This document shows, piece after piece, positions 1 to 64,000 of a stretch of 64,000 nt of DNA. Location of the stretch: positions 7,192,001-7,256,000 of the forward strand of contig NZ_CP134696.1 in NCBI RefSeq assembly GCF_031851795.1, written 5' to 3'. Position 1 is the stretch's first letter. The number at the start of each line of letters is the position of its first letter. Origin of the DNA: Pontibacter sp. G13. GTDB lineage: Bacteria; Bacteroidota; Bacteroidia; J057. The notes under the pieces were generated by a model. That model saw nothing but the letters and a program-made list of their open reading frames with translations, had not been told where the DNA came from and searched no databases. A program made the translations under genes and the position numbers.

Positions 1-1
1 G

Positions 2-256
2 GATTGGTTTTCAGGGAACTGGAAGGTGAAAAGTGAGGCAGATATCATCCATGCCTCAGGGAAACTCCTGAGACCTGACCGTGTGATGATGCGCGCCCAG
101 CACGCAGTCGTGTTGGACTACAAGACGGGCATGGCCAACTCCAAGCACGCCGGACAAGTCCAGCAGTACATGGAGGCCCTCACGGAAATGGGATTCACCA
201 CCGTGGAGGGATATCTGTATTATGTGGAGTCGGGAGATTTGGTACAGGTCGGCTAG
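2..256 (+). CDS. C-terminal end of a RecB/AddA-like helicase-nuclease (partial)
   Basis: The reading frame is open from the first base of the window, so only the last 84 codons of a longer gene are present. The visible part is a PD-(D/E)XK nuclease core: RPDRVM supplies the first acidic residue, AVVLDYKTG supplies the D-x-K motif, and the QVQQYMEAL helix with GYLYYV strand follows, as in the nuclease domain at the end of UvrD/RecB/AddA-type exonucleases. In this family the domain degrades DNA during double-strand break repair. A GTG at 26 is in frame but is inside the domain and is not a credible start. The stop overlaps the stop of the convergent gene (shared CTAG). Confidence 0.75.
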   Translation, partial: DWFSGNWKVKSEADIIHASGKLLRPDRVMMRAQHAVVLDYKTGMANSKHAGQVQQYMEALTEMGFTTVEGYLYYVESGDLVQVG

Positions 257-657
257 ACAAAATACCATCTGATACGCTTGCCCATGTCAGAGGCTTGTTG
301 GCAGAAGGATTCCAACAACGTGAATGAATAGTATAGGTCTTCGCGATCGTCTGGGGGTACGAGTCTGGTATCCAGATGCTTCCAGATCTTGTCGAGCACT
401 TGTAGAAAGGATTCTGGCTTGCGCTCTGTGGCAGGATCTTCCAGTTCCGATTCTCCCGGAATGGGATCGGTAGTTGGCAAGCTGGATTTTGAGTTGAAAC
501 AGAAATAGCTAGGGAAAATGGTTTCGTATTCCGAGGAATTGAGGATCTGGCACAGTCTTACGCTCCCCTCAAACAAAATGGCCTCGCTGAATACGACTGG
601 GAGGCTGGCCAAACTCAACGCCTCATCTCCCATTTCGATAATCAAGGAATAGCCCAT
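253..657 (-). CDS. Hypothetical protein, 134 aa
   Basis: I do not recognise this protein. It has no signal peptide or membrane segment. The N-terminal half looks like alternating beta strands (MGYSLIIEMGDEALSLASL), the middle is a low-complexity acidic/proline linker (about residues 58-80), and the C-terminal half is helical and charged. It ends in aromatic residues (RWYFV). It converges on the nuclease gene with a 4-base overlap and starts with ATG at 657. The compact overlap and lack of a better frame support it being real, but it could be lineage-restricted. Confidence 0.55.
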   Translation of the reverse strand: MGYSLIIEMGDEALSLASLPVVFSEAILFEGSVRLCQILNSSEYETIFPSYFCFNSKSSLPTTDPIPGESELEDPATERKPESFLQVLDKIWKHLDTRLVPPDDREDLYYSFTLLESFCQQASDMGKRIRWYFV

Positions 658-727
658 ACCTCAATATAAGCAATTGCGCCTTTTCTTGCATGCTACGAGC
701 GCCTTTTTCTGAAGGGATATGCTTGGC

Positions 728-845
728 AAAAAGCTCGATTTGGGCATGCCCGGTGGCAGCTTGACAGAAGTTCCTCCAGAGATTCATGGCCACCGGTCGT
801 CACCTTCCGGACTCGCTGGTCGCTCGGTCGGTGGCGGAATAAGGG
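728..845 (-). repeat. Dispersed intergenic repeat, family B, copy 1
   Basis: Read on the minus strand, the element begins with CCACCGACCGAGCGACCAGC and GAGTCCGGAAGG and ends with GGGCATGCCCAAATC. The same blocks recur at 14548-14665 and 20118-20242. It lies downstream of ffh. The rest of the 658-984 gap contains nothing else that I can identify. Confidence 0.7.
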
Positions 846-984
846 ATTGGTCAGGTGAGAGATTCCCCAGAAAAATGCGAGAGCGACCTTGAGGAGATTC
901 TACCACCGACTGAATCCTTCAGGCGACTCATGCCCCGCGTGGCCATCCGCACGTTTCATTGGTTCTACCAGCCCCATGGAATGG

Positions 985-1019
985 AAAAGGGGATCATTCC
1001 AATTCGAATGATCCCCTTT
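985..1019 (-). terminator. Rho-independent terminator of ffh
   Basis: A 13-bp perfect stem (AAAGGGGATCATT / AATGATCCCCTTT) with an 8-base loop is followed on the minus strand by TTTT, 25 bases after the ffh stop. Confidence 0.8.
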
Positions 1020-1043
1020 GGCTTTTGTCAGCCTATGGTATGG

Positions 1044-2396
1044 CTATCTGCGGTTGAACATGTTCATGCCGGACATCATGGCGCGGGAAGCTTTCCCACC
1101 TTTGCCGGACATTTTGTTCATGCGCTTCATCGCTTTCTTCATGTTCTGGAATTGCTTGAGCAATTCGTTCACTTCACGTACAGAGCGGCCTGCACCATTG
1201 GCAATCCTTCTGCGACGGGATCCATCGATCAAGGTCGGATTGGCTCGCTCAGATTTAGTCATGGAATGGATGATGGCTTCCACATGCTTGAAGGCATCGT
1301 CGCCGATATCCATGTCTCGGGTGAGTTTGCCCATTCCGGGGATCATGCCGAGGAGGTCCTTGACATTACCCATCTTCTTGATGGCTTGGATCTGAGACAA
1401 GAAGTCGTCGAAATCCAACTCATTCTTGCGGATCTTCTTCTGGAGCTTGAGGGCTTCCTCTTGGTCGAATTGTTCCTGGGCACGCTCAACCAAGGTCAAT
1501 ACGTCACCCATTCCCAAGATCCGAGATGCCATCCGATCCGGATAGAAGAGGTCGAGATCCTCCATCTTTTCACCTGTGGAGATGAACTTGATGGGTTTTT
1601 CAACTACGGAACGGATAGAAATGGCAGCACCACCACGGGTATCACCATCGAGCTTGGTGAGGACAACACCGTCGAAATCCAATCGGTCGTTGAACGCCTT
1701 GGCAGTATTCACCGCATCCTGACCCGTCATGGAGTCCACTACGAACAGGGTCTCATTGGGCTGGATGGCCTTTTTGACCTGCTCGATCTCTTCCATCATC
1801 TGCTCGTCCACGGCCAAACGACCCGCGGTATCGACGATGACGAGATCTTTGCCATGTTGCTTGGCGTATTGGATCCCGTTTTGGGCAATCTCTACAGGAT
1901 TCTTGTTGCCTTCCTCCTTGTAGACTTCGACACCGATCTGCTCGCCTAGTACACCGAGCTGGTCGATCGCCGCAGGACGGTATACGTCACCAGCGATGAG
2001 AAGGGGATTCTTACCTTTTCCTTTGTAGAACTTGGCCAGTTTGCCGGTAAAGGTGGTTTTACCTGAACCTTGGAGACCGGAGATCAAAACGACGGTGGGT
2101 GGGCTGGAAGCCAACTGAACACCTGTATTCGTTTCTCCCATCAGCTTGGTCAGCTCACCGTGAACGATCTTCACCATGAGTTGGCCAGGGGTGACGGAGA
2201 TGAGAATTTCTTGACCTAGGGCTTCGTCCTTCACCTTTTTGGTGAATTCCTTGGCCACTTTATAGTTCACATCGGCGTCAATCAATGCTCTCCGGATTTC
2301 CTTCAGGGTCTCCGCGACATTGATTTCCGTGATCCTTCCCTGTCCTTTGAGCGTCTTGAATGCCTGCTCAATATTCTGCGACAGATTTTCAAACAT
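1044..2396 (-). CDS. ffh: Signal recognition particle GTPase Ffh (SRP54)
   Basis: Ffh binds signal sequences of nascent membrane and secreted proteins together with 4.5S RNA and delivers ribosomes to FtsY at the inner membrane. The 450-aa protein has the usual N-domain helical bundle (about 1-95), then the G domain with GLQGSGKTT (G1, near residue 107), DTAGRL (G3) and TKLDGD (G4), and a C-terminal M domain that ends in a Met/Lys/Arg-rich helix (MKKAMKRMNKM, MMSGMNMFNRR), as expected for signal-sequence and RNA binding. Length is normal for the family. It starts with ATG at 2396 (MFENLSQNIEQAF, the conserved start) and is followed by a strong terminator, so it is probably transcribed alone. 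Confidence 0.97.
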   Translation of the reverse strand: MFENLSQNIEQAFKTLKGQGRITEINVAETLKEIRRALIDADVNYKVAKEFTKKVKDEALGQEILISVTPGQLMVKIVHGELTKLMGETNTGVQLASSPPTVVLISGLQGSGKTTFTGKLAKFYKGKGKNPLLIAGDVYRPAAIDQLGVLGEQIGVEVYKEEGNKNPVEIAQNGIQYAKQHGKDLVIVDTAGRLAVDEQMMEEIEQVKKAIQPNETLFVVDSMTGQDAVNTAKAFNDRLDFDGVVLTKLDGDTRGGAAISIRSVVEKPIKFISTGEKMEDLDLFYPDRMASRILGMGDVLTLVERAQEQFDQEEALKLQKKIRKNELDFDDFLSQIQAIKKMGNVKDLLGMIPGMGKLTRDMDIGDDAFKHVEAIIHSMTKSERANPTLIDGSRRRRIANGAGRSVREVNELLKQFQNMKKAMKRMNKMSGKGGKASRAMMSGMNMFNRR

Positions 2397-2545
2397 GCGT
2401 TTCCTCTGCTTAAATCAATTCCACACAAAATAAGGAATTTTCGCCTCGTGGTGCAACTTGCTTTCCACGCACTTTCTCTACAACTGCCAACTTGCTGTCT
2501 CGGTTCTCAATTTTTGAGGCGTTTCCTTCATTTTTTCAACCCCCA

Positions 2546-5500
2546 TCATCGAATCAATGTGACGGTTCCTATTCGCTCAATTTGCTGGCCTGTAAATCCT
2601 GTGCCCACGACCACATACACGTAAACTCCCTCTTGCACAGGACTTCCAAGATAGGTGCCGTCCCATCTGGCATCTAGCGGGCCAAGCGATTCATAGATTT
2701 TCTCCCCCCATCGATCATAGATCGTGATGTCGAGTCGCTCCAACCCGTAATGTCCGGGATAAAAATATGGATTGTACTCATCTTCATTCGGCGTGAAGGC
2801 GGATGGCACTGTCAGGGTGATGTTTTCGATGAGCAGATCTTTGGTGATGGTGTCGGAACATCCATAGATAGAAGTGGCCACCAAGGTGATTTCATATTCG
2901 CCCGCAAACGGGAAAACGACCGCTGGATTTTCTTCGTCGCTGAATCGGTCATTGTCATTGACAGCAAATTGGAAGTCCCAAAAATAGGTGGCAGCTCCCG
3001 TACTTTGGTTGATAAACTGAACCTCCTGAGGCATCCAACCCACTTCCGGGGTGAACATGAAGTCAGCATTCGGGAACCCTGAATCTGGATTGACTACAAT
3101 CGTCGCGGGAATCCCAACACATTCTCCTAGCGTTGCGACTACCGTGTAGACTTTGGGAACCGAGTCGACAATCACGTAAATTTCGGCATCTGTCGGCCCG
3201 TGTCCCCACTGATAGGTTTCGCCCCCAGACGCGGTCAACAAAATTCGAGCGCCTTGGCATCCACTATTGGCACCCTCTACCGAGGCAAGTGGTGGTTCAA
3301 TGACCGATACCTGCATAGTATCCTGATTCTGGCAGCCATTGGCATCGGTCCCTAATACGATGAATTCCGCATCTGTAGGAGGATCGGCAGTAGGATTTGG
3401 AATGAAAGGATTGTCAACCTCCAAGGCCGGACTCCATACATAGTTCACAGCTCCGCTTGCGCCCAATTGGGTAGATTCCCCCACACAGATGGTTTTGTCT
3501 TCTCCCGCATCAACCTCTGGAAGCGGATTCACCGAAACCATCACAGAATCGCGATCTCTACACCCAGCGCTGTCAATTACTGTGAGCGAAAACCATGCAT
3601 CGGCTTGAGGGCTGACCGTTGGAGTATCCGTCTCTGCAAAAAGGATCTGCGAGCCAGAATTCCATTGATATTCTACCCCTCCTGAACCCGACAGCTGAAT
3701 GGTGTCTCCCAAGCACATTTCATAAGGCCCTCCAGGATTGGAGGTCGGTGGTTGAAGTGCATCAGTGATGATCGAATCCTTGTTGGAGCATCCACGGCTG
3801 TCCGTGAACGTCAGCACATATTCGTCGCCGGGAACGCCCAATACCGAAACCGTTCGGGTGGTTTCATTGGCTAGGATGTTGGGACCTTCCCATAGGTAAT
3901 CACTACCGATGTCATTGGACCGAAGTCTGAGAGTATCCCCCAGACAAGGAGGATCAAATGGATCGATTTCCACCACGGGCGGAGGAAATACCATGATCAA
4001 TCTATAGGTGGTGTCTGAAATGTTGCAGCTGGCTGAATCTGTGATCACAAGCATGACGCGATACAGACCGGAGTCTTGGTAGGTATGAACAGGATTCTCG
4101 AGATTGGATGAAGCGCCTTGATCGTCAAATTCCCAAAAGTACGTGACTGCACCCGGGTTGAAGCCTTCGTAGCTCTGGTTGTCGAAATTTACTTCGAGTG
4201 GCGCACAACCTGAAGAGAAGAGGTTAATGGGATCTTCAGAGGTATCTCTTGGGGTGAATTGTGCGATGACATTGTTCAGCTCGAAATTCATCTTGAAGAT
4301 CGCCAAGTTGCAGTTGCCGGAATTGTTTGTGGTGCTGACCACATTCCCTGGAAGTGTAGGAAAGGATGAATTTCCCCCGCAGCCTGCGCATACCGCATGA
4401 TAGACGATCCCTTCCTTGTCAAATCGACTCGTCCCTCCGTCAACGTGGTCACCACCAATGGGCCCCGTCACCGATCCCCCAAAATAGCTGGCGTAGACTA
4501 GATTCTGGATATCTCGGTCAAATACGATCATGTGAAAATCGCTTCCATCGGTGGTGGATTGGAGCGCATCGGATGTGACCGGCATATTGTTGGTATTGCC
4601 ATTGCCGTAGTTCTGGTTGACGGTGCCGCCCCAACCCATGGCATATACATTTTCACAGTTATCGACCAGTAGCGCTGTAGGGGAAATGTTGATGTCTGGA
4701 GTGGGGACAGAAGATCCGTACCGGGTGGAGTAGATGATGGAGGTCAGGTCCCCATCGAGTTTGGTGATGAACTGCCTGCCGCCGGGAGTGGATTGTATGG
4801 GACCTACAGCCGGACTCACTACTGGAAAAGCGCCCAAAGTTTGGCCCATGACATATACATTGCCGGCGTTGTCCAAGTCCAGTAGATAGGCCTGGTCGTA
4901 TGAGGAGGTTCCTAGATAGGTACTTGCCATCAAACTGCTTCCAAATGGATCAAATTTGGCAATAAATCCATCGGTCAAGCCTCCTTGAAAACTGCTTTGA
5001 TATCCGCCTGATGCAGGAAAGTTGGCGCTGTTTGTTCCTCCCGCTGTATAGATATTGCCATCCTCATCTAGTTTCAGCGAGTAGATGGCATCTGTGGCGA
5101 TTCCCCCCAAGAAGGTCGCAAAGGTGATGGCTGTCAGGTCAGGAGAAAGCCCCATTACCAAGCCATCTTGAATGCCTGAGTATGTCGTCTGGTATCCGCC
5201 TGTACCGATTGGGAAATCCGAAGATTGGGTTACAGATCCGACGATGATCTCCCCATTGGGACTCAAGATCACCTCGCCACGCGAATCGTCCCCATAGTTG
5301 TATTGGGTGACGTCGCCTCCGGTCACGCTCAGATTACCGTTTTGTCCATCATCTCCTGATCCACCAATGAAAGTGGAGGCGATCAGGCTGGTACCATCCG
5401 AACTGAAGATCGAAACAAATATGTCATAGCCTCCTTGATGCGACTCGCTGATCACACCGGGGGTGGTGGGGAAATCAGGGCACAAGGTCCTTCCAAACAC

Positions 5501-6607
5501 CACCAATTGGCCGTTTTCATCTACAATGAGACTATGGGGGATATCGTCCAATTGGCCAGTGGGAAACCCCGGATCTCCTCCCAGATAGGTAGAGTAGAGG
5601 AGCTGGGTACCGTTGGCGTTAAATTTGGAGATGGTGACTTCACTTGTGCCTCCAACATAAACAGTCTGGAAAGCTCCAAGGGAAAGTGGATAGCCGGTCC
5701 CCGAACCATATTGAATGCCGCCGGCATAGGCATTTCCGGCAGGATCATAGGTGGCTGTAAATCCCCAATTGTCTGAGGTTGAGCCTGTATAGGTGGAAAA
5801 AACCATGGTTGGGTCGATGACCAATGGCAAGTTTGGATCAATTCCGTCAGGAAAGTGGAAATGGATTTTGCCTCGTTTCAACCGGAATTCGCAGGCTACC
5901 GGAATATTCCCACGTGCGGAGATCTGCCAGGCTAGGGGAGCCAATTCCTTGAGTTCGCCCAAAGCCGTCTCCAGAATCAATTGGCCTTGCTCTAGTCTCA
6001 GGTCATTCAGCCCGGAATATTGGACCTCAATCACAGCAGGAGAAACCCCTTGGTCCAGCCAGAACTCGTACTTCATTTCATTACCCGCTCCAAACCAGCG
6101 CATATCGATTCCCGGATAGAGTTCCTGGTATTGAATGACCTCGTAGAGCGGTACTTTGGATGCCCATTTGGCAGGGTTATTTCCAACGAAATAATTGAAA
6201 TAGGTATCGTCCTTGAGGTCTGTGGTGATTTGGGGTTGAGGATTGGAACCGGGAAAGGAGATCTGGAAAGCATGATGCATTTGCATGATCGAGCTATCAG
6301 GCTCTGGCAATTCATGGGTATGTACATGCCCAAATCCTTGTGAGTGGTCGTGATTGTGCCTATCGAGTAGGGGATCTTCGGTCAAATGAAAGGTGATCCG
6401 ATTATCCTCAAAGAATACCGCTCCTTGATTCAATCGGGCGAGATATTGGATATGGGCCTCCCATTGCCCTTGATTCTCGATAAACCTCAAGTGACTATTG
6501 CCCGGTTCCACAGGACTTGCCATGTACGTTTGGTCGGCTTGAAGGAGCCACCACCCTCCGGCCAGCAGGCTACCCAGGAGGAGGGAAAATAAAATAGAGC
6601 GAATCAT
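2546..6607 (-). CDS. Giant secreted SBBP-repeat/PKD protein with gliding-type T9SS sorting domain
   Basis: This 1353-aa protein starts with a signal peptide (residues 1-25). An N-terminal DUF7948-like domain follows (FIENQGQWEAHIQYLAR, about 40-265). Then come many SBBP-type beta-propeller repeats (about 270-760), recognisable by repeated YSTYLGG / ASTFIGGSGDDG / ATFLGG and 'D..GN.Y..G.T.S..FP' motifs. Next are PKD or Ig-like domains (TYFWEFDDQG, TYFWDF) and several 'CLGDTIQLSGSGG' immunoglobulin-like repeats. The C-terminus (VPSAFTPNEDEYN, LDITIYDRWGEKIYES, WDGTYLG) is the gliding-motility-associated type B sorting domain, so export by the type IX system and cell-surface attachment is expected. 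Its function is unknown; adhesion or a surface scaffold is plausible. It is divergent from the DtxR-like gene. Confidence 0.9.
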   Translation of the reverse strand: MIRSILFSLLLGSLLAGGWWLLQADQTYMASPVEPGNSHLRFIENQGQWEAHIQYLARLNQGAVFFEDNRITFHLTEDPLLDRHNHDHSQGFGHVHTHELPEPDSSIMQMHHAFQISFPGSNPQPQITTDLKDDTYFNYFVGNNPAKWASKVPLYEVIQYQELYPGIDMRWFGAGNEMKYEFWLDQGVSPAVIEVQYSGLNDLRLEQGQLILETALGELKELAPLAWQISARGNIPVACEFRLKRGKIHFHFPDGIDPNLPLVIDPTMVFSTYTGSTSDNWGFTATYDPAGNAYAGGIQYGSGTGYPLSLGAFQTVYVGGTSEVTISKFNANGTQLLYSTYLGGDPGFPTGQLDDIPHSLIVDENGQLVVFGRTLCPDFPTTPGVISESHQGGYDIFVSIFSSDGTSLIASTFIGGSGDDGQNGNLSVTGGDVTQYNYGDDSRGEVILSPNGEIIVGSVTQSSDFPIGTGGYQTTYSGIQDGLVMGLSPDLTAITFATFLGGIATDAIYSLKLDEDGNIYTAGGTNSANFPASGGYQSSFQGGLTDGFIAKFDPFGSSLMASTYLGTSSYDQAYLLDLDNAGNVYVMGQTLGAFPVVSPAVGPIQSTPGGRQFITKLDGDLTSIIYSTRYGSSVPTPDINISPTALLVDNCENVYAMGWGGTVNQNYGNGNTNNMPVTSDALQSTTDGSDFHMIVFDRDIQNLVYASYFGGSVTGPIGGDHVDGGTSRFDKEGIVYHAVCAGCGGNSSFPTLPGNVVSTTNNSGNCNLAIFKMNFELNNVIAQFTPRDTSEDPINLFSSGCAPLEVNFDNQSYEGFNPGAVTYFWEFDDQGASSNLENPVHTYQDSGLYRVMLVITDSASCNISDTTYRLIMVFPPPVVEIDPFDPPCLGDTLRLRSNDIGSDYLWEGPNILANETTRTVSVLGVPGDEYVLTFTDSRGCSNKDSIITDALQPPTSNPGGPYEMCLGDTIQLSGSGGVEYQWNSGSQILFAETDTPTVSPQADAWFSLTVIDSAGCRDRDSVMVSVNPLPEVDAGEDKTICVGESTQLGASGAVNYVWSPALEVDNPFIPNPTADPPTDAEFIVLGTDANGCQNQDTMQVSVIEPPLASVEGANSGCQGARILLTASGGETYQWGHGPTDAEIYVIVDSVPKVYTVVATLGECVGIPATIVVNPDSGFPNADFMFTPEVGWMPQEVQFINQSTGAATYFWDFQFAVNDNDRFSDEENPAVVFPFAGEYEITLVATSIYGCSDTITKDLLIENITLTVPSAFTPNEDEYNPYFYPGHYGLERLDITIYDRWGEKIYESLGPLDARWDGTYLGSPVQEGVYVYVVVGTGFTGQQIERIGTVTLIR

Positions 6608-6681
6608 GGAGGTCAGGTCTATGCTAGTTGGATTTTGTATCTAAGTTGGCGAATGTGCCCTCAATTCCTAATTTTGACTTT

Positions 6682-7344
6682 ATGAAGCACCATTCCGAAA
6701 CGGAGGAAAACTACCTGAAATGCATCTTGCGCCACTCTCACAATGGCCGATTGGTTTCCACCAATACCATTGCCCATGATTTGGGAACCAGTGCCGCGTC
6801 TGTGACCGATATGCTCAAAAAGCTCAATGAGAAGGCATTGGTCCAATATACCCCATACAAAGGTGCAAGGCTTTCCGATTCCGGCGAGAAGGTGGCACTT
6901 CGAATTTTGCGCAAACACCGTCTCTGGGAAGTGTTCCTCGTCGACAAACTCAACTTTTCTTGGGACAATGTTCACGATGTCGCAGAGCAACTCGAGCACG
7001 TCAATTCCCCGGAACTGATCCGCGCGATCGACAAATTTCTCGGGTATCCCAAATTCGATCCGCACGGCGATCCCATTCCAAATGAAGCGGGAGAGATTGT
7101 CGAAAGAAATACCCATTTATTGTCCGAGGTGCAAGCGGGATCAAGCGTGACCGTAGCTTCCGTTTTGAGATCAGACCCCGATTTCCTGCAATACCTCGAC
7201 CGAATCGGCTTGTCCATCAATACGACTTTCGAAGTCATGGAAACGCTGCCCTTCGATGATTCCCTCCAACTTCTGGTCTCAGGCAATCAGGTGGTGATCT
7301 CCGGCAATGTTGCAAAAAATTTACAAGTATTTATTGATGAATAG
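6682..7344 (+). CDS. Metal-dependent transcriptional regulator, DtxR/MntR family
   Basis: The family consists of iron- or manganese-sensing repressors. This 220-aa protein has an N-terminal winged helix (TEENYLKCILR, then VSTNTIAHDLGTSAASVTDML as recognition helix), a metal-binding dimerisation domain (RKHRLWEVFL, WDNVHDVAEQLEHV, HGDPIPN; the His and Glu residues are the expected ligands) and a C-terminal FeoA/SH3-like domain (GSSVTVASV, LQLLVSGNQVVISGNVA). I chose ATG 6682 (MKHHSETEEN) because family members begin just before the S-x-T-E-E-N-Y motif; an in-frame TTG at 6628 would add an unconserved tail. It is divergent from the SBBP gene across only 74 bases. Which metal it senses cannot be read from the sequence. 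Confidence 0.9.
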   Translation: MKHHSETEENYLKCILRHSHNGRLVSTNTIAHDLGTSAASVTDMLKKLNEKALVQYTPYKGARLSDSGEKVALRILRKHRLWEVFLVDKLNFSWDNVHDVAEQLEHVNSPELIRAIDKFLGYPKFDPHGDPIPNEAGEIVERNTHLLSEVQAGSSVTVASVLRSDPDFLQYLDRIGLSINTTFEVMETLPFDDSLQLLVSGNQVVISGNVAKNLQVFIDE

Positions 7345-7418
7345 GATGTCATTCATTTGACCCGATTACTCAAATTGACCCAGTTGAGACAAGCACAGAA
7401 GACGCCATCTTTGCCCCG

Positions 7419-8003
7419 TTAGGCTAGGGTTTTGGCAAATCTACCCACGCTCGCCAAGAGATTTTTGCGCATCTGGTCATCTCTTCCACGCAGTTGCCCC
7501 GACATCACCAGCGAAACATGTCCATGTGCAAGGGACCACCAACTGAGGAACATTTCATCCAAATCCCCAGCAAATAACATCAGGTGTGAAAGGGTTTTCA
7601 AGACGCTATGGGCGCTTTCACGCAAGGCCATCGGATTGGTCGCGGTCGATCGAATTCCTTCCATATTGAACATCACCTGATATAGTTCTGCGTGCCGGAA
7701 TGCCCAATCCCAAAATGCTGCCGTGATCGCCTTGAGCTGAGCCATGGGATCGGTTTGGGTTTGTCGAGCATCGTCCAAATGCGCACCCAACATCCGAAAT
7801 CCCTGATGTTCTAGCTCGATCAATATCGCTTCCTTGTTGCGGAAATGTTCATAGATCACCGGTGGCGTGTACTCGATCTTGTACCCGATTTTCCGAATGG
7901 ACACATTCGGCCAACCATCCTGAATCGCCAATTCCCGGGCCGCCTCCAAGATGCGCGCCTTCATTTCCTCTATTTCTCGGGATCTACGTTCCTTGTGTCC
8001 CAT
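7419..8003 (-). CDS. TetR/AcrR-family transcriptional regulator
   Basis: The 194-aa protein has a typical TetR helix-turn-helix (ARILEAARELAIQDGWPN, VSIRKIGYKIEYTPPVIYEHF, NKEAILIEL; residues about 14-62). The ligand domain, with a 'FWDWAFRHAELYQVMF' helix, resembles the TetR_C_33/WHG subtype. Such proteins are small-molecule-responsive repressors. It is divergent from the amidase-asparaginase pair, with about 260 bases between the two starts, so control of that operon or autoregulation is possible. I saw no convincing operator palindrome in that gap. Confidence 0.9.
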   Translation of the reverse strand: MGHKERRSREIEEMKARILEAARELAIQDGWPNVSIRKIGYKIEYTPPVIYEHFRNKEAILIELEHQGFRMLGAHLDDARQTQTDPMAQLKAITAAFWDWAFRHAELYQVMFNMEGIRSTATNPMALRESAHSVLKTLSHLMLFAGDLDEMFLSWWSLAHGHVSLVMSGQLRGRDDQMRKNLLASVGRFAKTLA

Positions 8004-8262
8004 AATTTTAGCATGAAATATTATCTAACGATGTTTTCAATGCAATTAACCGATTGTCTGTCAGAAGTCAAAGGTCGATCGCGGGAAAAAGTATGGTCGT
8101 TGGGATGATTATTGGTAATCGTAGAAAGCTACCATTCGGAGAGGATTCCACTCGGAAAGATCCATTTGCTGGCCAAAGTGCAAAAGGTTATATTACGATA
8201 TTGCCAATCAATTTGCTGACAGGTTGGTACGCATACTCAAACGCTTTTTTCTTTCGAAGATC

Positions 8263-9882
8263 ATGGAGAGACGAAGATTCCTTCAACATTCGGCGATCGC
8301 TGGCTGGGCATTGTCCATTTTGCCCTTGGCGAGTTGCTCCCTTCCCCCGGCCGATCAAGAGACCCTGGCCGGGTTTCCGCTAGCTGAGAAGACCATCCCC
8401 GAGTTACAGGCCTTGATGGCGGATGGTACCTATTCTGCCCTTGATTTGGTGGACATGTACTTGGCGAGGATTGCGGAAATCGATGCGGCAGGTCCCGGAC
8501 TTCATTCGGTTCTTGCCCTCAATCCCCAAGCACAGGAGATGGCCCGCCAGTTGGATCAGGAGCGAGTCAATGGGAAGGTTCGGGGTCCACTCCACGGTAT
8601 TCCCATCATGGTCAAGGACAATATCAACTCTGGCGGGAATTTGCCCACCACGGCGGGTTCTCTGGCGCTTGCTGGGAATCTCGCGGGAGAAGACGCTTTT
8701 CTGTTGGCTAGTTTGACAGATGCAGGGGCAGTGTTGCTGGGCAAAACCAATCTCAGCGAATGGGCCAATTTTCGTTCTACCCGGTCTTCATCTGGCTGGA
8801 GTAGTGTAGGCGGGCAAACGCACAATCCTTATGTGCTCGACCGGAATCCGTGTGGGAGTAGCTCTGGATCAGGGGTGGCAGCTGCTGCGAATCTCTGTGC
8901 CGCGACAGTCGGGACGGAGACCAATGGTTCGATCGTATGCCCTTCCTCGACCAATGGAATTGTAGGGATCAAGCCAACTGTCGGATTGATCAGCCGGACG
9001 GGAGTCGTTCCGATTTCCCATAGTCAGGATACCGCGGGCCCGATGGCCAGAACCGTCACAGATGCTGCTTGCATGCTGGGGGCAATGGTGGGCGTAGATC
9101 CAGACGATGCCGCCTCGGTACTCAGTGCAGGGAAATTCCTCCCAGATTATACCCCCCATCTCAAGGCGGATGGGCTGAAAGGTGCCAAATTGGGCATCGT
9201 GAAAAGCGCCATGGGCTTTCATGAAGAGGTGGATGCATTGATGGAACAAGCCATCGAAGACCTGAAAGCACAGGGAGCCGAAATCGTAGAAGTGGAACCC
9301 ATTGAAAATATTGGATCTCTTTGGGGCGTGGGCTATCAAGTACTGCTGTATGAATTCAAGGCGGACCTCAATGCCTATCTGGAGAAGTATTCGCAGAATC
9401 CCGACATGAAGTCGCTCGAAGATGTGATAGCCTTCAATTCCGCCCATGAATCCGAGGCCATGCCCCATTTCAAGCAGGAAATTCTTGAACAAAGCCAAGC
9501 CAAAGGAGATTTGAACGAACAAGAATACCTAGACGCCAAACAAAAACTCCAAGCAGCCTCACGGGAGGGAATCGACCAAACGATGAAGGAATTCGGACTG
9601 GATGCCATCATCGCACCCACTGGTGGACCTGCATGGTGTACGGATTGGATCAATGGCGATCATTTTGGGGGAGGAAGCAGCCAATTTGCCGCTTGGTCCG
9701 GCTATCCGAATATCACCGTCCCCGCTGGATTCGTGAAGGAATTGCCCGTCGGACTCTCATTTTTTGCTTCTGCATGGCAAGAACCTAGATTGATCGAATT
9801 GACCTACGCCTATGAACAAGCTACTGGGCACCGCAAGGAACCCACCTTTATCCCATCCATTGGACAAGATACCAAACGTTAA
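8263..9882 (+). CDS. Exported amidase (amidase-signature family)
   Basis: Amidase-signature enzymes hydrolyse carboxamides with a Ser-cisSer-Lys triad. The catalytic Lys sits in GIPIMVKDNI, and the Gly/Ser-rich signature GSSSGSGVAAAANL carries the two serines, followed by GTETNGSIVCPSS. I chose ATG 8263 because it gives an N-terminus MERRRFLQHSAIAGWA that looks like a twin-arginine signal, ending in a lipobox-like LASC. The protein would then be a Tat-exported lipoprotein of 539 aa. An upstream in-frame start at 8224 would hide this signal. The gene is followed after 23 bases by an exported isoaspartyl peptidase, so the pair probably forms an operon that scavenges amides or peptides outside the cytoplasm. 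Substrate unknown. Confidence 0.9.
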   Translation: MERRRFLQHSAIAGWALSILPLASCSLPPADQETLAGFPLAEKTIPELQALMADGTYSALDLVDMYLARIAEIDAAGPGLHSVLALNPQAQEMARQLDQERVNGKVRGPLHGIPIMVKDNINSGGNLPTTAGSLALAGNLAGEDAFLLASLTDAGAVLLGKTNLSEWANFRSTRSSSGWSSVGGQTHNPYVLDRNPCGSSSGSGVAAAANLCAATVGTETNGSIVCPSSTNGIVGIKPTVGLISRTGVVPISHSQDTAGPMARTVTDAACMLGAMVGVDPDDAASVLSAGKFLPDYTPHLKADGLKGAKLGIVKSAMGFHEEVDALMEQAIEDLKAQGAEIVEVEPIENIGSLWGVGYQVLLYEFKADLNAYLEKYSQNPDMKSLEDVIAFNSAHESEAMPHFKQEILEQSQAKGDLNEQEYLDAKQKLQAASREGIDQTMKEFGLDAIIAPTGGPAWCTDWINGDHFGGGSSQFAAWSGYPNITVPAGFVKELPVGLSFFASAWQEPRLIELTYAYEQATGHRKEPTFIPSIGQDTKR

Positions 9883-9905
9883 CCCCGCTCATAAATCGCT
9901 ACTTC

Positions 9906-10916
9906 ATGTTTCAAATTTTCATAACGATCCTGATCCTCATGTTGAGCCAGACCCCAGATTCCCCTGCTGAAAGACCCGATTTTGTCTTGGTGATCCACGG
10001 AGGGGCAGGAACCATCAAAAAAGAATTGATGACGCCTGAACTGGAGGCGGAATATCGCGCAGGCCTTCAAGCTGCGCTGGATGCCGGGAAAGCAGTACTG
10101 GAAGCGGGAGGCTCCGCTGAAGATGCCGTGGAGGCCGCCATTCTTCCCTTGGAAGACAATCCCTTGTTCAATGCTGGAAAGGGGGCTGTATTCACTCATG
10201 AGAAAACGGTCGAGCTGGATGCCTCCTTCATGTCGGGAAAGACGGGCGAAGCTGGCGCCATTTCGGGGGTGAAAACCGTCAAGCATCCAATCCGGGCCGC
10301 ACGAAAGGTCATGGAGGAAAGTGTGCACGTCATGCTGACTGGTACAGGAGCGGAGGCCTTTGCCCAAGTTCAGGGATTGGAAATGGTGGAGAACTCCTAT
10401 TTCTATACTGAAAGGAGAGAGAAGCAATTGGATCGGATTTTGGCTCGCGAGGCGGAAGCGCATGAAACCGAACTCGATGATCCCAATGAGCCTGTCCGCA
10501 AAAAACATGGTACGGTAGGCGCGGTCGCGTTGGATAAATATGGCAATCTGGCGGCAGGTACCTCAACCGGTGGAATGACCAATAAGCGCTATGGTCGAGT
10601 AGGGGACAGCCCGATCATCGGCGCTGGAACCTATGCAGACAATGCGACTTGTGCGGTTTCCTGTACAGGACACGGCGAATACTACATTCGGAATGTGGTG
10701 GCATTCGATGTGTCAGCGCGCATGAAATATCAAGGAAGTTCCCTCCAAACGGCCTCCGATCAGATCATTCACGAGGTATTGAAGGAGCAAGGAGGAACTG
10801 GCGGGCTGATTGCAGTGGACAAGGATGGGCATATTGCCATGCCGTTCAATACCTCCGGGATGTTCCGTGGCTATGTAAAATCGACGGGTGAACAGAACAT
10901 CGGTATATATCAGTAG
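9906..10916 (+). CDS. Isoaspartyl peptidase/L-asparaginase (Ntn hydrolase)
   Basis: This family removes beta-aspartyl (isoAsp) residues and hydrolyses asparagine after autocleavage before a catalytic threonine. The 336-aa protein has a short hydrophobic leader (FQIFITILILMLS), the conserved VIHGGAGTI start of the mature enzyme, GGSAEDAVEAAI, NPLFNAGKGAVF, and the autocleavage site KKHGTVGAVALD, where the Thr becomes the new N-terminus. TSTGGMTNKRYGRVGDSPIIG forms the substrate pocket. The leader suggests periplasmic location, as for other Bacteroidota members. It follows the exported amidase by 23 bases and is probably co-transcribed with it. Confidence 0.93.
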   Translation: MFQIFITILILMLSQTPDSPAERPDFVLVIHGGAGTIKKELMTPELEAEYRAGLQAALDAGKAVLEAGGSAEDAVEAAILPLEDNPLFNAGKGAVFTHEKTVELDASFMSGKTGEAGAISGVKTVKHPIRAARKVMEESVHVMLTGTGAEAFAQVQGLEMVENSYFYTERREKQLDRILAREAEAHETELDDPNEPVRKKHGTVGAVALDKYGNLAAGTSTGGMTNKRYGRVGDSPIIGAGTYADNATCAVSCTGHGEYYIRNVVAFDVSARMKYQGSSLQTASDQIIHEVLKEQGGTGGLIAVDKDGHIAMPFNTSGMFRGYVKSTGEQNIGIYQ

Positions 10917-11040
10917 GAATCATCCGGCTGAATTTGCATCTTGCCGGCTTTAAGCATCTCTGGGCAATTTTAAGGTGCCTTTGGCCCAGAAAATTTGCAC
11001 TGGACTGCTATCCCCAACCTACACGAACCAATTCTCGCCC

Positions 11041-11904
11041 ATGATTGATTCTTTCAAGGAGGTTGCCGTGATCGGAGCAGGTACCATGGGAAATGGTATT
11101 GCTCACGTATTTGCACAGACTGGCTATCACGTCAATCTCATCGACATTTCACAAGACGCACTGGACAAGGCCCTGGCCACCATTGCCAAGAATATGGATC
11201 GCCAAATCAAAAAAGGCGGTCTGACTGAAGAAAAAAAGGCCGAAGCATTGGCGCGCCTGAATCCGATGACGGATCTCGCTGCTGGTGTCTCCGACCGCAA
11301 ACTCGTAGTGGAGGCTGCCACTGAAAATGTGGACCTCAAACTCAAGATCTTTGAGCAAATCGACGCTGCTGCACCTGCAGATGCGATTCTCGCATCCAAC
11401 ACTTCGTCGATCTCCATCACCAAAATTGCGGCGGTGACCAATCGCCCAGAAAAGGTGATCGGGATGCACTTCATGAACCCTGTGCCGATCATGAAACTCG
11501 TGGAGGTGATTCTGGGTTATGACACCACAGACGAGGTGCGAGATGCCGTTCTGGAAATCTCCAAGGATCTAGGCAAGGTCCCTGTACCTGCCAATGATTA
11601 TCCGGGATTCGTCGCAAATCGGATCTTGATGCCCATGATCAATGAAGCGATCTATACGCACTACGAAGGAGTTGCAGGTGTCGAGGAAATCGATACCATC
11701 ATGAAATTGGGTATGGCGCATCCAATGGGGCCTTTGACGCTGGCCGACTTTATCGGACTCGATGTGTGCCTTGCCATTCTAAACGTACTGTACGAGGGAT
11801 TTGGGAATCCCAAATACGCCCCTTGTCCCTTGTTGGTCAATATGGTTACAGCTGGCCACTTGGGGCGTAAAACCGGAAAAGGGTTTTACGACTATAGTAA
11901 GTAA
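11041..11904 (+). CDS. 3-hydroxybutyryl-CoA / 3-hydroxyacyl-CoA dehydrogenase
   Basis: The enzyme oxidises (S)-3-hydroxyacyl-CoA to 3-oxoacyl-CoA with NAD(P), in beta-oxidation or butanoate metabolism. The 287-aa protein has a Rossmann fold (VAVIGAGTMGNGIAHVFAQ), the catalytic region SNTSSISITKIA...GMHFMNPVPIMKLVEVI with the active-site His, and the C-terminal dimerisation domain (YPGFVANRILMPMINEA, GMAHPMGPLTLADFIGLD). I chose ATG 11041 because the fold starts immediately after it; the in-frame region back to 10975 is not conserved in character. It has its own strong terminator and is separated from the asparaginase gene by about 120 bases. Confidence 0.94.
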   Translation: MIDSFKEVAVIGAGTMGNGIAHVFAQTGYHVNLIDISQDALDKALATIAKNMDRQIKKGGLTEEKKAEALARLNPMTDLAAGVSDRKLVVEAATENVDLKLKIFEQIDAAAPADAILASNTSSISITKIAAVTNRPEKVIGMHFMNPVPIMKLVEVILGYDTTDEVRDAVLEISKDLGKVPVPANDYPGFVANRILMPMINEAIYTHYEGVAGVEEIDTIMKLGMAHPMGPLTLADFIGLDVCLAILNVLYEGFGNPKYAPCPLLVNMVTAGHLGRKTGKGFYDYSK

Positions 11905-11933
11905 CCGATTTATCATGCAGATAAACAACCTGG

Positions 11934-11966
11934 TCCCCGAAGCTGTCAGCTTCGGGGATTCTTTAT
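11934..11966 (+). terminator. Rho-independent terminator
   Basis: An 11-bp perfect stem (TCCCCGAAGCT / AGCTTCGGGGA) with a 3-base loop is followed by TTCTTTATTT, 30 bases after the 3-hydroxyacyl-CoA dehydrogenase stop. Confidence 0.85.
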
Positions 11967-12108
11967 TTATGGCGGGGATGTAGGATTTTTGAAATACGAA
12001 ATTTTGGAAATTTCGCATCTCAATCGTTCTTAGTGGTGTGCTAATCGCGCATAATCTCCCCTGAATGGGGGGGAGACTCCATGATGTTACCTGCTCACTA
12101 TTCCAACC

Positions 12109-12555
12109 ATGAACATGACTGTTATCCGTTCCTGCATGATCCTTGCCCTGATCTGCTCTTTGAGTTGGGCAGGATGTTCCAAGCCCGATCCCTTTCACAC
12201 CCTCTCCGGAAATTGGACGCTGGATCGATACGTGGATATCGACAATGAAACCGTTTCCCCTGCTCCGGGCACTTTGCCTAGAGATGTATCCCTGACGTTT
12301 TCAGACAATGGAAGGCGTGGGACTTTCGAGGGAGTTACCGCCACGAATCTCCTGTTCGGAAGCTACAAGCTCTTCGATGAGCAAGGGCTTGAAACCACCG
12401 AAATCAACGGTTCCCTACGCGGTGAGCCCGACTGGAGCGATGATGTCTGGCCTTCCCTGGAATCTGCGATAGCCTACCTCATCACACCTGACTTCGAATT
12501 GGAGATCTACTTTGACGAAGGCAGGTCCAAAATGGTGTTTGTCAGGGAACGTTGA
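12109..12555 (+). CDS. Small lipoprotein, unknown function
   Basis: This 148-aa protein has a lipoprotein signal peptide (MNMTVIRSCMILALICSLSW, cleavage at WAGC with Cys 23). The mature part starts with SGNWTLDRYVD and continues with beta-rich segments such as VSLTFSDNGRRGTFEG and FELEIYFDEGRSKMVFVRE. The 'G.W.L..Y' opening and beta-only pattern resemble the lipocalin-like lipoproteins common in Bacteroidota. I cannot assign a ligand. It is monocistronic: a terminator precedes it and another follows. Confidence 0.75.
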   Translation: MNMTVIRSCMILALICSLSWAGCSKPDPFHTLSGNWTLDRYVDIDNETVSPAPGTLPRDVSLTFSDNGRRGTFEGVTATNLLFGSYKLFDEQGLETTEINGSLRGEPDWSDDVWPSLESAIAYLITPDFELEIYFDEGRSKMVFVRER

Positions 12556-12598
12556 TCCGGCAAAGGCGCCAAATCAGCAAATAGATAGCATTTTTCCA

Positions 12599-12644
12599 TC
12601 AGGTCCTTCGTGCGGATGAATATCCCCGAAGGACCTGATTTTTT
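12599..12644 (+). terminator. Rho-independent terminator
   Basis: A 12-bp perfect stem (TCAGGTCCTTCG / CGAAGGACCTGA) with a 16-base loop is followed by TTTTTT. A TTTTT tract also lies on the far side, at 12591. Confidence 0.8.
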
Positions 12645-12647
12645 GGC

Positions 12648-12655
12648 TACCTTTG
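12648..12655 (+). promoter_or_regulatory. Candidate -7 box (TANNTTTG) of the ABC exporter gene
   Basis: TACCTTTG matches the Bacteroidota -7 consensus TANNTTTG and lies 18 bases before the chosen start. I saw no clear TTTG -33 element because the terminator stem occupies that position. Confidence 0.3.
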
Positions 12656-12673
12656 GCCCCTAACTTGAACTTC

Positions 12674-14476
12674 ATGGCTAGCCCAACTTTCGATGCCGAC
12701 AAGCCCATGCGGCGGTTGATGGCATATCTGAAAAGCTATCGGACCACGCTTTCGATGGCTTCTGTCAATAGTGTCCTCAACAAAATCCTCGATCTCATGC
12801 CGCCGCTACTGGTCGGTTGGATCATCGACAACCTCACCGGAAATCAGCCGGGGTTCATGACCAGCCTGTTTGGGGTGTCGGATGTGTGGGGAGGAGCAAT
12901 ATTCCTCAGTTTGAGCATCATCGTGATTTTTGGGGCGGAGGGCTTTTTTGAATGGCGATACGCGCTAGGATTCAAGAATCTCGCCCAGCGCGTTCAGCAC
13001 GATCTGCGCCTAGATGCCTATGATCATCTCCAGCATCGGGAGATTGCCTTTTTCGAGCGAAACTCCATCGGCAACCTCATGGCCATGCTCAACGATGACA
13101 TCAATCAATTGGAGCGATTCCTCAACCAAGGGTTCAACCAGATCATCCAACTCATTGTACTCTTCCTGTTTGCAGGAACCACGCTCATGCTCTACTCGTG
13201 GGAATTGGCACTGATGGGAATTGCCGCAATTCCGGTGATTATTGCCGGAAGTTTCTGGTACCAGCGGATCATTGCGCCGCGCTACGCCAAGATTCGTGGA
13301 TCTGTCGGAGACTTGGCCAGTCGTCTGGAAAACAACCTCTCGGGTATTATGGTCGTCAAGAGCTTTTCTGCCGAAGCGTATGAATATGAGCGTGTAGAGA
13401 AGGTGTCTGATACCTACATGAGCGCCAACCAGGAGGCCATCAAGCTCAATACCCTGTATGTACCGTTGATCCGGATGGTCATCGCGTTCGGTTTTGCCGC
13501 CTGTATGTTGGTCGGATCTTGGTGGGTGATCCAGGGTACGCACGGTATCACGCCCGGTGGATTGACCTTTTTTGGGATGATGATCCAGCGGATGCTTTGG
13601 CCGATGACGCGGATGGGAGACCTATTCGATGAGTTCGAGCGTGCTAGAGCGAGTGCCCGCCGAGTTTTTGGATTGATGGACACCCCCAACCAGTTGCAGG
13701 TGCCCAAGCAGGGGACAGGCCATCAGGTGGACCGGGCTAAGGGAGGCTTGAGCTTTCGTCGAACTGAGTTTGCCTATTCTCCAGAGGTTCAGGTGATCAA
13801 AGGACTTGAAGCGGAGGTTCCTGCAGGTCATACGATTGGAGTTGCGGGCCCTTCCGGTTCCGGCAAGACGACCTTGATCAAGTTGATCATGCGCCTGTAC
13901 GACGTCACGGGCGGAGAGATCCTGCTGGATGGTAAGGATCTTCGAGCATGGAATCTCAAGAATCTCCGCCGCCAAATTGCCTTGGTGAGTCAAGACACTT
14001 ATCTCTTTCAGGGGACGATCGCCGAAAATATCTGCTACGGGATGGGCTTCGATCTAGACAGGATCAAGGAAGCCGCCAAGCAAGCCAAACTCGACCAGTT
14101 TGTGGAGTCTCTGCCGGATGGATATGATTCCATCGTCGGCGAGCGTGGGATCAAATTGTCCGGGGGCCAGCGCCAACGGATCAGCATTGCCCGGGCAATC
14201 TACAAGGAGGCTCCGATCCTGATTCTGGACGAAGCCACCAGTTCGGTGGATTCCGAGACCGAGCGGGCGATTCAGGAGCATCTGGACGATCTCGTGGAGG
14301 GGCGTACTGCGATCATTATCGCCCATCGCCTGAGCACCATTCGCCACGCGGACGAAATCTGGGTGATGAAGGACGGTGAGATTCAGGAGCGAGGGACTCA
14401 CGACGAACTGCTCGACGAATCTGGGATCTACTCAGAGCTCTGGCACGTCCAAACCGGAGATTGGGTGGCATCTTGA
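12674..14476 (+). CDS. ABC exporter, fused membrane and ATPase domains (MsbA-like)
   Basis: This is a half-transporter that should work as a dimer to export lipids, drugs or peptides from the inner membrane. The 600-aa protein has an N-terminal six-helix transmembrane domain (about 20-320, e.g. ALMGIAAIPVIIAGSFW) and a C-terminal nucleotide-binding domain with Walker A GPSGSGKTT, Q-loop ALVSQDTYLF, signature LSGGQRQR, Walker B ILILDEATSS and H-loop IAHRLS. I chose ATG 12674 (MASPTFDADKPM); the frame also opens with a TTG at 12653, but that lies on the promoter box. It stands alone. The ligand cannot be deduced. Confidence 0.93.
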   Translation: MASPTFDADKPMRRLMAYLKSYRTTLSMASVNSVLNKILDLMPPLLVGWIIDNLTGNQPGFMTSLFGVSDVWGGAIFLSLSIIVIFGAEGFFEWRYALGFKNLAQRVQHDLRLDAYDHLQHREIAFFERNSIGNLMAMLNDDINQLERFLNQGFNQIIQLIVLFLFAGTTLMLYSWELALMGIAAIPVIIAGSFWYQRIIAPRYAKIRGSVGDLASRLENNLSGIMVVKSFSAEAYEYERVEKVSDTYMSANQEAIKLNTLYVPLIRMVIAFGFAACMLVGSWWVIQGTHGITPGGLTFFGMMIQRMLWPMTRMGDLFDEFERARASARRVFGLMDTPNQLQVPKQGTGHQVDRAKGGLSFRRTEFAYSPEVQVIKGLEAEVPAGHTIGVAGPSGSGKTTLIKLIMRLYDVTGGEILLDGKDLRAWNLKNLRRQIALVSQDTYLFQGTIAENICYGMGFDLDRIKEAAKQAKLDQFVESLPDGYDSIVGERGIKLSGGQRQRISIARAIYKEAPILILDEATSSVDSETERAIQEHLDDLVEGRTAIIIAHRLSTIRHADEIWVMKDGEIQERGTHDELLDESGIYSELWHVQTGDWVAS

Positions 14477-14547
14477 TAGGCGCTTGAGCCGGGTTGTCCA
14501 CGTAGCCGGCGCTCTGGACGAAATCAGGCTTGGCACAGGTGTGTCGC

Positions 14548-14665
14548 TGGGAAGATTTGGGCGTGCCCCAGCGTGCTTGGTCATGGCGCAATCTCTTGGC
14601 ATCCATGTCGCTGGGTCGGTCCATTCCGGACTCGCTGGTCGCTCGGTCGGTGGGATAATGAGGTG
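14548..14665 (-). repeat. Dispersed intergenic repeat, family B, copy 2
   Basis: The minus strand reads CCACCGACCGAGCGACCAGC, GAGTCCGGAATGGACCGACC and ends with AAGCACGCTGGGGCACGCC then CAAATC. It shares these blocks with 728-845 and 20118-20242. It lies just downstream of the ABC exporter stop. Confidence 0.75.
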
Positions 14666-14850
14666 GCCGCCTGATCAATTGGATATGCAATGGAGTGGTT
14701 ATCTGCTAGCTGGGAGTTGGATTCCACCGACTGAACCCTCCATGCACCTCACGCCGCCACAGGCCATCCCACCAGTCTAAATTCATCTCAGCACAAGCGG
14801 GCACTGGTCGTCACACCGGCCGGAATCCAGCTCCGTCAACAGCTTTTTTT

Positions 14851-15075
14851 GTGCGGATGGCCTGCGGCGGCGATAGGGATGGGAGGGGCGAGCCGTCAGG
14901 CGAGGTCCGAGGGTTCCTACCTTTGAGGGAGATATTCAGCAACTCTAGATCTTCGATATGCTGGGCACCAGATTCCGAGGACGGAAGCGTCAGCGTACCC
15001 CCGGAACAGCCCGACCGGCGACTCATTTGCCGAGACAGGAACTTATGCCCAGAACGCCGGGATCGCCCTATTCTT
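14851..15075 (+). repeat. Dispersed intergenic repeat, family A, copy 1
   Basis: The left block is GGGAGGGGCGAGCCG...AGGCGAGGTCCGAGG, then comes an unrelated centre of about 90 bases. The right block is TTCCGAGGACGGAAGCG, AGCGTACCCCCG, AGCCCGACCGGCGACTC and AACGCCGGGAT. The same two blocks frame different centres at 55558, 56835 (inverted) and 59008. It lies between two convergent genes. Confidence 0.8.
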
Positions 15076-15233
15076 TCATCTGCTTATCTTGCCTCAAATC
15101 CATGCAAAGAGGTTCCTAGATATCCGAATAGAAGATCATTGAGGGAGCCTGACCATGTATCGGAAAACCCGTCTATGCTCAGTCGTTCTTGCCCCGATCA
15201 AGGGATATGCCCAAACCACCCAAGTCTTCATGC

Positions 15234-15264
15234 AAAAAGGCCATCTCTTCCGAGACAGCCTTTT
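15234..15264 (-). terminator. Rho-independent terminator of the fasciclin gene
   Basis: On the minus strand an AAAAGGC-TGTCTC stem with a GGAA loop pairs with GAGATG-GCCTTTT and continues into a T tract. It begins 24 bases after the fasciclin gene stop. Confidence 0.7.
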
Positions 15265-15287
15265 CATTTTTTGATCGACAGGACTGA

Positions 15288-16220
15288 CTAGCGGGTCAGT
15301 ACTTGGTCGATGAAGTGGATCACGCCATTGGTTGCATTGAGGTCCGCTACCCAGATTTTTGCGTCGTTGTTGAGGTAAACGCCATTGGCAGTGGATCGGA
15401 TGTTCAGGTCATTGGCACCGTCCCATGTGCGGAAATCCTGATCTGGGAAGATTTGCTGCAACTCTTCGAAATCCACGAATTCATCCAAGATATGGTAGCG
15501 CATGAAATCCTCAATCTCCTCGTCAGGGATGTCGTCGAGAGATTCATAATCTGTGGAATTGTCGAAGTAGAGATTCCACGTGTCATCCGGAATGGCAAAA
15601 ACCGTGAAAGGCTCTTCCATGTCGAGCAACCCTTGGAGATTGGCACGTCTCAGGCCAGCTGCCATGATGGACAATTCAGGATTGGCATCGAGATGGTCCA
15701 TGACAGTAGGAAGCGTGATCACGCTGTCCATTTGGTGAATGAACCCGTCATTGGCTTCGATATTGGCATTGATGATGGTGGATTGACGGTTGAACATCAC
15801 GCCATTGGAGGTGCGCTCGATCAGTACGCCAAGCGGCGTCTCGTCATATCCCACCGCGGAAGAAGCGAAATAGTTGGTGACAAATGCCGATTCATCCGCC
15901 TTGCCGTTGAGGATGTGATAGCGAGCGATTTGCTCCAATTCATCCGAAGGTAATTCGCTCAATTCAGTCACTCCACGCTGTTCGAGGAAGGCATCAAACG
16001 CCTCGTTGGTAGGGGCGAGAATGGTGTACTGGAGCTCACCATTGATATATTGCTTGAGGTCGGTCAAATCCAGCAATTCCTCCATTTTTTGGAATCTGTC
16101 GCCCTCCAATTGAGTCTGGAGCAAGGGGAATTCAGGTTCGGCCTCCCCGCAGCTTGCCATCGTCAATGCCACCACCCCGATGGCCATGAATTTCCAAAAC
16201 GTCAGGATCTGATGTTTCAT
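15288..16220 (-). CDS. Lipoprotein with two fasciclin (FAS1) domains
   Basis: FAS1 domains mediate cell-surface adhesion. The 310-aa protein has a lipoprotein signal (FWKFMAIGVVALTMASC) and two FAS1 units at about residues 40-165 and 170-308. The first shows TILAPTNEAFDAFLEQ and ARYHILNGKADES. The second shows TVFAIPDDTWNLYF, MRYHILDEF and the closing NGVIHFIDQVLTR. The H1 and H2 motifs typical of the family are thus present in both copies. It is probably an outer-membrane lipoprotein. It is followed by its own terminator and preceded by about 250 bases without a gene. Confidence 0.9.
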   Translation of the reverse strand: MKHQILTFWKFMAIGVVALTMASCGEAEPEFPLLQTQLEGDRFQKMEELLDLTDLKQYINGELQYTILAPTNEAFDAFLEQRGVTELSELPSDELEQIARYHILNGKADESAFVTNYFASSAVGYDETPLGVLIERTSNGVMFNRQSTIINANIEANDGFIHQMDSVITLPTVMDHLDANPELSIMAAGLRRANLQGLLDMEEPFTVFAIPDDTWNLYFDNSTDYESLDDIPDEEIEDFMRYHILDEFVDFEELQQIFPDQDFRTWDGANDLNIRSTANGVYLNNDAKIWVADLNATNGVIHFIDQVLTR

Positions 16221-16320
16221 AAGTCTAGGTTTTCTTGTCTAAGCGTGAACCCGAATTTACGGATTTTTCACACCTCCTTGACGCTTTTCCCAGTCAAAAA
16301 GCTGGGCTATTCATGAAAAA

Positions 16321-16344
16321 TACCGGACTGTATCCAGCCCGGTA
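16321..16344 (-). terminator. Probable terminator of the PLP decarboxylase gene
   Basis: A short stem (TACCGG / CCGGTA extended by CT/AG with a bulge) is followed on the minus strand by TTTTTC. The rest of 16221-16467 shows nothing else. Confidence 0.5.
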
Positions 16345-16467
16345 CCAGCAGCTATGAATCTACGTTTACCCAAACATCTACAGCCATGTCGGGTGGCAAG
16401 GTTTACCAAAGGACGGTTGGCTGCGTTGAGAAATAAATTACGATTTTTGGGAGTAGTTTAAAATGCT

Positions 16468-17904
16468 TTACTCCGACAAATCAAACATTGTGGTTTTGGC
16501 GTGAGCTTGGATCAATGCCCAAGCGCTTTCCAGATGTTGTAGGGTGACATTGGTTTGGCCGATAGAGAGCCTCAATGTATAGGCCCCATCGAGGTTGGTG
16601 TGGGTGAGATACAACTTGCCGGTATCATTGAGGGAATGGTTGAGGCGTTTGTTCAACTCATTCAGAATGGCGGGATCATCGGTTCCTTGCGGATGATAGC
16701 GGAAACTGACCAGATTGAGTGGGGTAGGAGCCAGACGCTCAAATTCGGGGTGCTCGTCGATCCATCCCGCCACTTGCTGAGCGATCTCAATGTGATTGCG
16801 GATGGCGGATTGGAGGCCTTCCACGCCATAACTCCGAATCACAAACCACAGTTTGAGCGCCCGAAATCTCCTGCCGAGTGCCACGCCCCAATCCTTGAAA
16901 TTGGAGACTTCCTGTGTGCGTGTCCGAAGATATTCGGGCTGGATATCGAAGGTGTTCACCAAAGCGTCTGGATCTTTGACGAAATAAGCCGAGCAATCGA
17001 AGTTCGTGAACATCCATTTGTGAGGATTAAACACATAGCTGTCCGCCAATTCCAATCCATCCAGTATCTCCCGGTATGCTGGTACGATAGCGGCAGAACC
17101 CGCATGGGCGGCGTCTACGTGTAGCCAAACACCGTGCTTCTGGCAGATCTCGGCGATTTTCCGGAGGGGATCTATGGCATGCGAACCAGTGGTTCCGATA
17201 CAGGCGGTCACACAGGTCGGAATCCAGCCCGATTCCTTGTCGGCGATCAGTTGACGTTCGAGGGCTTCTGGATCCATCGCGTATTCGCCATCTACGGGGA
17301 TTTTGGCTAAGCCTTCGCTGCCGATTCCGGCGATTCTGCCAGCCTTTTCGATAGAGGAATGGGTCTGTTCGGAACAATAGATCCGCAATTTCAAATCAGT
17401 CCCCTGAAAGCCGTGTTGATTGATCTGGAACTGGGAGACTCGCTCGCGGGCAGACAGAATGGCGGCTAAGGTCGCTTCTGAAGCGCCCGGCTGAATACAA
17501 CCCGCCCAATCTCTCGGAAGATCGCATAGCTCCTTGAGCCAATCCATCATCCGGATTTCCATCTCAGCTGCTGCCGGGGACGTCTCCCAGATCATGGCCT
17601 GTGTACCCAAAGTGGCCGTGAGCATTTCTGCCAGCAAGGAAGGGAAGCTGGAATTGGCCTGAAAGTATGCATAGAACTGGGGATGCTGCCAATGGGTGAT
17701 CCCGGGCATGACCACCGACTGGAAATCATCGAGAATCTGATCCATGGACTCGCTTTGTGTAGGCGGAAAGGCCGGAAGTTGCGAGAGGATTTCACCGGGT
17801 TTGGCGGGAGATTTTACGGGATATTGCTCGACGGACTCTAGGTAGTCTGCCATCCAATCCACCAATTGGTGGGCGTATGTTCTGAAAGATGTTGAATCCA
17901 GCAC
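16468..17904 (-). CDS. PLP-dependent aromatic-amino-acid-type decarboxylase (group II)
   Basis: The family decarboxylates aromatic or other L-amino acids to amines. The 478-aa protein has the full set of motifs: WQHPQFYAYF near the N-terminus, QPGASEATLAAI, EQTHSSIEKAG (substrate-contact His), HVDAAHAGSA (PLP-contact Asp) and the Schiff-base lysine in NPHKWMFTNFDCS. It probably starts with GTG at 17904, because the protein then begins LDSTSFRTYAHQLVDWMADYLE as family members do, and an in-frame stop lies 24 bases upstream. It appears monocistronic. The exact substrate (Tyr, Phe, Trp or other) cannot be read from the sequence. Confidence 0.92.
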   Translation of the reverse strand: MLDSTSFRTYAHQLVDWMADYLESVEQYPVKSPAKPGEILSQLPAFPPTQSESMDQILDDFQSVVMPGITHWQHPQFYAYFQANSSFPSLLAEMLTATLGTQAMIWETSPAAAEMEIRMMDWLKELCDLPRDWAGCIQPGASEATLAAILSARERVSQFQINQHGFQGTDLKLRIYCSEQTHSSIEKAGRIAGIGSEGLAKIPVDGEYAMDPEALERQLIADKESGWIPTCVTACIGTTGSHAIDPLRKIAEICQKHGVWLHVDAAHAGSAAIVPAYREILDGLELADSYVFNPHKWMFTNFDCSAYFVKDPDALVNTFDIQPEYLRTRTQEVSNFKDWGVALGRRFRALKLWFVIRSYGVEGLQSAIRNHIEIAQQVAGWIDEHPEFERLAPTPLNLVSFRYHPQGTDDPAILNELNKRLNHSLNDTGKLYLTHTNLDGAYTLRLSIGQTNVTLQHLESAWALIQAHAKTTMFDLSE

Positions 17905-18105
17905 GGAAACTTGAATTTGGTCTTACATGATATTGCCGAGCGTGACGGCAACTGTGAAAGATACACAGACTTGGGGCGAGGGGCGATATTCGGGGGGATT
18001 TTTTGAGGAATCGCACGACTCTTTTTCCTTCCAACCACGAATTCCTGAACCATCTTCAATATCTTGCAGATAGGATGCGATCCCGCATTCTCCAAATCAC
18101 TGGAC

Positions 18106-18792
18106 ATGAGATACGACTGGATTCTATTCGACTTGGACAACACGCTGATGGATTTCGATGGGGCAGCCAAAGGAGCCTTTTCGAAATTGATGACCGACTT
18201 GGGGCGCACCGTGAACGATGAGGAGTTTCTGGTCTACAAGCGGGTGAATGCACTTGCCTGGCGACAATTTGAGGATCGGGAGATTACCGCGGAGCGGCTA
18301 AGAATTCAGCGATTTGAGCACTTCTTTGCAGAAATGGGCTGGAGTCATGCCCCCGATGCTGCCAACCGAACTTTCCTGAATGCTTTGGTCGAAACCTCCG
18401 AGATGATCGAAGGTGCGCGGGAATTGCTGGACGCCTTGGTGGAGCAATTTCATTTAGCTGCCATCACCAATGGACTTCGTGAAGTTCAGCGTCCGCGTAT
18501 TCGGAGGTTGGAGCTGGATGGGCACTTCAAGACGATTGTCGTATCAGACGAGATTGGGGTTGCCAAGCCTGATTCGGCGTTTTTTGAGCATACTTTTGAA
18601 CAGATCCATCATCCCGCCAAAGACCGCGTGCTTGTGGTGGGGGACAATCTGAACTCAGATATTCAAGGAGGAAATGCCTTCGGGGTGGATACCTGCTGGT
18701 ATAATCCGAAGGGGAAGCCCATATCGAATGGCATCATTCCCAAATCGGAAATCCGCGATTTGGCGGAACTTCCCGACCTTCTTCATGCCTAA
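18106..18792 (+). CDS. HAD hydrolase, YjjG-like pyrimidine nucleotidase
   Basis: YjjG-type phosphatases remove phosphate from (non-canonical) pyrimidine nucleotides. The 228-aa protein begins with the HAD nucleophile motif FDLDNTLMDF (Asp 9 and Asp 11 in MRYDWILFDLDNT), followed by a helical cap and motif II AITNGLREVQ. Motif III is a Lys in EIGVAKPDSAFFEH and motif IV is VVGDNLNSDIQGG. Length and motif spacing fit the TIGR02254/YjjG group. I chose ATG 18106 because the nucleophile strand must lie close to the N-terminus; the frame is open further upstream without conserved content. The next gene starts about 90 bases downstream on the same strand. Confidence 0.88.
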   Translation: MRYDWILFDLDNTLMDFDGAAKGAFSKLMTDLGRTVNDEEFLVYKRVNALAWRQFEDREITAERLRIQRFEHFFAEMGWSHAPDAANRTFLNALVETSEMIEGARELLDALVEQFHLAAITNGLREVQRPRIRRLELDGHFKTIVVSDEIGVAKPDSAFFEHTFEQIHHPAKDRVLVVGDNLNSDIQGGNAFGVDTCWYNPKGKPISNGIIPKSEIRDLAELPDLLHA

Positions 18793-18880
18793 ATGCAAAT
18801 CGTGCGCAAGATCTCGGAAATTCATTTCCCTGAAAGCAGCAGTTTTTGCGTAATTTTCCCTTTGATCAGACTATACATTT

Positions 18881-19996
18881 ATGGGATTGACCAAAATATA
18901 CGTGGCTGCCACCAGCCAACACGTCGGAAAAACTACTTCTACCTTGGGACTCGTCCATGTATTGCGTGAGCGCGGGTTCAATGTCGGATACTGCAAACCT
19001 GTGGGCCAGCAGTTCATCGAGGTCGGTAAAGGCAGTCGAGCGGATAAAGACGCGCTTCTGTTTGCTGATTCGATGGGGTTTGAACTGGTTCCGGAATTAC
19101 ATAGCCCTGTGATTCTGGGGCCGGGCGCCACGACTCAATATTTGGACAATCCTCCCCAATTCAATTATGGCAATCGCCTGCTCAAGGCTTCCAAGATCCT
19201 CCAGCAACAGCACGAGGTTGTCGTGTATGAAGGAACTGGACATCCGGGCGTCGGAAGTGTGGTGAATCTGTCCAATGCCAAGGTCGCAGAAATGCTCCAT
19301 ACAGGGGTCATCATGGTTGTGGAGGCTGGAATTGGGAATACCATCGACAAGTTGGATCTCAACCTCAGCGTATTTGAGCAGAAGAATATCCCGATCCTCG
19401 GGGTGATCCTGAACAAGGCGATCCCTTCCAAGATCGAGAAGGTGCGCCACTATGTAGGAATGGTGTTGGAGGAAAGGGGCATCGAGCTTCTGGGGATTTT
19501 GCCCTATGAGGAAGAGTTGGGACTTCCGGTCATGCATACCATCGCGCGGGAGATCAATGGCAGTGTACTGGTGAATGAACATTGCCTCAACAACAAAGTC
19601 AAAGGAATCATTGCGGGCTCTCTGATCGATATGCAGAGTTTGTCCAATTTTGATAATCAGTTGCTGGTGGTCAGTATCAAACGTCTTTCGGAGGCTCTCA
19701 AGCGGATCGAGAAAGTGTCGATGAGATTGGATACAGATGAGTCGCCGCTCTCTGGCATCGTCGTGACGGGTGAAGGCGAAATGACTCCTGAGCAGATGGA
19801 GTACTTCGATACGCATCAAATCCCAGTATTGCGTGTGCATATCGACACCTATGAGGTGGTCATCAAGATCAGCCGGATCGAGGTGAAGATCAACACCCGT
19901 ACGCCGTGGAAGGTGAAAAAGGCAGTAGAGCTTTTCCGGGAGCACGTGAATGTGGATTCCATCATGGAAAAGTTGGCGACAGCGCCTGAGGTGTAA
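18881..19996 (+). CDS. P-loop ATPase with DRTGG domain (BioD/Pta-N-like)
   Basis: The 371-aa protein has an N-terminal dethiobiotin-synthetase/CobB-like P-loop domain (IYVAATSQHVGKTTSTLGLV; VGYCKPVGQQF; VVVYEGTGHPGVGSV). A DRTGG domain follows from about residue 215 (GIIAGSLIDMQSL, LSGIVVTGEGEMTPEQM, PVLRVHIDTYEVVIKISRI). This two-domain architecture matches the N-terminal part of long phosphotransacetylases, but the acetyltransferase domain is absent. Such stand-alone proteins occur in Bacteroidota and their role is not established; a regulatory nucleotide-sensing function is an inference. It follows the YjjG-like gene on the same strand. Confidence 0.8.
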   Translation: MGLTKIYVAATSQHVGKTTSTLGLVHVLRERGFNVGYCKPVGQQFIEVGKGSRADKDALLFADSMGFELVPELHSPVILGPGATTQYLDNPPQFNYGNRLLKASKILQQQHEVVVYEGTGHPGVGSVVNLSNAKVAEMLHTGVIMVVEAGIGNTIDKLDLNLSVFEQKNIPILGVILNKAIPSKIEKVRHYVGMVLEERGIELLGILPYEEELGLPVMHTIAREINGSVLVNEHCLNNKVKGIIAGSLIDMQSLSNFDNQLLVVSIKRLSEALKRIEKVSMRLDTDESPLSGIVVTGEGEMTPEQMEYFDTHQIPVLRVHIDTYEVVIKISRIEVKINTRTPWKVKKAVELFREHVNVDSIMEKLATAPEV

Positions 19997-20117
19997 TGGA
20001 ACTCTGGGTGCGGCTGACTCGTGTGGCGTGAAGTCTCTGAAGGAGTAGTCGGTGGAATAGATGTGTGATGCTTGGGGAGTGATCTCAAGATTTTTCGAGC
20101 ATCTAGGCTTGCGGAGA

Positions 20118-20242
20118 GAAGAAATGCCACCGACCGAAGTGTCAACGGAGTCCGGAAGAGACTGACCCCGCGACTGTCATCTCTGGGAGACTATCGGTTG
20201 TCAAGCACGCGGGGACACGCCCAAATCATCCCAGATACTCAA
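20118..20242 (+). repeat. Dispersed intergenic repeat, family B, copy 3
   Basis: It reads CCACCGACCGAAGTGTCAAC, GGAGTCCGGAAGAGACTGACC and ends with AAGCACGCGGGGACACGCC then CAAATCATCCCAG. It lies between convergent genes. The rest of the 19997-20308 gap holds only the terminator below. Confidence 0.75.
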
Positions 20243-20256
20243 GAAATCAAAAAACA

Positions 20257-20287
20257 AGGGGCAGACCTCCTTTCGGAGATCGCCCCT
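20257..20287 (-). terminator. Rho-independent terminator
   Basis: On the minus strand, AGGGGCGATCTCC with a GAAA tetraloop pairs with GGAGGTCTGCCCCT and is followed by TGTTTTTTGA. It sits 21 bases after the stop of the His-rich secreted protein gene. Confidence 0.85.
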
Positions 20288-20308
20288 TTTTGCATGCATA
20301 TTCGATTA

Positions 20309-21253
20309 TTATTCCTTGATGACCTTGACGTTGGAGATGCCGGACTCGGTCGTGATCCGATAGATGTATACTCCGGAGTTCAGGTCTCGCATGGAGGTTT
20401 CCAAAGAATGCTCCCCTTCAGACTTGGTGCCTGTATAGACTGTACGGATCAGTTGGCCGCTTTTGTCGAGCAAGTCGATGGTTACCTTTCCGGCTTTCTG
20501 GACTTGGTATTCCAAGGTGTTGAATCCGGTAGAAGGATTGGGAAATACGTTCAATTCCATCTCGGCAGGCTCTTCCATTCGTGGCAATGGCTGGCTTGGG
20601 TCCCAGAGCAGGAATGCCACTGGGCTATGAAGCATCGCCAATCCATGCATGCCTTTTCGACCATGCCCTTGTCCGTGCATGCCATGATGGCCGTGGTGTC
20701 CACGACGACCTTCATGACTGCGCGCTTCCCGTTCGGCTCCCTCTGGACGCTCGGGCATGTGCGATTTGACAATTTCGTGGATTTCGGTTTTCCAGGTCTT
20801 GGCGTTTGGCTTGAGGGTCTCCATGCTCGCCTTGATTGCATCCTCGTGGTTGTAGAAGATGGTCCAAGCATCGTGCATCAGTTTGCGCTTGGCTTCATGT
20901 TCCGCGCGCATTTCCTCGCGTTGAGCCTCGGTGGGTCGCTGGCGTTCTTCGCGAGGGATATCGCGCATCTCTTTCATTTTGGCGCGGTGCTGCTCGTGCA
21001 TGGCCTTGAGCTCGCCGCGGATTTCGGCGAGTTGTGCCTGCTCGGAGCTGCTGAGGATGTTGTCGAGCTCCTCGCGGATGGGGGCTGCCACCGGGATGAC
21101 ATTGGTCTCGATATATTGGTGTACCTCGGTTTTGATGGCCTGACGCTGCTCCTTGTCGAGCTTGGGTTTGCGGGATTCAGGTTGTGCGAAGGCGGAGGTG
21201 AGCAATCCCACCCCGATCAGCAGGGTTGCTGCTGCGGATTTGATCAACTGCAT
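20309..21253 (-). CDS. Secreted His/Gly-rich, Spy-like protein with T9SS type A sorting domain
   Basis: The 314-aa protein has a signal peptide (AATLLIGVGLLTSAFA). A helical, highly charged region (about 25-165) follows, rich in Lys/Glu/Arg with REERQRPTEAQREEMRAEHE, resembling Spy/CpxP-type or LTxxQ coiled helices. Then comes a short His/Gly cluster (GHHGHHGMHGQGHGRKGMHG, about 190-210) and a Por-type T9SS C-terminal domain (NVFPNPSTGFNTLEY, LDKSGQLIRTVY, SGVYIYRITTESG). Secretion through the type IX system is expected. The His cluster suggests metal binding, which is an inference. The gene has its own terminator. Confidence 0.82.
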   Translation of the reverse strand: MQLIKSAAATLLIGVGLLTSAFAQPESRKPKLDKEQRQAIKTEVHQYIETNVIPVAAPIREELDNILSSSEQAQLAEIRGELKAMHEQHRAKMKEMRDIPREERQRPTEAQREEMRAEHEAKRKLMHDAWTIFYNHEDAIKASMETLKPNAKTWKTEIHEIVKSHMPERPEGAEREARSHEGRRGHHGHHGMHGQGHGRKGMHGLAMLHSPVAFLLWDPSQPLPRMEEPAEMELNVFPNPSTGFNTLEYQVQKAGKVTIDLLDKSGQLIRTVYTGTKSEGEHSLETSMRDLNSGVYIYRITTESGISNVKVIKE

Positions 21254-21507
21254 GATAATTCTTGATTGATTGGGAGATCCTGTCTATTCCGAAGTGGACT
21301 TGAGCAGGGATTCGGGCATTTGACAACGGATATTCCCGAAAGATTCCTCAGGGGAGGGATTTTTTTCGATTATTTTTGTATGATTGACTTTAGGGCGCTG
21401 ATTATTAGCGGTTTATTAGGGCGTTAAATTTGGCTGCGAATGTCAGGATTTGGGGAATCCGGAGAGTGGATACGGACCCAGCGAGAACTGGCCATTCCAA
21501 AACAGTA

Positions 21508-21530
21508 AAGCCCACCAGATTGGTGGGCTT
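21508..21530 (-). terminator. Hairpin terminator downstream of the DUF3276 gene
   Basis: A 10-bp perfect stem (AAGCCCACCA / TGGTGGGCTT) lies about 25 bases after the DUF3276 stop. On the minus strand it is followed by TACTGTTTTGG, a weak T tract. The rest of 21254-21507 holds nothing that I can identify. Confidence 0.6.
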
Positions 21531-21556
21531 CGGTATGTTTTCAGGTACCGGATGAA

Positions 21557-21937
21557 CTACTCTTCCCAGCTGGTAGAAAGCGTGTCTTCCAATTCAGTTT
21601 CCACTTCGTATTCTTCCTCTACCACGTTTTCCCCATCGGAATCGAAGTCTTCGCGTTCGTACTCACGTTCTCTTCTGTCAAACTCGTCATAATCGTAGTC
21701 TGGCATGAGCTCCGTCTTCACGTGGTCTACGGTTTTGGTCAACGAAGCCAAGAATTTGTTGAAATCCTCCTTATAGAGGAAAATCTTGTGCTTGTCGTAT
21801 CCACGGCCATTGAACCGACGCTTGCTCTCCGTGATTGTGATATAATAATCATTGGAGCGAGTGGACCTCACATCGAAGAAATACGTGCGCTTTCCCGCTC
21901 TGATCTTCTCAGAGTACACTTCATCTCTCCCTTGCAT
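21557..21937 (-). CDS. PUR-domain nucleic-acid-binding protein (DUF3276)
   Basis: DUF3276 proteins have a PUR-alpha-like fold that binds single-stranded DNA or RNA and are widespread in Bacteroidota. The 126-aa protein has the conserved core VYSEKIRAGKRTYFFDVR, NDYYITITESKRR and KIFLYKEDFNKFLASL (about 6-78), followed by an acidic tail (about 80-126, many Asp/Glu). The start at 21937 gives the usual short N-terminus. It lies about 100 bases after the hypothetical secreted protein gene on the same strand and may be read through from it. Its cellular target is not known. Confidence 0.88.
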   Translation of the reverse strand: MQGRDEVYSEKIRAGKRTYFFDVRSTRSNDYYITITESKRRFNGRGYDKHKIFLYKEDFNKFLASLTKTVDHVKTELMPDYDYDEFDRREREYEREDFDSDGENVVEEEYEVETELEDTLSTSWEE

Positions 21938-22038
21938 AACTTCTGATGTTAATTCAGTTTGTTAAAGTTCTTGTGCTAAAATAGAAATTAAAACATAACC
22001 TGCAAACAGGTTTTTCCAGAATGGGGAATAATTTAACA

Positions 22039-23154
22039 TTACTGCCCATCGTCCTCTTCGGATTCTTGTGGAGGCTGGAGTTGAATGCCTGCGGCCTTGA
22101 GGCGATCTATTTCAGCTTGACGTTGCTTTTCGAAGAGTTCCCGTTGCTCTTCAATTCTTTGCCGGTTGAGCTTGCTATTGAATTCTTCGGCGAGTTCTAC
22201 GTTGCTAAACCATTCGATGACGCCGCTGCGCTTGTTGTATCCCAATGCGTCATAAGAGCCATCCGGCCCCAATTCGGTGATTTCCTCCAACTTTTTCTCC
22301 TGCATTTTCGGTGTAGCGAGGTGATCATAGACGATCATGAGTTTCCTTTTGGAACCCGCTTGGACATAGGAGTAATTGAGGGAAAAAGGCGCGTATTCGG
22401 AGTATTTGAAGAGCGCGCGAAATTTGGGCAGCACATCGAAGTAGAACACATTCGCTCCGAAAATCACCCTTTCTTCATCTTTTGGATCAAAGGTCATGAC
22501 ATCCAGAAACTTGATATTGGAGCGGTTGTCCATTCCATTCCATCCAAAAAGGAGGTAATAGTGGAGTTTCTTTTTCTTGAGCTTTCCATTGGATTTACGA
22601 TCGGTAGGATCGAAATACTTGAATTTCATTTTTGGGATTCCTTCATGGAATTTGGGTTGGTAGTAGAGTCCACCCAGCCAACTTTGGTTGTCCAAGACGA
22701 GGTTTTCCACGCCAGAAGGGATCTCATTCAGTTCAATCAAAGGAATCACAACTGTACGGAAGGAATCCTTGCCGATTTCAATTTTTCGTTGGACCATCCC
22801 AAAATAGTAGTGAGAGATATTGCCGTAATAGCTCCGCTGATTGGTATCGGCACGATGGGAAATCTGCCAGGTGAAGATCCTGAATGCATCGTCCTCTGCC
22901 CGAAGAATCGACACGGATTTCAGGGAATCAAAGGGGAAATCATAGCTATCGGGCCGTTTGAGTGTCTCAAACAGCAGGCTAGAAAAGGCCTTGTTGTCCT
23001 GCACCTTCTGGCGTAGATCCGCTGTTCCCAACAATACCTCCGCATGGTCTCGAAGCTCCAATTCCACCTCGTAAATGTTACGCTGTGCAGATGCCGTTCC
23101 CACGGAAGCCACGGTCATCAGGAAAATGAGCAAATGTCTGGCAATGATTTTCAT
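22039..23154 (-). CDS. Secreted hypothetical protein, 371 aa
   Basis: I do not recognise a named family. The protein has a signal peptide (MKIIARHLLIFLMTVASVGTASAQ). A mixed alpha/beta globular region follows, with aromatic-rich strands (SYYGNISHYYFGMVQRK, KLHYYLLFGWNGMDN, VIFGANVFYFD, KRKLMIVYDHLATPKM). The C-terminus is a charged coiled-coil-like helix (about 320-360, RQRIEEQRELFEKQRQAEID) with an acidic end. It looks like a conserved periplasmic Bacteroidota protein. I chose ATG 23154 rather than the GTG three codons earlier because the leader then starts cleanly. It is followed by the DUF3276 gene. Confidence 0.75.
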   Translation of the reverse strand: MKIIARHLLIFLMTVASVGTASAQRNIYEVELELRDHAEVLLGTADLRQKVQDNKAFSSLLFETLKRPDSYDFPFDSLKSVSILRAEDDAFRIFTWQISHRADTNQRSYYGNISHYYFGMVQRKIEIGKDSFRTVVIPLIELNEIPSGVENLVLDNQSWLGGLYYQPKFHEGIPKMKFKYFDPTDRKSNGKLKKKKLHYYLLFGWNGMDNRSNIKFLDVMTFDPKDEERVIFGANVFYFDVLPKFRALFKYSEYAPFSLNYSYVQAGSKRKLMIVYDHLATPKMQEKKLEEITELGPDGSYDALGYNKRSGVIEWFSNVELAEEFNSKLNRQRIEEQRELFEKQRQAEIDRLKAAGIQLQPPQESEEDDGQ

Positions 23155-23388
23155 ATATCTCACAAAATGGATAGGACGAATATCGGTCTATCGGGGATGA
23201 TCCCCAAATTCTGACCGGCTGTTTGTGGATAAGACAATCATCGGGATGCTTTCCCGAATGTTCCTGCAATTCGGATGAACGGGTGGTTTTCCGATGGTTG
23301 CGTCTAGATAGTCCGGGTATTTCTGTTAATTTAATTGACCCAGACTTTTTTGCTGGGCAAATCTCATGAAATTCTCTGATTTAAACTT

Positions 23389-24297
23389 ATGGCGCAGGAT
23401 CAAGCGAAGGCCCAACGCACGGGCTGGTTATGGCAAGCCATCGCCTACTTGGTGGCAGTGATCGTCGGCGGAGGAGTATGGATGTGGGGCGGACATTTGG
23501 AGCTGATTCCCAGGCTTTGGTGGGCGGATGTAGCTGGAACGATCGTGATATTCTTGTTCAGTATTTCCCTCAAGAATTCGAGCATGTACGACCCCTATTG
23601 GAGCCTCTGGCCTATGGGAGCCGCGATTTTGCTGTTTTCCATGAGCGAAATGGGACTTCGAGAGATGGTGGTATTGGCACTGACCTGTGCCTATGGAATG
23701 CGATTGACCTGGAACTTCTTGAGAGGATGGCCAGGCATGTCTCATCAAGATTGGCGGTATGACCGGCTTCACGCCAAAACAGGCAAATGGTATTGGATTG
23801 TCAGTTTTTTGGGGATTCACATGATGCCTACTGGGATGACTTTTGGAGGAAGCCTATCCTTGATTCCCGCCATGTATGAGCCGATGGCAGGATGGTCCTT
23901 GTTTGATGTCCTGGCAGTGATGGTCACCGGCGGCGCTGTGCTGCTGGAAGGGATTGCAGACAATCAATTGCGCGCATTCATGAAGTCCAATCCTCCCAAG
24001 GGATCGATCATGGAATCTGGGGTATGGGCCTGGTGCCGTCATCCCAATTATCTCGGCGAAATCTTGTTTTGGTGGGGACTTTGGATGTTTGGCTATGCTG
24101 CCAATCCGGCTTACGCTTGGACGGTGGTAGGGCCTTTGGCGATTACCTGCCTGTTTGCGTTCATTTCCATTCCTATGATGGATAGGCGCCATCGAGACCG
24201 CCGACCCGGGTATGCCGATCACATGAAGCAATTGCCCGGTTTGATTCCGCTCGGCCTATTTAAACGAAAAAAGAGCGCTAGTCGCACCAACAAATAA
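23389..24297 (+). CDS. DUF1295 / steroid-5-alpha-reductase-like membrane protein
   Basis: The 302-aa integral membrane protein has several hydrophobic helices (AIAYLVAVIVGGGVW, MVVLALTCAYGM, WYWIVSFLGIHMM). It carries the C-terminal signature of DUF1295 and isoprenylcysteine-methyltransferase-like proteins: SGVWAWCRHPNYLGEILFWW followed by PMMDRRHRDRRPGYADHMKQ. Family members include NAD(P)H-dependent reductases and methyltransferases acting on lipids; the substrate here is unknown. The cyclase-family gene starts 14 bases after its stop, so the two are likely co-transcribed, with the Nmad3 gene third. Confidence 0.88.
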   Translation: MAQDQAKAQRTGWLWQAIAYLVAVIVGGGVWMWGGHLELIPRLWWADVAGTIVIFLFSISLKNSSMYDPYWSLWPMGAAILLFSMSEMGLREMVVLALTCAYGMRLTWNFLRGWPGMSHQDWRYDRLHAKTGKWYWIVSFLGIHMMPTGMTFGGSLSLIPAMYEPMAGWSLFDVLAVMVTGGAVLLEGIADNQLRAFMKSNPPKGSIMESGVWAWCRHPNYLGEILFWWGLWMFGYAANPAYAWTVVGPLAITCLFAFISIPMMDRRHRDRRPGYADHMKQLPGLIPLGLFKRKKSASRTNK

Positions 24298-24311
24298 GGA
24301 TCTATCATTTT

Positions 24312-25097
24312 ATGCCTCAACAGCTAGTCGACCTATCCAAACCCATTAGGTACAACCCCAAGGACCCCTTCTTCATGCGGGTCAAAATCAAACACAAACC
24401 TCACCGAAAAAGTCGCAACCTCATTCGATTTTTTGTCGGATTGCCGCTGAAGCTCTGGCCTCGGAATTTTATGGGATGGGCAGATGATACCATCGAGAAA
24501 ATGGGGGTCCATGCCACTACGCATATCGATGCACCTTGGCATTACAGCCCGACCGTTGGAGGCAAAAAAGCCAAGACTATCGACGAGATTCCCCTCGAAT
24601 GGTGCCACGGGCCCGGAGTGGTGATTGATATGAGCCATAAGGCCGATTTTGAGGAAATTACCATTGAGGATCTCCAGCAAGATTTATCTCGCTCAGGGGC
24701 CCAGATCGTTCCTGGTACCATTGTGCTCATCAGAACAGATCGAGACAAACTCTCGGGAACTCCAGAATTTGCTGAGCTAGGCACGGGTATGAGTGCCGAA
24801 GCGACGAGATGGTTGATTGAACAGGGGATCAAAGTGATGGGAATCGACCAATGGGGCTGGGATCTTCCTCTCAAGTATATGGCACAAAAGGCACGGGAAA
24901 ACAATGATCCGGATTATTTCTGGAGAGCGCATCTGGTCGGTGCAGAATTGGAGTACTGCCACATGGAGCAATTGACCAATCTAGACAAATTGCCCAGTCA
25001 TGGATTTGAGGTGGCAGTTTTCCCACTGAAAATTGAAGGAGCTTCTGCAGCACCAGCCCGTGTAATTGCCTACCTGCCGGAACATGCACCAGCCTAA
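24312..25097 (+). CDS. Cyclase-family / kynurenine formamidase-like metal hydrolase
   Basis: The family contains metal-dependent amidohydrolases such as arylformamidase. The 261-aa protein has the metal-site motif HATTHIDAPWHY (pattern H-x-x-T-H-x-D-A-P-x-H), the following P.E.CHGPGVVIDMSH strand and a late catalytic segment (GTIVLIRTDRD, GIDQWGWDLP). No complete kynurenine pathway is visible nearby, so the substrate is open. It lies in an apparent three-gene operon and its 3' end overlaps the start of the Nmad3 gene by 14 bases. Confidence 0.87.
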   Translation: MPQQLVDLSKPIRYNPKDPFFMRVKIKHKPHRKSRNLIRFFVGLPLKLWPRNFMGWADDTIEKMGVHATTHIDAPWHYSPTVGGKKAKTIDEIPLEWCHGPGVVIDMSHKADFEEITIEDLQQDLSRSGAQIVPGTIVLIRTDRDKLSGTPEFAELGTGMSAEATRWLIEQGIKVMGIDQWGWDLPLKYMAQKARENNDPDYFWRAHLVGAELEYCHMEQLTNLDKLPSHGFEVAVFPLKIEGASAAPARVIAYLPEHAPA

Positions 25098-25923
25098 TCC
25101 CAAGCTCATCCTTAGTAGAAAGGGATTCGATTCTACGAATGGCGGGATTCCCAGTCCGATTGTGGCGGGAATCCCGATTTCCTTACCTATCCCTCAGGCG
25201 GATACCGGAATCGGCTATGATGAGATTTCATTCCCGACCCTGCCGAATATGGCTATGGCTTTGCGTCAGTTGAAGGCCAAACACAAAGCTCCTACCGCTC
25301 ATCTCGATCCTGATGTATTCAAGGATTCTATCCCCAATCGGCACCCTGACTGGAAACCGATTTTCGGTCAACATGGAGCAGCATGGAGTCACTTGCTCAA
25401 GGAAGGAGTTGGAGTAGGGGATTTATTCCTCTTCTTCGGATGGTTTCGAGATGCAGAATGGGAAGAGGGTAGATTGAGGTTTGTGCCTGATGCGCCGGAT
25501 GTGCACGTCCTGTACGGATATCTGGAGGTCGGGGAAATGTGGGACCTCGATCAGTCGGGAGCTCCTGTTTGGGCAGCATATCATCCCCATATCAGATTTC
25601 GGGAAGCCTATCGTGGGGGAAATGGATTATTCGTGGGGGCTGAATCCTCCAGCTTCTGGGAAGGGAAAAGTGGAGCTGGACTTTGGGAGTATGATCCTCG
25701 TCGTCAATTAACAGCGGATGGGGCAAGACTTCGGTCCCAATGGATGCTGCCAGCTTGCTTCTTTGACGGAGTCCATTGCAAGCTTTCCTATCACCGCAAA
25801 CGGGAAGGAATTCCCAATCCCCAATTGCCGGGCTATCGACGAATGACTGCAGTTGCCAGAGGGCAGGAGTTTGTCGTCGAGATGAATCCGGAAATTAGAG
25901 ATTGGGTCTGTTCATTGGCCTAA
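25084..25923 (+). CDS. Nmad3-like protein (nucleotide modification associated domain 3)
   Basis: The 279-aa protein opens with PKLILSRKGFDSTNGGIPSP and continues ISLPIPQADTG, HLDPDVF and FGQHGAAWSHLLKEGVGVGDLFLFFGWFR, the pattern of the Nmad3 family as I remember it. That family was predicted from phage and bacterial base-modification loci. No enzymatic activity is established and no modification genes are visible here. I chose ATG 25084 (MHQPNPKLILSRKG), which overlaps the preceding gene by 14 bases and suggests translational coupling. Its stop overlaps the convergent symporter gene by 4 bases. Confidence 0.78.
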   Translation: MHQPNPKLILSRKGFDSTNGGIPSPIVAGIPISLPIPQADTGIGYDEISFPTLPNMAMALRQLKAKHKAPTAHLDPDVFKDSIPNRHPDWKPIFGQHGAAWSHLLKEGVGVGDLFLFFGWFRDAEWEEGRLRFVPDAPDVHVLYGYLEVGEMWDLDQSGAPVWAAYHPHIRFREAYRGGNGLFVGAESSSFWEGKSGAGLWEYDPRRQLTADGARLRSQWMLPACFFDGVHCKLSYHRKREGIPNPQLPGYRRMTAVARGQEFVVEMNPEIRDWVCSLA

Positions 25924-27644
25924 GCCCTTTGGAACATTTGGGAGATGGCCGCGAAGATCATCACTGCCACACATCCAATCAGATTGTACCACAGGAATCC
26001 GATATCCAACCATGCAAAGGTGTCTTCGAAACTCAGCGGTAGAAGGTAGCAAGCCAGTACCACGCATTCCCCCAAAATAGCCGCCCAGAAAACGGCAGTT
26101 CCCTGGACTGATTTCATGAAGAAAGCCACTACGAAAATTCCCAAGATCGTCCCGTAGAACAAGGAGCCAATGAGGTTTACCGCTTGGATCAAATTCCCCA
26201 ATTGATGTGCTGTCAAGGCAAATAGAATGGCGAACACGCCCCAAGCCAGCGTGAGCACCTTGGACGCATTGACATAGTGCTCCTCGGATTCTCCGGGTTT
26301 GAACGATCGTTTGTACACGTCGATCACAGATGTTGTCGCTAATGCGTTCAATTCTGCGGAAGTGGAGGACATGGCGGCGGAAAGAATCACCGCAATCACC
26401 AGTCCGATCAAACCTTGGGGTAGATATCCCAGCACAAACGTCAAGAAGATTTGGTCAAGGTCATTCAAGTCTGCCTCTGGATTGTTCTTTTCGATCAGCT
26501 CCTTGGCACTTTTCCTGAGTTCCTTTTTGGCGGCAAGTTGTTCCGTAAGCTCCATTTGATGAAGCTCCATCTGGCTTGCATTGTCATCATGTCGAGCCTC
26601 GATCAGCTGAAGCATGGTCGCTTGCTGAGCCTCTGAAGCGGCAGCGTGCTTTTGCTCCAAATCTTGGTAGGCGGGTCCCCATTCGCTTTGAATCACCGCT
26701 TCTGTCTCAGGCTGGTTAAAGAACAGCGGGGCAGAATTGAATTGGTAGAATACGAACATCATGACCCCGATAAACAGGATCAAAAACTGCATGGGGACTT
26801 TGAAAATGGCGTTGAACATCAATCCAAGCCGAATCTCGGAAACGGATTTTCCCCCCAAATATCGCTGAACCTGAGATTGGTCTGTTCCGAAATAGGAGAG
26901 CGCCAAAAAGGTTCCTCCGATCAGTCCCGCCCAGATATTGTATTTGTCCTTGAGGTCGAAGTCTTCCGCTGAAGGAATGGTGATCGCGTTCAGTTTGCCC
27001 ATTTTTCCTGCAAGGAAAACGGCATCTCCGAAGGAAACTTCTTGCGGGAGCTTGAGAACCATCACGATTCCGGCAAGCAGCATCCCCACCAAGATCACGG
27101 CCATTTGTTGTTGTTGGGTCACACTCACTGCCTTGGTTCCTCCTAGCACCGTGTAAACCATCACGATCAGTCCGATCCCGATGATGGTTTGGTCCAATGG
27201 CCATCCCAGAAGTAAGGATAGGATAATAGCAGGTGCGTAAATCGTAATCCCCGCAGCCAAGCCTCTGGAAATCAGGAAGAGGATAGCGCCTAGCGTTCGG
27301 GTTTTGAAGTCGAATCGTTGCTCCAGATATTCATAGGCGGTGAATACATTCAGCTTCCGATAGATGGGAATGGCCACAATCGAGATGATGACCATGGCAA
27401 TCGGAACCCCGAAGTAGAATTGAACGAACCGCATCCCATCGTCGAATGCCTGTCCGGGTGTGGAGAGGAAGGTGATGGCACTCGCTTGTGTAGCCATGAT
27501 CGATAGTCCGATCGTCCACCATTTGAGGGAGTTCCCGCCTCGGAGATAGCCTTGTATGTCTTGGCTTTTGCGGGTTTTCCAAATGCCATACAGCACGATA
27601 AAAAGGATCGTGCCGATGGAAATGATCCAGTCTAGGGTGCTCAT
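25920..27644 (-). CDS. Sodium:solute symporter (SSS/SLC5 family)
   Basis: SSS transporters couple sodium influx to uptake of sugars, amino acids or other solutes. The 574-aa inner-membrane protein starts with ISIGTILFIVLYGIW and carries GGNSLKWWTIGLSIMATQAS, AITFLSTPGQAF and PIYRKLNVFTAYEYLEQRF, all typical of the family. It has an extra charged stretch of about 75 residues between hydrophobic segments (about 320-400, Gln/Glu/Lys-rich, likely coiled coil), a variant known in Bacteroidota members. The start codon overlaps by 4 bases the stop of the upstream 54-aa membrane protein, so the two are translationally coupled. Substrate unknown. Confidence 0.92.
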   Translation of the reverse strand: MSTLDWIISIGTILFIVLYGIWKTRKSQDIQGYLRGGNSLKWWTIGLSIMATQASAITFLSTPGQAFDDGMRFVQFYFGVPIAMVIISIVAIPIYRKLNVFTAYEYLEQRFDFKTRTLGAILFLISRGLAAGITIYAPAIILSLLLGWPLDQTIIGIGLIVMVYTVLGGTKAVSVTQQQQMAVILVGMLLAGIVMVLKLPQEVSFGDAVFLAGKMGKLNAITIPSAEDFDLKDKYNIWAGLIGGTFLALSYFGTDQSQVQRYLGGKSVSEIRLGLMFNAIFKVPMQFLILFIGVMMFVFYQFNSAPLFFNQPETEAVIQSEWGPAYQDLEQKHAAASEAQQATMLQLIEARHDDNASQMELHQMELTEQLAAKKELRKSAKELIEKNNPEADLNDLDQIFLTFVLGYLPQGLIGLVIAVILSAAMSSTSAELNALATTSVIDVYKRSFKPGESEEHYVNASKVLTLAWGVFAILFALTAHQLGNLIQAVNLIGSLFYGTILGIFVVAFFMKSVQGTAVFWAAILGECVVLACYLLPLSFEDTFAWLDIGFLWYNLIGCVAVMIFAAISQMFQRA

Positions 27645-27805
27645 GAGAATGCGCGGCTAAATAGGTAAAAGAGAACAATCAGAACCACGAGTTCAGCTAA
27701 TACGAAGGTATAGAGATGTTTCCAGGTCTTGAACATGGGAAACATCTTGCGCAATTCGGCATCCTCATCATCTGGATGGGAAGAAGGAGATGGGTGTTCT
27801 TGCAT
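27641..27805 (-). CDS. Small membrane protein coupled to the symporter, 54 aa
   Basis: The protein has a hydrophilic acidic N-terminus (MQEHPSPSSHPDDEDAELRK) and one C-terminal transmembrane helix (YTFVLAELVVLIVLFYLFS). Its stop overlaps the symporter start (ATGA-type overlap), suggesting an accessory subunit or a product needed in equal amounts. I chose ATG 27805; ten more codons are open upstream, but they run into the terminator hairpin at 27821-27850. The partner role is an inference from the coupling. Confidence 0.72.
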   Translation of the reverse strand: MQEHPSPSSHPDDEDAELRKMFPMFKTWKHLYTFVLAELVVLIVLFYLFSRAFS

Positions 27806-27820
27806 CGTGAGTAGCATAAA

Positions 27821-27850
27821 AGGCCCTCTCGGCATGTACCGAGAGGGCTT
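27821..27850 (-). terminator. Rho-independent terminator of the PIG-L gene
   Basis: A 12-bp stem (AGGCCCTCTCGG / CCGAGAGGGCTT, one mismatch) with a 6-base loop begins 5 bases past the PIG-L stop. On the minus strand it is followed by TTTTATG. Confidence 0.8.
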
Positions 27851-27854
27851 TGTG

Positions 27855-30338
27855 TTATTGTCCGAGTGAGATCAAGTTGACGAATAGTCTGTATGCTCCG
27901 GGCACACCGGCAGGAAGCTCGCGGAACATGGACAGGCCCGTATAGACAAAATACCCGTCTCCATATTTGGTTACAAGCAAAGAGCCCTGAGTTGGGGTTT
28001 CGCCTGGGTCTGAGAATTCCAACAGAGGCGTGTAGGCATCATCCCAGCTACTTGGGAAGTAGAGGCCGCGCTCTTGAATCCAACCATCGAAATCTGCTTC
28101 GGTAATCTTGTTGGGCGTGTTGAATGCAGGGTGATCCGGCACAAGGAAAGTAGGCGTTGCTTCCTCCTTCGTCACGCGATTGCGGGAAAGGGTCAACGGA
28201 TAAGGTCCCGGTTGGCGAGTGCTCAGGTCGTAGGTAGTGTTGTATTGAACAAGGTAAGTGCCTCCCTGCTGGACATATTGGAAGATGATTTCCTGTAAGT
28301 AAGGCATCTTCTTGTTCTTGTTGTAGGCGCGAATTCCGGCGATAACCGCATCATACTGGGTGAGGTTGTCTAGGGTAATATCGGCATTGGACAAGAGATC
28401 GACCTGATAGCCAATCGCTTCGAGACAGGTTGGGATTTCGTCTCCTGATCCGACAATGTATCCGATTTTTTCACCTTTTTTCTTGAGATCTACCCGCACC
28501 AATTCCGAAACAGAGGGATAGAAGACCATCTGGGTGGGAATGTGGCCATAGGCGATTTCCAATTGACTGTAGGCTCCTTCAAATCCGCCTGTGGAAACGA
28601 TCGCTTTCAAAGAACCGCTACTCTGATTGGAAGAAGGCGTCAATTTGATTTTTCCTTTTCTTTCTTGGCCTGCCTGATCAAAAGAAAACGTCATGGAAGC
28701 AGGTTCAACGGTCCAGCCCTTGGGTACTTCGAAGGTGACTTCTGCTTCGGCCATCGCTGCGAATGATTTCACCTGAATATCAATATCCTGAGGTGTGTTG
28801 TCCGCAAATAGGTAGCTGTTGTCGGAGAAATTCACCGTTACAGGCGGGGCGATATTGAAGGGGCGGTATAGCTCTCCCACTGCGCGGTCTACGTACGGAT
28901 GCGTAACGGGAAGTGCATACTCGATCACGGTTCCGTCGAAATCAAGCTCTACTGTGGCGTTCAATACAGGTGGATTTTCTGGCAAGCCAATCAGGTTGCG
29001 GTCGTCCACATCGAAAATGCCTTTTGCTTGTGGTTTTCTGAGCCAGTAAGGTTGGCTGATCGCGACCCCATCCATTTTGAGTGTCCGCTTGAATTGCTCC
29101 ACGTCCATGTTGGTGACCAGCTCCTTGTTGGGGGTGAAGTCTTCCATTCCTGCTCCGAGCTGAATGCGTTTCAGCGTGACTTTTCCGGGATTGCGCTTGA
29201 GGATCTTGACCGTGAAGTCTGCGCTATCGCCCATTGCCACTACGGGAAGTTCGGAGTCCAACTCCATCCAGATTCCTGCGCATTGGAGGATCAGTTCGCG
29301 TACAGCTTTCCTTTTTTGCTCGTACCAATATCCCTTTTTGCCATCCATTTTGTGGTAGAATTCCAGCAAGCCGGGGACACTGGCTTCGGGTTGTGTGGGA
29401 TTGAATCGGTTGAAAAGGTCTTTGGCTAGCATGTCCAATTCCCCTTCGCCGAGGCGATTCCAAGTGGATTCGATCCCATCAAACAGATCCTCTGAAGCTT
29501 CGTCTCCCAATTCATGCTGGAGGTATTCCATCATGGAGCCACGCCATTTGGCTACTCCGAATGCCTGACATTTGTGCATGCTTCGGGCTTCCGCGGCAAT
29601 TTCCCCATAGCTTTTTCCGAGGAGGGGATCGTATTGGCCAATGTCCACGCTCAAGGTGTGGGAGAAGTCATAGCTCTCGTCACGGTAAGGTTGCCAAGTA
29701 TTCCAAAGGAGGCGTTTGGCTTGCCAGATTCCGACCTTATCCAATTGATCTGGATAGGAATTGGGATCTGCTGCAAGATGGAAAGCTTCCTGTGCAAGCA
29801 TGGCAGAAGAGGTGTGATGGCCATGGCCGCCGCCGCCCTTTTCTGGACCGGGGAATCTCGTGACAATCACATCTGGCTGGAATTTGCGGATGGCCCATAC
29901 TACATCGCTCAAAACCTTGTCCTTGTCCCAAATTTCGAGGGTTTCTTCTGGGCCCTTGGAGTACCCGAAGTCATATGCGCGGGAGAACATCTGCTCGCCT
30001 CCATCTGTGCGACGTGCAGCGAGGAGTTCCTGTGTTCTGAGAATTCCCAAAGATGGCCCTTTCTCATCTCCGATCAGGTTTTGTCCGCCATCTCCTCGTG
30101 TGAGGGAAAGATAGGCTGTACGGTATCCTCGGCCCTTGGCGAGCCATGCGATCAGCCGGGTATTCTCATCGTCGGGGTGAGCGGCCACATAGAGGACGGA
30201 ACCCAATACATCCAATTGCCCTAGTTCGTGCTGAATCTGGGCAGCACTGGCAGGCGGCATCGGTGCTTGGGCGATTGCTTGTAGGTGGAGAACCCCCAAG
30301 CATAAAACGGTGATAATTCGGAAGATGGTAGAATTCAT
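27855..30338 (-). CDS. Secreted PIG-L family deacetylase, 827 aa
   Basis: PIG-L/LmbE enzymes are zinc-dependent deacetylases of N-acetyl sugars and related amides. After a signal peptide (MNSTIFRIITVLCLGVLHLQ), the N-terminal catalytic domain shows the zinc motif YVAAHPDDENTRL, then SLTRGDGGQNLIG, RRTDGGEQMFSRAYDFG and the second zinc segment GGGGHGHHTSS. The C-terminal 500 residues add beta-sandwich domains (GKVTLKRIQLGAGMEDF; TFEVPKGWTVEPASMTF) and a ThuA-like Rossmann segment near the end (YDAVIAGIRAYNKN, VQQGGTYLVQYNTTYD). This long architecture is common in Bacteroidota. The substrate is unknown. ATG 30338 gives the cleaner leader; the frame also opens at 30365. The symporter pair follows after a terminator. 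Confidence 0.88.
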   Translation of the reverse strand: MNSTIFRIITVLCLGVLHLQAIAQAPMPPASAAQIQHELGQLDVLGSVLYVAAHPDDENTRLIAWLAKGRGYRTAYLSLTRGDGGQNLIGDEKGPSLGILRTQELLAARRTDGGEQMFSRAYDFGYSKGPEETLEIWDKDKVLSDVVWAIRKFQPDVIVTRFPGPEKGGGGHGHHTSSAMLAQEAFHLAADPNSYPDQLDKVGIWQAKRLLWNTWQPYRDESYDFSHTLSVDIGQYDPLLGKSYGEIAAEARSMHKCQAFGVAKWRGSMMEYLQHELGDEASEDLFDGIESTWNRLGEGELDMLAKDLFNRFNPTQPEASVPGLLEFYHKMDGKKGYWYEQKRKAVRELILQCAGIWMELDSELPVVAMGDSADFTVKILKRNPGKVTLKRIQLGAGMEDFTPNKELVTNMDVEQFKRTLKMDGVAISQPYWLRKPQAKGIFDVDDRNLIGLPENPPVLNATVELDFDGTVIEYALPVTHPYVDRAVGELYRPFNIAPPVTVNFSDNSYLFADNTPQDIDIQVKSFAAMAEAEVTFEVPKGWTVEPASMTFSFDQAGQERKGKIKLTPSSNQSSGSLKAIVSTGGFEGAYSQLEIAYGHIPTQMVFYPSVSELVRVDLKKKGEKIGYIVGSGDEIPTCLEAIGYQVDLLSNADITLDNLTQYDAVIAGIRAYNKNKKMPYLQEIIFQYVQQGGTYLVQYNTTYDLSTRQPGPYPLTLSRNRVTKEEATPTFLVPDHPAFNTPNKITEADFDGWIQERGLYFPSSWDDAYTPLLEFSDPGETPTQGSLLVTKYGDGYFVYTGLSMFRELPAGVPGAYRLFVNLISLGQ

Positions 30339-30432
30339 GCGAGGTCTTGCGCGATTGATATTCATTGTCGAAACAACGAATATAGGCAGGCTGAATCCAT
30401 TTTGGAAATTCTACCGGACGCGAATAAACCCA

Positions 30433-30463
30433 AACGGCCTGCTCTGAATGGGAGCAGGCCGTT
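30433..30463 (-). terminator. Rho-independent terminator
   Basis: A 12-bp perfect stem (AACGGCCTGCTC / GAGCAGGCCGTT) with a short loop is followed on the minus strand by TGGGTTTATT. It lies about 85 bases past the stop of the T9SS protein gene at 30550. Confidence 0.65.
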
Positions 30464-30549
30464 GCTGTTGCTGAATGTGCCTTGAGCCTGTCTAACCGGG
30501 GAAATTATCCCCCAGACTTGGACATCATATAGGCTTTTGTTTAACGTTT

Positions 30550-31635
30550 CTATTCCTTCTGGAAAATCTGCGTACTCTGCCGTTGCCCGGATTCATCGGA
30601 CAATTGCAGGAGGTAAGTGCCTTCTGAAAGATCCGCGATAGGAATCATGACATGGGGTTGCAAAAATGTGAGATCAGATTTTGTATAGACGGTCCTTCCA
30701 CTTAAGTCCATGATTTTTAGGTCAAACTCAATATCTGCACCGACTGTGGATTCGATGTTCACGAAGTGATGAGCCGGATTGGGATACAAAGTCAAGGCAA
30801 AATCAAATTCTTGAGAAACCAAGATTTGACGAACCTCAGAATAGTCGGACGCTCCATCTATGTCAATCTGACGAAGGCGATAGTATTGAATGCCGGGTTT
30901 GGCGTCGCGATCCATGAAGGCATATTCACTGATTTCCTGCGTGGTTCCTTTGCCGGGAGTTCTGCCAATTTCCATAAAGCTGATTCCATCCAAGCTTCGC
31001 TCGATCTCGAACTCCGCATTGTTGGATTCAGAAGCCGTACTCCAGTTGAGTTGAACCATGCCACTTCCCACCTGGTGGGCATCGAAAGAAAGCCACTCGA
31101 CAGGGAAGGTGCTACCTCCTTCGTATACGCTGTAGCCAATCTCCGAAGGAACCATGTCCCGAATGTTGTTGGCGGGATTTTCGGCTAGGCTCTCTTGGTA
31201 ATAGGAAGAAGTGCCCGTGGTATTGAACACGACGCTCAAAACCAAGGTCGGAACTCCTGAGTACGGCTTGATCGCCACGGGATTGGGCGTGAAATAGCTG
31301 TGTCCATATTGAAATCGCCGATCGTAGTTGACGGCATCGTAGGTGTTGGAGACAGCAGAATTACCCTTATATTGAATGAAATTATTGCCCCATACATTTT
31401 CAAACATGGAATAATTCACTTCGGAGTATGTCGCCGTGGCAGATTGATAGGCGATGGACATATTCACCGATCCCACGTTGATGTTCGCATTGGTGGTATT
31501 GATCATGTATACCTTGACGGTATCCGTGTCAATTCCCTTGAAGACCTGATAGCCAACCGCCAAGGTCGGAAGTTGGGCCTGAAGATTAACAGCGGTAAAG
31601 ATGAGAAAGGAAAGAACGATCGTAAAGCTTTTCAT
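30550..31635 (-). CDS. Secreted protein with cohesin-like N-domain and T9SS type A sorting domain
   Basis: The 361-aa protein has a signal peptide (MKSFTIVLSFLIFTAVNLQAQ). Residues about 25-160 form a beta-rich domain (DTVKVYMINTTNANINVGSV, VNMSIAYQ, VPTLVLSVVFNTTG) that resembles cohesin-type sandwiches. A fibronectin-like segment follows (VEWLSFDAHQVGSGMVQLNW, STASESNNAEFEIERS, YYRLRQIDIDGASDYSEV), and then a Por-type sorting domain (LYPNPAHHFVNIES, DLSGRTVYTKSD, LSEGTYLLQLSD). Type IX secretion is expected. The neighbour just upstream on the same strand ends in dockerin-like loops. The cohesin resemblance is by eye only. Confidence 0.75.
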   Translation of the reverse strand: MKSFTIVLSFLIFTAVNLQAQLPTLAVGYQVFKGIDTDTVKVYMINTTNANINVGSVNMSIAYQSATATYSEVNYSMFENVWGNNFIQYKGNSAVSNTYDAVNYDRRFQYGHSYFTPNPVAIKPYSGVPTLVLSVVFNTTGTSSYYQESLAENPANNIRDMVPSEIGYSVYEGGSTFPVEWLSFDAHQVGSGMVQLNWSTASESNNAEFEIERSLDGISFMEIGRTPGKGTTQEISEYAFMDRDAKPGIQYYRLRQIDIDGASDYSEVRQILVSQEFDFALTLYPNPAHHFVNIESTVGADIEFDLKIMDLSGRTVYTKSDLTFLQPHVMIPIADLSEGTYLLQLSDESGQRQSTQIFQKE

Positions 31636-31704
31636 AATCCTATGATTTGAGGCGTACCCGAAATGGCTGAAATTCCGGGTACGCAGAAGATAGGTTCAAA
31701 AGGG

Positions 31705-34626
31705 TTAGTTACTCGGAGCGTGTGAGTAGATGAAATAGTTGTTGATGACGAACTGGAAGTCGGAAGCCGTCGTGACGGACGACAGGTCCACATCGGTAGA
31801 CCGATACCCACTCCAATAGTATCTGAAAATCACCCACTGGAAATCGGAAGTGTTGACGACACCTGATGCATCCGAATCCCCCGTGTACATCGCATATTGC
31901 CCATTGCTGAGTAGCTTCATAGGCCCATTGGTGATATATGAAACCGATCTAGCTTGATCACTCCCTGTGGTAAAGTCGTAGACAATCGTCCTGCCGACCG
32001 TACTCAGGCGGGTTGAACTCATGACATCCAAATGGTTTCTGCTTCGAATCACCAAAAAGTAATTGGACGGATCTTCCACAGGGAGTTCAATTGGCGAGAA
32101 TCCATCGAGATCTACGATATCCCCATTGTGGTTGACAAAAGCTGCTTGGCGATAAGAGGCCCCGCTATATGCAGACGTTCGAAGCTCCACAAGTACCCAA
32201 TCCACAATGGAATCATTTGGGATTTCAGTCACCCAGTCATTTCCATAATAGTACCATGGATACCCCCAGAATGGCTGTGAGGTGGCTAGTATGCCCTGTG
32301 AGTTCAGCGTCGTCTTCATCTTCCCTGTCCAAGGCTGAAAAGCTCCTTCCAGCATGACCTTTGCGGAAAGTGCTGGTTCTCCGGCACAATAGGTTTCCTC
32401 GTTGACCGTCGTGGAGGTCAATTGCATGTCTCCCGAGAGCTCTCCTGAAACGGAGAATTTCCCAAAAAGCCCCATTACTTCGGATTGGAATCCTGCCTCG
32501 TACCCGTATTGAAGTCCAGCGTTGGGGTCCTGTACAGAAACGGCCAATGACAGACTCTTTCCGCTGAATGAACCTTGACCCAAGAATTGACTGTTGATAT
32601 CATCCAATTCGTAGAAATCCCAAGTATTTTGGAAACTGCTACTACCGTATGAGCTTCCTCCCTGAGATTCCCACTGCGAGGCCCTCACCCGGTTTTGGAA
32701 GGTCAGGTTGATCTCCCAGATTTTATTCGGATCGAAGTTGTTGACAATGGTACCAGAGATCGTCATCGTTCCATCTGCAAATACCGTTAGGGCATTTGCT
32801 CCTCCATCCAGCGAGTAACTTCCATCTGGCAACAAAAAGTTGGCATTCGGGTCCAACTCAGCCACCGATTCAATGGTCGGATCGATGATCACGGAAACCA
32901 CATTGCTGGTATAGTAGTCTTCACATCCTTCGACTTGGGCACAACGCACATAGTAGGTCGTGGTGCTAACAGATTGCGGATCGTAGTCCTTGTTGTCGGC
33001 CCCGGGAATGATCGTCCATCTGCTGAAAGGCAGATCTGGATCTTCGCTGGACATCCAGAAATAATTGATCGTGCCAGATCCTGATGCCAATGAAGTATTC
33101 ACGAAGTCTGCCGGATACACAGGCGAACTACAGGCAAATTCCCCACCTGAGATCGTTCCTGCATCGGTGATCTCGCAAACTGGTGCAGATCCGGGTCGAG
33201 TGCCTGGTTCAGGAAGTGTGCAGTATCCTGCGGCATAATTGGTTTGGACTTCTGATTCTGTGAGGGCTTTGCTGTAGATGGCCACCATGTACATGGTGCC
33301 CTTGAAATCCCGATTGTTGGTGATTTCATTGCCGATAGCAAGTTTGTATTTGCTATTGGTACTCCAATTGCCCAAGCCCCCAATACGAGTTCCCGACTCG
33401 ACCTTTACGCCATCGACATACAGTGCTTCGTTGCCATTGTCATCCAGCGTATAAACTACGTGCTGGACTTGGTCCATCTGGACCGTGTGGTTTTCCTGAA
33501 GCATGGGGTAGCCATTTGAGCTGCCTCCGTACCATTTGTCATTGGTGCGTACCAAGGCCCCGTATCCAGAATTGGTGTGGCCCAAGGTGAAGTTCCGCTG
33601 TCCCGTATTTCGGGAGAATGAAACAATTCGGTAGAAATTGGACGACCCATACCCCCCACATCTGCTGCGTTCAGGAGAAACCCATGCCTCCAGAGTTACC
33701 TCATTGGTGGATTTGAGCGCGTTGATGATCTTGGATGGATTTCCACTAGATTTGGCGATGGTCCCATACTTGAATCTAGCTCCGTCACAGGGCTCATCCG
33801 ATACATAAGACGGATTGGAAATTGGTAGATTCAACGGGGTTCCATAGCCTGAGACATCTTTCAAAACCCCTCCTGAAAGGTCGGAAAAGTCGTAAAGTGC
33901 GATCAGATCTCCTGAATCGCGAACCTCTTCTGTTCCCATCAGATGGTCGAACATGTTGTCGAATAGCTCCCAGCCATTCTTCCGGAAATATCCCGGCGTA
34001 CTGAGTCCATGGAAATAGCCAATCCGTGGACCTGGAGCTGACATGCCATTCATCTGATCCCCTTTGTCATAGGAAAAGATGACCGGATACATTTGCGAAT
34101 ATCCATAGGTTGCCACTACATCGGCAGATGCGGTGGGAATGCCCCATGAAATGGACGAACACCAATAGGTCACCTTTAGATATCCATCTCGGAATCCGTT
34201 GGCGATGGGATGGGTGTCATCCGCAATGTAAATGTACTTGGTGAACAGTGAATAGCCTGCCTTGTAGGGGCCGTTTACAACCATCTTCATGTCGTCATAA
34301 AGATCGGGGTCGGAAACGATGACAGGCTGTGGGACATCCTTGAACATCCCTTGGATGGCATTTGCGTCAGCCGTGGCAGAAATCAAAATGATGTCAATTC
34401 CGGCTGTGTCGGAAATGGAGACAGGACTGGTGGGCCCTCCTTTGGTCGTGACGAAAAACCCATTAGCGGTGAGTTGATCGTGCATAGCTTGATCGGCGGT
34501 GCCTAGGTAGGTGGCATTTGCGCCGGAAATGAATAAAACAGATTGCCCAAATAGGGGCGCGGTAAATAAACAGGTTACAAATAAGCAGGCTAGTTGAAAA
34601 CATCTAGTAAACAAAAAAGAACGCAT
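31705..34626 (-). CDS. Large secreted LamG-domain protein with C-terminal dockerin-like EF loops
   Basis: The 973-aa protein has a signal peptide (RCFQLACLFVTCLFTAPLFG). A Rossmann-like N-terminal domain follows (VLFISGANATYLGTADQAM, IDIILISATADANAI, about 30-225). Then comes a LamG/concanavalin-like domain (about 245-480, STNEVTLEAWVSPERS, YVDGVKVESGTRIG), an Ig/SprB-like segment (YYVRCAQVEGCEDYYTSN) and a beta-rich region. The last 60 residues hold two 12-residue calcium-type loops, DSDASGVVNTSD and DVDLSSVTTASD, each followed by FQ(W/F)VI, like the duplicated F-hand of type I dockerins. No standard T9SS sorting domain is visible. I chose ATG 34626 because it gives the tighter leader. Function unknown; it may bind the neighbouring cohesin-like protein. 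Confidence 0.78.
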   Translation of the reverse strand: MRSFLFTRCFQLACLFVTCLFTAPLFGQSVLFISGANATYLGTADQAMHDQLTANGFFVTTKGGPTSPVSISDTAGIDIILISATADANAIQGMFKDVPQPVIVSDPDLYDDMKMVVNGPYKAGYSLFTKYIYIADDTHPIANGFRDGYLKVTYWCSSISWGIPTASADVVATYGYSQMYPVIFSYDKGDQMNGMSAPGPRIGYFHGLSTPGYFRKNGWELFDNMFDHLMGTEEVRDSGDLIALYDFSDLSGGVLKDVSGYGTPLNLPISNPSYVSDEPCDGARFKYGTIAKSSGNPSKIINALKSTNEVTLEAWVSPERSRCGGYGSSNFYRIVSFSRNTGQRNFTLGHTNSGYGALVRTNDKWYGGSSNGYPMLQENHTVQMDQVQHVVYTLDDNGNEALYVDGVKVESGTRIGGLGNWSTNSKYKLAIGNEITNNRDFKGTMYMVAIYSKALTESEVQTNYAAGYCTLPEPGTRPGSAPVCEITDAGTISGGEFACSSPVYPADFVNTSLASGSGTINYFWMSSEDPDLPFSRWTIIPGADNKDYDPQSVSTTTYYVRCAQVEGCEDYYTSNVVSVIIDPTIESVAELDPNANFLLPDGSYSLDGGANALTVFADGTMTISGTIVNNFDPNKIWEINLTFQNRVRASQWESQGGSSYGSSSFQNTWDFYELDDINSQFLGQGSFSGKSLSLAVSVQDPNAGLQYGYEAGFQSEVMGLFGKFSVSGELSGDMQLTSTTVNEETYCAGEPALSAKVMLEGAFQPWTGKMKTTLNSQGILATSQPFWGYPWYYYGNDWVTEIPNDSIVDWVLVELRTSAYSGASYRQAAFVNHNGDIVDLDGFSPIELPVEDPSNYFLVIRSRNHLDVMSSTRLSTVGRTIVYDFTTGSDQARSVSYITNGPMKLLSNGQYAMYTGDSDASGVVNTSDFQWVIFRYYWSGYRSTDVDLSSVTTASDFQFVINNYFIYSHAPSN

Positions 34627-35133
34627 GATGGTGAGCAGTTTGTTCTTTTTGTCCATTTACTCAGCGAATGCTGAATGAACCTCCCCAAATCTGCCAAGAA
34701 TGGGGCAGATCAACAATCTCAGATGTGTGAATGGTTAGGATTTTGAATTGTTCTTATTATGCGAATCATCACCTTTCGGAAAATATCAATTCCATGATTG
34801 GTCCTGCTGCTGCGATGCCTGCATGTAAAGAGGATCATGCCTCATGTATCCCGTTCGCATACCGAATTGCAGGAGATCATTAACGAACGCTGATATTCAA
34901 GGGTATCAGGTTGATATGCAAGCACTTTGTTTTTGTAGGGAAATATTTTTACAGGCTAAATAATTAACGGATTCTATAATCTGATCAGCTTTAAGCATGA
35001 AGTTCTCGTTTCTATGAATCTTGATTTCGCAGGAAAATCAGGCTGTTTTCAGAGGGAAAGATTTCGCGAAAAGGCAAAGCCCTGTGTTTTGCGCGAACGG
35101 TTTTTTCATTTGGGTGAATCAAGGAGGGGAAAT
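34627..35133. other. Intergenic stretch without recognisable gene
   Basis: About 500 bases, AT-rich in 34880-35050, lie upstream of the large LamG gene and downstream of the outer-membrane barrel gene. I see no reading frame with coding character, no repeat-family copy and no RNA signature. It probably contains the LamG gene promoter and leader. Confidence 0.5.
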
Positions 35134-35168
35134 GGGACCAAACAGCCTTAGGTAGCCAATTTGGTCCC
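35134..35168 (-). terminator. Probable terminator of the export operon
   Basis: A 9-bp perfect stem (GGGACCAAA / TTTGGTCCC) with a 17-base inner segment follows the stop of the barrel gene by 6 bases. The trailing T tract on the minus strand is weak (ATTTCCCC). Confidence 0.5.
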
Positions 35169-35174
35169 TTTGTT

Positions 35175-36434
35175 TCAAAAGCTCCATTTCAATCGCACAA
35201 AGATCGAGCTGGACAATGGGCTGAATGAACCGTCCAATTGAGCAAAGTACAATTGCCCGATTCCGTCCAAATCCCAGTTTTCCTTGATGGAGTAGGTGAG
35301 GGAAGGATTGATGATAAGCTGATGATCTAGCGTCATGGGACCATCCAAGCCATACATGATGCCGATACCTCCCGTGAAGATTGGGGAAAAACTACCAGAT
35401 GCCACTCCGAAAAAGGTCCATTGCGCTGGAAACAGGTTCCTGGCAGATGGTTGGGCAGTCACCAAAATAGGACCGGGTACATCGCCTGCCCCGGAGGTGT
35501 TGAATACTCGATTTCCGTTGGAATTGTACAGGACAGAGAATGTGGTGAAAAGCCCACTGCCGACCCCGAACATGTATTCAACCGAAGCTGTCGCACTCAA
35601 GGAGGCCACGGTGTCCCAAACAGCCGTCCTGCCATCTAGCGGAAGGAACCCTGTCACCTCTCCTTTGAATCCGGCTCCGCCAATCGCACCATCCCATCCA
35701 CCACCAATCGCAATATCGCCTTCGAAGTACCCTCCCAAAAACTGGATATCGTACGCTTTTTTGTTGAAACGATATAGGGCTGCTACGGTCGTGCTCGTGT
35801 CTGCATCCCCCGGGGCAATGGCCAATTCTACATGGGATAGTACGCCTGTGTAGTACAAAACCCTGACTGCGTCTGTGCCCGGGCGCTCCTCGTAGTCAAA
35901 GTCAAAATAATTGAATGCATTGAAGAGATCGTTGGGGTTCCAAATGGTATTGATGCCCCAATTGATTCGCTGGCGGCCCGCGGTGATTTCCCATTTTTCG
36001 CCCTCGTACCGAATGTAGGCCCGATCGAATACCGTCGTAAGTGCCCAATAGTTGTTGTCAAACCAAACAACCGAGAGGTCCAGTAATCCATTGTTCTGAA
36101 CCACCAAATCCGCAAAATTTGGATTGGTCCTGACTTGATCCCCATAAAACAATCGATTCCGGGCACTTATGGAAAAGTTCCATCTCTCGGAAGGATCGTA
36201 CGTCAAATCCAGACGATTGTGGAATTCGTGATCGATAATGGGTTGTTTGAGTCCGCCGATAAGATCTGGATTGGGGACTGAATAGGTTTCCAGAAATTTG
36301 ACATAGCCACTCAGCTGGAGTTTTTTGATCTCCTCGCTGGATTGCCCCAAGGCTGAAGAAAAGGAAAGGCACAGCAGGCATATAGCGATCCCACGGGCAA
36401 TATTTGTTGCCGGGGAACTGAAAATTCCAGACAT
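35175..36434 (-). CDS. Outer-membrane beta-barrel protein, DUF1302-like
   Basis: The 419-aa protein has a signal peptide (ARGIAICLLCLSFSSALGQ), alternating amphipathic strands throughout and a C-terminal aromatic ending (IFVRLKWSF), the usual barrel-assembly signal. The segment AGRQRINWGINTIWNPNDLF resembles DUF1302-type barrels, which in other bacteria sit beside lipid-export machines with LolA-like partners. It is the last gene of a minus-strand run that includes an ABC ATPase, two permeases, a LolA-like protein and a TetR regulator, so it may be the outer-membrane end of that exporter. Its substrate is unknown. Confidence 0.8.
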   Translation of the reverse strand: MSGIFSSPATNIARGIAICLLCLSFSSALGQSSEEIKKLQLSGYVKFLETYSVPNPDLIGGLKQPIIDHEFHNRLDLTYDPSERWNFSISARNRLFYGDQVRTNPNFADLVVQNNGLLDLSVVWFDNNYWALTTVFDRAYIRYEGEKWEITAGRQRINWGINTIWNPNDLFNAFNYFDFDYEERPGTDAVRVLYYTGVLSHVELAIAPGDADTSTTVAALYRFNKKAYDIQFLGGYFEGDIAIGGGWDGAIGGAGFKGEVTGFLPLDGRTAVWDTVASLSATASVEYMFGVGSGLFTTFSVLYNSNGNRVFNTSGAGDVPGPILVTAQPSARNLFPAQWTFFGVASGSFSPIFTGGIGIMYGLDGPMTLDHQLIINPSLTYSIKENWDLDGIGQLYFAQLDGSFSPLSSSIFVRLKWSF

Positions 36435-36478
36435 GATGTTGAAAGTTAAGGGCCAGGAGGAGATCCCGGCCCATAGGT

Positions 36479-37171
36479 TTATGCGTGTACGGTCTTGGTT
36501 TCGTCTTTGACGATCACGCCATCGTCAATGGTGATCACTCTTCGGGCTCTGTCGATCACCCGCTGGTCGTGGGTGGAAAACACAAAGGTCATGTTTTCTC
36601 GCTGATTCAATTCCACCATGATATCCAGCAATTGATTGGTGGAAGCAGAGTCCAAGTTCGCAGTGGGTTCATCCGCCAAGACGAATCTAGGGTGAGAGGC
36701 CAATGCACGGGCTACGGCCACCCGCTGTTGTTGACCGCCAGACATTTGACCCGGTCTTCGATTGATCTGGTCTCCGAGCCCGACTTCTTCCAGCAATTCG
36801 ATGGCTCGTTGTTCGCGTTGGGCTTTGGGCTGATTTTGGAGCAACATGACGAATGCGACATTCTCTTTGGCCGTCAGTACCGGAATCAGGTTGTAGGCCT
36901 GGAAAACAAAGCCAATGTGATGCAGGCGAAAGTCGATCAATTGATTGTTGGATAGGTTGGTGATGTTTTCTCCGCCGACGAAGATTTCTCCCGCAGTGGG
37001 GGTATCCAACCCTCCGATCATATTGAGCAAGGTGGTTTTGCCTGATCCGGAGGGGCCTACCACGGCAGTGAATTCTCCTTCCTGAATATGAAGGCTCACA
37101 CCATTGACCGCGTGTACAGGAACCGCGCCCTCGTAGGTCTTGTGTATGTTATGGGTCTCAATGACATTCAT
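36479..37171 (-). CDS. ABC transporter ATPase, LolD/MacB type
   Basis: The 230-aa ATPase has Walker A GPSGSGKTTLLN, Q-loop GFVFQAYNLIP, signature MSGGQQQRVAVARAL, Walker B VLADEPTANLD and H-loop FVFSTHD. The pattern matches the LolD/MacB group, which powers lipoprotein release or mechanotransmission rather than transmembrane translocation. I chose ATG 37171 (MNVIETHNIHKTY); a TTG three codons earlier is also in frame. It lies 22 bases after a FtsX-type permease gene and 44 bases before the outer-membrane barrel gene. Confidence 0.93.
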   Translation of the reverse strand: MNVIETHNIHKTYEGAVPVHAVNGVSLHIQEGEFTAVVGPSGSGKTTLLNMIGGLDTPTAGEIFVGGENITNLSNNQLIDFRLHHIGFVFQAYNLIPVLTAKENVAFVMLLQNQPKAQREQRAIELLEEVGLGDQINRRPGQMSGGQQQRVAVARALASHPRFVLADEPTANLDSASTNQLLDIMVELNQRENMTFVFSTHDQRVIDRARRVITIDDGVIVKDETKTVHA

Positions 37172-37193
37172 GACAGTCAAATTGTAGGTTGAA

Positions 37194-38435
37194 CTAGAGG
37201 GCCCGTACGGCCTCGGATGGTTTTAGGCTCAGTGCCTTGAAAGCAGGGTAGAGGGCAGACAGCAAGGCAGCTATCACGACCATGATCAGAATCTCCCCGT
37301 AATAGGTCGGGTCGATTTCCGGATAGACGATATTTTCCATGCCGAATGAGGAGAGTCCTTCGGAGAATGAACTCAAATCGATTCCCACCCGATTGAAGGT
37401 GGTAATGAGTCCCCAACCGATCAGCAGGCCGATAGGCGCCCCGGCAACCGTCATGAAGACCGTTTCCAGCATGATCATGAGGAAGATCTTGGCCTTATTC
37501 ATTCCGACTGACATCAACATGCCCAGCTCTCGGGTACGCTCAAGGACAGCCATGAGCATGGTATTGATGATCCCAAAGGACAACGCCAGCAGAATGATCC
37601 CAATGAAGATCCGCATGTAGACATCAAAGGTCTCATCCACCATCTTGAGATCTGGGTTGAGGTCCAGCCAGCTTTCCACCTTGTCATCGGGATATGCGGC
37701 CTGCAATGCTTGCTTGACAGTATCCACTTGTTCAGAAGTATTCAGCAAAGCCGCCACTTGATGTAGGGCATCCGGCTTGCCGAGGAGTTCTTGCATATCC
37801 GAGCGATCGACGAATACGACCATTTCATCATATTTGCTGTTCACGGTCTTGTAGAGCCCTACAATCCGGAAGCTCGCCTGAAAGGTGCTGTCGCCGTTTT
37901 GGAAGGTCAGGACGACCTTTTTGCGAAGTCTGTAGCTGGTGGAATCTCCATCGGTTTTGACGTACCCGAGCTTTTCGGCCAGTTTCTCGCCTACGACAAT
38001 GGGCTTGCTCCGAGAGCCTTCGAAGTAATCCCCCGCGATCATGCGGTCATCCAAATGGGTGATCTGAGATTCTTCGGCTGGGTCAATTCCCATGATTTGC
38101 ACGCCAAATCCTCCTTTGGGATTGGACAGCATGCCATTGACAATGAGCCTACCTGTACTGGCTTTTACCTCAGGGTAATTCGCAAGCGTTTGGAGTACTT
38201 CTTGGCCGTCTTCGAGAAAATATTGGGTCTCCTGGTCCTCTTTGAAGGCAGGGCTGTGAACTTGAATGTGTGAAGTCTGGGTTTCGACGATATTCTTGGC
38301 ACGTTGCTCATTCATTCCGAAGGAGAATGCCATGAAAAACAGCCCCAGAGCCAATCCAGAGGCAATGGCCATGATGACCACCAGGCTTCTGAGCCTATTC
38401 CTCCAGACATTCCGCCATGCAATGGTAAATAGCAT
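37194..38435 (-). CDS. ABC permease, FtsX/LolE-like, copy 2
   Basis: The 413-aa protein has the FtsX/MacB fold: an N-terminal transmembrane helix (LRSLVVIMAIASGLALGLFF), a large periplasmic domain, and three C-terminal helices (IIINTMLMAVLERTRELGM region; MIMLETVFMTVAGAPIGLLIG; ILIMVVIAALLSALYPAFKA). It begins MLFTIAWRNVWRNRLRS, the same motif as the other two permeases in the cluster. I chose ATG 38435; the frame opens further upstream inside the preceding gene without conserved content. It probably forms a heterodimer with the neighbouring permease. Confidence 0.9.
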   Translation of the reverse strand: MLFTIAWRNVWRNRLRSLVVIMAIASGLALGLFFMAFSFGMNEQRAKNIVETQTSHIQVHSPAFKEDQETQYFLEDGQEVLQTLANYPEVKASTGRLIVNGMLSNPKGGFGVQIMGIDPAEESQITHLDDRMIAGDYFEGSRSKPIVVGEKLAEKLGYVKTDGDSTSYRLRKKVVLTFQNGDSTFQASFRIVGLYKTVNSKYDEMVVFVDRSDMQELLGKPDALHQVAALLNTSEQVDTVKQALQAAYPDDKVESWLDLNPDLKMVDETFDVYMRIFIGIILLALSFGIINTMLMAVLERTRELGMLMSVGMNKAKIFLMIMLETVFMTVAGAPIGLLIGWGLITTFNRVGIDLSSFSEGLSSFGMENIVYPEIDPTYYGEILIMVVIAALLSALYPAFKALSLKPSEAVRAL

Positions 38436-38460
38436 AATGGACGAGTTTGTGGGTTTCAGA

Positions 38461-39675
38461 TTAATGACGCATGGCCTTAACTGCATCCAATCTTGAAATT
38501 TGGATGAGTGGATACAGGCCAATGAATAGAGCAATAAAGAACACCGTCAACGCTTGGGAGAAAAATATGGAGGGATCGACAGCTGTCGGGATCAGCGGTT
38601 CCATCCCATATTGGGCGTAAGCCTCGGCCATTTCTTCTCCCATATTGATCGGGTTGATATTGAGGTATTTGACGAGCGGAAACGCCAGCCCCATCCCAAC
38701 AAGCGCACCGATCAGGGAGGCAAAGATGGTTTCCATAATAACGATCGCGGCCAGCTTGATACGTTTCATGCCGATGGCAGTCATGACGCCGAATTCGTAT
38801 TGGCGCTCGGCAGTCATCATGAGGACGGTTCCAAATATGCCGAAGGCAATGATCAGGTAAAGAATGGCAATCGTGATAACAGAACCTCCTTTATCCGCTT
38901 CCATGGCCTGAACCATGTCGGGCATCATCTGCTTCCAGTCGTGCACGGCATGTTGATCATCCAATTGAGCGGAGAGCGCCTCGGCAATCTGATCGGTGTT
39001 GCGTGGCTGGTCCACATCTATGACATAGGATGAAACCAGTCCGTATGCATCGTACATGTCCTGTGTGACGCTCAATGGAAGGTAGCACATTCTAGCGCTC
39101 AGCTCTGGAGAACTGAATTTGGCTAGGCCCGCTACTTCGAATTTGCCTTCCGCGCTTGCGCCGTGGTATCCTGAAGAAATGATCACCAAGGTATCACCGA
39201 CGCCTAGCTTGAGTTTCTCAGCCAATTTTTCTCCCAACACTGCCTGAGGCTTGTCAGCCTGTAGATAAGTGCCAGAGGCGATTCTGCCTGCCAGACCTGT
39301 GAGTTGGTCCTCTAGTACTGGATCAATTCCCACCACGAGGCTCCCCTTGGTGTGCTCTCCGGAAGAGCAAAGCCCAAAGGTTTCAAGCCTTGGAATGACC
39401 GAACTTACATGATCGATATCGGCGATTTGGGCTCTCAGTGCTTCTGTATCTTCGAAGCTATTGTCAATGGTCTGGTCGTCCCAATAATCAGCCTGATGGA
39501 CTTGGACATATCCGGTGTGATAGCTGACGACATTGGAGATGAGCTGATCCCAAGTGCCTTCTTGGAGCGATCCCATGAACACGGACATGAAAACCGCCAG
39601 AGCCACCATGGCTACCGTGATGAAGGTCCGTCGTTTGTTACGCCAGAGGTTTCGCCAAGCGAGTGTTAGCAGCAT
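38461..39675 (-). CDS. ABC permease, FtsX/LolC-like, copy 1
   Basis: The 404-aa permease begins MLLTLAWRNLWRNKRRTFIT, has one N-terminal helix, a periplasmic MacB-type domain (VIPRLETFGLCSSGEHTKGS, GDTLVIISSGYHGAS) and three C-terminal helices ending LYPLIQISRLDAVKAMRH. It is clearly paralogous to the permease at 41195-42409: same length, and shared motifs such as WRN.WRNKRRTFIT, GYHG and ATERKYEFGVM-like segments. It lies 27 bases after the LolA-like gene and 25 bases before the second permease, inside the operon. Confidence 0.92.
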   Translation of the reverse strand: MLLTLAWRNLWRNKRRTFITVAMVALAVFMSVFMGSLQEGTWDQLISNVVSYHTGYVQVHQADYWDDQTIDNSFEDTEALRAQIADIDHVSSVIPRLETFGLCSSGEHTKGSLVVGIDPVLEDQLTGLAGRIASGTYLQADKPQAVLGEKLAEKLKLGVGDTLVIISSGYHGASAEGKFEVAGLAKFSSPELSARMCYLPLSVTQDMYDAYGLVSSYVIDVDQPRNTDQIAEALSAQLDDQHAVHDWKQMMPDMVQAMEADKGGSVITIAILYLIIAFGIFGTVLMMTAERQYEFGVMTAIGMKRIKLAAIVIMETIFASLIGALVGMGLAFPLVKYLNINPINMGEEMAEAYAQYGMEPLIPTAVDPSIFFSQALTVFFIALFIGLYPLIQISRLDAVKAMRH

Positions 39676-39702
39676 GGATAATGGGTTTGGAGGTGGTATT
39701 CA

Positions 39703-40464
39703 TTATTGGATTCGCTTCATGTTTTGCACGGAGAAAAAATTCTCGGAGATCGGGTTGTCGAATTCGATGGAACTGGTCTCAACCACGGTCTTGTGTCCAT
39801 CTTCCTCAACAGGGATCATCTCAATTCGGGTGACCACATCTCGGCCATCCATGTTTTTGATTTGAGATCCCTCCATGATATTGATGAGGTAATTGTCCTC
39901 GTCATAGTATTCGCCACGAAGCTGTAGATAGTCCTCCTGATCTACCCACAGGTGGATTTTTCCCCAGACGATAGCAGTCTCCTCATTGGGAATCATTTCG
40001 ATTTTCCAGCACTTGCGGCCTTGGATGGTGGTGTCGCCGAGGATTTGGGATTGATAATCCTTTTCGTAGGAGGATTCACGGACGAAATCATCATTGGTGT
40101 AGTCGGAGCCCATCCACGATTGGGACATCATGGAAGGGGGGAGCTTGACGGTCCGCTCAATTTTTGGACGCCAGTTCCAGATTTCCTTTTTGCGCTTGAG
40201 CGTTACGTTTCCCTTGTCTCGCGCAGGAGCGGTAATGAGCATGAGCGCGTAGTCTTCTCCTTTTGACCAGCTTTTGATCGTCATGGTACGGGTCCAGTCT
40301 GGACGTACGATGGTCATATTCATCACACTGGCAGAGCTCTGGACCCCTCGACGGATTTCCTCTGATTTTCTCAGAATGTCCGAGGCGGTTTGAGCCTGGA
40401 GCTGGCCGCCTAGTCCCAAGAGTAGGAGCAAGGCAAATGGCCATATAGTCTTTTTGATATTCAT
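39703..40464 (-). CDS. LolA-like outer membrane lipoprotein-sorting protein
   Basis: This 253-aa periplasmic protein has a signal peptide (IKKTIWPFALLLLLGLGGQLQAQ). The LolA_like domain contains MNMTIVRPDWTRTMTIKSW, KRKKEIWNWRPKIERTVKLP, MMSQSWMGSDYTNDDFVRES and WKIEMIPNEETAIVWGKIHLW. Such proteins ferry hydrophobic cargo between inner-membrane transporters and outer-membrane partners. It starts 5 bases after the TetR stop, so regulator and carrier are one transcript. Together with the barrel and permeases it points to lipid or hydrophobic-molecule export. Confidence 0.9.
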   Translation of the reverse strand: MNIKKTIWPFALLLLLGLGGQLQAQTASDILRKSEEIRRGVQSSASVMNMTIVRPDWTRTMTIKSWSKGEDYALMLITAPARDKGNVTLKRKKEIWNWRPKIERTVKLPPSMMSQSWMGSDYTNDDFVRESSYEKDYQSQILGDTTIQGRKCWKIEMIPNEETAIVWGKIHLWVDQEDYLQLRGEYYDEDNYLINIMEGSQIKNMDGRDVVTRIEMIPVEEDGHKTVVETSSIEFDNPISENFFSVQNMKRIQ

Positions 40465-40469
40465 AATGG

Positions 40470-41099
40470 TTAGGATTTGTCAGTTTCGGTTTGTGCGGTA
40501 AATGAGGGGATTTCCACCCCTTCCAAATCATATCGCTCATAGAAAGCCTTTCGGGCTTTTTCGAGCAATTGGGTATCGTTCATCACTACATATTGGATTC
40601 CGAGCCCATCGAAAGTAGCCGCCATGAACAGGGCCTCTGATTCAGGGTTGGGAATGCCAGCTGCCTTGAAGAATTCTACCATCAAAGGCGTGTAGGATTC
40701 ATACTTGGCACGAATCATCGGTTCCAGCTCTGGGAAATCCTGCAGTTGAAGCGATATCCCGAACATGAGCCGCGTGTGGTATGCATCTTCCAGCATGAAA
40801 TCAATCCCGTAGTCTACGAGTAATTTGATCTTCCCTTTGGGATCTTCGATGGCTTCCATCTGCTGAATCATCCCTGCGGAAGCCTCCATGCCGTGGTGAA
40901 TGATGCCCGTCATGAGATCCTCTTTCTTCTGAAAGTAATTGTAGATCAGGCCCTTCGCTACCCCCGCCTCTTTGGCGATTTGGGCAATCGAAGTCTTGTG
41001 GTATCCCTGCTCGGCAAATAGCTTCAAGGCAGCCTCCAAGATCCGAGCCTTGCTCTGTTCTCTGATCTGAAACAATTGTTTCTCCGTTCTCGGACTCAT
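40470..41099 (-). CDS. TetR-family regulator of the export cluster
   Basis: The 209-aa protein has a textbook TetR DNA-binding domain (KARILEAALKLFAEQGYHKT, SIAQIAKEAGVAKGLIYNYF, KKEDLMTGIIHH; about 17-65) and a helical ligand domain. It is the first gene of a six-gene run (TetR, LolA-like, two permeases, ATPase, barrel). A 16-bp imperfect palindrome lies 16 bases upstream of its start and a nearly identical one precedes the divergently placed extra permease, so autorepression and coordinated control of both units are likely. Confidence 0.92.
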   Translation of the reverse strand: MSPRTEKQLFQIREQSKARILEAALKLFAEQGYHKTSIAQIAKEAGVAKGLIYNYFQKKEDLMTGIIHHGMEASAGMIQQMEAIEDPKGKIKLLVDYGIDFMLEDAYHTRLMFGISLQLQDFPELEPMIRAKYESYTPLMVEFFKAAGIPNPESEALFMAATFDGLGIQYVVMNDTQLLEKARKAFYERYDLEGVEIPSFTAQTETDKS

Positions 41100-41114
41100 A
41101 GTAAATTTTTATGG

Positions 41115-41130
41115 TTGACCGGTCAGTCAA
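41115..41130. promoter_or_regulatory. Predicted TetR operator 1
   Basis: TTGACCGGTCAGTCAA is an imperfect palindrome with 5-base arms TTGAC/GTCAA, 16 bases upstream of the TetR start codon. It differs in only two positions from the palindrome at 42448-42463. Confidence 0.7.
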
Positions 41131-41194
41131 TGTTACGAACTTTTTTCGAAAACTGTTCTATCAGGTCTTGAAAAAACTGAAAAAAGGTCCCGGA

Positions 41195-42409
41195 TTATTT
41201 GCGCATGGCCTTTACGGGGTCCAGCTTGATGAGGGATGCAAATGGGTAGATACTCACCAAAAGGGTCAGGGTGAGAATGACCTTGACTTGCGACCAGAAA
41301 ATGTTGAAGTCAACTTCTGCCGGGAGATAGGGCTCTAGCCCAAAGTCTGCATAGACTTCCGCCATTTCTGCGCCCATGTAGACAGGATTCACCTGAAAAT
41401 ACCAGACCACCGGAAAGGCCAACGCACAGCCGATCAACGCGCCAAGAACAGCCACGCAAAGCGTTTCGATGATCAATACTCCAGCAATGCGAGAACGCTT
41501 CATGCCAATGGCCGCCATGACCCCGAATTCATATTTGCGCTCTGTGGCCATCATCAACAGCGTCCCGAACATCCCAAAGAAGATGATCATGTACAGGATT
41601 CCGGCTCCCAGTTTCGCACCTCCCTTTTTGCCTTCTACAAACTGGACAAGCTCAGGCATCATATCTGCCCATGTCATGACCTCGTATTCGGAGCCAATCG
41701 TCTCTTGAAGTTCATCCCTGAGTGTTTCCAGACCCTGACTTCCGTCTGTTATGATGACTTCAGCGGTCTGCCTGCCAAAGGCATCGTACATGTCCTGGGC
41801 TATATCCAGCGGCAAGTAGGCCATTTGCAGATTCAGGTCAGGAGAACCGAAATCCAGAATCCCCACCAGCGGAAACTTTCCGTCTGATTGGACGCCGTGG
41901 TAACCTTGGGCAATGAATATCAAGGTGTCTCCGACAGATACTTTGAGGCGTTTGGCCAGTTCTTCTCCGATCATCACACCCGGCTCGCCGAGGGAGAGAT
42001 ATTCACCTTCCCTGATTCGACTGGGAAGGTTGGTCGCTGATGCTTCTGAACTGGGGTCTATGCCTACTGTGAGGCATCCGCGCGTCAATAGGCCTGTGGA
42101 AATCAGGGCGAAGTTTTCTAGCCTAGGCGCCTTGGCTAGGACTTTTGGATGGTCCTGAATGGAGGAAAGGAGGGTAGGATCTGCTTGGTAGGACTCGTCT
42201 ATGACCTGATTGTCCCAATAGCCAGCTTGATGGATTTGAAGGTTGCCAGAGTAGAAGTTGGTCATGTTGTCGACCATCTTGTTGAAAATCCCGGCTTGGA
42301 AGGATTCCATGATGATGGACAGGAGGACGGCCATCGCAATCATGCCGGCTGTAATGAAGGTGCGGCGTTTATTCCGCCAAATATTTCGCCAAGCTAGTAT
42401 CAAATACAT
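41195..42409 (-). CDS. ABC permease, FtsX/LolC-like, copy 3 (own operator)
   Basis: The 404-aa permease begins MYLILAWRNIWRNKRRTFIT and follows the same plan as the permease at 38461: N-terminal helix, periplasmic domain (VLAKAPRLENFALISTGLLT, GDTLIFIAQGYHGVQ) and three C-terminal helices ending YPFASLIKLDPVKAMRK. I chose ATG 42409 because it aligns exactly with the start of that paralogue, gives the same 404-aa length and leaves the TetR-type operator upstream instead of inside the gene. It lies immediately upstream of the TetR gene on the same strand, 95 bases apart. Confidence 0.9.
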   Translation of the reverse strand: MYLILAWRNIWRNKRRTFITAGMIAMAVLLSIIMESFQAGIFNKMVDNMTNFYSGNLQIHQAGYWDNQVIDESYQADPTLLSSIQDHPKVLAKAPRLENFALISTGLLTRGCLTVGIDPSSEASATNLPSRIREGEYLSLGEPGVMIGEELAKRLKVSVGDTLIFIAQGYHGVQSDGKFPLVGILDFGSPDLNLQMAYLPLDIAQDMYDAFGRQTAEVIITDGSQGLETLRDELQETIGSEYEVMTWADMMPELVQFVEGKKGGAKLGAGILYMIIFFGMFGTLLMMATERKYEFGVMAAIGMKRSRIAGVLIIETLCVAVLGALIGCALAFPVVWYFQVNPVYMGAEMAEVYADFGLEPYLPAEVDFNIFWSQVKVILTLTLLVSIYPFASLIKLDPVKAMRK

Positions 42410-42446
42410 CGTGCAGAGGGTTAGATTTCCGCACAATGTATCGAAG

Positions 42447-42464
42447 GTTGACCAGTCGGTCAAC
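42447..42464. promoter_or_regulatory. Predicted TetR operator 2
   Basis: GTTGACCAGTCGGTCAAC has 7-base arms (GTTGACC / GGTCAAC), 37 bases upstream of the permease start. It matches operator 1 in 14 of 16 core positions. Confidence 0.72.
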
Positions 42465-42495
42465 TATAAAATGTAAATACAGGAGATGATTTTTG

Positions 42496-43125
42496 TCAGG
42501 CTTCCTCGGAAACCATTTCATAGACCAGGAGGATTTTCAGCAGATCGGGATCTCTTCCCGTTTCAGCTTCAGCGATCCATTTGAGGATTTGCTCCTTGAC
42601 TTGATCGTCGAATGGATACATGAAATAGTAGCTGCTATTGGAGAATTGGTCCATGCATCTGGCAAGTTCTTGCTCTCGATCCTCGGCAGGGGCAGCCAAT
42701 AAGGAGATGGCAAATGCTCTGGCTTCGAAGAAAGCTCGGAAAGGCGCGGGGATCGGAAGGAGGAAAAGCAGGAATAGGAGGGACCAGGCACCCAACCAGG
42801 GAAAAGAGAAAACCCCAATGGCGAAGATTTGCGGAAATAGGTAGCTTACCATGAAGGCTGCCGGATGGTATCGCTCCATATCCAATAGATGAACTGCCTC
42901 ATGCGCTAGTACACGCATTGCACGGTCTGGATACATTCGGACGTATGCACGGGAGGGGAAATAGACGGTGGAACCTACGACAGTTGTGTAGTGGGTGAGG
43001 AAGGTCGGGCAGAACCAGACGGCGAACAAATTGAGGATCTGCATCTCCCAAGATTCATCTTTGTAGCGAATCCTGAAAGGGGCAATGGCATTCAATTCCG
43101 CAACCAATTTGTCAAATGATTCCAT
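42496..43125 (-). CDS. Putative membrane metallopeptidase (HExxH), 209 aa
   Basis: I cannot assign a named family. The protein carries a zinc-binding motif in RVLAHEAVHLLDMERYHPA (HEAVH, about residue 75). Two hydrophobic stretches follow (MVSYLFPQIFAIGVF; LGAWSLLFLLFLLPIPAPF), and FFEARAFAISLLAA comes about 55 residues after the HExxH and could supply the third Glu ligand. The N-terminal domain is small and partly beta. This layout resembles membrane-bound M48- or gluzincin-like peptidases, but substrate and activity are unproven. Next to it, 12 bases apart, is the response regulator-cyclase gene. Confidence 0.65.
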   Translation of the reverse strand: MESFDKLVAELNAIAPFRIRYKDESWEMQILNLFAVWFCPTFLTHYTTVVGSTVYFPSRAYVRMYPDRAMRVLAHEAVHLLDMERYHPAAFMVSYLFPQIFAIGVFSFPWLGAWSLLFLLFLLPIPAPFRAFFEARAFAISLLAAPAEDREQELARCMDQFSNSSYYFMYPFDDQVKEQILKWIAEAETGRDPDLLKILLVYEMVSEEA

Positions 43126-43137
43126 CGTCTTGGCAGT

Positions 43138-44142
43138 TTAGGTTTGCTTGACACGATCTACGTGACATAAAGATACGGTCTGTTGTTTTCCGCGTAGCAC
43201 AAAATCGCCAATTATTTGAAATTCAAAGCCGTGATCGTCAGGCAATTCTTGCATCAAATTTTGGGATACCAACAGTTTGGCGCTATAGCGATTGCATAGG
43301 CCTTCGATTCGCGAGGTCGTGTTTAGGACATCTCCCGAGAATATTCGCTCCTTTTTCAGTGTGCCGATGTAGCCTTGACTAACGTCCCCGAAGTGCATGC
43401 CTGCTTTGAATGTCGGACTGAGGCCGAATTTCTCCACATATTTTTCTGAGAGTTTCGCCATTTGGTCTTCGATGGCAAAGAAGCATTTCAGGCATTTGGC
43501 TTCTTCGGCACCATGGTCCAGTGGCCAAGTGACCACTACCTGATCGCCCACATACTGGTAGATTTCTCCCTGATGGGCAGCAATAGGGTCCGAGACATCC
43601 GCAAAAAACTGATTGAGCAGTTCGAAGTATTTGACGTGCCCCAACTCTTCTGCAATCCGAGTGGAGGACTTGATATCCAGAAACATGAAGATTCTGCAAG
43701 CCTCCTGTACCTCTGGGGTTTCCGTCCCGTTGTTGGAGTGGGGAAGAAGGTGGGCGTTTTGTTTGAAGGCGGATAGTATGGTGTCCAACAGTTTGTCATT
43801 CTCCCAAGGCTTGATGACGAAATCAGCAGCGCCCAATTTCATGGCCTTGATGGCTAGGTCTACGTCGCCATACGCCGTCATGAGTACCACCTGCGATTCT
43901 GGACTTTGTTCACGGATTTGCTGTAGCCAATGAAATCCCTCCTTGCCGCTGGTCGCACCAACGGAGTAATTCATGTCAAGGATGATCACATGGAAATGCC
44001 CCTGACTGAGGAGCTGGGTGATTTTGTGGGGAGTGTTGGCAGTGACAATTTCCGCAAAATGCCGCCTCAGCAAAATCCGAAGGGTCAGCAAGATTCCCTC
44101 GTCGTCGTCTATTATTAGGATTCTGCCTTTTCTATCAGCCAT
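43138..44142 (-). CDS. Response regulator fused to class III adenylyl cyclase
   Basis: The 334-aa protein joins a receiver domain to a cyclase domain. The receiver (about 1-125) has RILIIDDDEGILL, phosphoacceptor Asp in VIILDMNY, VVLMTAYGDVD and the Lys in DFVIKPWEND. The cyclase (about 145-330) has the metal Asp in MFLDIKSSTRIAEEL, the second Asp in YQYVGDQVVVTW, a Lys in FKAGMHFGDV and an Asp in FSGDVLNTTSR (the K/D pair typical of ATP-specific enzymes), plus the transition-state Asn and Arg in NTTSR. cAMP production under two-component control is therefore likely. I chose ATG 44142 (MADRKGRILIIDDD). No histidine kinase is adjacent. Confidence 0.88.
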   Translation of the reverse strand: MADRKGRILIIDDDEGILLTLRILLRRHFAEIVTANTPHKITQLLSQGHFHVIILDMNYSVGATSGKEGFHWLQQIREQSPESQVVLMTAYGDVDLAIKAMKLGAADFVIKPWENDKLLDTILSAFKQNAHLLPHSNNGTETPEVQEACRIFMFLDIKSSTRIAEELGHVKYFELLNQFFADVSDPIAAHQGEIYQYVGDQVVVTWPLDHGAEEAKCLKCFFAIEDQMAKLSEKYVEKFGLSPTFKAGMHFGDVSQGYIGTLKKERIFSGDVLNTTSRIEGLCNRYSAKLLVSQNLMQELPDDHGFEFQIIGDFVLRGKQQTVSLCHVDRVKQT

Positions 44143-44227
44143 AGGAGTTGAATACCGGCAGGAATTCCCCGCCAAAAAACTAAGTTACCGAGTTTCCCTT
44201 GATATTGCCAACTCCGGATAGTTAGAA

Positions 44228-44968
44228 TCAGGTCGAAATTCGAATCCAGGGATAAGGACTCGCTTTCCGGTTGAGCATCCCAGTGGCAAAAAAGGGTTTG
44301 TAGAGGTAATGACACTCAAAAGGAGCAAGGGATTCCTTGAGATGATGGAAATGATGGGGAATCATGGATTCGCAGTTGATTTCCTGATAATGGGCTTCGG
44401 TTTTGGCGCGAATGGGGGCCGCTTCTCGCTGCGAATAGAATGGGGTATGTAGAATGTGGATCTCTCCTCCGGGTTCCAGAAACTCTTGGCACTTGAGGAT
44501 GACATCCCCGACATCTGGGAAAAAGCTCAGGGAACCATTGAGGACAATGGCATCAAATTGGCCAAGTTTGGGCAGTCTTCCCATCAAATCGCCTTGAATC
44601 AGCTGAAGTCTGGGATGCTTGAAATTGCGCTGTCCTTGTGCGATGAGTTCTGGTGTGCGATCGAGACCCAAAACTTCGCATTGGCCAGTGCTGGCGATGA
44701 GATGACTGAGCCACCCCGATTCACATTCAATTTCCAAAATCCTCCCGTCGGCCATCCTATCGTTAAAGTATTTGACCAATTTTCGGGTGACAAACGCCTG
44801 ATACTCCCATTCCAGCTGATGGAGATTATAGAAGAATGTATTGGGGAATTCCTTGACCTCTATATCTGTATATAATCGATTTTCCTTTTTCAGCTTGAGG
44901 AGATATGCCTCGGAAAACGGACAGGTGCCCGGAGATTGGGTAGATGTAGAGGAGGGAGAATTGGCCAT
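44228..44968 (-). CDS. SAM-dependent methyltransferase-like protein
   Basis: The 246-aa protein has a class I methyltransferase core: RILEIECESGWLSHLIAS (motif I, with Glu-Cys-Glu where D/E-x-G-x-G is usual), VLGLDRTPELIAQGQRNF (motif II acidic end), LQLIQGDLMGRLP, and FDAIVLNGSLSFFPDVGD as motif IV. An N-terminal extension of about 60 residues and a C-terminal cap of about 60 residues flank it. Motif I is degenerate, so SAM binding is not certain. I chose ATG 44968; an upstream TTG at 44986 is weaker. Its substrate is unknown. Confidence 0.75.
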   Translation of the reverse strand: MANSPSSTSTQSPGTCPFSEAYLLKLKKENRLYTDIEVKEFPNTFFYNLHQLEWEYQAFVTRKLVKYFNDRMADGRILEIECESGWLSHLIASTGQCEVLGLDRTPELIAQGQRNFKHPRLQLIQGDLMGRLPKLGQFDAIVLNGSLSFFPDVGDVILKCQEFLEPGGEIHILHTPFYSQREAAPIRAKTEAHYQEINCESMIPHHFHHLKESLAPFECHYLYKPFFATGMLNRKASPYPWIRIST

Positions 44969-45092
44969 GAGAATCAAGGTTTGCAAACTTGGGCAATCGC
45001 AAATTGCAATGCTCGCGTTATTTCCAAGTTATAAAAACTGCAATTATTTGCAATAAAAATCCCGTACTTTCCTATCGGCCTTAGGCTTTGGG

Positions 45093-45491
45093 TCACCTAC
45101 AGCATGGGTAGGGGTAGTTTTCTTCTCTTTCGGTAATGACTCCCCGAGCGGTGAAATGGGTTTGTCCTTGCATCTTCACTAGGGAGTCGCCTGACACGAT
45201 CCAGGAGAGCAGTTGGTAGGAAGGATTGTCCGGGCAGAGCTTGAGTGGATGATTGCCACTGACAAAGTGGACGATGCGATATCCATTGGCGGCTTCGGCA
45301 ATAGAACTCACCTCTTCTTGGAATTCAAACTCAATGGCGGTGTCTTGGAGAAATTCCTCACAGGTGACATGGCCAAACGGTCCAAAATAGCGGTAGATGA
45401 GGATGACCACCACGGTGAATATGCCCAGTCCCAAGCTGAGGAAAGCGGTGAAATAGGTCAATTTGCGGTAGAGAGGTCCGTGAAGCTTCAT
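45093..45491 (-). CDS. Hypothetical membrane protein, 132 aa
   Basis: Unrecognised protein with a single N-terminal transmembrane helix (KLTYFTAFLSLGLGIFTVVV, about 10-33). A soluble, probably periplasmic domain of about 95 residues follows, with four cysteines (TCEEF, LCPDN, YPCCR) that could form disulfides. I chose ATG 45491 because it places the helix at the N-terminus; the frame opens 20 codons earlier. It lies on the same strand as the methyltransferase gene, with about 120 bases between. Confidence 0.55.
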   Translation of the reverse strand: MKLHGPLYRKLTYFTAFLSLGLGIFTVVVILIYRYFGPFGHVTCEEFLQDTAIEFEFQEEVSSIAEAANGYRIVHFVSGNHPLKLCPDNPSYQLLSWIVSGDSLVKMQGQTHFTARGVITEREENYPYPCCR

Positions 45492-45815
45492 GTAACAGCG
45501 ATTAGTGGGGTGGAGGTAATGCAAATAACGAATCATTGGCTGGAAGCTCAAATGGCTAAGTCAGTGGAAAGACCCATGATTGTTTGGCAGGTGGAATTGG
45601 GAACACTTTGATGGGGGAGCGGTTTTTTGAGCAAAATTTCGGGTGTATCTAACGCCATGCTGTATAGATCCGCACGCTTTCGGACATTTTTCAGGCTATC
45701 GATGATTCGGATTGCCGAGGGATACAATCCTCACGCCAACCAATCATTTATGGCCAAAAACGGCAGTTTTGGGTGGTTTGGAGGCACCTGAGCCAGAGTA
45801 GAAAACCACGGGCTA

Positions 45816-45847
45816 ATTTTCATATTAGGGAAATAGTCTTAACTTTG
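45816..45847 (+). promoter_or_regulatory. Candidate Bacteroidota promoter of the SPT/KBL-like gene
   Basis: TAACTTTG at 45840-45847 matches the -7 consensus TANNTTTG, with an ATTTT element 19 bases upstream in place of TTTG. It leaves a leader of about 50 bases. The rest of the 45492-45896 gap shows nothing else that I recognise. Confidence 0.4.
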
Positions 45848-45896
45848 GCGCCATTCAGCTTACAAGCTTGAGGTTGTACAATTAACAATTAGGATC

Positions 45897-47150
45897 TTGG
45901 ACATCTTTGATAAGATTGACCGAAACATGGCCACCGACTTGGGGCAATATGCCGCGATCGGAGATGGCTATCTGGCTTATCCAAAGCTAGAAGGTGAAGT
46001 CGGGCCGTGGATGAAGTTCCGTGGCAAGGACGTGCTGACGTGGTCCCTGAATAGCTATTTGGGATTGGCCAACCATCCGGAAATCCGAAAGGTAGATGCT
46101 CAGGCGGCTGCTGATTGGGGGCTTGCCTATCCAATGGGTTCTCGGGTGTTGACAGGTAACTCTGATATCCACGAGACCTTCGAGCGCCAAGCCGCCGAAT
46201 TTGTTCAGAAGGATGCAGCGTTCTTGTTGAACTTTGGATATCAAGGTTGTGTGTCTATCGTGCACACCCTGACTGACCGCCGTGATGTAATCGTATATGA
46301 TCAGCTTTCCCATGCATGTATCATGGACGGGATGAGCATCAGTATGGCCAAGCGGTTCGTATTTGCGCACAATGACATGGAGCAGTTGGAAAACCGCCTC
46401 AAGAAAGCGCAAAAGATCGTCGAAAAAACAGGTGGTGGAATCTTGGTCATCACAGAAGGGGTCTTCGGTATGCGCGGAGATACCGGACGTCTGGATGAGA
46501 TTGCCGCACTGAAGGAAAAATACAACGCACGTCTCTTCGTTGACGACGCCCACGGGTTTGGGGTTATGGGAGAAACGGGTATCGGTACAGGTGAACACTA
46601 TGGTGTTCAAGACAAGATCGATGTCCTCTTCTGTACGTTTGCCAAGTCTATGGCCGGCTTCGGAGCTTTCGTTGCAGGTGATGAAAAGGTGGTTCGCTAC
46701 CTCAAATACAACATGCGTAGCCAGATTTACGCAAAGTCCCTCTGTATGCCGATGACTGTGGGTGCGATCAAGCGTCTTGAGATGCTCCGTACCATGCCTG
46801 AGTTGCGTAGCAATCTCTGGAACATCGTCAACAAGCTCCAGAATGGCCTGAAAGAGCGTGGATTCGATATCGGTGATACGCAATCTCCTGTTACTCCTGT
46901 GTATCTCCACGGTTCCGAAATCGAGGCGATAGGGGTAGTGGCTGACCTTCGCGAGAATCACAAGATTTTTGCTTCTGCGGTTGTATACCCAGTAGTCGAG
47001 AAAGGAGTCATCATGTTGCGACTCATTCCGACGGCTCATCACCGCGAAGAAGATGTGGACTATACCTTGGATGCTTTCGATGCTGTGTCGAAAAAATTGG
47101 CCGAAGGAGTTTACAAGGATCCTGCGTTTGTAGGCCTTCTGAAGCAATAA
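45897..47150 (+). CDS. KBL/SPT-family PLP-dependent acyltransferase (alpha-oxoamine synthase)
   Basis: The alpha-oxoamine synthase family condenses an amino acid with an acyl-CoA and includes serine palmitoyltransferase, 2-amino-3-ketobutyrate ligase and AONS. The 417-aa protein has WSLNSYLGLANHPEIRK, the family's DAHGFG site (VDDAHGFGVMGETG), the aromatic/His clamp QLSHACIMDG and the Schiff-base Lys in FCTFAKSMAGFGAFVAG. It belongs to a Bacteroidota subgroup whose members begin DIFxKI..., which places the start at TTG 45897; the first ATG in frame (45927) would remove this conserved part. A role in sphingolipid synthesis is possible but cannot be told from KBL activity by sequence reading. 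The histone-like gene follows. Confidence 0.85.
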   Translation: MDIFDKIDRNMATDLGQYAAIGDGYLAYPKLEGEVGPWMKFRGKDVLTWSLNSYLGLANHPEIRKVDAQAAADWGLAYPMGSRVLTGNSDIHETFERQAAEFVQKDAAFLLNFGYQGCVSIVHTLTDRRDVIVYDQLSHACIMDGMSISMAKRFVFAHNDMEQLENRLKKAQKIVEKTGGGILVITEGVFGMRGDTGRLDEIAALKEKYNARLFVDDAHGFGVMGETGIGTGEHYGVQDKIDVLFCTFAKSMAGFGAFVAGDEKVVRYLKYNMRSQIYAKSLCMPMTVGAIKRLEMLRTMPELRSNLWNIVNKLQNGLKERGFDIGDTQSPVTPVYLHGSEIEAIGVVADLRENHKIFASAVVYPVVEKGVIMLRLIPTAHHREEDVDYTLDAFDAVSKKLAEGVYKDPAFVGLLKQ

Positions 47151-47217
47151 AACGCGATTTTTTTTGGATTTTTCCGGCAGAGTCGTAAATTGCTCTTAAC
47201 AATAAATTGTGAGTAAG

Positions 47218-47397
47218 ATGGAAAAATTCGAAAAACTAAAAAACTTGGTGCTTAGCTCCGAAGAGGATTTTGCCAAGTTTTACGATAAAAACAACAAGGC
47301 CGCCGGTACTCGCGCTCGTCGTGCCATGCAGGACATCAAAGTCTTGGCACAGGATATCCGTAAGGAGATCCAAGACTTGAAAAACGCTGAAGAGTAA
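47218..47397 (+). CDS. Histone H1-like small protein (Hc1-type), 59 aa
   Basis: This small Lys/Arg-rich helical protein (MEKFEKLKNLVLSSEEDFAK, YDKNNKAAGTRARRAMQDI, LAQDIRKEIQDLKNAEE) matches the short histone-H1-like proteins conserved in Bacteroidota. The AAGTRARRAMQDI segment is the most characteristic part. They are presumed nucleoid-associated, but direct evidence is limited. I chose ATG 47218; a GTG three codons upstream (MSK-MEKF) is also possible. It lies 67 bases after the SPT/KBL-like gene and ends at a strong terminator. Confidence 0.85.
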   Translation: MEKFEKLKNLVLSSEEDFAKFYDKNNKAAGTRARRAMQDIKVLAQDIRKEIQDLKNAEE

Positions 47398-47414
47398 TCG
47401 CCGCAAAGGCCAAA

Positions 47415-47451
47415 CAAAAAAAGGATTGTCATCATGACAATCCTTTTTTTG
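47415..47451. terminator. Bidirectional Rho-independent terminator
   Basis: A perfect hairpin (AAAAAGGATTGTCAT / ATGACAATCCTTTTT) with T tracts on both strands serves the histone-like gene (+) and dapA (-). Confidence 0.88.
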
Positions 47452-47474
47452 TTTATAGGCTGAATTTCAGCTCT

Positions 47475-48362
47475 TTATGCCTCGATAAGTGCCTTGAGTT
47501 CGGTCATCTTGGCGCGCAATTCGTCGCTGCCTTCAATCAGGGGTAGGCGCACGAATGGCTGGCAGAGTCCTTGGAGGTCCATATAGGTCTTGACGCCTGC
47601 AGGATTGCCTTCAGTGAACAGCCACTTGATCAATGGCAATACCTTGTAGTGGAGGGATTGAGCCTTTGAAAAGTCTCCCGCCAAGGCTGCACGTACCATG
47701 TCGCTGTATTCCCTTGGAAGCGCATTGGCCACCACGGAAATGACCCCATCTGCACCGGCTCCCATCATCGGAAGGGTGAGTGCATCGTCGCCAGACACTA
47801 CCAGAAACCCGTTAGGTTTTTGGCGAATAATCTCCATAATCTGTTCTAAGTCCCCAGAAGCCTCCTTGACGGCTACGATGTTCTTGACTTCGTGCGCAAG
47901 TTCCAAGGTGGTCTGTGCGGCGACATTGGAAGCCGTCCGGCCTGGGACATTGTACAGGATGACAGGAAGATCCGTGCTTTCCGCTACGGCTTTGTAGTGG
48001 GCCTTGATTCCTGCTTGGGTGGGTTTGTTGTAGTACGGGCTAGCAGATAGGATGCCAGCAGCCTGTTTATAGCGTTTGGAGAACTCCGCCACGGTCTTGC
48101 TGACCGTCTGGGTGTTGTTGCCTCCCGCGCCCAAAACGATGGGGCAGGCGTCTCCTACCGTCTCAAAAAAGAGATCCACCACTTCCAGTTGTTCATCAGC
48201 TGAAAGGGTGGCTGTTTCGGCGGTAGTGCCGAGGGCGACCAAATATTCCACGCCCCCGTCCAGCAAGTGCCGGATAATGCCTACTAGTGCATCTCGGTCT
48301 ATCGACCGATCTTCACTGAAGGGTGTGACCACTGCCACACCCGTCCCGGAAAATATTGTCAT
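47475..48362 (-). CDS. dapA: 4-hydroxy-tetrahydrodipicolinate synthase
   Basis: DapA condenses pyruvate with aspartate semialdehyde, the first committed step to lysine and meso-diaminopimelate for peptidoglycan. The 295-aa TIM-barrel protein has the Schiff-base Lys in IVAVKEASGDLEQI, the proton-relay Tyr in PVILYNVPGRTASN, SASPYYNKPTQAG and FSGTGVAVVTPF at the start. The usual GTTGE motif reads GTTAETATL, a conservative change in the substrate-contact loop. It is the last gene of the ligA-DUF6913-dapA run. Confidence 0.95.
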   Translation of the reverse strand: MTIFSGTGVAVVTPFSEDRSIDRDALVGIIRHLLDGGVEYLVALGTTAETATLSADEQLEVVDLFFETVGDACPIVLGAGGNNTQTVSKTVAEFSKRYKQAAGILSASPYYNKPTQAGIKAHYKAVAESTDLPVILYNVPGRTASNVAAQTTLELAHEVKNIVAVKEASGDLEQIMEIIRQKPNGFLVVSGDDALTLPMMGAGADGVISVVANALPREYSDMVRAALAGDFSKAQSLHYKVLPLIKWLFTEGNPAGVKTYMDLQGLCQPFVRLPLIEGSDELRAKMTELKALIEA

Positions 48363-48455
48363 GTTTACAAATTAGCCTTAGGTAACTCGAATGAGCGTAT
48401 GTCTGCTTGTCTGCGTAAAAGCGGTACAATCAAGTTAGACATCATTGAGTGAGAG

Positions 48456-51054
<2,599 letters not shown>

Positions 51055-51123
51055 TCATTACGAAAGCCCTTCCGCCATGGGCTGGAAGGGGGGTACGTTG
51101 GTTCTGTGGGTTTTGGAGCCCGA

Positions 51124-51864
51124 TCAGCGTTTGATCAGGTCGGAGACAAAGACGAATTTGTCCAAATTCTCATTGCCGGAATACATGATGTCCTTGTTGG
51201 AGCCTTCCCACTCCTTGAGGCCGTGATACAGGTACATGATCTTGTCGCCAATGTTCATCACACTGTTCAAATCATGGGAAACGACCACGGTGGTCATATT
51301 GTATTCATAGGTCAATTCCTGAATCAGCTTGTCAATGACGGAGGCTGTCAGGGGATCGAGCCCGGAGTTGGGTTCGTCGACAAACAGGTATTTGGGATTC
51401 ATGGCGATGGCCCGGGCGATCCCCACCCGTTTTTGCATACCCCCGGAAATCTCGGAAGGATAGAGCGCATTCACACCTTCCAGATTCACGCGCTGTAGGC
51501 AGAAATTCACCCGATCCTTGATTTCAGCGGATTTCATCTTGGAAAAAGTCCGCAGAGGAAAGGCCACATTCTCCTCGACCGTGAATGAATCGAAAAGCGC
51601 GGAACCCTGAAACAGCATCCCGATATTCTTTCGGATATCCTTCAATTCCTTCTTGTCCGCCGCCAGAAAGTCCTCGCCGTCATACAGGATCTCTCCCATA
51701 TCTGGCTTGTGCAATCCGACCAGACACTTCAGCATCACACTCTTACCACTACCACTGGCGCCGATGATCATGTTGATCTTGCCCCGCTCAAAGTGGAAAT
51801 CGATGCCTTTCAACACTTCCTTCTCCCCGAAGGATTTCCGCAAATTGTGAATTTCTATCGACAT
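51124..51864 (-). CDS. ABC ATPase, MlaF/Ttg2A-like
   Basis: The 246-aa ATPase has Walker A GASGSGKSVMLK, NIGMLFQGSALFDSFTVEEN (the MlaF-type Q-loop), signature ISGGMQKRVGIARAI, Walker B YLFVDEPNSGLDP and H-loop VVVSHDLN. This pattern is typical of MlaF/TrpL phospholipid-transport ATPases, where MlaE permease and MlaD substrate-binding genes are usually adjacent. The gene upstream in this window is M28, so no MlaE or MlaD is in view. It precedes ligA on the same strand by 81 bases. The final function depends on finding its partners elsewhere. Confidence 0.88.
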   Translation of the reverse strand: MSIEIHNLRKSFGEKEVLKGIDFHFERGKINMIIGASGSGKSVMLKCLVGLHKPDMGEILYDGEDFLAADKKELKDIRKNIGMLFQGSALFDSFTVEENVAFPLRTFSKMKSAEIKDRVNFCLQRVNLEGVNALYPSEISGGMQKRVGIARAIAMNPKYLFVDEPNSGLDPLTASVIDKLIQELTYEYNMTTVVVSHDLNSVMNIGDKIMYLYHGLKEWEGSNKDIMYSGNENLDKFVFVSDLIKR

Positions 51865-52037
51865 GGATTCTGTCCGCTATGCGTCCAAGATACGAAGGTT
51901 CTGCTGGATATTGCAATGCATGGAAACGAGATTGATACATCCGCTCTGTCCATTGACCTTGTTCCAGATAGCGCCCCGCTAGCTCCCTCCTTGGAGGTCA
52001 GTGGGTTTTGAATGGAAATTTGGTGTGCAAATAAAAA

Positions 52038-52126
52038 ATAACACCGTTATGTGCAATCTGTCTCATATTCCTGGGAGGGCCCTTGAAATGAAATTATTTG
52101 TACTGAATTAAATATAACACTGTTAC
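52038..52126. promoter_or_regulatory. Pair of ATAACAC(C/T)GTTA palindromic sites
   Basis: ATAACACCGTTAT (52038-52050) and ATAACACTGTTAC (52114-52126) are near-identical imperfect palindromes, 76 bases apart, upstream of the MlaF-like gene and downstream of the M28 gene. They may bind a regulator. No regulator match is known to me. Confidence 0.3.
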
Positions 52127-52149
52127 GGGGAGTTTGCTGGATATTCGAG

Positions 52150-52375
52150 TTCATGTCTGGGATGAGGAGGGCGTGCCCCCGCGAGCTCAAATACCTGTTA
52201 CTTTCTTGGCAGTTCCGTCACGGGGTCGCGTGCTGCATGGGTTCGCAAGCTCCGTCCTCGCACACATGTACGGCCTGAGTTGGACGGATTTCCGGGGTTG
52301 TTGGCTTGTGGAACATGCGGGTAGAATCGCTCGGACCGCTCCCAAGGTCGCGCCATTACGCCCGCTCACGCCACA
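52150..52375 (-). repeat. Divergent member of dispersed intergenic repeat family A
   Basis: Read on the minus strand it has GGGAGCGGTCCGAGCGATT in the left block, GTGCGAGGACGGAGCTTGCG in the right block, and ends CGCGGGGGCACGCCC then TCATCCCAG. These correspond in order to the blocks of the family A and B copies, but with many substitutions. It lies 24 bases downstream of the M28 gene stop. Short open frames here are repeat translations. Confidence 0.5.
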
Positions 52376-52398
52376 CTTGCCAGCCGCACTTCATAGGA

Positions 52399-53229
52399 TT
52401 ATCCCCTCCCAAATTGTGCATCCACAGCCTCAATCGCATCGATCAGCACCCGAGTCACCCATTGCAGACTGCTTTCCGAAAGATGGATGGATTGATCGCT
52501 TGGCTGGTGATAGTGCTGGACCAGTGGAGCCTTGCCCAAAATACTCCAGAGTGTCTGTCGATCCACATCGAAGCTCTGGGCCTTGATGAAATGCTGCGCG
52601 ACCTCTAGATCTTCCTGGCTGACAGCCGTCAAGGTGAATGCATCTGGAAACCCCTGCAGGTGAAAAGATTCATGATCGGCAGTATTCAGGATGATCTGGT
52701 TGAAGCGATGGTGGGCAATTCCCCGATGGTCTGCGGAGGATTCAATCTCATCCACCAGGACTCCCCGCGAGAAAGGCTGGAGCGGCCAAATGGCCAATTG
52801 CTCCCCCATGCCCACCAGTTCGAGATTGGCAAGCGCGATCAATCCATCCGTTCCATGTTCCCGCACATAGGCTGATGATCCCTTGAGCCCCGTTTCTTCC
52901 TCATCGAAAATCCAATAGGCAACCCCGATGTGTTGGGTGGGATGTGCTTGGAAGTGGCGCATGACGCCCAAAGTCACGGCCATCGCGGAGGCGTTGTCGT
53001 TGGCGCCTGGAGAGTTGGGTACCACATCGAAATGACTGCCGATGGCGACAAAGGGTTTCCGGGTGGGCTGGATCAAGATGTTTTCTCCCGAGCGGTATCG
53101 ATGGAGGGTGGGGGAGATGTCGAGGGATTGCAGGATGGACAGGAGCGCCTGTTTGCGCTTGAAGGAAGAGCTCCCTTCCAAGATCCGGACATAGTCCAGT
53201 AAGTCTGATTCGTGCGTTTGTGCTGTCAT
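52399..53229 (-). CDS. M28-family zinc aminopeptidase-like protein
   Basis: M28 peptidases are two-zinc exopeptidases. The 276-aa protein has the first ligand His in AIGSHFDVVPNSP, the bridging Asp in GANDNASAMAVTLG, the catalytic and metal Glu pair in FDEEETGLKGSSAY, an acidic segment NLELVGMG and the last ligand His in VQHYHQPSDQSIHLS. It has no signal peptide, so a cytoplasmic location is likely, unlike many M28 members. The length is short but complete for the catalytic domain. A divergent family A repeat sits just after its stop. Confidence 0.85.
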   Translation of the reverse strand: MTAQTHESDLLDYVRILEGSSSFKRKQALLSILQSLDISPTLHRYRSGENILIQPTRKPFVAIGSHFDVVPNSPGANDNASAMAVTLGVMRHFQAHPTQHIGVAYWIFDEEETGLKGSSAYVREHGTDGLIALANLELVGMGEQLAIWPLQPFSRGVLVDEIESSADHRGIAHHRFNQIILNTADHESFHLQGFPDAFTLTAVSQEDLEVAQHFIKAQSFDVDRQTLWSILGKAPLVQHYHQPSDQSIHLSESSLQWVTRVLIDAIEAVDAQFGRG

Positions 53230-53427
53230 TTGATGCTTTTTTGAATGGAGGAAGGAACTGTCCCTTCCGTATTTGTTGCAATCATGACTTGGGCGATTAT
53301 TGCGAATTGTCTGGGTTGGGTGGTCAAATTTGCCCGTTTCGATGTTGAAACGGAGATTTTGACCCTATAAATTCCGCCTTTCGGAATTGGTTGGTATATT
53401 GGAGGTTCGTTTGATCAACGGAAATTC

Positions 53428-55497
53428 ATGAGGAATTCATTTTTTATTGCATCCGGTGTGGCACTGGGACTGGTGGGAGGTCTGACTTCCTGTACCACCC
53501 CCGGCGGCACGGGTGAAGCCGGGCACCATGGTCATGACCATGTTCACGTGCCAGCATTTGAAGTGTCCAGCTTGGATACTTCCATCGCCCCTTGTCACGA
53601 CTTTTTCCAATACACTTCTGGTGGTTGGATCGAAAACAACCCCATTCCCGAGACTGAAGGTCGCTGGGGACGTTTCAATTTGCTCGGCGAAGAAAACAAT
53701 GCCAAGCTCAAGGCCATCATGGAAGAACTCGTAGCTTCCGAGGAATTGGCCAAAGGTTCTCACCAGCAATTGGTGGGTGACTACTTCTACACAGCGATGG
53801 ACTCCGCCAAGATCGAAGCCGATGGGTTGAAATACATTCAGCCATACTTGGACGCGATCGTTGCGGTTGCTTCTATCGAGGAGATGGTCGAGCTCCTAGC
53901 CAAACATCAGACCATGGGATTCGGTGGCCCATACGCCATGTATGTGAGCCCTGACCAGAAAAACTCCGAGGTCCACGTTTTGGGATTCTCCCAGAGTGGA
54001 TTGGGTCTGCCTGACCGCGACTACTATTTGAAGGACGACGAACGCTCCACAGGAATTCAGGAAGCTTACCGCAAGCACATCGCCAATATGTTTGTATTGG
54101 CAGGTGGTGAGGAAGCCAAAGCTCAGGCTGATGCGCAAGCCATCTATGACCTCGAAACCAAGATGGCCGAGATCCAGATGAGCCGCGTGGATCGCCGTAA
54201 CCCTTACAATACCTACAACAACATGACCGTGGCTGATCTACAGGCGAGCGCTCCTGGCCTGTTGATCGATCGTTACATGGCCACTCGCGGGTATGACGTG
54301 GACACTCTGATCGTGGGAATGCCTGACTACGCTGCGGGATTGAGCAAGTTGTTCCAGTCCGAGTCCCTCGATACTTGGAAGGCTTACATGCATTTCCATG
54401 CACTTTCTTCCAAAGCGTCTCAATTGCCTAAGGTGTTTGTAGAGGAGAACTTCGATTTCTACAGCCGCACCTTGCGGGGTACGCAGGAGATGAAGCCTCG
54501 CTGGAAGCGTGCGTTGGCATTTGTAGGAGGTGGACTGGGTGAGCAAGTGGGACACTTGTTTGCAGACAAGCACTTCCCCGAGTCCTCCAAGCAGCAAGTG
54601 GTAGACATGGTAGAGAACCTCCGCGAAGTCTACAAAGACCGCGTGATGGGCTTGACATGGATGGGTGAAGAAACCAAGCAGAAGGCGCTCGCCAAATTGA
54701 ACGCCTTTACCTACAAGATCGGATATCCCGACAAGTACAAAGACTACAGCGATCTCGATGTGAATCGCGAGTCCCTGCTGATGAATGGCATCTCCATGAG
54801 CCAGTACCTCAGCAAGCGCAATCTCGACAAGCTCAACAAGCCTGTTGACAAGGGAGAGTGGTTCATGGGCGCGCACATCGTGAATGCCTACTACAATCCT
54901 TCCAACAACGAGATTGTATTCCCGGCGGGCATCTTGCAGCCTCCATTCTTCAATCCTGATGCAGATGACGCGATCAACTACGGTGCGATCGGTGGTGTAA
55001 TCGGACACGAATTCACCCACGGGTTTGACGATCAAGGTTCCAAGTACGGACCTGATGGCAACCTCGAGAACTGGTGGACAGAGGAAGACCGCGCAAACTT
55101 CGACCTCTTGGCGCAGGCCATGATCGATCAGTACAGCGCCTACGAGCCATTGGAAGGGGTGAAGGTGAACGGAGCATTGACCCTCGGTGAGAACATCGCC
55201 GACTTGGGTGGATTGACCCTCGGATACCACGCCTACCTGAAGTCTCGCGAAGGCAAATCTGCTGTGCCTGATATCGACGGATTTACCGATCGTCAGCGCG
55301 TATTCCTCGGATGGGCACAAGTATGGCAGCTTTCCTACAAGGATGCACGTCTCGCCAACCAAGTGTTGACCGACCCACATGCTCCAGCCATGTACCGCGT
55401 AGTCGGACCGATGTCCAACATGGACGAGTTCGAAGAAGCGTTCGGTTGCGGTGGCGACATGATGCGTGAAAACGAAGAGCGTATCCAGATCTGGTAG
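53428..55497 (+). CDS. M13-family (neprilysin/PepO-like) metallopeptidase lipoprotein
   Basis: M13 enzymes are zinc endopeptidases that degrade oligopeptides. The 689-aa protein has a lipoprotein signal (FFIASGVALGLVGGLTSC) and a short His-rich linker (GEAGHHGHDHVHVPAFEV). The N-terminal PF05649-type domain begins SSLDTSIAPCHDFFQYTSGGW, and the C-terminal catalytic domain follows. Zinc ligands appear in AIGGVIGHEFTHGFDDQG (HExxH) and GENIADLGGL (third Glu), and the substrate site in NAYYNPSNNEIVFPAGILQ. It ends QIW, near the usual C-W ending. It is probably anchored in the outer membrane facing the periplasm. It has its own terminator. Confidence 0.95.
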   Translation: MRNSFFIASGVALGLVGGLTSCTTPGGTGEAGHHGHDHVHVPAFEVSSLDTSIAPCHDFFQYTSGGWIENNPIPETEGRWGRFNLLGEENNAKLKAIMEELVASEELAKGSHQQLVGDYFYTAMDSAKIEADGLKYIQPYLDAIVAVASIEEMVELLAKHQTMGFGGPYAMYVSPDQKNSEVHVLGFSQSGLGLPDRDYYLKDDERSTGIQEAYRKHIANMFVLAGGEEAKAQADAQAIYDLETKMAEIQMSRVDRRNPYNTYNNMTVADLQASAPGLLIDRYMATRGYDVDTLIVGMPDYAAGLSKLFQSESLDTWKAYMHFHALSSKASQLPKVFVEENFDFYSRTLRGTQEMKPRWKRALAFVGGGLGEQVGHLFADKHFPESSKQQVVDMVENLREVYKDRVMGLTWMGEETKQKALAKLNAFTYKIGYPDKYKDYSDLDVNRESLLMNGISMSQYLSKRNLDKLNKPVDKGEWFMGAHIVNAYYNPSNNEIVFPAGILQPPFFNPDADDAINYGAIGGVIGHEFTHGFDDQGSKYGPDGNLENWWTEEDRANFDLLAQAMIDQYSAYEPLEGVKVNGALTLGENIADLGGLTLGYHAYLKSREGKSAVPDIDGFTDRQRVFLGWAQVWQLSYKDARLANQVLTDPHAPAMYRVVGPMSNMDEFEEAFGCGGDMMRENEERIQIW

Positions 55498-55523
55498 TGG
55501 CTACCGATTGGATTCATGATATT

Positions 55524-55557
55524 GCGGGGCTTTCCTTTTGGGAGGTCCCGCTTTTTT
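55524..55557 (+). terminator. Terminator of the M13 peptidase gene
   Basis: A stem with GCGGG / CCCGC at its base and TCC / GGA inner pairs is followed by TTTTTT, 26 bases after the stop. Confidence 0.7.
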
Positions 55558-55793
55558 GGGTGCGGCGGGTTTGTGCGGGGTGAGGGATAGGAGGGGCGAA
55601 TGCAGTGAGGTCCGAGGAAGGTCGGAATGGATCTCCGGTTGGTAGTGGGGTTTAGTCGGGGTTTGGAAGTGAGGTTCATCCAAGAGTTCCGAGGACGGAA
55701 GCGCCAGCGTACCCCCGCATAGCCCGACGCGGCGACTCGTCTGCCAAGCGGAATCCCTCATGTCGAGCACGCCGGGGCACCCCCAGATGATCA
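55558..55793 (+). repeat. Dispersed intergenic repeat, family A, copy 2
   Basis: The left block is GAGGGATAGGAGGGGCGAAT...GAGGTCCGAGG, the centre is about 100 unique bases, and the right block has TTCCGAGGACGGAAGCG, AGCGTACCCCCG, CGCGGCGACTC and GAGCACGCCGGGGCACCCCC. It fills the gap between the convergent M13 and nitrilase genes and stops 6 bases from the nitrilase stop. Confidence 0.8.
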
Positions 55794-55798
55794 CCCCT

Positions 55799-56749
55799 TC
55801 ACTCCCCAAAATCCACCATGCCCTGCCGCTTGCGATCGACTTTGAGCTGGAATACATCCGGTCGCGCATAGTGCCCCGAAGGATCGAAATTCTGCCGGGC
55901 TTTGCGGACTTCCGCCAGATCCAGAGCTGCCACCAGCAATTCTTCGCGGTCATTGACGGGTTCGACGAGCCAGCTTCCATCCGGTGCGGCGATGCAGGAA
56001 CCGCCCCGAGCCAGCCAATCTCCCGTGTGTTGGCGGATCAGATCGGCATGCGGGAGGGGATCTCCGATGTCCGATTGGCGCATGAGCCCCGACACCGAAA
56101 GCACATACGTCCGGCCCTCCTGCGCGATAAATCGGGTGATGTCTTGTGTATTGTGCGGACCGCCCGGCCATACCGCGATGTGAACATTGACGCCCTGCGC
56201 ATACATCGTGGCGCGTGCCATCGGCATCCAATTTTCCCAGCAATTGAGGCCTCCGACCGTGAAATCTCCCAACGAATGCGTCCGCAATCCATGCCCGTCG
56301 CCGATCCCCCAACTCAGGCGTTCTTCGTACGTGGGCATCAGTTTGCGGTGGACCGATTGGATCTCGCCACGCGGATCGATGTACACCAGCGAGCAATAGG
56401 CCGTGTGTCCCGCCCGATCTTGTGGGCGCTCGATGCAGCCGACATAGGCCGCGATTTGGTGATCGGCACAGGCTTCCCGCAGTCGGTCGAGATGTCCCGC
56501 CTCGATCTGCACCGCCTGATCCAGATAATGCGCATGCAGGTCCTGCTGGATCGGGTCGTTGAAATTGGCGGCATGCGTCGGTTCGAGCCAGAATGGATAG
56601 CCAGGTAGCAGCGCCTCCCCGAATGCGATGAGTTGCGCGCCCTGCTGTGCGGCCTTTCCGGTTTGGTGGATCATCTTGTCGAGCGTGCGTTCGCGATCTA
56701 GCCAGATGGGGGCGATTTGGGCAAGGGCGACAGTGAGGGATTGGGGCAT
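55799..56749 (-). CDS. Nitrilase/carbon-nitrogen hydrolase
   Basis: Nitrilase-superfamily enzymes cleave nitriles or amides with a Glu-Lys-Cys triad. The 316-aa protein has the Glu in IAFGEALLPGYPFW, the Lys in VHRKLMPTYEERLSWG and the Cys in GLNCWENWMPMAR. The E-x-x-x-P-G-Y-P-F-W and N-C-W-E-N segments match true nitrilases more than amidases. No aldoxime dehydratase is nearby. It is flanked on both sides by intergenic repeats and stands alone, so it could be part of a scavenging capacity. Substrate unknown. Confidence 0.92.
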   Translation of the reverse strand: MPQSLTVALAQIAPIWLDRERTLDKMIHQTGKAAQQGAQLIAFGEALLPGYPFWLEPTHAANFNDPIQQDLHAHYLDQAVQIEAGHLDRLREACADHQIAAYVGCIERPQDRAGHTAYCSLVYIDPRGEIQSVHRKLMPTYEERLSWGIGDGHGLRTHSLGDFTVGGLNCWENWMPMARATMYAQGVNVHIAVWPGGPHNTQDITRFIAQEGRTYVLSVSGLMRQSDIGDPLPHADLIRQHTGDWLARGGSCIAAPDGSWLVEPVNDREELLVAALDLAEVRKARQNFDPSGHYARPDVFQLKVDRKRQGMVDFGE

Positions 56750-56834
56750 GGGATGGGTGGTTTGGATGAGGCCTGAAATTATGTGGGGGAGCTCAGACTA
56801 GCAAATGCGAGACTTGGGCTGGATATGCTGGCTG

Positions 56835-57062
56835 ATCATTTGGGCGCGTCCCGGCGTGCTTGGCAGGAGAAGTGCCGCTGGGCCATTGAGTCGCCGGGCC
56901 GGGCTGTTCGGTGGTCCGCTGTCGCTCCCGTCCTCGGCGATGATGGAAATGCCCGTGTCTTTGGAGCGCCTGGCATTGCGTTTGATCTGGTCTGGAATGC
57001 CGTTGCCTCGGACCTCGCCTAGCGGCTCGCACCTACCATCCCTCGCGCCGCACGGGCCATCG
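56835..57062 (-). repeat. Dispersed intergenic repeat, family A, copy 3 (inverted)
   Basis: Read on the minus strand: GTGCGAGCCGCTAGGCGAG then GTCCGAGG, a unique centre of about 80 bases, CCGAGGACGGGAGCGACAGC, AGCCCGGCCCGGCGACTC and AAGCACGCCGGGACGCGCC. It begins right after the dinB stop and covers most of the 56750-57064 gap. Confidence 0.8.
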
Positions 57063-57064
57063 CT

Positions 57065-58237
57065 TCACGGAGATTTGGGCGGTACCCACCCGCTGGCTTT
57101 GCCGATGGACTCCTTGCCGTATTTGTGCTTGATCGCATCGAGCGCGTCGTAGAGATCCGCTTGGCGATGCATGTCCTGGAACATGTTGAGCTGCGGCCGC
57201 CCCGAGACGAGCTGGCTGAACTTTACCCCGACAAGCCGGACACGGACCCGCTTCTGGTACAATTGCTCGAATAGCCGCAAAACCAGCGGGATAAGTTCCT
57301 CGTCGCGGGCGGAGTAGGGGATGCGGAGCTGCTTGCTGACCGTCTCGAAATTGGCGTAGCGGATCTTGACGGCCACACATGCGCAGAGTTTGTGGTCGTC
57401 CCGCAACCGGAATGCGAGCTGTTCGGCCATGCGTGTCACCAGCGAGCGGAGCATCTTCACATCCATCGTGTCGGTCTGGAAGGTGCGCTCGGTGGACATG
57501 GATTTGGCCTCGTGATGGGGGGTGACTGGGGCATCGTCTTCGCCCCGGGCCTTGCGGAAGAGCATGATCCCCGTTTTGCCGAACGCCCGTTCGAGTACAG
57601 GTTTGGGGATCTGCCGGAGTTTGCCGACGGACGGCACGCCCATATAGGTGAGGGTCCTGCCGAGTTTGGGGCCGATCATGGGGATTTTGAAGACCGGCAT
57701 GGGTTCGAGGAACTGCTGGACATTGGTGAATGGGATCTGTAGTTGGCCATTGGGTTTGGCCTCGCCGGTCGCGACTTTGGAGACGAGCTTGTTGACCGAT
57801 AGCCCAAATGAGATCGGGAGTCCCGTCTCGTGGATGATGCGCTGCCGGAGTTCGCCCGCCCACTTGTAGCAGCCGAAATAGCGATCCATGCCCGTCATGT
57901 CGATGTAGAATTCATCGATGGAGGCCTTTTCGTAGAGGGGCGACGATTCGGCGACAATCTCCGAGACCATGCCCGAATATTGGCTGTACGCCTCGAAATC
58001 CCCCGAAATCGTGATGGCTTGCGGACACATGCGGCGGGCCATTCGCATGGGCATGCCCGATCGGATGCCGAAGGTCCGTGCCTCGTAGCTACAGGACGAG
58101 ACGACCGCCCGGTCGCCCGTGCCACCGATAAGCAATGGTAGTCCGTTGAGCCGGCTGTCCTTGAGCCGTTCGACGGACACGAAGAAGGTGTCCAGGTCCA
58201 TGTGTACGATGGACCGGATGGGAGATACCCCTGACAT
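57065..58237 (-). CDS. dinB: DNA polymerase IV (Y-family)
   Basis: Pol IV bypasses DNA lesions. The 390-aa protein has the catalytic acidic residues in VHMDLDTFFVSVERL and ASIDEFYIDMTGMD, the fingers segment VVSSCSYEARTFGIRSGMPM, the HhH thumb (PMIGPKLGRTLTYMGVPSV) and a little-finger domain (SYEARTF...; MSTERTFQTDTMD). Length and order are normal. ATG 58237 gives the usual short N-terminus before MDLD. A 13-bp palindrome lies 9 bases upstream of the start. It appears monocistronic. Confidence 0.95.
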   Translation of the reverse strand: MSGVSPIRSIVHMDLDTFFVSVERLKDSRLNGLPLLIGGTGDRAVVSSCSYEARTFGIRSGMPMRMARRMCPQAITISGDFEAYSQYSGMVSEIVAESSPLYEKASIDEFYIDMTGMDRYFGCYKWAGELRQRIIHETGLPISFGLSVNKLVSKVATGEAKPNGQLQIPFTNVQQFLEPMPVFKIPMIGPKLGRTLTYMGVPSVGKLRQIPKPVLERAFGKTGIMLFRKARGEDDAPVTPHHEAKSMSTERTFQTDTMDVKMLRSLVTRMAEQLAFRLRDDHKLCACVAVKIRYANFETVSKQLRIPYSARDEELIPLVLRLFEQLYQKRVRVRLVGVKFSQLVSGRPQLNMFQDMHRQADLYDALDAIKHKYGKESIGKASGWVPPKSP

Positions 58238-58246
58238 GATAGATGT

Positions 58247-58259
58247 AGTTATGCTAACT
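58247..58259. promoter_or_regulatory. Palindrome upstream of dinB
   Basis: AGTTATGCTAACT has exact 5-base arms AGTTA/TAACT around TGC, 9 bases before the dinB start codon. It could be a repressor site for a damage response, but only one copy is seen here. Confidence 0.25.
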
Positions 58260-58329
58260 GAATGACCATTTTACTAAAAATAATAGCAAAATGCAATAAA
58301 TGTTGGATATTTTAGGGTTTGGAGTATTG

Positions 58330-58998
58330 GGGCTTCGCATCAGAGCCGGATTACCCATTGGCCGGCGCACCGGACGAAATCCGGCTCAGCAAAAGGGTGG
58401 ATGTGCGTGGGCTTGGGATGCTGTTGTTCGCTCAGGAGATCCCCAATCGGCGCCATCGCTGGGGCCGGGGCCATTGCCGTCGAGGATGACGGGTAGGTTT
58501 GGTGTGCGGATTTTCCACCCCATCTCGTCATTCCAGCCTGCCATAAGCCATGGCCTGTGTGTCGGAGGCAGAGGTGGAATCTCCCCGAGCTTGTTTGGCA
58601 TCTAGGGGGATCGCCGAGGGGGGATGTGCGTGGGCTTGGGATGCTGTTGTTCGCTCAGGAGATCCCCAATCGGCGCCATCGCTGGGGCCGGGGCCATTGC
58701 CGTCGAGGATGACGGGTAGGTTTGGTGTGCGGATTTTCCACCCCATCTCGTCATTCCAGCCTGCCATAAGCCATGGCCTGTGTGTCGGAGGCAGAGGTGG
58801 AATCTCCCCGAGCGTGTTTGGTATCTAGGGGGATCGCCGAGGCGGCCTGTGCGTGGGCTTGGGATGCTATTGTTCGCTCAGGAGATCCCCGATCGGCGCC
58901 ATCGCTGTGGCCGGGGCTATTGCCGTCGAGGATGACGGGTAGGTTTGGTGTGCGGATTTTCCACCCCATCTCGTCATTCCAGCCTGCCAGGTGTTTCA
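58330..58998. repeat. Tandem repeat, 223-bp period, about 2.7 copies
   Basis: GTGCGTGGGCTTGGGATGCT recurs at about 58403, 58626 and 58849, exactly 223 bases apart. Each unit holds TCGCTCAGGAGATCCCC, ATCGGCGCCATCGCT, GTCGAGGATGACGGGTAGG, CACCCCATCTCGTCATTCC and CATAAGCCATGGCC. Copies one and two are almost identical and the third differs slightly. Open frames through it repeat the same peptide on both strands and carry no gene signature. A partial unit starts at about 58330. Confidence 0.88.
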
Positions 58999-59007
58999 TA
59001 GACGTGC

Positions 59008-59241
59008 GGCTGTCTGCGGCGGGGTGAGGGATAGGAGGGGCGAGCCGCTAGGCGAGGTCCGAGGAAATTTCAACTTCGATGTCTGGAGATGATACCTCTG
59101 CCATGGGTCCAAAATGGCCCGGAGGCATCCTTTGATTCCGAGGACGGGAGCGATAGCGTACCCCCGCAAAGCCCGGCCCGGCGACACATTGGCCGAGCGG
59201 AACCACGATGCCGAGCACGCCGGGACACCCCCAAATCATCA
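59008..59241 (+). repeat. Dispersed intergenic repeat, family A, copy 4
   Basis: It has GAGGGATAGGAGGGGCGAGC, CGCTAGGCGAGGTCCGAGG, a unique centre of about 85 bases, TTCCGAGGACGGGAGCG, AGCGTACCCCCG, AGCCCGGCCCGGCGACAC, GAGCACGCCGGGACACCCCC and AAATCATCAT. It ends 2 bases before the stop of the WYL regulator gene. Confidence 0.82.
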
Positions 59242-59243
59242 TG

Positions 59244-60263
59244 CTAGGCCTGAATCTCTTCTGTGTATCGATTCATCATCTCTGTCACCGTATCTTGAAT
59301 TTTTTGGACGAGAGATGGAGGAGAAAGGACTTTCACTCCGGGGCCAAATGAGAGGATCTTGGCGCAGAGTTCGTAATTGATGATGAGGTGGAGCTGGATG
59401 ACCATGCCGGATTCGTCTTGGGAAATCTCCTGCTGGGACTCGTGCCAAGGGCGGGAGCGGACATAGGCAACTTGCTTGGGCTTCACCCAGATCTGGACTG
59501 ACTCGGGCATGGCGCCGAAATCGGCCGAGACGCCAATGCGATCGGCAAAATAGCGGTCGAGCTGGATGCCGGTCGGGGGATGGAAATCCTCGTCGCTGGG
59601 TTGGAGGTCAATGATGCGTTCGAGCCCGATCTGCACCAATTGGCCTATGGCATGGTTGTACGAAAGGGCGTACCAGCGGCTGTTGTAGGTTTTGAGAAGA
59701 TAGGGGCTGATAGAAAATGGGGCCTCTGAAGCCTGTCCGTCATGGAAGGGGCGGTAGGTAACGAGGAGTGGCTGTTGCTTGGAAATGGCCCCGTAGAGGG
59801 TAGCGACATATTGACGGCCGGGCACACGGTCAAAATGGTCCAGTTCGACGATCTTCTGATTGGGGCTGAGGGTCCCATGAATGGATTGTTCGATGCGTGC
59901 GATGAAGGCGTCCAGTTCGCGGGTTTGCTGAAATTCGTGGTAGGTCTGGAGCATCTGCCGGATCTCGTGGAGGAGAATCCCATCGTCTTCGGTCACGGGG
60001 GTGCTTTCGAGGGAGAAGCTGGGGTCGCTGTAGAGGTAGTATTTGCGATCTTCCACGATGATGGGCGCGCCCAGTTCCTCGCGCATGAATTTGATGTCGC
60101 GTTGGACGGTACGTTTGGAGATGGATTTGTCGTCGGGGTGGAATTGGGCGGTCGCCTCGATACAGGCTTCGATGAGGTCGTGGATGGTAAATCGGCGGCT
60201 GGTGCGTCTCATGCATGCATCGATGCGGCGGTATCTGATCCAGGCATGGCGGGAATAGGGCAT
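59244..60263 (-). CDS. WYL-domain transcriptional regulator next to the CRISPR array
   Basis: The 339-aa protein starts MPYSRHAWIRYRRIDACMRR and has a helix-turn-helix (FTIHDLIEACIEATAQF, SISKRTVQRDIKFMREEL). A WYL domain follows (about 155-245), with YGAISKQQPLLVTYRPF, SISPYLLKTYNSRWYALSYN and IGLERIIDLQPSDEDF; the WYL residues appear as RWYALSY. A C-terminal WCX-type extension completes it. WYL proteins bind nucleic acid or cyclic-nucleotide-like ligands and often regulate defence loci. It is divergent from the CRISPR array, whose first repeat begins 271 bases from its start codon, so leader control by this protein is possible. Confidence 0.9.
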   Translation of the reverse strand: MPYSRHAWIRYRRIDACMRRTSRRFTIHDLIEACIEATAQFHPDDKSISKRTVQRDIKFMREELGAPIIVEDRKYYLYSDPSFSLESTPVTEDDGILLHEIRQMLQTYHEFQQTRELDAFIARIEQSIHGTLSPNQKIVELDHFDRVPGRQYVATLYGAISKQQPLLVTYRPFHDGQASEAPFSISPYLLKTYNSRWYALSYNHAIGQLVQIGLERIIDLQPSDEDFHPPTGIQLDRYFADRIGVSADFGAMPESVQIWVKPKQVAYVRSRPWHESQQEISQDESGMVIQLHLIINYELCAKILSFGPGVKVLSPPSLVQKIQDTVTEMMNRYTEEIQA

Positions 60264-60534
60264 ATCAATCGGCTAGGGGTGAATGGGTGCAAGATAGGTT
60301 GGCGGGGCGAAAGATTCCAGTAGGTGGATGGGATTGGTTGCGAGGCGGGAAATGCGTATATTGTGAAAGGAATGGTTCCTTGAAATATGCTATTGCACAG
60401 ATTAAATATTTTATCTAATTTTGCGCCTCCAAAAATGAGGGGGACCACTTTTTGCTAATTGGCTGGAATCGTCGTTTTTGAACAGGGTCAAAACAGTTGA
60501 TTTGTTGATTGTCAGTATTTTACGGAATGTTGCT
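60264..60534 (+). promoter_or_regulatory. Probable CRISPR leader
   Basis: This AT-rich stretch (for example TTAAATATTTTATC near 60400 and TTGTTGATTGTCAGTATTT near 60503) precedes the first perfect repeat and contains no gene. The distal end of the array carries the degenerate repeat, which argues that the leader is on this side. It also must contain the WYL gene promoter. Confidence 0.5.
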
Positions 60535-61013
60535 CTCGCAGACCCTTCTCCACTATAACAAGGATTAAGACCTGGGTGATTATCATTGTTGGATGTCTTT
60601 GTCGTCTCTCGCAGACCCTTCTCCACTATAACAAGGATTAAGACCTCCCAACACCACACTACATTGTAGGTCATGCTGGGCTCGCAGACCCTTCTCCACT
60701 ATAACAAGGATTAAGACCAGCTAGGGACATCCCTTACTGGGTGATTGTACCACCCACTCGCAGACCCTTCTCCACTATAACAAGGATTAAGACAAAACCC
60801 TCCTACCTCTAGCGCATTGCGCAGAAGTAACTCGCAGACCCTTCTCCACTATAACAAGGATTAAGACCATTTCTAGAATGGGGATGTCAAAAAAAAACTG
60901 GCACTCGCAGACCCTTCTCCACTATAACAAGGATTAAGACGTCGATAGCCGCATCAGAATCGTGCAGATCTTGCCGCTCGCAGACCCTTCTCCACTATAA
61001 CAAGGATTTCAGG
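60535..61013 (+). CRISPR. CRISPR array, 7 repeats and 6 spacers, no cas genes in view
   Basis: The 37-base repeat begins CTCGCAGACCCTTCTCC and ends AACAAGGATTAAGAC. Repeats start at 60535, 60608, 60681, 60757, 60831, 60904 and 60977. Spacers are 36, 36, 39, 37, 36 and 36 bases and differ from one another. The seventh repeat loses its last bases (GGATTTCAGG instead of GGATTAAGAC), marking the leader-distal end. The ATTAAGAC 3' end resembles the 8-base crRNA handle of type I and III systems, which is an inference. No cas1, cas2 or effector gene lies anywhere in the window. Small open frames across it are translations of the repeat. Confidence 0.95.
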
Positions 61014-61164
61014 GCTGCGGGTATTTTTTTTCTGTATGCCATAATTTCCATTATATCTAATCATTTCATAAAGGAATAAGCCGGGGCCTATGTGTTGGGC
61101 TTGGGATGCTGCCCTTTCGGGCTTCTTTTTCTTCAAGGTGCCTACGAAAAAGGGATAGGAAGAA

Positions 61165-61224
61165 AGCGCTGTAGGCGCGACATATCACAAGCAAGGGTTT
61201 TCAACCCTTGACCTGCTGTGGGTG
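61165..61224. repeat. REP-like hairpin element 1
   Basis: AGCGCTGTAGGCGCGACATA followed by CAAGGGTTTTCAACCCTTG (8-bp stem, TTC loop) and ACCTGCTGTGGGTG. Found four times in 1.9 kb. Confidence 0.8.
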
Positions 61225-61416
61225 TGTGGGCCTGAAATTCTGTTCCTCGCTTGGGAGATCCCCGATCGGCGCCTGCGCTAGGGCCGCGGCCATTGCCGCC
61301 GAGGATGACGTAAGAGCCGGGGATGGATGATGCCCTTTCGGGTTTCTTTTTCTTCAAGATGCCCACGAGGGACAGGTGCCCACGAGGGGCACCTCTACGA
61401 AAAAGAATGGAAGGGA

Positions 61417-61476
61417 AGCGCTGTAGGCGCGACATATCACAGTCAAGGGTTTTCAACCCTTGACCTGCTGTGGGTG
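61417..61476. repeat. REP-like hairpin element 2
   Basis: Same organisation as element 1, with TCAAGGGTTTTCAACCCTTG and ACCTGCTGTGGGTG. It starts the first unit of the 0.8-kb duplication. Confidence 0.8.
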
Positions 61477-62198
61477 CTTCTTCCTGCATACCATAATTTC
61501 TATCCCATCGCATCATTCCAGAAAGGTATAAGCCGCGGCCTGTGTGTCGGGACCTTATGTGGAATCTCCCTGCGCTTGAAACTTTCCCGCCCCCACTTCT
61601 ATGCCTCATCCCGCAAAATTTCGCAGCGGTGGGATCTGTGGGTGGGGAAATTTATGCGGGATCTCACGCCTCGTGTATGCTAGGGCTTGTATGTTGCCGA
61701 GCCCGCTCCACAAGCCCCTAGGCGATCTCTCCTGGGATACCTGAAAAGCTGAACGGGGGCCGGATTATCCACTGGCCAGTGCGCTTGCCGAAATCTCCTC
61801 GACAAACTTGGTTCAGCCCTGCGTGCGCCCAACCACGAATCCCATTGCAGAGACGTGTGATCCCTGATAAATCTTCCTCACCCGCCATGTCATCCTGAAC
61901 GGTCATAGCCAAGGCCGCGAGCGATGGTGGTCGATTCAGGATCTTGCGGCAACCTTGACATTCATTCATGGCTAGATTCTGAATAAATCTCTTACCCGGA
62001 GGCCAATCCTTCAGATTTTTCAGAATGACACAAGGGGTTCTTCTTGTTATCCACCCCATCGCTTCATTCCAAGCAGGCATGTGCCGCGGCCTGTGTGTTG
62101 GGCTTGGGATGCTGCCCTTTCGGGCTTCTTTTTCTTCAAGGTGCCCACGAGGGACAGGTGCCCACGAGGGGCACCTCTACAAAAAGGGATAGGAAGCA

Positions 62199-62258
62199 AG
62201 CGCTGTAGGCGCGACATATCACAGTCAAGGGTTTTCAACCCTTGACCTGCTGTGGGTG
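62199..62258. repeat. REP-like hairpin element 3
   Basis: Same organisation as elements 1 and 2. It starts the second unit of the duplication. Confidence 0.8.
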
Positions 62259-62999
62259 CTTCTTCCTGCATACCATAATTTCTATCCCATCGCATCATTC
62301 CATAAAGGTATAAGCCGGGGCCTGTGTGTCGGGGCCTTATGTGGAATCTCCCTGCGCTTGAAACTTTCCCGCCCCCACTTCTATGCCTCATCCCGCAAAA
62401 TTTCGCAGCGGTGGGATCTGTGGGTGGGGAAATTTATGCGGGATCTCACGCCTCGTGTATGCTAGGGCTTGTATGTTGCCGAGCGAGGAACTGCTTGCCA
62501 AGCCCGCTCCACAAGCCCCTTGGAGATCTCTCTTGGGATACCTGAAAAGCTGAACGGGGACCGGATTATCCACTGGCCAGTGCGCTTGCCGAAATCTCCT
62601 CGACAAACTTGGTTCAGCCCTGCGTGCGCCCAATCGCGAATCCTATTGCAGGGACGTGTGATCCCTGATAAATCTTCCTCACCCGCCATGTCATCCTGAA
62701 CGGTCATAGCCAAGGCCGCGAGCGATGGTGGCCGATTCAGGATCTTGCGGCAACCTTGACATTCATTCATGGCTAGATTCTGAATAAATCTCTTACCCGG
62801 AGGCCAATCCTTCAGATTTTTCAGAATGACACAAGGGGTTCTTCTTGTTATCCACCCCATCGCTTCATTCCAAGCAGGCATGTGCCGCGGCCTGTGTGTG
62901 GGCTTGGGATGTTGCCCTTTCGGGCTTCTTTTTCTTCAAGGTGCCCACGAGGGACAGGTGCCCACGAGGGGCACCTCTACGAAAAAGGGATGGAAAGAA

Positions 63000-63048
63000 A
63001 GCGCTGTAGGCGCGACATATCACAAGCAAGGGTTTTCAACCCTTGACC
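63000..63048. repeat. REP-like hairpin element 4 (3' end different)
   Basis: GCGCTGTAGGCGCGACATA and CAAGGGTTTTCAACCCTTG are intact, but the following CTGCTGTGGGTG is replaced by AACCCTTGTTTGGC, so the element is truncated here. Confidence 0.75.
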
Positions 63049-63174
63049 AACCCTTGTTTGGCATCTAGGCTCCTCCCATTTTTTTAAAAAAACAGTGACA
63101 ATAGCTGGCACATATTGAGTGGTTATTGCAGATGCATTCGTCGACTGATCGGATAGTCGCGAGAAATCAATCGT

Positions 63175-63696
63175 ATGATGGCACTAACGAAAAATTGGAT
63201 ATTCCTGCTCTTGATTTGGGGAATTCCACTGGCAGGCGTTCACGGTCAGGATTTAAACCAGATGCAAATTCTTTTGGATGGAGATCTGGATGGAAATGGC
63301 CAATTAGAACAAATTGAACGCACTATGACCTTCATCGCCACGGATGGATTCGAGACCATTGTCCAGAATGAAGATGGGCAATATCATTTCAAAGCGGAGC
63401 GTGCTTGGGTCGGCCATTTATTTGTCTTGTATGCTCGGATGTTTCAGCTCTACGTACAGGAATACGATCTGAAAAGGGGAACCTACGATTACCTTCAAGC
63501 TCGGTTGGTTCTGGAGGCAATGTTGCTCGGGCGACTGGATGGTACGCTAGCGGATTGTCAACGGCTTTATAGAAATCTTTCAGGACTGACCTCCCTGTCC
63601 GCATTGATGGTATTTGAGGGGCTAGTCGAGTCTGATGGCGTTTTAGCTCGGCAACTGATTTTGGAGCACAGGAACCTGTATCAGAAATTCTATTAA
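63175..63696 (+). CDS. Secreted hypothetical protein with EF-hand-like loop, 173 aa
   Basis: Unrecognised protein with a signal peptide (LTKNWIFLLLIWGIPLAGVHG). The mature part opens with a canonical 12-residue calcium loop (DLDGNGQLEQIE: Asp, Asp, Asn, Gly, Leu and Glu at positions 1, 3, 5, 6, 8 and 12). The rest is predominantly helical (ERAWVGHLFVLYARMFQLYV; DYLQARLVLEAMLLGRLDG). A single EF loop outside a pair is unusual and may be incidental. I chose the first ATG at 63175; the second ATG three bases later is equally possible. The next gene begins 8 bases after its stop, suggesting a two-gene unit. Confidence 0.65.
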   Translation: MMALTKNWIFLLLIWGIPLAGVHGQDLNQMQILLDGDLDGNGQLEQIERTMTFIATDGFETIVQNEDGQYHFKAERAWVGHLFVLYARMFQLYVQEYDLKRGTYDYLQARLVLEAMLLGRLDGTLADCQRLYRNLSGLTSLSALMVFEGLVESDGVLARQLILEHRNLYQKFY

Positions 63697-63704
63697 TCGG
63701 AAAA

Positions 63705-64000
63705 ATGAATCATAGAGAATGTTTTGCCCAAAAATCGAAATATATGATATGTTTCATGTTTTCTCTCTTTGGGTTTGTTCAGTGGGTCGAAGCCCAATCT
63801 GTGAATTGCGCGGAACTCATCCATTCTGTGGAGCAGGAAGGGCACCGGAGAGAATTCATCGGCCCCGTGTCATTGGTGAATTCTCATTGGCTATATTCTG
63901 TTGCACTCTATGAACTGGATGGCAGCTATGCTGTGATTGCGGTCATTAAACAGGGATTCATCGGGAGGAAATATGTGTTCTGCGACATATCAAAAAGTCG
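63705..64000 (+). CDS. Start of a small secreted protein (partial, runs off the window)
   Basis: The frame opens with ATG 63705 (MNHRECFAQKSKYMICFMF) and stays open to the last base, giving 98 complete codons and two further bases. A signal-peptide-like segment (MICFMFSLFGFVQWVEAQS) is followed by a beta-rich part (LVNSHWLYSVALYELDGSY, AVIAVIKQGFIGRKYVFC, DISKS). The last part vaguely resembles KTSC-type domains, which is low-confidence. It follows the EF-loop protein by 8 bases. The second in-frame ATG (63744) would start directly at the signal peptide. Confidence 0.55.
   Translation, partial: MNHRECFAQKSKYMICFMFSLFGFVQWVEAQSVNCAELIHSVEQEGHRREFIGPVSLVNSHWLYSVALYELDGSYAVIAVIKQGFIGRKYVFCDISKS

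Follow-up and report, generated by a model that had tools for sequence, protein, structure and literature searches.

Two near-identical candidate TetR operators precede a putative envelope export operon and a duplicated permease gene in Pontibacter sp. G13

Two near-identical palindromic sites in the 64,000-nucleotide stretch of Pontibacter sp. G13 DNA analysed here (the window), termed O1 and O2, are very probably operators of the adjacent TetR-type protein, which through them would repress both its own operon and a second unit that holds the permease gene perm3. We read O1 and O2 as operators because they are the sole exact matches to their pattern in the genome, because the site recurs in 76 of 80 loci from relatives, and because both share the same register with a predicted -7 promoter box. 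At the level of sequence, the reading of both as likely operators of the neighbouring TetR protein is thus supported. The sites and genes concerned are as follows.

41111..41130, minus strand: predicted operator O1 (20 bp), with its 16-bp core at 41115-41130; gene-strand sequence TTGACTGACCGGTCAACCAT
42444..42463, minus strand: predicted operator O2 (20 bp), with its 16-bp core at 42448-42463; gene-strand sequence TTGACCGACTGGTCAACCTT
41195..42409, minus strand: perm3, duplicate of perm1, forming the second unit, upstream of tetR
40470..41099, minus strand: tetR, presumed repressor (TetR_N and TetR_C_31 domains)
39703..40464, minus strand: LolA_like periplasmic carrier (PF17131)
38461..39675, minus strand: perm1, LolC/E-like permease of the FtsX/MacB type
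37194..38435, minus strand: perm2, LolC/E-like permease of the FtsX/MacB type
36479..37171, minus strand: LolD-like ATPase, its start taken as an ATG inside the listed frame
35175..36434, minus strand: predicted outer-membrane beta-barrel, porin-like, with no Pfam family at 0.001

The two sites and their rarity in the genome

The O1 core, TTGACCGGTCAGTCAA (41115-41130), is separated from the tetR ATG at 41099 by 15 bases, and the O2 core, TTGACCAGTCGGTCAA (42448-42463), from the perm3 ATG at 42409 by 38 bases; on the gene strand, these 16-mers read TTGACTGACCGGTCAA and TTGACCGACTGGTCAA, respectively. The preliminary description had proposed two near-identical 16-mers at the promoter position of each unit, and both points were borne out: the cores are identical at 14 of 16 positions, with palindrome pairing at 6 of 8 in each, and they closely precede tetR and perm3, the third permease gene. 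Its rendering of the motif as TTGACC-N4-GGTCAA proved not to be the best one, and gives way to a 20-column gene-strand site obtained from relatives, TTGACYRAMYGKTYARYCAA. The 45-bp flanks of O1 and O2 are unrelated, being identical at 13/45 and 16/45 positions, against 14/16 in the operator.

Within the 7.67 Mb genome (7,674,920 bases), the exact pattern TTGACYNNYCRGTCAA is found at O1 and O2 only, and many unrelated copies of the motif, which would speak against the proposed regulon, were not encountered. Allowing up to one mismatch gave 26 strand-matches versus 25 for a reversed control pattern, and allowing up to two gave 393 versus 356; since these counts resemble those of the control, we take the near matches to be background. 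Besides O1 and O2, the one-mismatch matches fall at 22 places, 17 of which are inside frames of at least 100 codons and five outside (L007, L011, L014, L251 and L253). For two of these five, L007 and L011, a frame starts at most 250 bases downstream, and their family-matrix scores are 13.9 and 13.2 bits. Hence, of the two-unit TetR regulon put forward beforehand, the two predicted operators are supported, and the claim that there are exactly two units is likely, with these weak intergenic near-matches remaining.

That two palindromes are alike by chance is so improbable as to be negligible. Near matches do turn up genome-wide as often as those of the control pattern, but exact ones occupy two places only, the site is conserved upstream of tetR in relatives, and when random pairs of 150-bp window stretches were compared, just 1 in 3000 shared palindromic 16-mers agreeing at 14 or more positions.

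Other forms of the site gave the following results in the same genome. First, a 19-column pattern, TTGACYRAMYGKTYANYCW, has O1 and O2 as its sole exact matches and three further places with one mismatch, and with up to three mismatches it yields 557 matches versus 648 for the control. Second, a matrix of the family's sites gives O1 26.8 and O2 25.7 bits, the best other of 57 loci reaching 18.4 bits inside a frame; after both window sites were left out of the matrix, the corresponding values are 26.1, 24.8 and 18.2 bits, the last for L003. Third, the 20-column pattern is fitted by O1 with one misfit and by O2 with two, and three other places also show two, namely, L246 (the same as L185) and L247 (the same as L198), both intergenic, and L248, in a frame; this makes five matches versus five for the control. 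Fourth, a stricter form that is common outside the family, TTGACYRAMCGKTYRGTCAA, has two other places in the genome within two mismatches, both inside frames, and neither O1 nor O2 fits it within two mismatches. The 20-column pattern by itself discriminates less well than the family matrix, and what speaks for O2 is where it lies and how closely it resembles the sites of the family, rather than the phylum-wide pattern.

Conservation of the site in relatives

A first set of relatives was obtained by searching 60 related genomes, 42 of which had some TetR-like match at an E value of 0.001, and by taking the twelve loci with the best matches. Read by eye, the operator is present upstream of tetR in 10 of these 12 loci, and none was seen there in L066 and L068. 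The exact core TGACYGACYGGTCA was scanned for in 13 genomes, that is, nine of the 13 family genomes and four more distant ones; its 12 occurrences are all in the nine family genomes, and none was found in the four distant genomes. Eleven of the 12 sites lie at the tetR locus, preceding either perm3 or tetR itself (G003 has two of the latter), and the twelfth (G002:C37, L088) lies elsewhere, within a frame of 1000 codons. Two genomes, G054 and G044, have GTTCA in the site before tetR where GGTCA is expected.

A second set came from an alignment-based search of genome contigs, in which the best 80 of 256 encoded relatives were kept. Seven of these loci (L099-L105), whose contigs equal in length those of seven first-set loci, were taken as identical with them, which leaves 73 held-out loci. 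When the 150 bases upstream of tetR in these 73 loci were scored with a matrix built on 11 sites of the family, 66 loci reached at least 10 bits and 50 at least 12 bits; the former count is still 66 when both window sites are dropped from the matrix. As a control, 365 random stretches of the same loci, some of which may include the operator, were scored, and 11 reach at least 10 bits and 8 at least 12 bits. The 20-column pattern was derived from the same loci as were counted with it, the matrix test being the independent, held-out one. With this pattern, 76 of the 80 loci have a site matching at least 18 columns in the 250 bp upstream of the tetR homologue. The other four are L122 and L157, with no such site, and L133 and L172, with 17 columns. 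Elsewhere in 1,144,493 bases (1.14 Mb), there is one site of at least 18 columns, in L157, and 13 of at least 17 columns, including the one in L157; 200 column-shuffled patterns gave a mean of 0.01 loci and a maximum of 1.

It is conceivable, although we consider it very improbable, that O1 and O2 are bound mainly by a different TetR-type regulator encoded in this genome, or by several jointly. The genome has 15 TetR-like matches, a related palindrome, TTTAACGACCGTTTAA, lies just upstream of another TetR-type gene (L185/L246), and two different TetR proteins of Thermus bind one and the same TGACCGGTCAGTCA site, according to the accessible part of PMC7022988. Against this, 76 of the 80 loci have the site next to the tetR homologue, and it is kept even if different genes follow downstream, at 18 or more columns in L134, L153 and L164, and at 17 in L172. 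This agrees with the assignment of O1 and O2 to the adjacent TetR; different TetR proteins can share such operators, and the regulator need not be the adjacent TetR alone.

Two observations on related sites may be added. The other TetR-type gene of this genome just mentioned has TTTAACGACCGTTTAATCAA just upstream of it (L185 1501-1519; G000:C1:1071741-1071760, also L246), a site of similar shape that probably serves that gene as its own operator. In L099, two operator copies (88-107 and 167-186) lie 79 bases apart before tetR, and this double operator is a duplicated promoter region.

Overlap with predicted promoters

The main -7 box of F. psychrophilum is TAnnTTTG, as given in the accessible part of PMC9723704. 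From this consensus, the following boxes are predicted in the window.

41128..41135, minus strand: predicted -7 box of the tetR promoter, TAACATTG, overlapping O1
42461..42468, minus strand: predicted -7 box for perm3, TATAGTTG, which overlaps O2 with the register seen at O1

The TA at -5/-4 before the operator is present in this register in both window promoters, and in 57 of the 76 gene-strand sites of relatives, a count that has no separate control; the TTG of the operator would therefore complete the -7 box. A TTG within -30 to -25 is found in 52 of the same 76 sites, again counted without a separate control, and at the expected -33 position an upstream TTG was found in neither window promoter. 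Because the 5' end of the operator overlaps the predicted -7 box, of the Bacteroidota type, in a fixed register, a bound repressor would be expected to cover both this box and the transcription start, and so block the promoter. Scans for promoters of the sigma-70 type and for terminators were uninformative; the latter reported no minus-strand terminator in 41060-42560, so that read-through from perm3 into the tetR operon may occur.

The tetR operon

The TetR_N domain (PF00440) is matched by tetR with an E value of 1.2e-19 and 70.2 bits, against a cut-off of 24, and the carrier matches LolA_like (PF17131) with 184.1 bits, against a Pfam cut-off of 30. Three closer assignments were rejected on curated cut-offs, namely, tetR as the Bacillus FadR (NF053878; 67.4 bits, cut-off 200), the permeases as those of a true LolCDE (TIGR02212; 109.2, 118 and 122.2 bits, cut-off 362.45), and the ATPase as a true LolD (TIGR02211; 236.2 bits, cut-off 307.75). 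For the product of the gene that has no Pfam family, an outer-membrane beta-barrel fold is predicted: an AlphaFold model, for which 40 of 53 barrel sequences were used as input, has a mean pLDDT of 85.2, and its best Foldseek match is 5ldt_A (E 8.6e-13, TM 0.54). By sequence profile, no PDB match was obtained for this protein.

Across the first set, tetR and the genes for the LolA-like carrier, perm1, perm2 and the ATPase follow each other in identical order in 12/12 loci, and the barrel gene is present in 11/12, the contig of L062 ending before the barrel position. In the second set, tetR and the LolA-like gene occur together in 74 of the 80 loci, and all six genes in 54; in the other 20 loci with a LolA-like gene, L165 among them, less than 5.7 kb of contig remains beyond the start of tetR, with L148 as the sole exception. 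Among the six loci that do not have a LolA-like gene, L123 is cut by a contig end, and L134, L153, L157, L164 and L172 have other neighbours. In L165 (9001-14148), tetR with its operator and LolA_like are accompanied by a 376-aa protein without a Pfam match and by an MMPL pump that replaces the ABC transporter.

The duplicated permease gene

The start of perm3 at 42409, as first annotated, was confirmed: with the left ends of the aligned permeases set from tblastn matches, this column holds M in 12 of 14 other permeases, L in one, and in the remaining one the match begins a residue later; the longer frame, from 42463, would contain the operator. The perm3 product is 47% identical to perm1, and the two are sisters in a careful tree of 20 permeases (of 81), with support of 98/97, and joined in a quick tree of all 81, with support of 96. 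Since perm3 and perm1 group in both trees, the perm3 copy would have arisen after the split from the relatives sampled, among which there is no genome of the same genus. The second unit appears to have been added to the regulon later, in this lineage, and not to have belonged to it ancestrally.

It is improbable that only the site before tetR works, so that O2 would be a leftover or too weakly bound and the regulon would consist of one unit. Such a situation could be read from the stretches of the 12 relatives, two of them with less than 2 kb upstream, where no extra gene of the perm3 type was found upstream of tetR; from the long branch of perm3 (1.24 versus 0.54); and from the slightly lower fit of O2 to the 20-column pattern (18 versus 19 columns). 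Yet the flanks of O2 have diverged and the operator has not, the TA of its -7 box is in the register seen at O1, and the matrix made without the window sites places O2 at 24.8 bits, with O1 at 26.1 and L003 at 18.2. We retain the interpretation of O2 as a probable second operator of the adjacent TetR.

Extra copies of perm1-like genes are also found inside the operon in L116, L118, L146, L177 and L066, apparently by separate duplications, and no second site of at least 18 columns was seen in L116, L118, L146 and L177. Two more loci, L158 and L167, were listed as having a double permease, with matches that overlap or are short and that may be one gene.

Proposed mechanism and comparison with known systems

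The mechanism that we propose is as follows. First, without its ligand, the TetR dimer would bind a palindrome-like site of about 20 bp, the 5' TTG of which would double as the 3' part of the -7 box, so that RNA polymerase would be kept off both promoters. Second, TetR would in this way repress its own operon, encoding a LolA-like carrier, two LolC/E-like permeases, a LolD-like ATPase and an outer-membrane barrel, and with it a second unit with one extra permease, perm3. Third, ligand binding would release TetR from the operators, and perm3, under the same switch, could then replace perm1 in the transporter. The cargo is likely an apolar or lipid-like molecule, because a LolA-like carrier, LolC/E-like permeases and an outer-membrane barrel make up, by analogy, a lipid-type route. 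A broader scenario, which we regard as rather unlikely, would see a Bacteroidota-wide switch for an envelope exporter, of which one lineage placed a copied permease under a second copy of the switch, thereby gaining the means to build, in response to the same signal, an alternative transporter whose specificity differs and which combines perm3 with perm2 and the common ATPase.

The kind of operator is already known, since both window sites fit the consensus of SbtR from Thermus, TGACYrnnyRGTCA. In Thermus thermophilus, two proteins that are likewise of the TetR family, SbtR (TTHA0167) and TTHB023/PfmR, are described in the accessible parts of PMC4948773 and PMC7022988. According to the latter, SbtR binds TGACCGGTCAGTCA with a KD of 1.2 nM, and TTHB023 binds ATGACCGGTCAGTCAG at 7.4 nM. 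The first of these sequences is identical to the 14-bp core of O1, and by eye both this core and that of O2, TGACCAGTCGGTCA, conform to the consensus. Many TTHB023 sites also cover the transcription start. These regulators differ in belonging to another phylum and in having fatty-acid enzymes and an efflux protein as targets, as far as these sources state (PMC4948773, PMC7022988). Unlike the Thermus operators, the site here is read as one of about 20 bp that overlaps a TAnnTTTG box. We also presume a resemblance between the window operator and the RutR site.

Parts of the operon have counterparts in several systems. One of them is PG1178-PG1181 of Porphyromonas gingivalis, also from Bacteroidota, where a TetR gene is found with a LolA-type protein and an envelope exporter, the latter being an MMPL pump and not FtsX-type ABC permeases; in the accessible text of PMC10434189 and PMC10470040, such TetR/MMPL/LolA-like genes are strongly induced when iron or haemin is scarce. 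Within the broader, rather unlikely scenario given above, related operons of this kind would hint at a signal linked to haem, iron or membrane lipids. The LolCDE-LolA system for lipoprotein release in E. coli shares two permeases of the FtsX/MacB type, a LolD-like ATPase and a LolA-like carrier, but the scores obtained here are far below the curated cut-offs, and our operon is linked to TetR and includes an outer-membrane barrel. The BBJ23-29 cluster of Borrelia resembles it in a MacB/LolE-like ABC transporter, a LolA-like protein and an outer-membrane barrel, and differs in that its barrel is of the Omp85 type and in its TPR proteins; a non-polar ligand is proposed as its cargo (PMC13078400, accessible part). 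AmeABCD of Castellaniella, linked to monoterpene tolerance or export, likewise combines an outer-membrane protein, a LolA-superfamily protein and an inner-membrane exporter, in this case with an RND pump and DUF1302 and DUF1329 proteins (PMC6394551, accessible part). No description of the tetR regulator and operon studied here was found in the open-licence literature searched.

Through the predicted operator, a putative envelope export operon that is conserved in Bacteroidota becomes open to inexpensive testing, and the genes that a tetR deletion should derepress are named. Moreover, a duplicated subunit sits here under what looks like the parent operon's own switch.

Neighbouring features of the window

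Directly upstream of perm3, at 42496-43125, the window encodes a 209-aa protein without a Pfam or NCBIfam match, which carries HEAVH; this is HEXXH-like, and the protein is a possible zinc peptidase. The stretch 43138-44175 encodes a response regulator receiver joined to a domain of the adenylate/guanylate cyclase type. Another TetR-type gene is located at 7419-8003. Finally, an identical 16-mer, CTTACCCGGAGGCCAA, occurs at 61991-62006 and 62792-62807, 801 bases apart, which suggests a long repeat.
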